A stretch of 35,557 bases of DNA, from assembly GCA_012839325.1 (NCBI GenBank), contig DUNQ01000052.1, forward strand, positions 1 through 35,557. The letters are read 5' to 3'. Both the position numbers and the translations under genes were made by a program. Under the pieces are notes generated by a model. The model was not told the DNA's origin. It made no database searches and worked only from the letters and a program-made list of their open reading frames with translations. Below, piece after piece: positions 1 to 35,557 of the stretch (position 1 is the first letter of the stretch; each line of letters opens with the position of its first letter). Source of the DNA: Candidatus Cloacimonadota bacterium (GTDB lineage Bacteria; Cloacimonadota; Cloacimonadia; Cloacimonadales; Cloacimonadaceae).

Positions 1-51
1 CCACAAGGTCATGTCGTGGATCATGTGAGCCCATATATTATGCGTGATCAT
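1..51 (-). CDS. Start of a further early-operon gene (partial, runs off left edge)
   Basis: On the minus strand an ATG at 51-49 overlaps the TGA stop of the 177-residue gene as ATGA, the same junction used by the other genes of this operon. It is preceded at good distance by GGAG (complement of about 60-63). The 17 visible codons are open (MITHNIWAHMIHDMTLW). Too little is visible to assign a family. The overlap, the ribosome site and the operon habit make a real gene likely; it shows that the early operon continues leftward beyond the window. Confidence 0.6.
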   Translation of the reverse strand, partial: MITHNIWAHMIHDMTLW

Positions 52-581
52 AGGTCTGCTCCGATGTCTTTAAGTAGTTGAGCAAGCTTCGCGCCATCGA
101 CCTTTAGCAGTAATTTGCAAGGGCAAGGGTGGTGCGAGGCTTTAAGATTGTTATCCATCTTATCAAAGTGTTTCATTACAAAGGGTTTACCATAGTCGAA
201 GTGAATGGGAGAGATGTTTTCCATTATGCTCATGAACTCTTCGGCACATATCTCTTGTACGGTTCTTTTGCAACGCGGACAGCGGGACTGATGAGGGGCT
301 TTATCTACAACTTGGAGGGCTGTGTATCCATCATTTATGGGGGATACCCTTAGGATGAGCTTGTAATCGTGATCCGGGGAGAGCTTTTTGAATTCCCGGG
401 CGTTATAAGTAGAGACGCCGAGGGAGCCGATTCCGCCGAAGCAGAAATTGAGGGTATCTTTGATGGGGAAGGCGGTGAGGATGGCCTCGAGCTTTTGGCG
501 AGATTCGTGGATGAGAGCAATGCGCTCGATATCTGAGGTGGGGATGAGGGCGTAGGTGATATTTGGTGTGGTCTTCTTCAT
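48..581 (-). CDS. Phage early protein with C-terminal cysteine motifs, function unknown
   Basis: A 177-residue protein. I start it at the internal ATG (MKKTTPNI), because AAGGAG lies directly upstream and the ATG overlaps the upstream gene's stop as ATGA. The upstream extension would run through that ribosome site. The N-terminal half is mixed alpha/beta with no motif I recognise. Around residues 102-115 a CPRC pair and one further Cys occur, and near the C-terminus there is a CPC after two His, so a metal site is plausible. It is the third visible gene of the leftward operon. By position it belongs to the early (replication or host-takeover) class, but no function can be assigned from sequence. 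Confidence 0.75.
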   Translation of the reverse strand: MKKTTPNITYALIPTSDIERIALIHESRQKLEAILTAFPIKDTLNFCFGGIGSLGVSTYNAREFKKLSPDHDYKLILRVSPINDGYTALQVVDKAPHQSRCPRCKRTVQEICAEEFMSIMENISPIHFDYGKPFVMKHFDKMDNNLKASHHPCPCKLLLKVDGAKLAQLLKDIGADL

Positions 582-850
582 TTTGTATCTCCTTTGGGTG
601 TATAATTTTCTAAAGGGCATTCGGGATGAAAGCCTTTGTGTTGAAGGGCTTCAGCGAGGCTGGGAAAGCGGTGTCTAAAGACAATTTCCCTGGTGATGGG
701 ATTGATGGTTTTGAATGTGATGGCGCCGCAGACCCACTGGGAGTAGTATTTACCTTTGCCGTGTGGGAAGCGTTTGGATACGCGGTTTGGGCAATCGGCG
801 CAGCCGGTGAGAGGGAGGGAGGCGACGGAGGTTTTATAGATTTTCATCAT
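578..850 (-). CDS. Small four-cysteine phage protein, probable zinc-binding
   Basis: A 90-residue protein with Cys spaced as CADC near residues 17-20, a third Cys at WVCG and a fourth at HPECPL. This looks like a small zinc ribbon or finger, a common type among early phage proteins. GGAGG sits six bases before the first ATG. Start and stop both overlap their neighbours as ATGA (847-850 and 578-581), so its translation is coupled on both sides. The second codon is also ATG, so the exact start is uncertain by one residue. Function unknown; metal binding is inferred from cysteine spacing only. Confidence 0.72.
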   Translation of the reverse strand: MMKIYKTSVASLPLTGCADCPNRVSKRFPHGKGKYYSQWVCGAITFKTINPITREIVFRHRFPSLAEALQHKGFHPECPLENYTPKGDTK

Positions 851-1098
851 CTTGAACCTCCGGCTGTTTTTTGGGGATATTCGATGATCTCGAAACCTGA
901 GAGGGGGAAAAGGTGGTTGGTGATTTTGGTGCGCATTTTGACAGCGGGGTAGTAGCCATTTACGATGGCGACGAGATATTGATAGCCGATACCGGTTTCA
1001 TCCGAAAGCTGCTTTCGCGTCATCTTGCGACGAGCGAGCTCGGCTCTGATCTCTCCGGCTTCCATGGGCTTGCGTTTCACTTTGTGCTTGACAGACAT
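847..1098 (-). CDS. Small helix-turn-helix regulator, Cro/Ner-like, first gene of leftward operon
   Basis: An 83-residue protein starting at ATG 1098 after AAAGGAG; an upstream in-frame extension exists but lacks a ribosome site and would cross the promoter region. Residues about 25-60 form an XRE-type helix-turn-helix (MTRKQLSDETGIGYQYL followed by a basic recognition-helix-like stretch). It is the promoter-proximal gene facing the larger repressor, which is the layout of a Cro/Ner-type antagonist in a lysis-lysogeny switch. The family is supported by sequence; the switch role is inferred from position. Its stop overlaps the next start as ATGA. Confidence 0.75.
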   Translation of the reverse strand: MSVKHKVKRKPMEAGEIRAELARRKMTRKQLSDETGIGYQYLVAIVNGYYPAVKMRTKITNHLFPLSGFEIIEYPQKTAGGSR

Positions 1099-1117
1099 GT
1101 GGAACTCCTTTTTTTGT

Positions 1118-1123
1118 ATTATA
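1118..1123 (-). promoter_or_regulatory. Candidate -10 element of the leftward early operon
   Basis: The complement reads TATAAT, 19 bases ahead of the HTH gene start at 1098. I find no good -35 at 16-18 bases upstream of it (that position falls in the operator palindrome), so the promoter is either activator-dependent or uses a weak -35. Its nearness to the repressor's own promoter would let one operator control both directions. Confidence 0.4.
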
Positions 1124-1131
1124 TGAGTATA

Positions 1132-1160
1132 TTGACACAATATTACGATTGTGATATTAT
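1132..1160 (+). promoter_or_regulatory. Consensus sigma-70-type promoter of the repressor gene
   Basis: TTGACA at 1132-1137 and TATTAT at 1155-1160 are separated by exactly 17 bases, placing transcription start about 30-40 bases before the repressor ATG at 1205. This is the best -35/-10 match in the window. It is embedded in the palindrome at 1132-1165, which implies autoregulation. Confidence 0.65.
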
Positions 1161-1165
1161 GTCAA
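1132..1165. promoter_or_regulatory. 34-bp imperfect palindrome, probable repressor operator
   Basis: The outer arms are TTGACA (1132-1137) and TGTCAA (1160-1165). Read against its own reverse complement, the whole 34 bp matches at 28 positions. It covers the -35 and -10 of the repressor promoter and lies just upstream of the leftward -10. A further copy of its right-half core, TTGTGATATT (1149-1158), recurs at 1182-1191 immediately before the repressor ribosome site, giving a possible second operator half. Confidence 0.6.
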
Positions 1166-1204
1166 GCTTAAAATACCTCATTTGTGATATTTAAGGAGAC
1201 TGAC

Positions 1205-1861
1205 ATGAGCATGTCGTTGAGAATCAAGGAAATACGGAGCAACAAGAAGTTGTCTCAAGTAGAATTCGCAAGAGCATTGCAGGTTTCCCAGTCTGCTGTT
1301 TCTCAGTATGAAAAAGCAGCAAGAAGCCCAGATTCTGTTTTTTTATCAAAGCTGTGCTCCGTGTTTGGGGTGAATCTCAACTGGCTACTTACCGGCACCG
1401 GCTCGATGTTTCAGGAGCTGCAAGAGGTAGATGCATCATTTCTTGGAGACACGATATCTATACCGATAGTGGGGGAGATAGCGGCGGGGCATCCGGCAGA
1501 GATTATATATGAGGAGCCATATCATCAGCTTGATATACCGGTGGGATTACTTAGTTTTCCGCCGCCTTATGTGGTATTTAGAGTGAGCGGAGACAGCATG
1601 GCGCCGCAGGTGATGCCTGGGGATTTGGTGATATGTAGTGAGGATTGGCGGAATGTGGATACGAATGGTAAGATAATGGCATTTAGGACAGATGACGGTA
1701 TAACTCTGAAGAAGCTGATGGATGATATAAAGCACAAGACGACGCTATTGATACCGCTGAACTCGAGATATGCGCCTGTGATATATGTAGAGGATGATCC
1801 TGATATAGTGATGATAGGGATATTGGATTTGTGTATTAGGAGATATAATAGAGAATTATGA
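1205..1861 (+). CDS. LexA/CI-type phage repressor, HTH plus S24 self-cleaving peptidase
   Basis: A 218-residue protein. The start at 1205 follows AAGGAG with a six-base gap; a longer in-frame start at 1184 has no ribosome site. Residues about 5-60 are an XRE helix-turn-helix (SQVEFARALQVSQSAVSQYE). Residues about 85-215 are a peptidase S24 domain: an Ala94-Gly95 bond in GEIAAG fits the self-cleavage site, Ser131 lies in GDSM and Lys169 in TLKKL, matching the LexA Ser-Lys dyad. Such proteins hold a prophage silent and cleave themselves when RecA filaments form after DNA damage. Divergence from the Cro-like gene across a palindromic operator supports the master-repressor role. The last codons (GAA TTA TGA) lie inside a heptamer repeat array. 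Confidence 0.92.
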   Translation: MSMSLRIKEIRSNKKLSQVEFARALQVSQSAVSQYEKAARSPDSVFLSKLCSVFGVNLNWLLTGTGSMFQELQEVDASFLGDTISIPIVGEIAAGHPAEIIYEEPYHQLDIPVGLLSFPPPYVVFRVSGDSMAPQVMPGDLVICSEDWRNVDTNGKIMAFRTDDGITLKKLMDDIKHKTTLLIPLNSRYAPVIYVEDDPDIVMIGILDLCIRRYNREL

Positions 1862-1888
1862 ATTATGAGTTATGATTTATGAATTATA
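1854..1888 (+). repeat. Heptamer array A (AATTATG type, five units)
   Basis: Five consecutive 7-bp units, AATTATG, AATTATG, AGTTATG, ATTTATG and AATTATA, overlap the last codons of the repressor and run up to the GGAGG ribosome site of the next gene. The array supplies the repressor's stop codon. Confidence 0.8.
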
Positions 1889-1897
1889 GGAGGAATT

Positions 1898-2233
1898 ATG
1901 ATTAAGAAAGAGATTGTTGTTCGCAGGATGGATGTGAGCATGGAATTGTTTGATATATTGGTAGATGAGGCTTGCGGGATATTGGGATTGAAGCGGGGGA
2001 AGTGTGAACAGAGCGAGGGAGTTTATACGATAAACCTGCATCAGGTTAGGAAGTTTTTCAGCATGCCACCGTATTGGGGGTTTTTAATAAGGGTTCGTGT
2101 TTATAGGGATGGGTTGTTGGTGATAGTGGAGTCTAAGCCTGAGTTCTGCGTTGTAGGGTGGCGACATTTACTGCTAAGAAGGGCGAATGTTTTAGCGGAG
2201 ATGTTGGAGTGTTTGGCGCGGGTGGGGGTGTGA
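1898..2233 (+). CDS. Small phage protein of unknown function
   Basis: A 111-residue protein starting at ATG 1898 after a strong TAGGAGG site. It is basic and soluble-looking, with no transmembrane segment and no recognised motif; four cysteines are scattered without a metal-site pattern. It follows the repressor by 36 bases filled with a heptamer array and could be co-transcribed with it, making it a candidate lysogenic-state gene. That role is inferred only from position. A gap with a terminator-like hairpin separates it from the structural genes. Confidence 0.65.
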   Translation: MIKKEIVVRRMDVSMELFDILVDEACGILGLKRGKCEQSEGVYTINLHQVRKFFSMPPYWGFLIRVRVYRDGLLVIVESKPEFCVVGWRHLLLRRANVLAEMLECLARVGV

Positions 2234-2239
2234 AATATT

Positions 2240-2267
2240 AATTATGAATTATGAATTATGAATTATG
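2240..2267 (+). repeat. Heptamer array B (AATTATG, four perfect units)
   Basis: Four exact tandem copies of AATTATG begin seven bases after the stop codon of the 111-residue gene. This is the cleanest example of the repeat in the window. Confidence 0.85.
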
Positions 2268-2275
2268 AGTGGTAT

Positions 2276-2303
2276 TACCACCGAGATCACAGAGATCACC
2301 GAG
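2276..2303 (+). repeat. Nonamer-period element, copy 1
   Basis: Starts TACCACCGAG and continues with nine-base periodicity (ATCACAGAG, ATCACCGAG). It matches 6194-6221 at 25 of 28 positions. In both copies a heptamer unit or array lies within about ten bases. Confidence 0.75.
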
Positions 2304-2359
2304 GGTTTGTGAGTGGTGGTTTGTGAGGTTGTGAGATAGGATGGATTTTGATGGCATTT

Positions 2360-2384
2360 GCTCCGGAGACGGGGCTTTTTTTTT
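2360..2384 (+). terminator. Possible intrinsic terminator after the repressor operon
   Basis: GCTCC (2360-2364) pairs with GGGGC (2371-2375) around a six-base loop, with one G-T pair, followed by nine T residues (2376-2384). The stem is short but the T-run is strong. It would end repressor-operon transcription before the late genes. Confidence 0.5.
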
Positions 2385-2570
2385 GCTTTGAAAATGGGTT
2401 TAGGGTGAGAATACGGGGTTGAAGGGGTGGGTTGTAAGGCATTGATAAGATTAAGGTTATAGACAATTATGCAGATATGCACAGAAAATTTGACTTAATT
2501 AGGGGTTTGGGAATAGGGTAAAGGCAGCTAAGGGAAGCTAATAAAGCTTATAGAATTAGAAGGAGAGAAA

Positions 2571-3245
2571 ATGGCAAAGCTGAACAAACTGAGTGTGGCA
2601 TACATCAGTCTGGTGGGTAAACCGGCGAACAAGCGCGACATCGTGTATAAGAGCGCGGATGCTAAGTTTACGGACACGAAGATAATCAAGATCACAAAGA
2701 GTGATGCAGAGGGATTGGTGTATGGAACTGTTTATGAGCCCGGGGTTAAGGACACGGACGGCGACTGGGCGGATGAGAAGACAATCAAGGAAGCTGCTCA
2801 TGCATTTTTGCGTAAGGGCGCGCTGGGCAATGTGGACACAAATCACGATGAGAAGCCTAACGGCGCGCATGTGGTGGAGAGCTATCTCGACGAGAAGGGC
2901 GCGTGGCAGGTTGGGGTTCAGATGGATCCTAAGAGTGATGAATTTATCCGCGTGCAGAAAGGTGAGCTGACGGGTTTGAGCATGGGCGCATATTGCGTAA
3001 AGAGCGATGAGGAGCCGCCTACAAACGGCGCTGAAGAGAATAACAACGGCGAGGTAATGAAGGTAATAGGCGAGCTGAGGGATGAGGTCAAAAAGATGGC
3101 AACTGAGCTGGCGAATGTGAAAGAGGGTGTGGCTAAGGTTCCTAAAAGCAGGCAATTGAACCTTGACGGCGGGAATGTAACAATCACGGAGAAAAGCGAA
3201 GGTGAAGGGCTCTTTAGTGAGTTTAACTTCAACGCTTTGGAGTAA
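2571..3245 (+). CDS. Prohead serine protease, XkdF type (peptidase S78_2 family)
   Basis: A 224-residue protein after AGAAGGAGAG. Residues about 10-145 match the XkdF-like phage protease pattern: a YEPGVKDTDGDW stretch, His92 in DTNHDEK and Ser137 in GLSMGA are the expected catalytic pair. Residues about 150-190 are a glutamate- and lysine-rich probable coiled coil, as in protease-scaffold fusions where the C-terminal part guides capsid assembly and is then cleaved. It lies nine bases upstream of the major capsid gene, as expected. The protease family is well supported; the scaffold role of the C-terminal part is inferred. Confidence 0.85.
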   Translation: MAKLNKLSVAYISLVGKPANKRDIVYKSADAKFTDTKIIKITKSDAEGLVYGTVYEPGVKDTDGDWADEKTIKEAAHAFLRKGALGNVDTNHDEKPNGAHVVESYLDEKGAWQVGVQMDPKSDEFIRVQKGELTGLSMGAYCVKSDEEPPTNGAEENNNGEVMKVIGELRDEVKKMATELANVKEGVAKVPKSRQLNLDGGNVTITEKSEGEGLFSEFNFNALE

Positions 3246-3254
3246 GGAGGAGAG

Positions 3255-4181
3255 ATGAAGACAGGAAAAAACTTGGGTTTACTGAGCGCGAAGACAACTG
3301 ACAAATTTTTGGATATGGTGATTGCTAATGCGCCTATATTGCAACTGTGTACGGCACCGAAGGTTGACTTGCCGATAGGCACATATCCGGTGGTGAATAT
3401 GACGCAGTATAAGACGCGCGGCTTTAGTAATGCGCATAATGCGAATGGTGGGAGACAGACGGTAGCAACGATGCAGAACATGAACGCTGCTGACGTGAGC
3501 TATGCCGTGAAGGAGCTGGTGCTTCCGCTCATTATCCAAGACAGTTATGCCGAGGATATGGAGACGAGCCCTGAGAAGATAGCGGAGATGTTTGCAAAGG
3601 TATTTGCAAAGGACTTGTCGCAGCTGATCATCAACGGGGATACGGAGCTGGAGCAGGCGGGCGATACCGCGACTGATAGGGAGACGATGCTAAAGATATT
3701 GGACGGGCTGTTGAAGCAGATGGTGACTGCTGAGAATGTGGTAGAATATGGCGCCACGCAGAACACGGTGGAAAAGAAGATCATCAAACTGATCAGCGGA
3801 TGCCCGGACGATTATTTGGTGAATCCGGACAGCAGGCTGATAATCAGTCCGACCGATATGAATTTGCTATGGGAAGAGGCGACTACTAAGAGACCGATAA
3901 TCAAAGAGCGTGATGGAAAGCTATATTTCAGAGGTAAATACCTGATTGAAGAGATAGGCGGATTTCCACAGAACGCGATGATATTTGGGGATTTGACGGG
4001 TCTTTTGACTCCGCTGAGCCGCGAGCTGTATCTTGAAACACAGAGGTATCCCGAAGCGCGCGGCTGGAAGGCAGTGCTAAGCGCGAGATTGGACTGTGTG
4101 ATACATCCATTTATCAATGCGCGTCTTTTGGTTCCTGAGGCTGAAGAGGTTGATCCTGACGAGCCTGCCGGTGGCAATTGA
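3255..4181 (+). CDS. Major capsid protein, HK97-fold type
   Basis: A 308-residue protein starting after AAGGAGGAGAG. Its length, its position directly after the prohead protease and its sequence character (N-terminal LDMVIANAPILQLC, a long helical segment near residues 105-135, and C-terminal SARLDCVIHPFINARLL) fit the HK97-fold capsid proteins of tailed phages. It would form the icosahedral shell. Ribosome site and spacing suggest strong translation. The fold is inferred from pattern and context, not from a profile search. The stop is followed directly by heptamer array C. Confidence 0.85.
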   Translation: MKTGKNLGLLSAKTTDKFLDMVIANAPILQLCTAPKVDLPIGTYPVVNMTQYKTRGFSNAHNANGGRQTVATMQNMNAADVSYAVKELVLPLIIQDSYAEDMETSPEKIAEMFAKVFAKDLSQLIINGDTELEQAGDTATDRETMLKILDGLLKQMVTAENVVEYGATQNTVEKKIIKLISGCPDDYLVNPDSRLIISPTDMNLLWEEATTKRPIIKERDGKLYFRGKYLIEEIGGFPQNAMIFGDLTGLLTPLSRELYLETQRYPEARGWKAVLSARLDCVIHPFINARLLVPEAEEVDPDEPAGGN

Positions 4182-4208
4182 AATATGAATTATGAATTAT
4201 GAGTTATG
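4181..4208 (+). repeat. Heptamer array C (four units)
   Basis: AAATATG, AATTATG, AATTATG and AGTTATG begin at the last base of the capsid stop codon. A seven-base rhythm of ATG/GTG continues through decayed units (AATGGTG, AGTGACG, AATGATG) right up to the start codons of the next gene at 4224/4227. Confidence 0.75.
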
Positions 4209-4223
4209 AATGGTGAGTGACGA

Positions 4224-4592
4224 ATGATGACACTTAATGAGGCATGGGACCACTTGGCTGAAGAGATTGGCAAACTGGTAGAGCTCCCGATCACAGATCA
4301 TTTGCTTGGCAGAAAGACGAGCGTGCCGGGAATTGCAATCGTTGCGGAAAGCTCCGGTTTGGTGGTACATGGTGCCGGAAGCGGTCTGAGCGGTGAACAC
4401 TATTTCAGCGTGTGGATACTCGTGCCTCATGGGGGTAGTTTTCGCGCTTCGCGTGAGACTGTATTTGGCTATGTTCAATTGTTGATGACAATACCGAGAT
4501 TTTATGTGAGTGAACCGGTGGTTGAATATGGCGAAGATATGGTGGGCAATGTGCCATGTGTGCTTGCTCGCTTGGTGGGGAAAGTAGCATGA
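4224..4592 (+). CDS. Phage neck or tail-completion protein candidate
   Basis: A 122-residue soluble protein between capsid and holin-like genes. The first two codons are both ATG; the ribosome site is weak (GGTGAG), so translation may depend on the preceding heptamer region. N-terminal helix (LNEAWDHLAEEIGKLVEL), then beta-rich segments. Size and place fit the small head-to-tail joining or tail-terminator proteins that follow the capsid gene in many phages, including the Mu gp36/gp37 pair, but no motif proves it. The stop overlaps the next start as ATGA. Confidence 0.7.
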   Translation: MMTLNEAWDHLAEEIGKLVELPITDHLLGRKTSVPGIAIVAESSGLVVHGAGSGLSGEHYFSVWILVPHGGSFRASRETVFGYVQLLMTIPRFYVSEPVVEYGEDMVGNVPCVLARLVGKVA

Positions 4593-4984
4593 GCGGTGCT
4601 TATGAATGGAGTGCTAAGATACGCGAGTATCAGGCATTGGATAAGGATATTCCCGACACGAGGATAAATGTATTTGCCGAATTAGCCGTGCAGACAGCGC
4701 AGGGCATATTGGGCGAAGGCGTTTACGGGGAGCTGTGGGCGCGGAAGGATAAGAGATTGGAATTTGCGGTGTGTGCTCTGGCTATCAGTGATTTGCTAAA
4801 GAGTTCGCGCCAGGTAAACGAAGGCAGCAGTATTCATGATGTTCAGGGCTGGGGAGCGGGCGAGATTCGCGCCAGCGAGATAAGTGAGATACTGAGGCTT
4901 TCAAGATCGTGGGAAGAGCGTGCTCATAGTGCGCTGAGTCAGCTGCGCAATGAGACATCGCTTTTTGCGTGGATTGATATATAA
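4589..4984 (+). CDS. Phage head-tail connector-like protein candidate
   Basis: A 131-residue protein. I start it at ATG 4589, which overlaps the upstream stop as ATGA and follows GGGGAAAG; an upstream in-frame extension to 4556 has no ribosome site. It looks almost entirely helical (ALAISDLLKSS, ISEILRLSRSWEERAHSALSQL), as expected for gp6-like or Mu gp36-like connector proteins sitting between portal and tail. The assignment is from size, helical character and coupling to the previous gene, so it is tentative. Confidence 0.68.
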   Translation: MSGAYEWSAKIREYQALDKDIPDTRINVFAELAVQTAQGILGEGVYGELWARKDKRLEFAVCALAISDLLKSSRQVNEGSSIHDVQGWGAGEIRASEISEILRLSRSWEERAHSALSQLRNETSLFAWIDI

Positions 4985-4986
4985 AT

Positions 4987-5029
4987 GGGCGACACGAGAC
5001 GTGTCGAATCCAACGAAAGGAAAGGAGAT
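4987..5029 (+). repeat. 43-bp hairpin plus ribosome-site cassette, copy 1
   Basis: CGACAC (4990-4995) and GTGTCG (5001-5006) form a six-base-pair stem around GAGAC; an unpaired AATCCAACGA stretch and an AAGGAG ribosome site follow. It leads into the membrane-protein gene at 5035. Copy 2 is at 8728-8770 with three substitutions. Confidence 0.8.
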
Positions 5030-5034
5030 AGGTT

Positions 5035-5433
5035 ATGTTTAAGAAGATGTTTTTCATGGTAATGCTTTTGGTGGTGATCATGGTGCCTGTGTTTGCAAAG
5101 GTGAGTGATGCTGCTACTACATTTAGTTTGCTAACCCAGGCATTGATGCCGCTGATTATAATCATCGTAAGTCCGCTATTGGCGCGCCTTTTTAAGAAGG
5201 CGGGGATTGATATCGAGGACAGCGTGTTAGAGCCGATCTTGATGAGGATCATCGAGATCATCGCAAGGGTGGATAACACGGAGCTCAGTGGTGAACAAAA
5301 GAAGGATTTTGTGACTAAAGAGCTGAATAAGACGTTTAGTGAGGATGAAAAGAAGACATTGATAAAACGATATGGCAGTTTGGATACGGCGGTTCAGGCG
5401 GCTTTTGAGAAGAGTTCCGTCGCGTTTAGATAG
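5035..5433 (+). CDS. Small two-segment membrane protein, holin candidate (LLH-like)
   Basis: A 132-residue protein; AAGGAG lies seven bases before the start. Residues 4-21 form a hydrophobic segment resembling a signal or first transmembrane helix, ending VFAKVSDA; a second lies at about 33-50 (ALMPLIIIIVSPLLARLF). The remaining 80 residues are charged and helical. A short membrane N-terminus with a long charged tail resembles LLH-family phage holins, which time lysis by opening the inner membrane. It sits among structural genes rather than next to a lysozyme gene, and none is visible here. It could instead be another small phage membrane protein. Confidence 0.65.
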   Translation: MFKKMFFMVMLLVVIMVPVFAKVSDAATTFSLLTQALMPLIIIIVSPLLARLFKKAGIDIEDSVLEPILMRIIEIIARVDNTELSGEQKKDFVTKELNKTFSEDEKKTLIKRYGSLDTAVQAAFEKSSVAFR

Positions 5434-5442
5434 GAGCCGGTA

Positions 5443-5715
5443 ATGATTGAAATACCGATGGCAATTGCGCTCTTTGTATTGGGACTGATTGTGAGTTTGG
5501 TGAGCTATATCTGGGCTACCCTTACACGCAAGATAGACATGTTAGCGCGTAAGATTGCGGTGATTGATAAGTTTCATGGCTGTGAGCCGGTGACGATGGA
5601 TCAGATAAAGGATTTGTTTGATGCACGGTTTAACGAGTTCCGGCTGGAACTGTATGAGAGCGGGGTGCTCAGGCCTTCTTCAAGGAAAAAGAAGACCAAT
5701 TTTGACAATGAATAG
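5443..5715 (+). CDS. Small membrane-anchored phage protein, possible holin partner or spanin
   Basis: A 90-residue protein starting nine bases after the previous gene, with a TAGGAG site. Residues about 6-26 are one transmembrane helix (IALFVLGLIVSLVSYIWATL), followed by a charged helical region and a basic end (SSRKKKTN). One membrane anchor plus an extended coil, paired with a holin-like gene, fits an antiholin or inner-membrane spanin, but the sequence cannot tell them apart. Confidence 0.65.
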   Translation: MIEIPMAIALFVLGLIVSLVSYIWATLTRKIDMLARKIAVIDKFHGCEPVTMDQIKDLFDARFNEFRLELYESGVLRPSSRKKKTNFDNE

Positions 5716-5724
5716 GAGGAAATA

Positions 5725-6174
5725 ATGGCAGTAAGATATTATGACAAGGTGTTTGTGCGTCCTGCGGGCGGGGAATTTACGAGCTTGGCAAAGAGCGCGC
5801 TTTCCAGCTGGGGACTGCTTCCCACGGGAGCGAAGGTGACGCAGGAGCTTGGATTTACAACCGAGCCCGATGTGACGACAGCGATGGGAGACGGCACGGA
5901 TGAGATTGGCAGCGAGGCTGTGAACTGTGAAATGCAGCTGGTGGGCTGGAATCCGGCGGCGCTGGCAGCAATGCGCACGGAGCTGATCAACAGAAAGGTG
6001 GATATCTTGATATATGACAGCCGTTTGGCGACGAGCGGTTGGGTTATCTTTGGGATACAGGTTTATCCGACTCCTGAAATTGGGAGTAATAAGGAGCCTG
6101 TAATTAAACTGAGCGGGAAGGTTCGATATGGATCGGATGTGAATCCTGCGTTAGTGCCGGTGACATTGACTTAA
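5725..6174 (+). CDS. Tail-tube-like structural protein, paralogue A
   Basis: A 149-residue protein after TAGGAGG. It shares a clear pattern with the N-terminal half of the gene at 6319: GFTTEP here against SFVTEP there, DGTDEIGSE against DGTTEVGSE, and VRYGSDVNPAL against LRYAVENPAF near the end. Size, single-domain beta-rich character and position before the tape measure suggest a tail tube protein, which polymerises into the DNA conduit. The paralogy is seen directly; the tail-tube role is inferred. An alternative is a pair of head-decoration or neck proteins. Confidence 0.75.
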   Translation: MAVRYYDKVFVRPAGGEFTSLAKSALSSWGLLPTGAKVTQELGFTTEPDVTTAMGDGTDEIGSEAVNCEMQLVGWNPAALAAMRTELINRKVDILIYDSRLATSGWVIFGIQVYPTPEIGSNKEPVIKLSGKVRYGSDVNPALVPVTLT

Positions 6175-6193
6175 GTATGAGTTCCGGGGAATA

Positions 6194-6221
6194 TACCACC
6201 GAGAACACTGAGGTCACCGAG
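6194..6221 (+). repeat. Nonamer-period element, copy 2
   Basis: Begins TACCACCGAG like copy 1 at 2276-2303 and differs from it at three of 28 positions. A heptamer pair (AGTGATG, AATTATG) follows at 6222-6235, and an isolated heptamer-like unit lies at 6173-6179. Confidence 0.75.
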
Positions 6222-6261
6222 AGTGATGAATTATGAAAATTCACATGGGGTGTGAGGACAG

Positions 6262-6297
6262 GCGGGCACTGCTGAGGCTGGTGGGAGCGGTGCCCGC
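6262..6297 (+). promoter_or_regulatory. Strong hairpin between the two tail-tube paralogues
   Basis: GCGGGCACTGCT (6262-6273) pairs with AGCGGTGCCCGC (6286-6297): twelve base pairs with one T-G pair around a twelve-base loop. No T-run follows, so it is not a standard intrinsic terminator. It ends eight bases before the ribosome site of the next gene and could protect the downstream mRNA end or lower read-through, separating the levels of the two paralogues. Confidence 0.6.
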
Positions 6298-6318
6298 AAA
6301 ATTTAGGAGAAGATGAAT

Positions 6319-7338
6319 ATGGCTGCGAAATTTTATTATGTATTGGCGTTTGAGCGCGGGCAGGGCTACGTGATTGATAGCGAGACGAGGACATTGGTTT
6401 ATCAGCCTCAATTTTTGGGCAAGACGAGTGATCTAAGCTTTGTAACGGAGCCGGAAAAGACGATAGACTTGGATGACGGGACGACAGAGGTGGGGAGTGA
6501 GAAGCTGAGTTTGAGCTTTAATGTGCTATCTAAGGTGACTAATCCTGTGCCGCTGAGCCAAGTGTGGCTGATTCCTGTAATTGGAAACAGCACGGGGTGG
6601 GAAGAGGGCGAGGGGCCGCGAGTGCCTATCTTGAAGGTGTATTTTAAGGATAGTGAGGACTATAGGCTGGAGGTGAAGAGCGGGGAATTTGAGGTAACAA
6701 AGTTTTCTGCTGTGCTGAGATATGCTGTGGAGAATCCGGCGTTTGAGTATGATGATAGGTTTTTTGTGGAGAATAGGCTGTGGATGGCGCAGGGGATGAG
6801 TGAAGCAGAGGCTAAGCATAGGCAGCTTCTTATAAACATGAGGACAGATTCCGGTTGGGTAGGGACTTTTCCGCCACCATTTGATGAGCGCGTTGTTCCT
6901 TATTCATGTGTATTGGTGGAGAGACTGTGTTCTGAAGAGCACTTCAGTGTGCTTCATTTTCGTTTGGGCAATATTTCAGGTGATATGGACTTGCAGTGTC
7001 GCGGGATATTTGTTGCGAACTCTTTTGTAGTGGACTTCACGCATTCTAATATGCTCAATATGTATCAAAAAACATCGGAAGGGTATAAGGCAGACTTGAC
7101 GACTTATGCGCAGGAATGGGGAAAGGAGAATTATCCCAGCACGCCGTTTGATGTTTTTTATGAGGCGATGAAAAACTTTGATGCGGCTAATTCAGACGGG
7201 GATGGTTTGGATTCTATGGTGCTGGATGACATAGTGGACTTATATCCTGAGATGCATACCGTTAAGTCGGCGGTTGAAGCTGGCTATTTGCCGGAGCTTG
7301 GGGACTGGGAATCACTGACGGCGTTTATCGGGGATTAA
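6319..7338 (+). CDS. Tail-tube-like protein, paralogue B, with a long C-terminal extension
   Basis: A 339-residue protein. I prefer ATG 6319 over 6313 because AGGAGA ends at 6310, giving an eight-base gap, and the resulting MAAKFYY start resembles MAVRYYD of paralogue A. Residues about 1-150 align with paralogue A. The remaining 190 residues have no counterpart there and include a possible calcium-binding-like NSDGDGLD stretch near residue 293 and a helical C-terminus. Two tube-like genes, one extended, occur in phages whose tube carries decoration domains or that use a second tube-initiator protein. The extension's role is unknown. Confidence 0.72.
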   Translation: MAAKFYYVLAFERGQGYVIDSETRTLVYQPQFLGKTSDLSFVTEPEKTIDLDDGTTEVGSEKLSLSFNVLSKVTNPVPLSQVWLIPVIGNSTGWEEGEGPRVPILKVYFKDSEDYRLEVKSGEFEVTKFSAVLRYAVENPAFEYDDRFFVENRLWMAQGMSEAEAKHRQLLINMRTDSGWVGTFPPPFDERVVPYSCVLVERLCSEEHFSVLHFRLGNISGDMDLQCRGIFVANSFVVDFTHSNMLNMYQKTSEGYKADLTTYAQEWGKENYPSTPFDVFYEAMKNFDAANSDGDGLDSMVLDDIVDLYPEMHTVKSAVEAGYLPELGDWESLTAFIGD

Positions 7339-7339
7339 G

Positions 7340-8368
7340 ATGAGATTCCGAATATTTAAGAGCGCAAAGCCTAAGAAGGAGAGGAGTAAGCGGATCAAGA
7401 GTGATGAATATGCGCGTCCATTTGACGTGGATGAGCTCATTAGTGCATATTACAGCAACTCTTGGCATGCGGGGTGCATCAATCTGAAGACTATCTGCAT
7501 ATTGGGAGATGGGATAGAGGATAAGGCGATTGAGGATATTTTGAAGGAGAGCGTGCGTGAGGACTCTGTGTTTACGCTGCTGCAGAAGACTATCCTGGAT
7601 CTGCGTATCTTTGGTGATGCATTTTGGGAAGTGGTGCGCGTGGGCGGAGCGGTGGAGATATATCACATTCCAAGCTGGACAATGACGGTGAATAAATATG
7701 GAAAGTTTGTGCAGGAAGTGGATGATAAGAGGGTGGAGTTTCCGGATGATGAGCTGTGGCACTTTAGGGAGCCGAGCTTGCTATCTCAGATATGGGGCAC
7801 GCCGGACTATATGCCGCTGATCAAGGATGAGGCGATCAGTACAATCAGCACGATTAAGAAGTATAATAACAATTTCTTTAGAAATAATGCGATACCGGAT
7901 GGGATACTGTTTATCCAGGGCGGAGACATAAGTGCTTCAACGGAGATGGGGCTAAGGCAGTTCTTTCTTTCTAAGTTCCGCGGGGTGGAGAATGCGGCGA
8001 AATTTTGCATTGCACCGGTTCCGGAAGGGGTGAAGATTCAATTGGAAAAGTTGCAGGATCATAGTGATGGTAAGTTCTTGGAATTGCAGGACTCTTTGAT
8101 TGCAGAGATAGTTTCGTGTCATGGAGTTCCGCCGAGGCTGGCTTCGCTGATGATGCCGGGCAGTTTGGGAGGCGGCGGAGAGGCGAGCGGGGAGCTGAAG
8201 ATATTCCTCAATACTCGGATTAAGCCGTTGCAGAATGTGTTTGGCGGGCAATTGGATAAGTTCTTTATGCATGTGTTTGACATGGATACGGATATAAGTT
8301 TTATTCCGTTTGATATAATGCCGGAATCGGCGGAGATTGCGCTGAGTGCGCTGAGAGGGGGAGTGTGA
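7340..8368 (+). CDS. Phage portal protein
   Basis: A 342-residue protein starting two bases after the previous stop. Recognisable portal features: an N-terminal basic tract, DVDELISAYYSNSWHAGCI and a VRVGGAVEIYHIPSWTM segment, a DDELWHFREPS strand, NNFFRNNAIPDGIL, and a helical C-terminus with HGVPPRLASL followed by a Gly-rich loop. This is the PBSX/P2 type of portal. It would form the twelve-subunit ring at one capsid vertex through which DNA enters. At 342 residues it is compact but complete. Unusually, it lies downstream of capsid and tail-tube-like genes rather than before the protease. Confidence 0.85.
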   Translation: MRFRIFKSAKPKKERSKRIKSDEYARPFDVDELISAYYSNSWHAGCINLKTICILGDGIEDKAIEDILKESVREDSVFTLLQKTILDLRIFGDAFWEVVRVGGAVEIYHIPSWTMTVNKYGKFVQEVDDKRVEFPDDELWHFREPSLLSQIWGTPDYMPLIKDEAISTISTIKKYNNNFFRNNAIPDGILFIQGGDISASTEMGLRQFFLSKFRGVENAAKFCIAPVPEGVKIQLEKLQDHSDGKFLELQDSLIAEIVSCHGVPPRLASLMMPGSLGGGGEASGELKIFLNTRIKPLQNVFGGQLDKFFMHVFDMDTDISFIPFDIMPESAEIALSALRGGV

Positions 8369-8395
8369 GCTATGAGTTGTGAGTTGAGAGTTGTG
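8368..8395 (+). repeat. Heptamer array D (degenerate, AGTTGTG type)
   Basis: AGCTATG, AGTTGTG, AGTTGAG and AGTTGTG follow the portal stop codon in a seven-base rhythm. After them, 8396-8450 is noncoding with a small hairpin GTGC-TTC-GCAC (8421-8431); the rhythm reappears just before the GTG start at 8455. Confidence 0.55.
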
Positions 8396-8454
8396 AGAAG
8401 GGCTCGCTTCGCTCGGGGGTGTGCTTCGCACGGGGTTTGGGGGAGTTATAAGTT

Positions 8455-8697
8455 GTGAATAGGCGGGATATAAATGTAAGATATTTGGGTGCGCGGATGC
8501 GGGGGATGCTGAGCGAGACCAAAGAGGTTTCGATGGTATTGGATGGGATACAGAACGACTTGGCGCAGGTTAAGGCGCAGGTTTCGGAGCTGGTATCGCG
8601 TCCGCGTGTTCATGGGATGGACATTTATATTCAGGAAGAGAAGCCGGAAGTGGCGGAAGATTATGTATGGATTAATACGGACATTAATGAATTATGA
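8455..8697 (+). CDS. Small helical phage protein, GTG start
   Basis: An 80-residue protein with a GTG start preceded by GGGGGAG. Residues about 20-50 are helical and coiled-coil-like (VLDGIQNDLAQVKAQVSELV). The end is acidic, and its last codons (GAA TTA TGA) fall in heptamer array E. It lies between portal and a probable structural gene. No family recognised; a small scaffold or connector accessory role would fit but is unproven. Confidence 0.6.
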   Translation: MNRRDINVRYLGARMRGMLSETKEVSMVLDGIQNDLAQVKAQVSELVSRPRVHGMDIYIQEEKPEVAEDYVWINTDINEL

Positions 8698-8724
8698 GTT
8701 ATGAATTATTAATTATGAGTTATG
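8683..8724 (+). repeat. Heptamer array E (six units)
   Basis: ATTAATG, AATTATG, AGTTATG, AATTATT, AATTATG and AGTTATG run from inside the last codons of the 80-residue gene to four bases before hairpin cassette copy 2. As in array A, the gene's stop codon is supplied by the repeat. Confidence 0.8.
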
Positions 8725-8727
8725 AGC

Positions 8728-8770
8728 GGGCGACATGAGACGTGTCGAATCCAACGAGAGGTAAGGAGAT
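8728..8770 (+). repeat. 43-bp hairpin plus ribosome-site cassette, copy 2
   Basis: It matches 4987-5029 at 40 of 43 positions. The one change in the stem (C to T at 8736) turns a C-G pair into T-G, so the hairpin can still form. It ends in AAGGAG, six bases before a second purine-rich stretch and the ATG at 8777. Confidence 0.8.
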
Positions 8771-8776
8771 GGAGAG

Positions 8777-9604
8777 ATGAGTTTGAAGGTAAAAGAGATT
8801 AATTTGGTAGAGGTTAGTTCTTGGGATAATGCGAGCTCAAAATGGATTGGATTAAAATATGATCCGGGGAGCGGTGTTGCTGATCTTTTAAAGCTGCAGG
8901 CATATAAGTCAGCAAGCGGTGAGGTGATGAGCAGTAAGCAGTTGAATGTGAACTGGGATAGTTTTAGCGACGGTACAAACACCACTTGCACTATATTTGG
9001 AGCGAGCTTGATTGCTACGTCGATAAAAAGCGTAAGACTCAGGTATAAGGTTCAAGTTGTGAGTGATGATCCAGATGTGGGTGACGTGGTTAGCGTTAGC
9101 GAAGACTATGCGTATATGATGGTCAAGATGGACTTTGGTGATAATTCGGTCGAAGACGATATTCCCAGCGTGGTGGATGGTGGTAAGTTGGAAGCAGAGT
9201 TGAGTGTTAAGTTTCCTTCTTTTACCAATGCGATGGTAGGGACGGATCTAGCGGAGACATTAGTAGAGTTTCACAAGAAAGCTAATTGGAGCGCGAGCTG
9301 GAAGCATCCTGACAATACTTCGGAATACATAACTATCGATAGCATTAAAACTGGGGCGGCGGGCAGCTCTACTGTTCCTGCTCATAGTGGGTTTGGTTCG
9401 ATTGTTGATTTGACGATGGTATTACCTGTTCTGAAAGACGGGACACATACATTAAAGATATTCTTTAAGTATTATAGCGGTAAGAGTTATGAAGTTCCGA
9501 CCACTATCAGTACAACGGCTAAAATCACGATTAACCAGGGCACTGTGGTTGCGACTGCATTTAGCCCGGATAGCACTGCAACAATCGACATTAACTTCAG
9601 TTAA
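8777..9604 (+). CDS. Beta-rich phage structural protein of unknown role
   Basis: A 275-residue protein introduced by hairpin cassette copy 2, whose AAGGAG serves as ribosome site. The sequence is rich in Ser, Thr, Val and Asp with short alternating strands and almost no helix (for example STVPAHSGFGSIVDLTMVLP and the C-terminal STATIDINFS), typical of tail or decoration proteins built from Ig-like or jelly-roll domains. Its place between portal and terminase does not settle head or tail. No specific family recognised. Confidence 0.7.
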   Translation: MSLKVKEINLVEVSSWDNASSKWIGLKYDPGSGVADLLKLQAYKSASGEVMSSKQLNVNWDSFSDGTNTTCTIFGASLIATSIKSVRLRYKVQVVSDDPDVGDVVSVSEDYAYMMVKMDFGDNSVEDDIPSVVDGGKLEAELSVKFPSFTNAMVGTDLAETLVEFHKKANWSASWKHPDNTSEYITIDSIKTGAAGSSTVPAHSGFGSIVDLTMVLPVLKDGTHTLKIFFKYYSGKSYEVPTTISTTAKITINQGTVVATAFSPDSTATIDINFS

Positions 9605-9609
9605 GAGAG

Positions 9610-9855
9610 ATGATATATAAAGGCAGACAGCTGATCGCAAGTAAATATAATGCCAGCGGGAAGAGGGTGTTTATCCCGCTGGCGATGCGTATCGGCGGCA
9701 AAGATTATGTGATTCCTTTTAGGTTGAAAAGGGCTGGTGTGCAGGTTCGTGATTTGGCGAGCTATTCTCCGGGCACAGAGTGCGTTGTGCGGCTGGATAT
9801 TGCAACTGAAGATGTGGTATATACGGAGCCGTTTGTATTGGACGGGGTGAACTGA
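9610..9855 (+). CDS. Small beta-rich phage protein of unknown function
   Basis: An 81-residue protein starting five bases after the previous stop, with a weak AAGAGAG site. It looks like a compact beta-barrel (short strands around GKRVFIPLAM and KDYVIPFRLK). Its TGA stop shares one base with the terminase ATG (TGATG, 9853-9857), so the two are translationally coupled. In many phages the gene just before the large terminase subunit encodes the small one, but this protein lacks the helix-turn-helix expected of a small terminase. I call it unknown. Confidence 0.62.
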   Translation: MIYKGRQLIASKYNASGKRVFIPLAMRIGGKDYVIPFRLKRAGVQVRDLASYSPGTECVVRLDIATEDVVYTEPFVLDGVN

Positions 9856-11111
9856 TGAATAGGTATATTGAGGTATTGGCGCCTTATATTCGTAAGGTGT
9901 TGTATCCATTTCAGTTGAAGTTTATCACGGATGATACGCGTTGGCGTATTGCTAACAAGAGTAGGCAGATAGGGTTTAGTTTTACAATTGGATTGGACGC
10001 TATAAGCGGTGCGTTGATTCGGAAGCGTAATCAGTTAATTGTTTCTGCGAGTAAGTATAATGCTGAGATAGTGCTGGATTATATCCGGGACCATCTGGAT
10101 GAGATGGGTATCTTGCCGGTGAAGGATAAAGCGGGTCTGATAGAATTTGACAACGGGTATTCTGTTCGGGTTTGTAGCACGAACTGGCGGACAGCGCGCG
10201 GGTTTAACGGTGATGTCTATTTTGATGAATTTGCTTTTACTATTCGTGATAATGAGATATGGAAGGCGATGGTGCCGAGTATCACGGCGGTTCAGGGGCG
10301 GGTGACGGTGATCAGTACGCCGAAGAGTCGCATTGATAAGTTTTGGCAGATTTGGAGTAATAAGAGCAAGAGGTGGAGCAAGCATTGTGTGTCGATACAT
10401 GATGCGAAAGCGGACGGGTTTCCTGTGGACATCGAGGAGTTGCGCGAGCTGTTTGACCCGGAGGAATTTGCGCAGGCTTATGAGTGTATTCCGCTGGATA
10501 CTTCAGAGAGTTATGTGCCTTATAACCTGATAGAGCCTTGCTTGTATGATCCGCTGAGTGATGCGTTTATCGAGCAGGTGAAGCTCTGGGATGCGAACAT
10601 GCCGTTGGTATATGGAGTGGATATCGGGCGCACGCGTGATGAGACGGCGGTTGCGGAGACTTTGCGCGATGGCAAGGTTGTGTGGAACACAACGATGAAA
10701 GAGTGGCATAAAATGCCTTTCAGAGAGCAGAAAACGAGGCTTACGGAGTTGCTCATGCAGTCGCAGTGTCAGATCATGGCGATTGATAAGGGCGGGATTG
10801 GGATGAATCTGCATGAGGATTTGAGCTTTAGGTTCCCGGCGAAGGTGCGTGGAGTGGGGTTCGCTCCGGCTGTGAAGGACAGACTGGCGAAGGGAATGAA
10901 GATTGCGTTTGAGGATAAATTGATTAGGATTCCAAATGATCCTAATTTGATCTCGCATATTTTGAGTATCAAGCGGACAGCGAATCGGACGAGTACATTT
11001 AGTTATAACGCTGATGATATGCTGCCGCATCATGGTGATAAGTTCTGGGCGCTGGCTTTGGCGTTGGATCATAGCATCACAAATCGTGAAATTCAGTTTA
11101 GGTTTATTTGA
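9855..11111 (+). CDS. Phage terminase large subunit, Mu gp28-like
   Basis: A 418-residue DNA-packaging motor. The ATPase domain has the adenine-region YPFQ at 17-20, a Walker-A variant KSRQIGFS (35-42), typical of gp28-type terminases in place of classic GxxxxGKT, and Walker B VYFDE with Asp124-Glu125, followed by the STP motif III. The C-terminal RNase-H-like nuclease starts at GVDIGRTRDETA with Asp256 and Asp262 as probable metal ligands and has a further acidic DKGG site. It would cut concatemeric or integrated phage DNA and pump it through the portal. The start overlaps the previous stop by one base. It lies 1.5 kb downstream of the portal, with no obvious small subunit. Confidence 0.88.
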   Translation: MNRYIEVLAPYIRKVLYPFQLKFITDDTRWRIANKSRQIGFSFTIGLDAISGALIRKRNQLIVSASKYNAEIVLDYIRDHLDEMGILPVKDKAGLIEFDNGYSVRVCSTNWRTARGFNGDVYFDEFAFTIRDNEIWKAMVPSITAVQGRVTVISTPKSRIDKFWQIWSNKSKRWSKHCVSIHDAKADGFPVDIEELRELFDPEEFAQAYECIPLDTSESYVPYNLIEPCLYDPLSDAFIEQVKLWDANMPLVYGVDIGRTRDETAVAETLRDGKVVWNTTMKEWHKMPFREQKTRLTELLMQSQCQIMAIDKGGIGMNLHEDLSFRFPAKVRGVGFAPAVKDRLAKGMKIAFEDKLIRIPNDPNLISHILSIKRTANRTSTFSYNADDMLPHHGDKFWALALALDHSITNREIQFRFI

Positions 11112-11113
11112 TT

Positions 11114-11617
11114 ATGTATCCGATATTTGGTTATGGTAGTCCGCGGTTTTATATCGATGAGGAGCTGTGTGTTCATTTTGATGAAAGGCAGGCGGCGGGT
11201 GCGGTGGTGTTGGAGCCGATTGAGGAGCTGATCGAGACCTTGGGCGGGGATTTGATTCAGAATTTCAAGGGCTATAGAGCTGAGGTGAGCTTGAAGCTTT
11301 ATAATACGCGGAATAGGGATATTGATCAGCATTTGATGATGCTTAGGATCATTAATCGGTCGCGCGAGATGGGCGATGAGATACTGCTTCAGCCGCGATT
11401 TCAGGATGGGCGGACGCTGGATTTGATGGTGTATCCAAAGGGTGATTTGGGATATAAGGAGATCACTAATTTGAATGCGGGGCAGGATGTGGAGCTTAGT
11501 TTTGTGAGCGTGAGATTGATCAAGAACTTCCCGCTGGTGAGCTCGCGGCCGAGGTTTTTGAAGATAGGTAAGGGCTCGTTTCTTGTGTTGAAAAACAAAC
11601 AAAGAATGATAGTATAA
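11114..11617 (+). CDS. Phage tail or neck protein of unknown function
   Basis: A 167-residue protein. I start it at ATG 11114, two bases after the terminase stop; an alternative TTG at 11108 would overlap the terminase. It is mixed alpha/beta, with an acidic VVLEPIEELIETLGGDL segment followed by a region suited to oligomer contacts. It ends with basic residues and is followed after 11 bases by the appendage-like gene. Position in the tail-proximal half suggests a tail component; no family recognised. Confidence 0.65.
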   Translation: MYPIFGYGSPRFYIDEELCVHFDERQAAGAVVLEPIEELIETLGGDLIQNFKGYRAEVSLKLYNTRNRDIDQHLMMLRIINRSREMGDEILLQPRFQDGRTLDLMVYPKGDLGYKEITNLNAGQDVELSFVSVRLIKNFPLVSSRPRFLKIGKGSFLVLKNKQRMIV

Positions 11618-11628
11618 AGGAGAGATGT

Positions 11629-12693
11629 ATGTCAGATAACGATAAGATGTTACATGAATTGGACGAGCTGGTAAAGCCGAGTATGATGGACTATTTATTG
11701 GCGGCTGATGCAGACGAGAGTTTTGAACCGAAAAAGCTAATGTTGAAGGCTTTGGTGGATCTGATATTTAGCGGTAATGCGAGCTTTAAGATTAGCGATG
11801 ATAATTCGCTGATAATACTGACTGGGCTGGATGCTAACGGCAAGAAGCTGTATGGGTTGGCGAAGGCAACGGAAGATAAGGATGCGGTTCGATATTCGCA
11901 GGTTCGGCATTTGGTGGATAAGCTCGATGATGTGGTGCCGACGATGCCATCAGTGTCTGACAGAGTGTCTTTTCTTAGGTTGGCTACGCATACAATCACG
12001 GCGCCGTATTATGGTGGGTTTTATCTGTTTTATTGGTGTGTCTCCGATAATGAGAATACGCAGTTGACGCTGGAAGGCGGGAGTGTCGTAGCATCCACTG
12101 AGGCTAATGTTTACTTTGACGGGAGTGTGGCGAATGTGGTGAATATTCCGAAAAGTGCGCGGATGAAGGGTAAGTATTTCCATTGCGCAGTTCGCTATCG
12201 GAACAGTGTTTACTCGTCGGCCTTGTCGGCAACATCTCACTTTTTGGTATCGGCTTACTCTCCGGACGATTTGATTACTCCGGACGAGCCGGGTGTTCCG
12301 ATTAATCCGGCTGTTTCAGTGGCTAATAATCGTTTGGTGATAGTGGCGGAAAAGCCTGAGAATGCGACGGTTGGGTCTAATTATCGCTTTGAGATTCTTT
12401 TTGATGATTCTGCGGGTACGAATATTCAGGGGAATGAGCCGCAATTGCTTGTGTTTTATGGTTTTGAGCCGCGTTTTGTGTATGATATTCCGGTGATGCA
12501 GGCGGTGAAATCTCATGTGCATGTGCGGGTGTCTTGCGTGTCTGCTTATGGTGTTGTTTCAGCGGGAGATACGAAGCATACTACGGTTAGTTTTGATGAT
12601 ACTGTGTTTAGTGAGAGTTTTATGGACTATCTGGCGCTGAAGATAAGCGAGAAGGTTCAGACTCAGGATGGAACGCCGCTTACGGCAAAATAA
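11629..12693 (+). CDS. Tail-appendage-like structural protein
   Basis: A 354-residue protein after AAAGGAGAG. The N-terminal 50 residues are helical and acidic (LDELVKPSMMDYLLAADADE, then KKLMLKALVDLIF), resembling the attachment end of tail-fibre proteins. Residues about 100-320 are beta-rich, with spacing like two Ig or fibronectin-type domains and linker prolines (TPDEPGVPINPAV near residue 218). The C-terminus turns helical. A fibre or tail-surface role is plausible, but there is no receptor-binding or chaperone signature. It lies just before the tail-assembly chaperone. Confidence 0.65.
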   Translation: MSDNDKMLHELDELVKPSMMDYLLAADADESFEPKKLMLKALVDLIFSGNASFKISDDNSLIILTGLDANGKKLYGLAKATEDKDAVRYSQVRHLVDKLDDVVPTMPSVSDRVSFLRLATHTITAPYYGGFYLFYWCVSDNENTQLTLEGGSVVASTEANVYFDGSVANVVNIPKSARMKGKYFHCAVRYRNSVYSSALSATSHFLVSAYSPDDLITPDEPGVPINPAVSVANNRLVIVAEKPENATVGSNYRFEILFDDSAGTNIQGNEPQLLVFYGFEPRFVYDIPVMQAVKSHVHVRVSCVSAYGVVSAGDTKHTTVSFDDTVFSESFMDYLALKISEKVQTQDGTPLTAK

Positions 12694-12707
12694 AGGAGAT
12701 TATTATA

Positions 12708-13064
12708 ATGAAGGTATATACTGATGTGACGACGCTTTCGAGGCTGTTTCCGCTGTTTAAAGAGGCGGGGATCGAGGGCGTTTTGACGGGTGATCTGGGG
12801 AAGATCAAGGATATGGATTTGCCGGATTTGGCGGGGGTTCTTTTGGAGAAGGGGAAGCTGCCGGAGATATGTGAGATCATTACTAAGAGTGATGTTTGTG
12901 AAGGTGAAGATGGTGAGGCGGTGGCGTGGGGTGAATGCTCGCTGATACAGTGTTTGGGGGTGTTTGTCCCTTTTGTGATCGATATCACCGTCGGGCTGAT
13001 AGGATTGAATCAGGCGGTGAGTCCGGGGAATCTCCAGGAAGTGAGCCTGGGAATATCTTCATGA
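12708..13064 (+). CDS. Tail-assembly chaperone (gpG-like), zero-frame product
   Basis: A 118-residue acidic, helical protein with AAGGAG and a nine-base gap to the start. Size, acidic helical character (LPDLAGVLLEKGKLPEICEI) and position one gene before the tape measure are those of tail-assembly chaperones, which coat the tape measure while the tube polymerises. As in phage lambda G/GT, a second frame opens at the 3-prime end: the -1 frame stays open from before 12935 to 13195, and a CCCTTTT heptamer at 12968-12974 is in register for a slip. A slip would replace residues 90-118 by 73 others, giving a 162-residue fusion. Separately, the stop overlaps an ATG as ATGA. Confidence 0.75.
   Translation: MKVYTDVTTLSRLFPLFKEAGIEGVLTGDLGKIKDMDLPDLAGVLLEKGKLPEICEIITKSDVCEGEDGEAVAWGECSLIQCLGVFVPFVIDITVGLIGLNQAVSPGNLQEVSLGISS
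12968..12974 (+). promoter_or_regulatory. Possible -1 ribosomal slippery site CCCTTTT
   Basis: In the zero frame it reads C CCT TTT, fitting the X XXY YYZ rule: both tRNAs can re-pair after a one-base backward slip (CCT to CCC, TTT to TTT). A small hairpin, GTGAT-CGAT-ATCAC, begins at the next base (12975-12988). That is closer than the usual 5-8 base spacer, so it would have to act differently or be irrelevant. Confidence 0.45.
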
Positions 13065-13195
13065 ATTTGAGGTATATCATGTGTCGGATCGGTGCTAATC
13101 CGAGTGAAATTGAAATTGATGAGGCTGTGGCTTTGGCTGAGCTTTATTATGAGGAGAGGGTGCAGGGAGTGTGTCCTCTTGTAGGTGCTACTTGA
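13061..13195 (+). CDS. Short downstream product: C-terminal half of a chaperone fusion or separate 44-residue protein
   Basis: Two readings are possible. As a separate gene, ATG 13061 overlaps the chaperone stop as ATGA, the coupling used elsewhere in this phage, and encodes 44 residues ending in an acidic helix (EIDEAVALAELYYEERVQ). As a -1 frameshift extension, the same frame is open back past 12935 and joins the chaperone at 12968-12974. The ribosome site before 13061 is poor, which favours either coupling or frameshifting. Its place between chaperone and tape measure is that of lambda T. Confidence 0.55.
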   Translation: MNLRYIMCRIGANPSEIEIDEAVALAELYYEERVQGVCPLVGAT

Positions 13196-13317
13196 GGTAC
13201 TTGTCTATAGCCTTGATGCCGGTCTTGCCGCCGTTTCGCACTCCAACCATTCCAAACTGGAAGAGAACAAACACGAGTGCTACCAAGAAAATGATGTATA
13301 GGATAAAGGCTAACATG
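13188..13317 (-). pseudogene. Small leftward membrane-protein ORF, apparently frameshifted
   Basis: On the minus strand AAGGAG precedes ATG 13317 by six bases. The first 19 residues are a transmembrane helix (MLAFILYIIFLVALVFVLF). In the actual frame the protein then turns into an unlikely Trp- and Arg-rich tail ending at 13147. Removing one G from the GGG at 13259-13261 instead gives a natural-looking basic tail, NGGKTGIKAIDKYLK, and a TAG at 13188-13190, for about 42 residues. A recent frameshift or a base error is therefore likely. It is the only leftward candidate gene among the late genes and sits just before the tape measure. Confidence 0.45.
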
Positions 13318-13376
13318 GTGATCTCCTTGTTTTTTTTATTCTATATACAATTTAAGTATATTATAAGGATATGCAA

Positions 13377-16300
13377 ATGGAAAATTCAAAACTTGTTGTA
13401 AAATTAGAGTTTAAAGGTAAAGAAGAGCTGCAACAGCTGATAGCTCAGATCGGGAAGAAGTATGATATCCCTGTGGATATCGACTTATCCACAGCTAAAC
13501 TGGGGGTTTTTAAAGAATTTGAGAACCGTTTTCAGAAACTATCTCAGACTGTAGTTGGCTTCAGCACTCATATGGGATTTGCTATTCAGGGCATCAAACA
13601 AATGTATTCTGTCCTACAAAAAGCTATTGGTCCTTTTATTAAGACATCAAGCGAGTTTGAACAGCTAAGGTTGCGTTTATTTAACCTTTATCAGGACACG
13701 GATAGGGCTACGGCGGCTTTTGAGAAATTTAGAAAGGTTGCTCTTGAGACTCCGGCTACATTGCGTGAAGTGGTGGAGGCGGGTGCGAACCTTAAGGCGT
13801 TTGGGCTGGATGCTGAGGATGTGCTTGAGAGTGTGCAGGACTTGGCGGCATTTATGGGGATCAATGTGGTTGAAGCTGCAAACGCCGTGGGGCGTGCCTT
13901 CGCGGGTGGTGCGGGTGCTGCGATGATGTTACGAGATCGAGGAATCCTGGAATTGATACGGAGTTTTAATGGGATTGATGATCTGAGCAAGCTGACGCTT
14001 CCAGAATTCAGAGAGGCAATGCTTTCCACGTTCAAGAGCACAGAGACGGGGATAGCCGGTTCATCTGCGAGAATGGCGGATTCTTATGCCGGGGCGATGG
14101 CTCAGATGCAAGATGCTATGGAAACGCTCTATGCGGTGGTTGGAGATCACTTTACGCCGGCTATTGCGGGGGCTGCGAGGGTTTTGACCAGATTTGTTGA
14201 AAAGCTTGCAGGGGCGAAATCCGGAGCGGAGGCTGTGAAGGCGTCCCTGACATCTCAGCGGGTGGAATTTGAGCGCTTAGTGATGGTATATAAAGACTTG
14301 CATCACAATCAGAGCCGTAGCACGGAAGACAATATCAAGTATCAGAAAACGATTAATGATTTGATGAATAAGTATCCTAATTATTTCAAGAAGATTGACT
14401 TGGAAAAAGGGGCTTGGAAGGACATTTCGAAGGCTATCGATTCGGCACGAGTGAGTTTGCAAGAATGGATTAACATCAAGATTAAAGAAGCCATTATTGA
14501 AGAGAAAAAAGATGAGATGGTGAAGCTGGTCAAGAAAGAAAGTGATGCGACATTTGAATTAGAAACTCTGCTTGCTGAATTTGAGGCGGGTACTAAAAGC
14601 CGCACAATGCAAGTAGTTGCGGCTCCCGACCCGTTGTCTCCGCACTATCGGGCAGATCGACCGCGTTATGTCTCAAAAGAATCATGGGATTCTAAGCGTG
14701 AGAAAAAGCTTCAGGCAAACATCGCAAAATATCAGTCTGATTTAAATGAAATCAATGAAGAGATTGCTCGTAGAGTGGCAATGATTGCGGGTGTGGAGGT
14801 TGAGGAGCCAGGGGGTGGCGGCGGTGGAAGTAAATCGGGCGCGACCGGCAGGACGGAATTTCCTCAGGCTGAGATTGATTCTATCATGAGAGAGATCGAG
14901 GCATATCGTGTGCTACGTGAAGCTAATTATAATGAGGAATTAGCGCAAATCGAGACATTAAAGCAGGAGTATTCATTAAAACTTAAGGCGGTGGCGGGTA
15001 ATGCCGATGCAGAGCGGGATTTGGTGGAGAAAAGAGATAGAGAGATTGCTGAAATCGAGAATAATATGAAAGAGCAAAATGAGAAGGATGAGGCGGCGCA
15101 TTATGATAAGCTAAAGTTTTATGCAGAGGGATATTATGATTGGAAGGCAGGACGGATCAGAGAGGAGGCGGAGCGGAGTGGATCGCCTCAGTCTTGGGTG
15201 GATGATCAAATGGCGCAGTTAGAGCGTGAGCAGGAAGAGTGGGACAGGCGGGCTGTCCTGGCTTTCGAGGAGAAATATGAGACTGAGATGATGCATCTGG
15301 GGCAATTGCGTGATCTTGGGCTGGCGACGTATTCAGAGGTTGCGGATAAGTCCTGGGAATACTATCGCTCTCTGAAGGCGATTTTAGAAGCGGATGGGGA
15401 GCTTTCAGAGGAGGAGAAAGAGCTTTTGGCGATCTATCAGAAACGGGCGCAGGGAGCGCAATTGGCGGTGAATCGTGAGAGTGATTTGGCTCGGTATTAT
15501 AATGAAATAAAGTTTTTGGATGAGGGCTATTATGATTGGAAAAAGGCGCGCATTGAGGAGGATGTGCGGACAATGGAGCTGTCTGAGGAGCAGAAATTCG
15601 AGCTGGTAAAGGCTCGACTGGATGAGCTGAAGCGTGAATTAGGGATATTTGAAGATGAAAAAAGAGATAAGACACTGTTTGGGCACATGTTGGATCGTTT
15701 GGGGGTTCCGAAAGAAGAGCAGAATAAAATTGAAGGTGCTTTTCGAGATATGGCTAATCGGATTAGTGGGATATTTAGTCAGATGTATAACAATCTTGGT
15801 TTGCAGAGGGATAAGTCTCTGAAGGATTTGGAGAAGCGGGCTAAGCAGGAGCGGAAAACTGATGTATGGTTGGCGAAGGAAAAGGAGCGGATCAATGAGG
15901 AATATGAGAAGAAACAGCGCGATATGAAACGCTCGGAGCAGAAGATGCAACTCGCGTCTGCAACGGTGAATACATTAGAGGGGATTACGAATGCATTGAC
16001 GATTAAGCCGGCTTGGTTGGCGCCGGTTGTTGCTGGGGCTATGGGGGCTCTGGGGTTTGCGCAGGTGAAGTTGATCGCGGAACAGAAGTTTGCAACCGGT
16101 GGGCTTTTCAGGGGGAAGGGGAGCACTACTTCGGACTCAAATATCATCGCGGTGTCTGATCATGAGTATATTGTTTCTGCAGATAGAGTTAAGCAGTTTG
16201 GAGTGGGGTTCTTTGATGCGCTGAACTTTGGGGGTGCAGAGCAGATTAGGAAGGCTTTGAGTGGGTTTCAGATGCCGGTACTGGCGCCGGTTGCTGTGGC

Positions 16301-16451
16301 TCCCAGGACGGGTGGGTTTGCGACTGGTGGGCATGTTGGGGCTGCTTCGGATCGTGTGCGGGATGTGCAGATGAATGTTGTTCTGAAATGTGACGGAAAA
16401 GAACTTGCGCGGGCAGTTGCGAGAGGAAATAAAAAAATAATTTCTACTTGA
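13377..16451 (+). CDS. Tail tape measure protein
   Basis: A 1024-residue protein. ATG 13377 is preferred over 13371 because AAGGA ends at 13369 and gives a seven-base gap. An N-terminal tape-measure domain contains SEFEQLRLRLFNL, then VVEAGANLKAFGLDAEDVLE and GRAFAGGAGAAMMLRDRGI. Long charged coiled coils occupy about residues 270-860; a Gly-rich hinge lies near 480. Hydrophobic segments follow near 870-900, and the C-terminus is Gly-rich. Two related blocks begin near residues 575 and 707, each with EGYYDWK. At about 1.5 angstrom per residue it would set a tail roughly 150 nm long. It is the last phage gene seen; no distal tail genes follow. Confidence 0.9.
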   Translation: MENSKLVVKLEFKGKEELQQLIAQIGKKYDIPVDIDLSTAKLGVFKEFENRFQKLSQTVVGFSTHMGFAIQGIKQMYSVLQKAIGPFIKTSSEFEQLRLRLFNLYQDTDRATAAFEKFRKVALETPATLREVVEAGANLKAFGLDAEDVLESVQDLAAFMGINVVEAANAVGRAFAGGAGAAMMLRDRGILELIRSFNGIDDLSKLTLPEFREAMLSTFKSTETGIAGSSARMADSYAGAMAQMQDAMETLYAVVGDHFTPAIAGAARVLTRFVEKLAGAKSGAEAVKASLTSQRVEFERLVMVYKDLHHNQSRSTEDNIKYQKTINDLMNKYPNYFKKIDLEKGAWKDISKAIDSARVSLQEWINIKIKEAIIEEKKDEMVKLVKKESDATFELETLLAEFEAGTKSRTMQVVAAPDPLSPHYRADRPRYVSKESWDSKREKKLQANIAKYQSDLNEINEEIARRVAMIAGVEVEEPGGGGGGSKSGATGRTEFPQAEIDSIMREIEAYRVLREANYNEELAQIETLKQEYSLKLKAVAGNADAERDLVEKRDREIAEIENNMKEQNEKDEAAHYDKLKFYAEGYYDWKAGRIREEAERSGSPQSWVDDQMAQLEREQEEWDRRAVLAFEEKYETEMMHLGQLRDLGLATYSEVADKSWEYYRSLKAILEADGELSEEEKELLAIYQKRAQGAQLAVNRESDLARYYNEIKFLDEGYYDWKKARIEEDVRTMELSEEQKFELVKARLDELKRELGIFEDEKRDKTLFGHMLDRLGVPKEEQNKIEGAFRDMANRISGIFSQMYNNLGLQRDKSLKDLEKRAKQERKTDVWLAKEKERINEEYEKKQRDMKRSEQKMQLASATVNTLEGITNALTIKPAWLAPVVAGAMGALGFAQVKLIAEQKFATGGLFRGKGSTTSDSNIIAVSDHEYIVSADRVKQFGVGFFDALNFGGAEQIRKALSGFQMPVLAPVAVAPRTGGFATGGHVGAASDRVRDVQMNVVLKCDGKELARAVARGNKKIIST

Positions 16452-16457
16452 ATGTTT

Positions 16458-16556
16458 CCAAATGGGTTGACAAATTGACAGGCGGTTTGGTAAGGTGGTG
16501 ATAACTATGGGGCGTTATTTCCAAAGGGGTTGTCCAAAGTGACCAAAGGGGTTGTC
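16458..16556 (+). repeat. Three copies of a 14-bp sequence at the prophage-chromosome boundary
   Basis: CCAAATGGGTTGAC (16458-16471) is followed by CCAAAGGGGTTGTC at 16521-16534 and 16543-16556, the last two 22 bases apart and identical. A degenerate half copy (CCAAAGTGAC) lies between them. This noncoding stretch begins six bases after the last phage gene. Repeated protein-binding-site-like units at an element end recall transposase sites of Mu-type phages, but operators or an attachment region are also possible. Confidence 0.65.
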
Positions 16557-16570
16557 GCGGGATAACATGC

Positions 16571-16599
16571 TTTAGATATCACGTTATTTAGATTATACT
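16571..16599 (+). promoter_or_regulatory. Candidate promoter of the EF-G-like gene cluster
   Basis: TTTAGA (16571-16576) and TATACT (16594-16599) are 17 bases apart, about 95 bases before the EF-G-like start. A perfect TTGACA at 16611-16616 lacks a good -10 at 16-18 bases. Either could initiate transcription of the downstream cluster. Confidence 0.4.
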
Positions 16600-16693
16600 A
16601 AACAAAAGCATTGACACCTATCAAGCTATGAAAAAGATTGTCCATAAAGGAATAAAAATGTTTAAATTATGACATTAATAGATGAGGAAAAAC

Positions 16694-18751
16694 ATGAAAG
16701 ACTACTCAATGAATAAGTTACGCAATCTAATGTTTGTCGGCTCAAGTGGTGCCGGCAAGACAAGCCTGGCAGAACAAATTTTCCATCTCACCAAAGCGAG
16801 CAATCGTTTGGGCAAGATTGATGAAGGAAATACAATTTTGGACTTTGATCCCGAAGAGATCGCCAGGAAGTCATCTTTAGGGCTTTCTATCGGTTATGTA
16901 GATTATAAAGGCCATAGAATCAATATATTGGACGCACCCGGCTCTCCCGACTTTGTGGGCGATACCGTGGTTGCAATTCCCGCCGTGGAAAACGTGGTCG
17001 TGGTTGCAAATGCAACGGGCGGATTTGAGGTCGGCCTCGAGCTCGCTCTCGAACAATTGGAAGACAAAAAGAAAGGCAGAATCATCCTTGTAAATCGCAT
17101 GGATAACGAACATGCCGATTACGACAAGACCCTTGAAGCCATCTATGAAAATGCCGGCTTCAATCCCGTGAAGATTCACATCCCCATCGGCAAAGAAGGC
17201 GGATTTACAGGCGTTGTGGACATCATCAAGCAAAAAGCTATCACTGCAGACGGTGAAGGCGAAATCCCCGCCGATATGGCAGACATCGTGGAAGATGCAC
17301 GCATGCAGCTCATGGAATCAGTAGCGGAAACCGATGAAGAGCTTCTCAATGAATTCTTAGAAAATATGGAGCTCAGTGAAGAGAGCCTTATCCGCGGCAT
17401 GAAAAAAGCCATCAGCGAAGGCGAACTATCCCCTGCTTTTGCTTGCTCAGCCGGAACCGGTGTGGGCGTTCTTGCTTTCTTACAGGGCGCGATAGACTAT
17501 CTTCTTTCTCCCGAAGATTGCAAAGAAATGCAGCTTCAGGAAGGTGAAGATACAAAAGACTTTGTCTGCAGCCCCGACGGCGAGCTTTTGGGCTATATGT
17601 TCAAGCTCTATGCAGATCCCAGCATGGGCGAATTTGCTTATGTGAGAATGTTTTCGGGCACCATCAAGAGCGGAACCGAGTTCTTCGCTCCCGAACGCGA
17701 TATCAAAGACAAAGCCGGAAATATGTATTACATGTTAGGTAAAAACAGACATGATACGAGCGAAATCAGAGCCGGTGAGATCGGTGGACTGGTGAAGCTC
17801 AGAAGTGCACGCGTGATGAACAGCATCGTTGCGCCGAATGCACGCCATACCATAATTCCCGTCGAATTGCCTCCCGCCACGACTTGGCAAGCCATCAAGG
17901 CAATGAACCAAAGCGACGAAGACAAGATCGGCTCCAGCTTGCAGAGAGTCATCGCCGAAGATAGCACCCTGCGCTATGAACTCAATCCCGAAACTCAGGA
18001 AAACGTTCTTGCAGGCATGGGCGAACAACAGCTTCAGCTCGTGATCAAAAAGCTCAAAAACCGCTATAAAGTGGATGCTGAGCTCCAGGCTCCGCGCATC
18101 TCTTATAAAGAGACCATCACTGCCGGCGCCGAAAGTCAACACCGTCATAGAAAGCAATCCGGCGGTCGCGGGCAATATGGTGAAGTATATTTTAGAATTA
18201 AACCCACCGAACGCGGTGCAGGTTTTGAATTTGTAAACGCCATCGTTGGCGGAGTGATTCCTTCAAACTTCATTCCTGCCATCGAGAAAGGCTTGGTTGA
18301 GACCATGGAAGAAGGCATCATTGCCGGCTATCCCGTTGTCGATATCTCGGTAGAGGTCTATTATGGCAGCTATCACGATGTGGACAGCTCTGAGATGGCT
18401 TTCAAGATCGCTTCATCCGTGGCTCTTAAAGAAGGTTTCAAAAAATGTAAACCGATTTTGCTGGAACCCATTCACGATCTCGTCATCATCGTCCCCAGTG
18501 AATATATGGGCGATGTGATGGGCGATATTTCCACGCGCAGAGGTCGCATCATGGGAATGGAACAGAAAGGCAAAAAGCAATATTTGAGTGCGCAAATGCC
18601 TGTCGTAGAAATGTATAACTACTTCCCCGCACTGAAGTCATTCACGCAGGGACGTGGTCGCTTTACTCAAGAGTTTTCACACTATGAAAGAGTCCCGGAA
18701 GACGTGGCTCAGAGAGTAATCGCAGCTTGGCAGGACGACGACGCTCAGTAA
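16694..18751 (+). CDS. EF-G-like translational GTPase (EF-G2 type)
   Basis: A 685-residue GTPase with the five-domain layout of elongation factor G. I start it at 16694, which GAGG precedes; ATG 16682 has no ribosome site. The G1 loop is GSSGAGKT (16-23) rather than the GHxDxGKT of canonical EF-G. Switch II reads DAPGSPDF instead of DTPGHVDF, so the catalytic His is replaced by Ser; G4 is NRMD. Domain IV and the C-terminal fold are complete (QSGGRGQYGEV, MGDISTRRGRIMGM). These changes mark the EF-G-like paralogue family, whose role in ribosome function is less defined than that of translocase FusA. It heads the cluster with yebC and ruvC. Confidence 0.88.
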   Translation: MKDYSMNKLRNLMFVGSSGAGKTSLAEQIFHLTKASNRLGKIDEGNTILDFDPEEIARKSSLGLSIGYVDYKGHRINILDAPGSPDFVGDTVVAIPAVENVVVVANATGGFEVGLELALEQLEDKKKGRIILVNRMDNEHADYDKTLEAIYENAGFNPVKIHIPIGKEGGFTGVVDIIKQKAITADGEGEIPADMADIVEDARMQLMESVAETDEELLNEFLENMELSEESLIRGMKKAISEGELSPAFACSAGTGVGVLAFLQGAIDYLLSPEDCKEMQLQEGEDTKDFVCSPDGELLGYMFKLYADPSMGEFAYVRMFSGTIKSGTEFFAPERDIKDKAGNMYYMLGKNRHDTSEIRAGEIGGLVKLRSARVMNSIVAPNARHTIIPVELPPATTWQAIKAMNQSDEDKIGSSLQRVIAEDSTLRYELNPETQENVLAGMGEQQLQLVIKKLKNRYKVDAELQAPRISYKETITAGAESQHRHRKQSGGRGQYGEVYFRIKPTERGAGFEFVNAIVGGVIPSNFIPAIEKGLVETMEEGIIAGYPVVDISVEVYYGSYHDVDSSEMAFKIASSVALKEGFKKCKPILLEPIHDLVIIVPSEYMGDVMGDISTRRGRIMGMEQKGKKQYLSAQMPVVEMYNYFPALKSFTQGRGRFTQEFSHYERVPEDVAQRVIAAWQDDDAQ

Positions 18752-18770
18752 TCTAAAGTGAGGTTTTAAA

Positions 18771-19523
18771 ATGGCTGGACATAATAAATGGAGTTCGATC
18801 AAGCATAAAAAGGCAGCGACAGATGCCAAACGCGGGAAGCTCTATACCCGCATAGCCAGGGAGATCATCCTTGCGGCCAAGCAGGGTGGGGGAGACCCCG
18901 ATATGAACCCGCGCCTCAGAACGGCAATGTTGTCAGCCAGAAATGCGAATATGCCCAGAGACAATATCGAGCGCGCAATCAGGCGTGGAACCGGTGATGT
19001 CGAAGGTGCAACTTACGAAGAAATAACCTATGAAGGCTATGGACATAATGGCGTTGGAATCGTGGTGGAAACCATGACCGATAACAAAAACCGTACCGTC
19101 TCCGAAGTTCGCCACATGTTCTCTAAGTTTGGCGGAAACCTTGCAGAGACCGGTGCTGTGTCTTGGAACTTCGATCTCAAAGGCTATTTTCAGGTGCCGC
19201 GTAGTGATCAGGATGAAGAGGAATTCTTTATGGAAGCCCTCGAAGCCGGTGCAGACGACGTGATCACCGAAGAGGAATACTTTGAGATCTATACCGAACC
19301 CGGTGAGTTCCACAATGTTCTCGGCAAGTTTGAGGAAGCAGGATACAAGGTGGAAGAAGCCTCGCTTACCCGCGTTCCGAAAAACACCATCAATGCCGAT
19401 GATGTAGCCGAAAAGCTTTTGAAGCTCATAGATATGCTTGAGGAATTGGACGATGTTCAAAAGGTTTATGCCAATTTTGAATTGTCCGACGAGGTTATGG
19501 AAAAGCTTGCCGCGGAAGATTAA
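18771..19523 (+). CDS. yebC: YebC/PmpR family protein
   Basis: A 250-residue protein with the diagnostic N-terminus MAGHNKWSSIKHKKAATDAKRGK and motifs NMPRDNIERAI and YEGYGHNGVGIVVE; the family is usually about 245 residues. Members have been described as DNA-binding transcriptional regulators and, more recently, as factors that help ribosomes through difficult proline-rich stretches. It lies 19 bases after the EF-G-like gene and six bases before ruvC, the common yebC-ruvCA arrangement. It appears intact; GTGAGG upstream is the probable ribosome site. Confidence 0.95.
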   Translation: MAGHNKWSSIKHKKAATDAKRGKLYTRIAREIILAAKQGGGDPDMNPRLRTAMLSARNANMPRDNIERAIRRGTGDVEGATYEEITYEGYGHNGVGIVVETMTDNKNRTVSEVRHMFSKFGGNLAETGAVSWNFDLKGYFQVPRSDQDEEEFFMEALEAGADDVITEEEYFEIYTEPGEFHNVLGKFEEAGYKVEEASLTRVPKNTINADDVAEKLLKLIDMLEELDDVQKVYANFELSDEVMEKLAAED

Positions 19524-19529
19524 CCCACT

Positions 19530-20015
19530 ATGATAATTGTGGGTATTGATCCCGGCAGTCGCTATTGTGGCTATGGCCTGATCCAAACCCAAGCAAATAA
19601 AGTTATAGCCGCGGGTTGCGACGTAATAGATGTAACCCGCGTCTCTAATTTGGGTGAGAGGCTGGTCTTGATCCATTCCAAGATCACTGAGGTCTTGGAG
19701 GAATATCAGCCTGATTGCGCCGCCATAGAATCGATGTTTTTTCAAAAACATATCCGCAGCGTATTCACTCTTGGACACGCTCGCGGAGTGATTCTCCTGG
19801 CTCTGGCTCAAAAGGGGATTCCCATCTTTGAATACAGCCCTCGCGAAGTAAAGAAAGCGGTGGTGGGGAATGGGAATGCCGATAAAGAGCAGGTTCGATA
19901 TATGATAGACAAGATCTATAAACTGGAAGCAAGCAACAAAAAAGATGATGCTTACGATGCTTTGGCGATTGCAACAGCTCACTTTAACAGAATTAAATTG
20001 GATGCATTACAATGA
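19530..20015 (+). CDS. ruvC: Holliday junction resolvase RuvC
   Basis: A 161-residue endonuclease that cuts four-way DNA junctions as a dimer on the RuvAB complex. The catalytic acids are in place: Asp7 in GIDPGS, Glu67 in AAIESMFF, and Asp140 and Asp143 in KKDDAYDALAIA. HARGVILLA is the conserved central helix. Its start is six bases after yebC with only a weak ribosome site, so coupling to yebC is likely. Its stop overlaps the ruvA start as ATGA. No ruvB is seen in the window. Confidence 0.97.
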   Translation: MIIVGIDPGSRYCGYGLIQTQANKVIAAGCDVIDVTRVSNLGERLVLIHSKITEVLEEYQPDCAAIESMFFQKHIRSVFTLGHARGVILLALAQKGIPIFEYSPREVKKAVVGNGNADKEQVRYMIDKIYKLEASNKKDDAYDALAIATAHFNRIKLDALQ

Positions 20016-20614
20016 TATTTTATCTTAAAGGGATTCTTGCTCATAAAAGCCCTATTATGGCTGTAATAGACACCGGTGGTGTGGGTTGGGAAATACTCAT
20101 TCCCGTATCCACTTTCGAGGTCTTGCCCAATGTGGGTTCAGAATGCAGTCTATATGCGCATCTTAATATTACTCAGGACGATATGCGTGTGTTTGGCTTT
20201 GCAAGCTATGCTGAAAAAGAGCTATTTGTATTGCTCAACAAAGTAAGCGGCATAGGGCCAAAGATTGCCATCTCTGTGCTTTCAACGCTTAGCGTTTCGG
20301 CCTTTATCAGAAGCGTTCGCAGTGCGGAAGAGGCACTTCTTACACGGGTTCCGGGGATAGGCAAAAAGACTGCACAGCGCATCATCATCGAGCTCAAGGA
20401 TAAGGTACACCATCTCATGGAACATCTTGATGCCTCGGATCTCCCGATGACAGATGGCGCAATGCAGGAAACCGAAGATGCGCTCTTGGCACTGGGCTTC
20501 AATCTGCAAGCCATCCAAAAAGAGCTTAAACTGCTCAAGGAAGAAGAGCTTGCCATGCCCGCCGAACAGCTCATCAAAGAACTGATTAAAAGACTATACC
20601 AGAGGGCAAAATGA
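20012..20614 (+). CDS. ruvA: Holliday junction helicase subunit RuvA
   Basis: A 200-residue protein of usual length. Residues about 1-62 form the OB-fold that begins MIFYLKGILAHKSP. Two helix-hairpin-helix motifs follow: NKVSGIGPKIAISVLS near 71-86 and VPGIGKKTAQRIIIELKDK near 106-125. A flexible acidic linker leads to the C-terminal domain (EDALLALGFNLQAIQKEL) that contacts RuvB. It clamps Holliday junctions as a tetramer so that RuvB can drive branch migration. Both ends overlap neighbours as ATGA, so ruvC, ruvA and rsmB are translationally coupled. Confidence 0.97.
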   Translation: MIFYLKGILAHKSPIMAVIDTGGVGWEILIPVSTFEVLPNVGSECSLYAHLNITQDDMRVFGFASYAEKELFVLLNKVSGIGPKIAISVLSTLSVSAFIRSVRSAEEALLTRVPGIGKKTAQRIIIELKDKVHHLMEHLDASDLPMTDGAMQETEDALLALGFNLQAIQKELKLLKEEELAMPAEQLIKELIKRLYQRAK

Positions 20615-21927
20615 ACTTTCGTTTAGAAGCATACAATGTTATCTTGAGAGTGCTTAGAGGGAGCGAGTTTTCGGATTCTCTTCTCAATCAGCGCGCTCGC
20701 AAGCTGAAGAAAGATGGCGAGGCGGTAGGGCTCTTTTATGCCACCGTCAAAGGCGTCATCAAGAAAAAGCAAAAGCTCGAATACATACTTTCTTTTTATA
20801 CCGACCCCGATAAATATCAGGATACAGATATCAAGATTAAGGTAATGCTATACTTAGGGCTGTATCAGCTCATCTATTTGGATAGCATTCCGCCGCATGC
20901 CGCGGTGCATGAAACGGTGGAGCTGGCAAAAAAACAGCTCTCGCCTGCGGTGGGGGACTTCGTCAATGCGGTCTTGCGTGAATATCAAAGAGAAGATCGC
21001 GTTACATATCCCACCGATCCTGCCGAACGTATCTCAAATGAACATTCCTATCCCTTGGATCTGATCAAGACTTGGATCTCGCTCTGGGGAGAGGAAGATA
21101 CCGAATATTTGGCGATGCACTTCAATGAGAATCCTGAGCTGCATATCAGGGTAAACTCTGTTGCCACCACGGCTACAAAGCTGCAGAACTATTTCTCTCG
21201 CCGAGATATAGAGATCATCCCCTGTGAGGCGAGTAAAATGATGTTCCACACCACTCAAGGTGCAGAAGTGCTGGAAGAAGTGGCGTTCTCCGAAGGCTAT
21301 TTCACCGTGCAGGATACCTCTGCGGCGATGGTGGTGGAGCTTCTCGATCCCAAAAAAGATCAATCGGTCTTGGATCTTTTTGCCGCTCCCGGTGGTAAAT
21401 GCACCTATATCTCTGAAATCATGCAGAATAGCGGGGAAGTCGTTGCTGTCGATAGATCTCCCAAGAAGATGAAGATGCTCAAACGGGCGGCGGATAGACT
21501 GCAGCTTAACAACATTATTTTAGTTACCACGGATGCGCTGAAATATGGTCCCATTGCTCCGGCATTCGATAGAGTGCTCGTGGATGCGCCCTGCTCCGGA
21601 TGGGGTGTATTCTCGCGTAAAGCCGACCTCCGTTGGCAAAATCACAGCGATATAGAAGAGCTTATCAGGCTACAATCAAGATCTTTAGACTATGGCGCAA
21701 ACTTCGTGAAACCCGGTGGTTATATGGTCTACTCCACCTGCACCATGAATCCGGACGAGAACGAAGAACAGGTGAAAGCTTTCCTCAGCCGCAATCCTAA
21801 GTTCTCTTTGGTGCCGGCAGAGAAATACATTCCCAAAGAATATACGGAAGACGGATATCTCAAGACGATTCCGTTCAAACACTTCATGGACGGCGCTTTT
21901 GCCGCCAAGCTCGTGAAGTCCACTTGA
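20611..21927 (+). CDS. rsmB: 16S rRNA m5C967 methyltransferase RsmB
   Basis: A 438-residue enzyme. Residues about 1-135 are a NusB-like RNA-binding domain (NFRLEAYNVILRVL, PPHAAVHETVELAKK). The rest is a SAM-dependent methyltransferase: the SAM loop LDLFAAPGGKC is at 254-264, VDAPCSGWG carries Cys328, and YSTCTMNPDENE carries Cys377, the expected catalytic pair for 5-methylcytosine formation. It would methylate C967 of 16S rRNA. The start overlaps ruvA as ATGA; the PASTA gene follows after 13 bases. The N-terminal NusB domain separates RsmB from the related RsmF. Confidence 0.93.
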   Translation: MNFRLEAYNVILRVLRGSEFSDSLLNQRARKLKKDGEAVGLFYATVKGVIKKKQKLEYILSFYTDPDKYQDTDIKIKVMLYLGLYQLIYLDSIPPHAAVHETVELAKKQLSPAVGDFVNAVLREYQREDRVTYPTDPAERISNEHSYPLDLIKTWISLWGEEDTEYLAMHFNENPELHIRVNSVATTATKLQNYFSRRDIEIIPCEASKMMFHTTQGAEVLEEVAFSEGYFTVQDTSAAMVVELLDPKKDQSVLDLFAAPGGKCTYISEIMQNSGEVVAVDRSPKKMKMLKRAADRLQLNNIILVTTDALKYGPIAPAFDRVLVDAPCSGWGVFSRKADLRWQNHSDIEELIRLQSRSLDYGANFVKPGGYMVYSTCTMNPDENEEQVKAFLSRNPKFSLVPAEKYIPKEYTEDGYLKTIPFKHFMDGAFAAKLVKST

Positions 21928-21940
21928 TTCGAGGTCTAAG

Positions 21941-22537
21941 ATGAGTAAGAATACCGCTCAAAAATGGCTATATAGCATTGGAATAGGGATAGGTGTGATC
22001 TTTATCACGGCATTCCTTTTTAGCAAGGTGATCTTGCCCGTTATCTTTGGCAGGCCGGATATCATCGAGACTCCCGAGGTGGTGGGCAGAGAGCTTATGA
22101 CCGCAAAACGCTTGCTTCAAGAAGCAAAGCTTCACGTGGTTGTGCGAGATTCTCTATTTAGTGAAAGCGTGAAAGAACACATCATCTTGGAGCAATCTCC
22201 CATACCTGAAACCAAGATCCGCGTGGATGGAACTGTCTATCTCACAGTGAGTAAAGGCAGCCGTCTCGTACCTGTTCCGAATGTGATAGATATGAACTAT
22301 CAAGAGGCGATGATCAGCCTAAGAAATAGCGATCTCAGAAGCTCAATTGTCGATTCCGTGTATAGTAGCAGCGTGGAGCAAGATGCCGTGATCCGCTCAA
22401 ATCCTTATCCAAATAGCAAGGTAGAGCGGAAGACAGTTGTGCGGCTTACTCTCAGTCGCGGCGAAGAGCCTTTGCCCGATAGCCTTGAGGTGGACGAGGA
22501 GTCTTCACAAGGCTGGCGCAGCCTCTTTAACTGGTAG
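21941..22537 (+). CDS. Membrane-anchored PASTA-domain protein
   Basis: A 198-residue protein. One transmembrane helix at about residues 12-36 puts the rest in the periplasm. Two PASTA domains follow: about 43-105 (TPEVVGRELMTAKRLLQEA, ending VYLTVSKGS) and about 108-172 (VPNVIDMNYQEAMISL, ending VVRLTLSRG), then an acidic tail. PASTA domains bind peptidoglycan fragments or other wall parts in Ser/Thr kinases and penicillin-binding proteins. Here no kinase or transpeptidase domain is attached, so it is probably a wall-binding or divisome accessory protein. It sits directly after rsmB. The ribosome site is GAGG, eleven bases upstream. Confidence 0.88.
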   Translation: MSKNTAQKWLYSIGIGIGVIFITAFLFSKVILPVIFGRPDIIETPEVVGRELMTAKRLLQEAKLHVVVRDSLFSESVKEHIILEQSPIPETKIRVDGTVYLTVSKGSRLVPVPNVIDMNYQEAMISLRNSDLRSSIVDSVYSSSVEQDAVIRSNPYPNSKVERKTVVRLTLSRGEEPLPDSLEVDEESSQGWRSLFNW

Positions 22538-22670
22538 CTTATCATAATCTTTGCAGTAAAAGCCCGGCTTTGGTTGTATTACTAAGTGTAAGACCCTTTT
22601 TAGAATAAATATTATCTAAGAGCGGACATAAAGTTCGTTAATATAAATTATCAATAGATTGGGAGATGAA

Positions 22671-23465
22671 ATGAAAAGATATGCCATTATCCTGTTGATT
22701 CTCATGGTAAGCATAGGCGCTTTTGCCCAGAAACAAGCATTGGTCATCGGCAATAGCGGCTACGGCAAGAATGAGCTTTCAACCTCGTTAAATGATGCAC
22801 AAATAGCGGCTGATGCCTTTGATGTCATGGACTATGATGTGACTCTTCACAAAGACCTCGGCTATGATGAGATGCTTGAAGCGATCAATAGCTTCAAAAA
22901 AGGACTCACGCCTCAAGACGTTGCTGTTTTCTATTACGCCGGATACACCAAGCAGGTGGCGGGAAAGAACTACCTTATTCCCTTCAGCACCACGAAAGCC
23001 AAAGATCTCAGTGATCATCTCATCAGCGTAGATGTGATCCTCGAAGCGCTCACCCGCGCGGACTATTCCTTTATGTTCCTCGAAAGCAGGCAGTTGCCCA
23101 AGTTTTTCCTCACATCGCTTTGTGATGCCGATAGCGGGCTTGCAAAGATCCAAAAGCTGGGAGACAATCAAGGCTTTGCCATGGCGCAACAACCAAGTAA
23201 AAACCTCGTATCACAGGGAGTTCGCTACAGCATATTCACCCACTCTTTGCTGAAGTTCATGGGCAGCGATATGTATGACTTCTTTGACCTTATGGAACTG
23301 GTGCAAAAAGAAGTAAAAGACCACAGTAAAGGCAAACAGATACCATACTATCAAGGCACACTCAGAGCGCCTTTCACTTTCTGGGAGCCTATCCAAAACT
23401 TGAAATATCGCTTCCATATGCCGCTCTATCGCGGACTCGATGGCGGAGGAAGCTACAACTTTTAA
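22671..23465 (+). CDS. Secreted caspase-fold protein lacking both catalytic residues
   Basis: A 264-residue protein starting at ATG 22671 after GGGAG. Residues 1-20 are a signal peptide (MKRYAIILLILMVSIGAFAQ). The caspase-like (peptidase C14) fold is clear: KQALVIGNSGYG, LNDAQIAADAF, then VAVFYYAGYTKQVAGKNYLIP. Active members have FYYAGHG there; here the His position is Tyr92. The second catalytic segment, normally LDACR, reads MFLESR, with Ser139 at the Cys position. Both residues of the dyad are therefore gone while the rest of the fold is intact, indicating a pseudo-protease with a binding or structural role outside the inner membrane. It lies 133 bases after the PASTA gene and ends at a strong terminator. 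Confidence 0.85.
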   Translation: MKRYAIILLILMVSIGAFAQKQALVIGNSGYGKNELSTSLNDAQIAADAFDVMDYDVTLHKDLGYDEMLEAINSFKKGLTPQDVAVFYYAGYTKQVAGKNYLIPFSTTKAKDLSDHLISVDVILEALTRADYSFMFLESRQLPKFFLTSLCDADSGLAKIQKLGDNQGFAMAQQPSKNLVSQGVRYSIFTHSLLKFMGSDMYDFFDLMELVQKEVKDHSKGKQIPYYQGTLRAPFTFWEPIQNLKYRFHMPLYRGLDGGGSYNF

Positions 23466-23488
23466 CCCATAACTTATAAAACATATTT

Positions 23489-23515
23489 AAGCCGGTTAGT
23501 TCCGGCTTTTTTTTT
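23489..23515 (+). terminator. Intrinsic terminator after the pseudo-caspase gene
   Basis: AAGCCGG (23489-23495) and CCGGCTT (23502-23508) form a perfect seven-base-pair stem around TTAGTT, followed by a nine-T run (23507-23515). This is the clearest terminator in the window and closes the fusA-like to pseudo-caspase gene block. Confidence 0.9.
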
Positions 23516-23785
23516 ATTACTTCTATTAAAAGCACGCTGCCTAATGCTTGATATCACGCTTTAACAAAAGCCAAGAACAGTGGGCATATCATACAAAAAG
23601 CACCCTCATTTTAGCAAAAGCACAAAACCTATACCCATGAAAACACTGCATTTCAGAGACTACTCAATGCCGTGTAATATAACGAGTTAGCCCTAATTTT
23701 GTGTTTTTTTACTTGACAGAAGCAGCGCACTTTAGCAATGTCGCACCTTTATACTTAGGCGCGTCCTAAGAAGGAAATATTAATT
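23516..23785. other. Noncoding gap upstream of the rlpA-like gene
   Basis: AT-rich and without a convincing ORF. The word AAAAGCAC occurs three times (near 23527, 23595 and 23615) without a regular period. TTGACA at 23714-23719 and TATACT at 23750-23755 are each good elements but 30 bases apart, so they do not form one standard promoter; a promoter for the rlpA-like gene must lie in this area. Confidence 0.4.
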
Positions 23786-24283
23786 ATGAGTAATGTAAAG
23801 AAAAAAGTATTAGTACTGTTTCTGGGAATTCAGGTTCTTTTTATTGGACCTATCATCGCAGACTCGGTAGTAGGAATAGGTAGCGACGAGATCAGTCAGA
23901 ACCAAACTGCCCTGGTCATCGATTCGCTGCACACACAGGAACCTCCCAGTATAGAGTCCGAGACCATGGTGGCTTCCTATTATGCACACAGGTTCCATGG
24001 CCGAAAAACCGCTAACGGCGAGATTTTCGATATGAATGCAATGACTTGCGCACACAAAACCCTCCCCTTTAATACCAAACTCCTTGTTATAAATCCCCAA
24101 AACGGCAAGACTGTTGAGTTGCGCGTAAACGATAGAGGTCCCTTCATCAGGGGAAGAGACATTGACCTCTCTTATGCAGCAGCAAAAGAAATTGAGATGA
24201 TCCGAGCAGGCGTCATCAAAGTTGAAGTGATGGTCATACACCCGGAAAATGAAGCTCTTGCTAGCAAGCTTGTAGCAAACTAA
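23786..24283 (+). CDS. RlpA-like septal lipoprotein-family protein (DPBB domain)
   Basis: A 165-residue protein preceded by AAGGAA. Residues 1-25 are a signal peptide or anchor ([18 protein letters not shown]); there is no lipobox Cys. Residues about 62-155 are the RlpA double-psi beta-barrel: [37 protein letters not shown] and VRVNDRGPF-type [20 protein letters not shown] with the conserved Asp residues. RlpA proteins cleave naked glycan strands at the septum or act as wall-binding factors. The C-terminal SPOR domain of E. coli RlpA is absent, as in many short members. It has its own upstream gap and is followed by psuG after 49 bases. Confidence 0.9.
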
Positions 24284-24332
24284 CCCTCTCCTATCTTCAA
24301 TCCCAAATAAAATCATCAGGTATATGTGAAAT

Positions 24333-25253
24333 ATGTCTATATTGCCCATTGTGTTCAGTGAGGAAGTCAGATCCGCACTCAATGAAGGCCGAGCCATACT
24401 CGCTCTCGAATCCACCGTTATCAGCCACGGCTTACCATATCCGCTTTCTATTGAGGTTCTAAATGAATTAGAGAGCGTTACGCGCGCGAATGGCGTGGTG
24501 CCTGCCACAATCTGCCTTTTAGATGGCAAATGTCTCGTAGGCATGCAAGAGCGCGATAAGGAGAGATTCATAGACAAGATGCAAGATGAAGGACTTAGCA
24601 AGATTGCCCTCAGAGATATCCCCATGGCTATCTCGCAAAAGAAAAGCGGGGGCACAACGGTCTCGGCAACGATGTTGTTGGCTCACAAAGCCGGGATAAA
24701 AGTCTTCGCGACGGGCGGCATAGGCGGAGTTCATCGCAATTGGCAAGACAGCAAAGACATCTCCATGGATATCAAAGCATTGGAAGATATTCCCGTCATT
24801 GTCGTATGTGCGGGAGCGAAAGCCATACTGGATATCCCGGCAACCCTTGAAACCTTGGAGAGCAAATCAATCCCCGTATATGGCTGGCAAACCGATGAGT
24901 TCCCATCTTTCTATAGCCGTGAAAGCGGTCTTAAAGTAGAAAGAATAGACGATCTTGACAGCCTCGCACAAAGCTTCATCCTGCAAACAGCCATAACCGA
25001 GCTCAGAAGAGGCATGCTGCTTGCAAATCCAATCCCCAAAGAGAGCGAAATCCCTTTCGAGCGCATACAATTGCTCATAGAAGACGCCCTCAAAAGCGCA
25101 AAGGGTATATCCGGCAAAGAGCTCACTCCATTCCTTTTGGATGCCTTAGCCCATATCAGTGATGGTGAGAGCGTTCAAGCAAACATTGCACTACTAAAAA
25201 ACAACGTTCATTTAGGCTCTTTACTCGCCCGGAAACTCAGCCAGCTGAGTTGA
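24333..25253 (+). CDS. psuG: Pseudouridine-5'-phosphate glycosidase
   Basis: A 306-residue enzyme that splits pseudouridine 5'-phosphate into uracil and ribose 5-phosphate (the reaction is reversible), so that modified nucleotides from RNA turnover can be reused. Family signatures: LESTVISHGLPYP near residue 26, SGGTTVSATMLLAHKAGIKVFATGGIGGVHR near 108-138, VVCAGAKAILDIPATLE and DEFPSFYSRESG. Length is normal. The partner kinase gene psuK is not adjacent. The ribosome site is weak (AGG about 12 bases upstream). It lies between rlpA-like and coaX with no functional link evident. Confidence 0.95.
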   Translation: MSILPIVFSEEVRSALNEGRAILALESTVISHGLPYPLSIEVLNELESVTRANGVVPATICLLDGKCLVGMQERDKERFIDKMQDEGLSKIALRDIPMAISQKKSGGTTVSATMLLAHKAGIKVFATGGIGGVHRNWQDSKDISMDIKALEDIPVIVVCAGAKAILDIPATLETLESKSIPVYGWQTDEFPSFYSRESGLKVERIDDLDSLAQSFILQTAITELRRGMLLANPIPKESEIPFERIQLLIEDALKSAKGISGKELTPFLLDALAHISDGESVQANIALLKNNVHLGSLLARKLSQLS

Positions 25254-25311
25254 TATATATCCACATTCTAAGCCATTCGGCATTTTCAAGCTCAAAAAGC
25301 AGATAAAAGCG

Positions 25312-25341
25312 TTGACATTAAACGAGCGCTTGGCATATTAG
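25312..25341 (+). promoter_or_regulatory. Candidate promoter of the coaX-sprA operon
   Basis: TTGACA (25312-25317) and TATTAG (25336-25341) are 18 bases apart, about 60 bases upstream of the coaX start. The -35 is perfect; the -10 matches four of six. Confidence 0.42.
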
Positions 25342-25406
25342 CTCTTGGCTGTAATATTGCTTTTTTGTTTTTGTTTTTACCCAAAAATAACTCAGAGCAG
25401 AGGAGT

Positions 25407-26207
25407 ATGTTCAAAAATAGTGAAAACATCTATTCCATGATTGTGGATATAGGAAATACGGACATCGTTTGCGCATTGTTTGAGGAAGAGAATATCATCT
25501 TGAAACATCGCCTTAAAACCGACCTTACGATGGATATAAGCACATATCACAGCCTGATTCTAAGAGGGTTGGCAGACTATGACTTGCCACAGATTCGACA
25601 TATCGGGCTGGGCAGCGTTGTGCCCGAAATCACCTTGCTCATGAGAGACATGTTTGCACAATATTACAATGCAGAAGTATATGAAATCGACGGACTTTCC
25701 GAGCTTTCACTAAGCTATGAAATAGAAAGCCGCAAAGCTGCCGGGGCAGACCTCGTTGCAAATGCATTAGCCGCCAATAAGATATATCAAATGAACTGCA
25801 TCGTGGTAGATATGGGAACATCCACAACTTTCCAGCTTGTCTCCAAAGACGCTGTATATAAAGGCTTGATCATCGCTCCGGGACTAAGAAGCTCAGGCGA
25901 CACACTGATCCAAAAAGCCGCAAGATTACAGGATATTGAACTGACAAACCCCACAAAGCTCTTGGGCTTAAACACCAAAGAATCCATGCTGAGCGGCATT
26001 GTCGGCAGCCATATCCGCATGATCGAAAGCACGGTCTGGGAGATCTGCAAAGAATACCACGAGATGGCTCCCTTCAAAGTGATAATAACCGGCGGACTTG
26101 CCGCACTCATTGAACCCCTGATCCCTCACGGCTATGCTTACGAACCCGATCTCACCCTGAAAGGCTTAAACTACGCCCTCGCGGAACTTATAGAAAGAGG
26201 ACAATGA
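25407..26207 (+). CDS. coaX: Type III pantothenate kinase
   Basis: About 266 residues. It phosphorylates pantothenate in the first step of coenzyme A synthesis. The N-terminal DIGNT phosphate loop is followed by the GADLVANALAA segment, where most CoaX proteins have GADR; the Arg is Leu here. VDMGTSTTFQLV and IIAPGL follow; the usual GG before I-PG is KG. The ITGGLA motif is intact. The start is uncertain: ATG 25407 has GAGGAG almost touching it, while ATG 25438 would give the typical short N-terminus but lacks a ribosome site. The stop overlaps sprA as ATGA. It belongs to the CoaX family; the substitutions could affect activity. Confidence 0.85.
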   Translation: MFKNSENIYSMIVDIGNTDIVCALFEEENIILKHRLKTDLTMDISTYHSLILRGLADYDLPQIRHIGLGSVVPEITLLMRDMFAQYYNAEVYEIDGLSELSLSYEIESRKAAGADLVANALAANKIYQMNCIVVDMGTSTTFQLVSKDAVYKGLIIAPGLRSSGDTLIQKAARLQDIELTNPTKLLGLNTKESMLSGIVGSHIRMIESTVWEICKEYHEMAPFKVIITGGLAALIEPLIPHGYAYEPDLTLKGLNYALAELIERGQ

Positions 26208-29200
26208 TGAACCTCCGTCGCCTTCTGATTTTGATCATCTTCTTGCCCGGCTTACTGGCAGGCAATGTTTTTGCGCCCAAGATCGATCTCGAAGGCTATG
26301 CACCCATGATAAACAACAGGCTTGACGTTTATAAATTAGACGGAGGGCTAAACATATACAGACAAAAGCCATACCTGATAAACAATCTTGAAATAAAGCG
26401 CAAAGAAGAGCCGGATTTTGAAAAGCAGGTCGTAATGATCTACACTCAAATAGATGGTCAAGACCTCCATCCGCCCTTCCCGATCAGCTTCGACAGCTAC
26501 ATCGCAGGTATGCAGGATCACGTTTTCCGCAAAGCATTTATCAAACACATCAAGGAATACACCAAGACGGCACAAGTGACCAGTAGCGGATTGATTGGCG
26601 AGTTTGTTTTGGAACTACCCGCCGCAGCACTTCCGCGCTCCGTGCAAAAGGTCTTGGGAAGCAGTGCCGGACGCCTCAATCTTGACGGCACGCAGAAGGT
26701 AAACCTGCAAGTCAGCTCCATCAAACGCAAGAAGGTTCCCATCTACGAAACCAGCAACAAGAGCACTTTCGATATCAAGATGGAACAAGAGACAAACCTG
26801 CATCTCAGCGGCACGATCGGCGAAAAGATAGAGGTTAATCTCAAATACAATTCCAAGATGGACGAAGAGCTTTTCGACCCCAACAACGTTAATATCAAAT
26901 ACACCGGCGATGAGGACGAGATTGTCCAGCTCATCGAAGCCGGTAATATCTCGCTTTCGCTTTCAGGAAGCCGATACATCAGCTATTCCACAAGCTCCCA
27001 AGGACTTTTCGGCATCACCAGCAAGTTCAAATATGGCGATCTCGATCTCACCGTGATTGCATCCAAGGAAGAAGGTCAGAAAAACACCATGAGCTATGTA
27101 GGTCAGGCTCAGGCAGATAGCGTTACATTCCGCAGTAAAGACTATGCCGCACGTACCATGTATTATCTATCCGATCCTTACGAACTTTTCGATATCTACA
27201 GCGCGCAGGATATAGGGGTTCTGCCGCAGGGATGGATAAATAATGCGATAAAGACAGACGGCTCCGGTGCGTGGATGATCAGGAACCCCAATTTGCTGCC
27301 CAAAAACGGCACGGTAAGACTCTTTATAGACGATGCAAACGCCACCAACAACACCTTCTCAGCGCCCGGCGACACAATCTTCATCAGCGCTTACGAGCAT
27401 TACGTCCCATACTACGACGAACTCATTGAAGGAACGAACTTTATCACCGACTACGACACGGGTATGATCACGGTGCTCGAGCCCATAAATAGGCGCACAA
27501 CCCTGGCTGTGAGCTATGAAAGACGCGATGGCACCTTGGTGCGCTCAAAGAGATTTGACCCCAGCATAGACGAATCCGAGAGCGATATCATTTATCCCTT
27601 CGTGATCCGCCGCCGCAACCAAGAATATGACCCCAATGATGAAGACAACGTCTGGCACTATCAGATGCGAAACGTTTACAGCATGAACAGAACCAACGTC
27701 AAAAACGAAGGATTCAGCCTTGATGTTTACACATTGGACGAAGCCAACGCCCGAAACCACAACCTGCCCGATAGCCTCAGCACAGGCCAATTCAGAACAT
27801 ACATGGACTATCTCAGGCTGGATAGCACCGGCGACGGCATCATAGACGGCAACGACGCCACGATCAACCTCACCGCCGGCTTGGTGATCCTGCCCTTCAT
27901 CGAACCTTTCAGACCCCTCGGCGAAGACATACTCTATGAAGAAGAAAACGAAAGCATAAACTTCTTAGATACAAAGTTTTACCTCACCATCAAAGGCAAG
28001 ATTGGGCGCGAAGCGATTGACCTCTCGCAGGCAGGAATATTAAAAGGTAGTGTGAGAGTCAAAGTAAACGGAATAGAACAAAAAGAGAACGCGGACTATT
28101 TGGTAGACTACGACTTCGGGCGCATCACCTTCCTCTCTGCCGCCGGCAAAGACCCCGATGCAAGAATTGAGATAGATTATGAATCGCGCTCCATGTTCGA
28201 CGTGGCAAGCAAGACCCTTGCCGGAGTGCGCGCAGATTGGCAGCTTACGGACTATGCAAAGCTCGGCGGAACAATGATCTATAGGTCCGAAGCCGTTGCT
28301 GATAAGCGTCCTCGCATAGGCAATGAAAACATCGAAATGTGGATGGCAAACGTTGATGGCAAGATTGGCTTCAAGCCCGCATTCATCACGCGCTGGATAG
28401 ACGCCCTGCCGCTGATTTCCACCAATGCCGAAAGCGAAATCAATCTCACAGGCGAGATCGCTTACACCATTCCAAATATCTACGGCGACTCAGAAACCAA
28501 GAAAAAGATCTCATATATAGACGACATGGAATCCATCATAGATTCCTATCCCTTAGGCATTGCTTTCAACGGCTGGGTGAGAGGCAGCAAGCCCTTTGGC
28601 ACCAATCTTGCCAAAGGACGCTCAAACTGGTATAACCCCAAAAACATTCTAAGAGAACAGATTGAAGACCCCGCAACTCTCACCGATAGAGAGAGACGAG
28701 AAACCGCCAGCGTGCTCGCAATAAGACATTGGCCAAACACTCTTTACATGCCCGGCAGTGGAGTGCAAAGCTGGAGCGGCATCATGAAATATCTCGGAAA
28801 CCAGCTGGATTTCTCTGAAAAGAAATATATCGAACTGATGGTAAAGCTGGATAAATCCGAACAAAGCCCGCCTCCGAACGTGATCCTGACGGTTGACTTG
28901 GGCGATATCAACGAAGACTTTTACACCGAATATGGCGGACTGAATCGCCTCAATACGGAAGACGCCAATATGGACGGCGTGCTCACCTTTGACGAGGATA
29001 TCGGACTGGACGGAATCAAGCACGGCGATCCCGGGCACGATCCCTACGACTTGGCGCACGCAAATATTGACAGCTTAGGTGATTACCCCGGCATAAACGG
29101 AACGGAAGGCAACGGAGTTTTGGATACCGAAGACCTCAACGGCAACGGAGTCTTAGACCAGCTCGATCGCTATTTTAGCTACAGCATCTCACTCGCCGAC

Positions 29201-32200
29201 ACCTTGGGGCAAAACCACGACGGCTGGGTGCTATATAGAATCCCTTTGAACGACCCCGAACATTATACGATTGTAAACAACTCCAGTTCAGGCATTCAGC
29301 CCACTTTAAAGAAGATTTCCTACGCCCGAATTTGGCTACAGAGCGATTCCCCGGCGCGCGTATATATCGCCGATGCGCAGGTTGTGGGCAATAAATGGCA
29401 AGACTTCCACGTTCGCGACGAGCATGGCAACATCCTAAGTGAAGCCGAACTCGATGCATACAATACCAGCTATATGTCAGGGATTGTGAGCAATCAGAAA
29501 AACTCCCACCACTATACCTCGCCCCCCGGAACGGTGTATATAGAAAGCAAGAGAGAGTCCTTAGAATCCGCGCTCAGCTTGGATATAAACAATCTCCAGT
29601 CAAACAATCAAGTCCTCTTGCGCCAAAGAATGATGGACGCGAACAACCTCTTGGCTTATGAGAGCATCAAATATTGGGTATATCCCGAGGTTGTAGAAAC
29701 TTCCATGCTTGATGAACTGGACGTGTTCTTCCGCATCGGCGCAGACTCGCTAAACTATTATCAGATCACGAAAAGAGTTCCCGTAAATCGCTATCAAGGC
29801 AAGATGGACGCCCAGAAGTGGCTTGAGCTGGAATTTGATTTGCAAAAGATATCGGGGCTCAAAGAGAAAAATCCCGGCGCTCCTTCAGACACATTGGTGG
29901 TGGGCAATACAACCTATTTCTACAGAGGAAGACCCACGCTCACAGCGATCCGTGAGCTTTATTTCGGCGTGATGAATCCCATTACCGATACGCAGAACAG
30001 TCCTCTAACGGGCACCTTGTTCTACAACGATCTCAGGGTGACCAATCCCTATCAGGCAATCGGGGTTGCGCAGAGGGTTTCGCTGAATAGCAAGTTCGCC
30101 GATCTCAGCTTTTTGGACATAGATTATGAATCCAAAAGCGAGAACTTCAATCCGCAGATCCAAAGAGGGCGAACGAATACTTACACCCAGACCCGCAGCT
30201 TTAATATTCTCAATAAATACTTCCTCAATAGGTTTTTCCCGAGGTCTTGGGGACTTGATCTTCCGCTCACTCTCAGGCGTAGCCACACCACCGGACAGCC
30301 CAGATACAGGGCAAATTCCGACCTCATGGTGAGCAACATAGAAGACGCTGAGGTTAGGGATAGAGAACGCACCGAAACCCTGTCATATTACGCCGAGTTC
30401 GGCTATAGCATGCGCACCGTTCCCAAGAGCAAGATTTTGGAATACACGCTTGGCAAGCTCACCCTTTCCGGCAATGCCGAACAGCGCTATTCCCGCACTG
30501 CAACCACGATTGACACCACCACCACGTGGCGCGGAACCATGAGCTACAATCTCAATTTGCCCTCAGATAAGACCAGCTTCAGATTAGGAAGAAACTATAG
30601 AATCGGCTATTTCCCCAATGTTTTCACGAATAGTTTTACACTCAACAATACCGATCCCAATAGCCACGTTTGGGAGCTAAGAGACGGCGAATATGGTTGG
30701 TATCCTCGCGCATATAGCAATGCCAGCTATCTTTTTACCAGCGACAACAATATCACTTGGCCTCTCACCAGCGATATCAATGCCAGCGCGAGATTTAACA
30801 CCAAGCGAGACCTTCTGCAAAAACGCTATTATGGCGGCTATAACTTGGGCAGACAAACCGAATATGTCCAAGACCTGCAGCTCAATTACAATCCCGCATA
30901 TTTCCCGCGATTCTTCAATCTCAGCGCCAATCTCAGCGCGCGCTATACCGATATGGTGCGAAAATATATGGAAAATCTTCCCGAAGGCGGGCAGGCTGAG
31001 ATTTACCAAAGCGATGGCAACACCAGTCGCGGCATACGCACAAACGTTTCCATCATGAACTCCTCTTTGCTTACACAGCTGGCAACTAAGATGAAATCCC
31101 GCTATGTGGGCAGGGATCCCAAGGATGATTACGACGATAAAACCGACTTCATGAGTGATGAAGAACGCAAGATCTATGAAACCGAGATGCTCAGACAGGA
31201 TGAAGAAGAGCGTAGAAAACAAGCTGATCTCTTGGAACGCGACAAAGAAGAAAGGCGAAAACAAGAGGAAGAGGACAGGCGCAAACAGCAAGAAGTAGAT
31301 AAAGAAGAGCGTGATAAATATGAAGCTCTCTCGGATGAGGAAAAAGAGAAGTTTAAAGAAGCCGGCATAATGTTCGACGACAAAGACGATGAATATCATG
31401 AAAAGACTGACCCGGACAAGGATGAAGAGCATGTTGGTGATGATGAAGAGCCCGAAAAGGACGAGGAAGAAGGCAAGAAAAAGAAGCCCAAATCCAAGCC
31501 TAAGGGGCCTCAATATCCCTTGCACGTGAACCTGATAGACTATGCAAGCAAGGTGAAAAACATTAACTTTGCCTATCAAAACGCATATTCCATGACATAT
31601 TCGCGCAAAGAAGACCTGCCGGACTTCGGCTTCCAGGTTGGTATCCCGCACACCATGCCCAGGGATTATATGGACTCAATCGGAAACGACAATACCATGA
31701 CGCTGGGCTCCGGGCTGTTCCTCGGGCGCAATTTCGATAGCACGATGAACTTCGCTCACAGCTTCAATACCAGGCGTTCCTCAGCAAGTCAGCAGAACGT
31801 TCAGACCACCTTCCCGGATGTGACGCTTTCCTTCATGAATTGGGAGCCCTGGATTAAGATGGATAAATACTTGAGGGGCGGAAGGTTGAACACAGGTTTC
31901 CAATATACCACGCGCGCCAGCGGTAACGTGAATTGGGATAAACCCAAGCAAGAATCCGTCACCATGGCGATGTCGCCGCTTTTGGGCTTTAGCGGAAATT
32001 TCTTTAACAAACTGAATACGAATCTCAGCATGGGACTTTCTCGCACAAATCAGACCACGGATATGGATAGCTATGAGATCCTTAAAACCTCTGATTCCAT
32101 TACTTTAAGTAGCAATATGGCATATAGCATGACCGCCGGCAAGGGCTTCACGATTCCCTTCACGCAGAGGAAAATCCATATCAGCAATCAGCTTTCATCC

Positions 32201-32428
32201 ACGCTTTCTGTGAACTTTGAGAAGAAGAAAGATTATACCGAAGGCAGGGATAACTCCTTGGTGGATAGGGATACTATGAGGCTCGTGATTACGCCGGGTG
32301 CAACCTATCAGTTCGACCAAAATATCAGAGGCGGACTGAGCTCCAGCTTTGAAAGCACCAGCGATAAAAAGCGGGATGACGGATCTCGTACTTTCAGCCT
32401 TGGCGTTTGGGTAGAAATTAATCTCTAA
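26204..32428 (+). CDS. sprA: SprA-family outer-membrane translocon of type IX secretion
   Basis: A giant 2074-residue protein. The start is ATG 26204 or 26207, after AGAGGA. An N-terminal signal peptide (LLILIIFLPGLLAGNVFA) precedes many beta-strand repeats expected of the 36-strand SprA barrel. Typical SprA segments include FDIKMEQETNLHLSGTIGEK, SISYSTSSQGLFG-like strands, DSTGDGIIDGNDATINL near 545 and IDYESRSMFDVAS near 655. Calcium-loop-like Asp repeats lie at about 920-990. A highly charged Glu/Lys/Asp tract spans about 1650-1768. It exports T9SS cargo across the outer membrane and in Bacteroidetes supports gliding. Other T9SS genes are not in the window. Confidence 0.9.
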   Translation: MMNLRRLLILIIFLPGLLAGNVFAPKIDLEGYAPMINNRLDVYKLDGGLNIYRQKPYLINNLEIKRKEEPDFEKQVVMIYTQIDGQDLHPPFPISFDSYIAGMQDHVFRKAFIKHIKEYTKTAQVTSSGLIGEFVLELPAAALPRSVQKVLGSSAGRLNLDGTQKVNLQVSSIKRKKVPIYETSNKSTFDIKMEQETNLHLSGTIGEKIEVNLKYNSKMDEELFDPNNVNIKYTGDEDEIVQLIEAGNISLSLSGSRYISYSTSSQGLFGITSKFKYGDLDLTVIASKEEGQKNTMSYVGQAQADSVTFRSKDYAARTMYYLSDPYELFDIYSAQDIGVLPQGWINNAIKTDGSGAWMIRNPNLLPKNGTVRLFIDDANATNNTFSAPGDTIFISAYEHYVPYYDELIEGTNFITDYDTGMITVLEPINRRTTLAVSYERRDGTLVRSKRFDPSIDESESDIIYPFVIRRRNQEYDPNDEDNVWHYQMRNVYSMNRTNVKNEGFSLDVYTLDEANARNHNLPDSLSTGQFRTYMDYLRLDSTGDGIIDGNDATINLTAGLVILPFIEPFRPLGEDILYEEENESINFLDTKFYLTIKGKIGREAIDLSQAGILKGSVRVKVNGIEQKENADYLVDYDFGRITFLSAAGKDPDARIEIDYESRSMFDVASKTLAGVRADWQLTDYAKLGGTMIYRSEAVADKRPRIGNENIEMWMANVDGKIGFKPAFITRWIDALPLISTNAESEINLTGEIAYTIPNIYGDSETKKKISYIDDMESIIDSYPLGIAFNGWVRGSKPFGTNLAKGRSNWYNPKNILREQIEDPATLTDRERRETASVLAIRHWPNTLYMPGSGVQSWSGIMKYLGNQLDFSEKKYIELMVKLDKSEQSPPPNVILTVDLGDINEDFYTEYGGLNRLNTEDANMDGVLTFDEDIGLDGIKHGDPGHDPYDLAHANIDSLGDYPGINGTEGNGVLDTEDLNGNGVLDQLDRYFSYSISLADTLGQNHDGWVLYRIPLNDPEHYTIVNNSSSGIQPTLKKISYARIWLQSDSPARVYIADAQVVGNKWQDFHVRDEHGNILSEAELDAYNTSYMSGIVSNQKNSHHYTSPPGTVYIESKRESLESALSLDINNLQSNNQVLLRQRMMDANNLLAYESIKYWVYPEVVETSMLDELDVFFRIGADSLNYYQITKRVPVNRYQGKMDAQKWLELEFDLQKISGLKEKNPGAPSDTLVVGNTTYFYRGRPTLTAIRELYFGVMNPITDTQNSPLTGTLFYNDLRVTNPYQAIGVAQRVSLNSKFADLSFLDIDYESKSENFNPQIQRGRTNTYTQTRSFNILNKYFLNRFFPRSWGLDLPLTLRRSHTTGQPRYRANSDLMVSNIEDAEVRDRERTETLSYYAEFGYSMRTVPKSKILEYTLGKLTLSGNAEQRYSRTATTIDTTTTWRGTMSYNLNLPSDKTSFRLGRNYRIGYFPNVFTNSFTLNNTDPNSHVWELRDGEYGWYPRAYSNASYLFTSDNNITWPLTSDINASARFNTKRDLLQKRYYGGYNLGRQTEYVQDLQLNYNPAYFPRFFNLSANLSARYTDMVRKYMENLPEGGQAEIYQSDGNTSRGIRTNVSIMNSSLLTQLATKMKSRYVGRDPKDDYDDKTDFMSDEERKIYETEMLRQDEEERRKQADLLERDKEERRKQEEEDRRKQQEVDKEERDKYEALSDEEKEKFKEAGIMFDDKDDEYHEKTDPDKDEEHVGDDEEPEKDEEEGKKKKPKSKPKGPQYPLHVNLIDYASKVKNINFAYQNAYSMTYSRKEDLPDFGFQVGIPHTMPRDYMDSIGNDNTMTLGSGLFLGRNFDSTMNFAHSFNTRRSSASQQNVQTTFPDVTLSFMNWEPWIKMDKYLRGGRLNTGFQYTTRASGNVNWDKPKQESVTMAMSPLLGFSGNFFNKLNTNLSMGLSRTNQTTDMDSYEILKTSDSITLSSNMAYSMTAGKGFTIPFTQRKIHISNQLSSTLSVNFEKKKDYTEGRDNSLVDRDTMRLVITPGATYQFDQNIRGGLSSSFESTSDKKRDDGSRTFSLGVWVEINL

Positions 32429-32432
32429 TCCG

Positions 32433-32462
32433 AAAATAAGCCTTTAGATTTTCTCTTATTTT
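32433..32462 (+). terminator. Weak AT-rich hairpin after sprA
   Basis: AAAATAAG (32433-32440) can pair with CTTATTTT (32455-32462) around a 14-base loop, continuing into T residues. The stem contains only A-T pairs apart from one G-C, so its strength as a terminator is doubtful. Confidence 0.3.
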
Positions 32463-32511
32463 TCCCTGAAATTCCATGCCTTTCCTATTGGGTTCTCGTG
32501 ATGATGTGGTC

Positions 32512-32541
32512 ATGATATGGTCATGGGCATGAGCATATCAT
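32512..32541. other. 30-bp near-perfect palindrome between convergent genes
   Basis: ATGATATG (32512-32519), one mismatched base, TCATG, GG, CATGA, one mismatched base, CATATCAT (32534-32541). Thirteen base pairs per arm with a two-base centre. It lies in the 250-bp gap between the sprA and uup-like gene ends. A protein-binding site or a transcript-end hairpin is possible; no T-run follows on either strand. Confidence 0.6.
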
Positions 32542-32678
32542 AAGCGGAGGATAGGCTGTATCCAGTGGGGGAGCAGTGGTTTAGCTGCGTTTCTTGTCTT
32601 GTGCTGTGGGGTTTAGGCTATTTTATGAGAATTATTGCTGAATAAATTGTCGGAGTGGGCTCTAAGTTTTTGCTAAAA

Positions 32679-34433
32679 TTAGTTCATCATTTTGTCGCTG
32701 AGTTCAATCCATCTGATCGTAGCAGTTTCCTGGGCTTCATGTAGTTCGGCGAGCCGCTTTGCCATGTCTTCATATTCTTTTAAGGAGAGATTGCCTGCGC
32801 CCAAGTTCTTTTCTATTTCTGCAATCTCGTTTTCCATCTTCTCGATTTCTTCTTCAAGGATGCCGAACTCGCGTTGCTCGTTATAGGTCAAGCCTTTACT
32901 GACGCGTTTGGGACGCTCTGCGGGCTTCTTTGCCTCTTCCTTTTCTTCCTCTTCAAAGCGCTTCACCAAGAGATAGTCCGAATAGTTGCCGGCAAATTTG
33001 CGTACTTTTCCATTCTCCATGATGAAGAGATAATCTATGCATCTATCTAAAAAATATCTATCGTGCGAAACCACGAGCAGACAGCCTCTGAAGCTATCTA
33101 AATAGTCTTCCAGCACTTCCAAGGTGCGGATATCGAGATCGTTTGTAGGCTCGTCAAGAATGATGAAGTTCGTGCCGAAAATCAGCGATTTGAGGAGGAA
33201 GAGTCGTTTTCGCTCGCCGCCGGAAAGCGTGGAAAGCTTCGCTTGTTGCATCTTGGCATCGAAAAGGAAGCGGTTTAGCATGTCGGTGAGTCTGATCCGC
33301 TCGCCATCTGCCGTGCGCACAGTCTCGGCATATTGTGCGATATAGTCATAGACTCGTTTATCGGGATCGAAGCTTTCTTCATCCTGTTTGTAATAAGCAA
33401 AGTTGGTATTTAAGCCCACCTTTATCGAGCCGGAATCGGGCTTGACGCTTCCCGTGATGATATTGAGCAAAGTGGTCTTGCCGCAACCATTTGGACCCAC
33501 TATGCCAATCCTGTCTAATGGCTGAAAATTGTAATCGAGATCGCTGAAAAGCAGGTTGTCGCCATAAGCTTTTTTTAGCTTGCGCAGCTCCAGGATGGTC
33601 TTGCCCAGTCTGTCGGTTTGGAAGGAAAGATGAAGGTCTTGCTCTGAAATGAGATAGCTTTTGCTGAGTAGCTCTTTTACTCTTTCCACGTGATGCTTAG
33701 GCTTTGATGTGCGGGCTCTTGCGCCTCTTTTCAACCATGCAAGTTCCTTGGAAAGCTGTGCTTGCCTTCTTGTTTCCTTGCGCTTGAGATCAATCTCGCG
33801 CAAAAGCTTGCCCTGCAGATAGGCGCTGTAATTGCCTTCATAAAAGTAGAACTTACCTCTTTCGATGTTGAGAATTCTGTTGCATACGCTGTCCAAGAAA
33901 TAGCGATCGTGCGTCACAAAGATGAGGCTGAGCTTGCTGCTGATGAGATACTCTTGCAGCCATTCAATGCTATCAAGATCAAGATGGTTAGTTGGCTCGT
34001 CCAATAGCAAAAGATTGGGTTTGAGCGCCAAAGCTTTGGCAAGATCTGCCTTGCGACGCTGTCCGCCGGAGAGTATCCTAAGCGGGGTGTCATATAGCTC
34101 CAAGCCGAGGCGGCTGAGGATTGCTTTGTAGAAATATTCTTCTTCGTCGGCGTCATGCGGGATGACGTGATCTAAAACGCTTTGGTCGAGGTCTGTGAAT
34201 GGGTCTTGCTCAAGATATGCCACCTTAAGATCGCTTCTTAGGGTTATCTCGCCGGTGTTCGGAGTGAGTTTGCCGGCAATGGTTCTCAGCAGTGTTGTTT
34301 TACCGCTGCCGTTTACTCCGAGAATGCCCAACCTATCGCCTTCGTGAAGCCCCCAATTATCGCTGTCAAAGATGAGCTTGTCTCCAAAGGAGACGCTTAG
34401 GTTTTCGCAGGAAAGTATTACGGGTCTATGCAT
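32679..34433 (-). CDS. uup: ABC-F family ATPase, Uup-like
   Basis: A 584-residue soluble protein with two ATPase domains and no membrane segment. Domain 1 has Walker A GVNGSGKT (39-46), signature LSGGQRRKADLAKAL and Walker B LLLLDEPTNHLD. A charged linker includes ELAWLKRGARARTSKPKHHVERV, typical of Uup. Domain 2 has GPNGCGKTTLL, LSGGERKRLFLLKSL and IILDEPTNDLD. The C-terminal 80 residues are a coiled coil, as in Uup. ABC-F proteins act on the ribosome or, for Uup, also on branched DNA. The ATG is six bases after the CCA end of a tRNA gene on the same strand, with the only ribosome-site-like AGGGA inside the tRNA acceptor stem. Confidence 0.92.
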   Translation of the reverse strand: MHRPVILSCENLSVSFGDKLIFDSDNWGLHEGDRLGILGVNGSGKTTLLRTIAGKLTPNTGEITLRSDLKVAYLEQDPFTDLDQSVLDHVIPHDADEEEYFYKAILSRLGLELYDTPLRILSGGQRRKADLAKALALKPNLLLLDEPTNHLDLDSIEWLQEYLISSKLSLIFVTHDRYFLDSVCNRILNIERGKFYFYEGNYSAYLQGKLLREIDLKRKETRRQAQLSKELAWLKRGARARTSKPKHHVERVKELLSKSYLISEQDLHLSFQTDRLGKTILELRKLKKAYGDNLLFSDLDYNFQPLDRIGIVGPNGCGKTTLLNIITGSVKPDSGSIKVGLNTNFAYYKQDEESFDPDKRVYDYIAQYAETVRTADGERIRLTDMLNRFLFDAKMQQAKLSTLSGGERKRLFLLKSLIFGTNFIILDEPTNDLDIRTLEVLEDYLDSFRGCLLVVSHDRYFLDRCIDYLFIMENGKVRKFAGNYSDYLLVKRFEEEEKEEAKKPAERPKRVSKGLTYNEQREFGILEEEIEKMENEIAEIEKNLGAGNLSLKEYEDMAKRLAELHEAQETATIRWIELSDKMMN

Positions 34434-34439
34434 GATTAA

Positions 34440-34516
34440 TGGCGTCCCTGAGGCGATTCGAACGCCTGACCTTCACCTTCGGAGGGTGCCACTCTATCCA
34501 GCTGAGCTACAGGGAC
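34440..34516 (-). tRNA. tRNA-Arg (anticodon CCG)
   Basis: A 77-base tRNA on the minus strand. The acceptor stem GTCCCTG pairs with CAGGGAC. D-stem GCTC/GAGT; anticodon loop CTCCGAA gives CCG, which reads CGG arginine codons. T-arm AGGCG-TTCGAAT-CGCCT pairs fully. Discriminator base G is followed by a genome-encoded CCA. The anticodon stem pairs four of five. It lies between the ThyX-like and uup-like genes, all on one strand. Confidence 0.95.
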
Positions 34517-34568
34517 GCTGATTGTTGTCGCGCTCATGATTTGCTTGCCGCTCATTTTGTCAATAAGT

Positions 34569-35557
34569 TTACTTAAAGTCGCTTTTGCCACAGAGTTTTG
34601 ATGAGGCTTTGGGCGCCATCTTTTTGGCGATCTTGGTCATGTGTTTGGCGATATTTTGGATCTCCCACTGGGCATGTTCATCGGCTCTAAGACGCACAAA
34701 ATGATATACTTCGCGCATATTCATCTTTACCAACACGGAAAGCGGCGAGCCATTCAGTCTCAGATAGTTGCCGATGTGTGTAAGCTCTTCGGGAAGCTCG
34801 TGAACATAGTCTTGGCACTCATTATAAAGCTTTTGCCACGCGCGCGTTCTGCCTATTGTCCTGATCGCACCGGGGATTATCATGTCTTCGGATTTACTCT
34901 TCCTGAACATTGTGCACTGACGGTGGCGCTTGAATTGTGCCCAACAGCATTCACTCATGTGGATTTCAAAGACAAGATCGGCGAGCTCAAAGGCGCGCGG
35001 AACCTTGTGCCAGCTCTTCATTCCGGCAAAAACTTGTTCCCAGAGTATGTTCTTCGTGGAAGCGGGAAGTTCAGAGATTTCAAAGATGTTTTCTCCCCAA
35101 TCCATCTCGCTTTGTTCATAGATCAAACCGGCGAGAATGAGGTCGTCTATGTGTTCGGATTGGGTCATGGCTTTCACGATCTCAAAGGGCGCAAGGCTAT
35201 TGATAAAGGGGAGTTCCTGTTGCAGGAAAGAGCATTCGCTGATGAGCTTGAGATCTATCTGCCCGTTGTAGCCGTCGTCTTCGGTATAGCGTAGTAACGA
35301 GGGTGTGATCGGCGCGACATTCTCCATGATGAGCTCGTGCAATTCTTTGGCTTCCAGAAGGTTGCTCTTTGCCAATCTGCGCAAGAGGTTTTCCAGGCTG
35401 CGGGCGTTTATCGTCATGCCCATCTGGGTTTTAGTGGACATGGGCAGGATGTAGCGTGCGTCTTCTTTTGCCATGCACTGACGCTCGCGCACTTTCATCT
35501 CCGGTTTTCTCTTCTGATAATGCTTGTCTAAAAGTTGATAGCTCTTCTCATATTCGC
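34569..35557 (-). CDS. thyX: Two-domain ThyX-like thymidylate synthase (5' end cut by window edge)
   Basis: The frame is open to the right edge: before the Met at 35498 lie 19 more codons reading as natural ThyX sequence (EYEKSYQLLDKHYQKR), so the real start is outside the window. Visible are the end of a first ThyX domain (ARYILPMSTKTQMGMTINAR, then LENLLRRL) and a complete second ThyX-like domain from about visible residue 120. ThyX makes dTMP from dUMP with FAD and methylenetetrahydrofolate. In the second domain the ThyX motif RHRxxSxNExS appears as RHRQCTMFRKS, keeping RHR but losing the conserved Ser and Asn-Glu. The second domain may be structural, with catalysis by the off-window first domain. 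Confidence 0.85.
   Translation of the reverse strand, partial: EYEKSYQLLDKHYQKRKPEMKVRERQCMAKEDARYILPMSTKTQMGMTINARSLENLLRRLAKSNLLEAKELHELIMENVAPITPSLLRYTEDDGYNGQIDLKLISECSFLQQELPFINSLAPFEIVKAMTQSEHIDDLILAGLIYEQSEMDWGENIFEISELPASTKNILWEQVFAGMKSWHKVPRAFELADLVFEIHMSECCWAQFKRHRQCTMFRKSKSEDMIIPGAIRTIGRTRAWQKLYNECQDYVHELPEELTHIGNYLRLNGSPLSVLVKMNMREVYHFVRLRADEHAQWEIQNIAKHMTKIAKKMAPKASSKLCGKSDFK

Follow-up and report, generated by a model that had tools for sequence, protein, structure and literature searches.

A putative -1 frameshifted tail assembly chaperone gene, with a slip site that appears to have moved, in prophages of the phylum Cloacimonadota

The prophage locus and its overlapping frames

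The window (the whole stretch of DNA analysed, 35,557 nucleotides) corresponds to contig 42 in the genome of a Cloacimonadota bacterium. Phage genes surround the gene under study and host genes follow beyond the tape measure gene, and the window was therefore assigned to a prophage (Table 1). The tape measure gene was recognized by PHROG tape measure families (E down to 2.8e-11) and by Pfam TMP_3 (2.6e-9, slightly under the curated cut-off), and directly upstream of it lies a small open reading frame (ORF), which begins with ATG behind an AAAGGAG and ends with TGA at 13062-13064. A second frame, shifted by -1, overlaps its end. At CCCTTTT, the 0-frame codons are GTC CCT TTT and the register is C_CCT_TTT, such that a slip would join 89 residues of the first frame to 73 of the second, with the junction ...VPF-CDRYH... 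and the last 29 residues of the 118-aa form replaced. The sequence-only reading that drew attention to the locus had proposed a frameshift at this heptamer; its coordinates for both frames, the heptamer and the ATGA were correct to the base, and codon reading bore out the exact X_XXY_YYZ register as well as the 162-residue fusion.

Table 1. Coordinates of the features at the locus, in window positions
Feature	Position	Strand	Remark
CI-like repressor	1184
XkdF-like protease	2571
Capsid-like protein	3255
Portal	7340
Terminase	9855
0-frame ORF, 118 aa, stop TGA	12708..13064	+	short form, putative tail assembly chaperone (gpG-like)
Whole open -1 frame	12935..13195	+	from the ORF list
T_TTG_GGG (TTTGGGG)	12953..12959	+	second in-register heptamer, rejected
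SD-like GGGGGTG	12956..12962	+	possible stimulator, 5 nt upstream of the heptamer
Slippery heptamer C_CCT_TTT	12968..12974	+	in register; same column as T_TTT_TTY elsewhere
-1 frame extension, 73 aa + stop	12974..13195	+	putative T-like domain, conserved among homologs
GTGATCGATATCAC hairpin (GTGAT/ATCAC stem)	12975..12988	+	unsupported
ATGA, 0-frame stop overlapping -1-frame ATG	13061..13064	+	possible reinitiation start, 44-aa product
Tape measure protein gene	13371..16451	+	PHROG tape measure families, Pfam TMP_3
Host genes EF-G, YebC, RsmB	past tape measure

Slip column and -1 frame in the relatives

Relatives were searched with a profile of six fusions over 125 genomes of the phylum Cloacimonadota. 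As a result, relatives of the 118-aa ORF were found in 15 of these genomes, and scans of IMG/VR added only one, the contig L059 (L069 is the same contig), which led to a family of 19 loci (18 genome loci and the viral contig), with all relatives being draft assemblies. In most homologous loci a tape-measure-like ORF is found downstream of the gene; in G055 and G005, the tape measure does not adjoin the chaperone-like gene. Some loci are imperfect: G030 and G019b are without an intact first domain and are both remnant-like, G001:C67 contains N runs, and G010:C137 has a rearranged copy of the region. The conclusion is unchanged after removing these four. In L068 (G010:C137:5000-15000), a tape-measure start fragment is found ahead of the second chaperone copy (9555-9974), so the duplicate of the chaperone region in G010 appears to be rearranged or misassembled. 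In addition, EF-G, the host neighbour in the window, is also found in G001:C6 (L063 7953-9005), where a remnant -1 domain and an antisense gene (MALAISPRDG...) adjoin it; G010:C137 has a similar antisense gene.

Other features recur around the gene. On the minus strand, between the chaperone and tape measure genes, an ORF for a 42-aa membrane protein (13188-13316) has a strong AAGGAG site and overlaps the 3' end of the -1 frame; comparable antisense ORFs with SD sites are found at the equivalent position in two loci of G010, in G001, G030, and G021, and probably in G055. The region to the right of the tape measure is without tail-tip genes, and the host gene that comes right after the tape measure differs between genomes, with EF-G in the window's genome (G000), a YfhO-like gene in G010:C104, and that of the glycine cleavage P-protein in G021. 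Just past it (region 16452-16682), tandem 14-mers are common to these three, CCAAAGGGGTTGTC occurring in the window at 16521-16534 and 16543-16556 and TCAAAACGGCTGTC twice in G021. The arrangement resembles one end of a transposing element.

An in-register X_XXY_YYZ heptamer occupies one and the same alignment column in 18/18 genome loci and in L059. Among the genome loci, 12 have TTTTTTT or TTTTTTC, four have CCCTTTT (the window clade), and two (G060 and G030) have CCCTTTTTTG, which holds both C_CCT_TTT and T_TTT_TTG; the heptamer of the viral contig is TTTTTTT. Only one column is invariant in the alignment of 14 fusions, that of the slip-site Phe. Given the amino acids, the product probability of the synonymous choices fitting the heptamer is ~1e-13 (16 loci), a value overstated as far as the lineages share ancestry, the loci being not fully independent. 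The conservation of the heptamer at this column is far beyond chance. No X_XXY_YYZ heptamer other than CCCTTTT is shared by every locus of the window clade. The other in-register heptamer of the window, TTTGGGG, was rejected as a slip site, as it is present only in G000 and G001 and absent from G010, G060, G030, and G021.

The -1 frame runs open beyond the 0-frame stop in every locus, and the C-terminal domain that it encodes, with the motif N(P/I)F..L...G....(I/L)DEA, is conserved in nearly all of them. Conservation extends to the part upstream of 13061 (CDRYHRRADRIE..), where the pattern of substitutions is informative as well: between G000 and G010a, changes at -1-frame third positions amount to 12/27 from the heptamer to 13061, versus 4/59 for the corresponding 0-frame position in the region ahead of the heptamer (Fisher p 9e-5), with the test being weaker in other pairs (p 0.014 to 0.25). 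Judged from these comparisons, the -1 frame is coding sequence, including the stretch upstream of 13061. Two observations had been named beforehand as speaking against a frameshift, stops in the -1 frame and loss of the heptamer with the downstream ORF retained. From the heptamer to the conserved C-terminal domain, the -1 frame is free of stops in all relatives, and the heptamer is never lost where the ORF is kept, with T_TTT_TTY or CCCTTTTTTG present wherever CCCTTTT is not. The frameshift reading is thus strongly supported by the heptamer column in 19 loci together with the conserved open -1 frame.

Competing readings and the means of slippage

It is scarcely conceivable that the two frames represent a formerly continuous gene split by a real or an assembly indel, i.e., a pseudogene. 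Although prophage regions decay, and the loci of G030, G019b, and G001:C6 look degraded, the same -1 arrangement recurs in 15 genomes and the viral contig, always at one column, and a relative with a single continuous frame in place of this arrangement was not found among them. The fusion could also be made by slippage of the polymerase instead of the ribosome, and the T_TTT_TTT of many relatives and the T9 run of G021 might favour this there. However, CCC in the window clade is followed by a run of just four T, shorter than polymerase slippage is known to need, in several relatives a C comes after six T, and the codon register for a tandem slip is kept at all sites; we consider a transcriptional origin to be extremely unlikely.

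The remaining alternative, put forward together with the frameshift, is that the downstream frame holds a gene of its own, 44 residues long and translated by termination-reinitiation at the ATGA with no frameshift involved. Throughout the wider window clade, including G021, TCTTCATGA at the ATGA is identical (7/7 loci); other lineages are without the ATGA, the one in G005 being an unrelated coincidence, and have W, R, Y, or L in place of its M. Against such a gene, the SD before the ATG at 13061 is weak (-4.2 kcal/mol), ahead of this ATG the -1 frame already shows conservation and coding-type substitutions, and ATG, GTG, and TTG are all absent from the -1 frame up to and into the domain in G055, G038, G044, and G010c, others having no start near the domain. 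Because these four relatives are without any start codon in the -1 frame, ATGA coupling is ruled out, on the alignments at hand, as the general mechanism of the family, and we regard this explanation of the locus as very unlikely. What may be retained from it is an additional route in the window clade, leading to a free 44-aa product. A scenario in which this clade would make three products (short chaperone, frameshift fusion, and free 44-aa domain) and would have re-founded its slip site upstream via CCCTTTTTTG is tentative and, on balance, rather doubtful.

Regarding the preferred reading, i.e., ribosomal -1 frameshifting, CCCTTTT had been thought unusual as a bacterial slip site. This does not hold, since it is a demonstrated motif in E. 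coli: in an assay of all 64 heptamers, C_CC.U_UU.U is listed with those exceeding 0.10% when no stimulator is present, U_UU.U_UU.Y is likewise an efficient motif, and the H_HH.U_UU.Y class ranks with the most efficient (PMC4066793). Both CCCTTTT and TTTTTTY fit this class. In the G000 genome (~95% complete), only tRNA-Pro UGG and CGG, and no Pro-GGG, were present among the tRNAs read, a reading that covered part of the tRNA matches. Because no GGG tRNA-Pro was among these, it is suggestive that CCU is probably read by tRNA-Pro UGG, with a weak third pair.

As for stimulators, the hairpin noted directly after the heptamer does have its stem, but its stability is not above that of shuffles and the stem is broken in G060 and G030; it was thus rejected as not credible in this role. 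A search for conserved downstream RNA structures, longer ones included, found none. The GGGGGTG upstream of the heptamer forms the strongest anti-SD duplex in the window ORF (-12.2 kcal/mol), and an SD-like segment precedes the heptamer in nearly all loci (mean rank 0.08 versus the rest of the ORF, 18 loci). Given the encoded protein, this segment is only modestly unusual (p ~0.13 for the window, median p 0.135). GGGGGTG is the best candidate stimulator, a better one than the hairpin, and as such is unproven.

Proposed function, probable site turnover, and comparison with known systems

The position before the tape measure, the size, the mostly alpha fold of the AlphaFold2 model (pLDDT 84, with helix 79-103 spanning the slip residue), and the two-form architecture suggest a tail-chaperone role. 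The initial assignment as tail assembly chaperone therefore stands as regards synteny and architecture, but not by homology to a named family: with the window protein as query, Pfam and PHROG gave no match, and over 14 family members none that was consistent, a PDB sequence search and tblastn against 50,697 phage records gave no match, and Foldseek found nothing significant (best viral E 0.14; chaperone-annotated entries weak, about E 0.66-1.5). Taken together, this is very probably a phage gene for a tail assembly chaperone of the lambda G/GT type, with two forms made via a -1 frameshift, a class reportedly described by Xu, Hendrix, and Duda in 2004. We infer that slippage takes place in the cell at a rate at which most ribosomes would make the 118-aa protein, that the upstream SD-like element would stimulate it, and that the products act as chaperones. 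In a minority of ribosomes, tRNA-Pro (from CCU to CCC) and tRNA-Phe (from UUU to UUU) would re-pair one base back at C_CCU_UUU, and translation would continue into the 162-aa fusion with its second conserved domain. The short form would then coat the tape measure and the long form would recruit the tail tube protein.

The distribution of heptamers also points to a history of the site. In the tree, the CCCTTTT clade (99/96) is placed inside a group (node 100/100) with CCCTTTTTTG and T-run relatives, and in the ungapped alignment of G060 and G110, the T_TTT_TTG of the former falls on the T_TTT_TTT of the latter. In the window, the last codon of this old site is GTG, so the T-run site is lost and C_CCT_TTT, one codon upstream, is left. 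T_TTT_TTY is probably the ancestral site. In the direction of change that we infer, CCC would have arisen ahead of the T-run site, giving the two-site CCCTTTTTTG state of G060 and G030, and the old site would then have been lost (TTG to GTG), by which the slip seems to have shifted upstream by one codon in the window clade. The series T_TTT_TTY, CCCTTTTTTG, C_CCT_TTT would thus capture the turnover of a frameshift site while the need for the shift stays. With these loci, the classic recoding system gains an unnamed putative chaperone family, invisible to databases, from a phylum most of which is uncultured, and the profile of the family can be used to find tail genes in Cloacimonadota prophages.

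Similar slip motifs are found in other systems. The G/T tail chaperone gene of E. coli phage 9g also has a C-then-T slip motif, CCCUUUUUUU, but a -2 shift is reported there (PMC4276943), unlike the -1 that register and frame give here. The slip site of West Nile virus is C_CCU_UUU, the heptamer of the window, and some related flaviviruses have U_UUU_UUU (PMC11507841), the same pair of alternatives as in the Cloacimonadota family; however, this RNA virus is eukaryotic, has a downstream RNA structure, and shares no descent with the family. The closest parallel is the lambda G/GT system and the wider class of -1 frameshifted tail chaperones (summarised in PMC5009743). As in this class, a small gene lies directly before the tape measure, the -1 slip is at an X_XXY_YYZ near the end of the first frame, and a longer minority product with a second domain is predicted. 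The differences from lambda G/GT are the host phylum, the lack of a detectable sequence or fold match, the heptamer (C_CCT_TTT or T_TTT_TTY versus GGGAAAG in lambda), and the possible extra ATGA start in the window clade. Because library, PDB, and fold searches give no independent support for the chaperone role, the claim that the gene works like lambda G/GT is much firmer than any claim of descent. The gene almost certainly yields two proteins by this recoding mode, which other phages are known to use and which has been kept in this little-studied phylum, even after the apparent move of the slip site by one codon.
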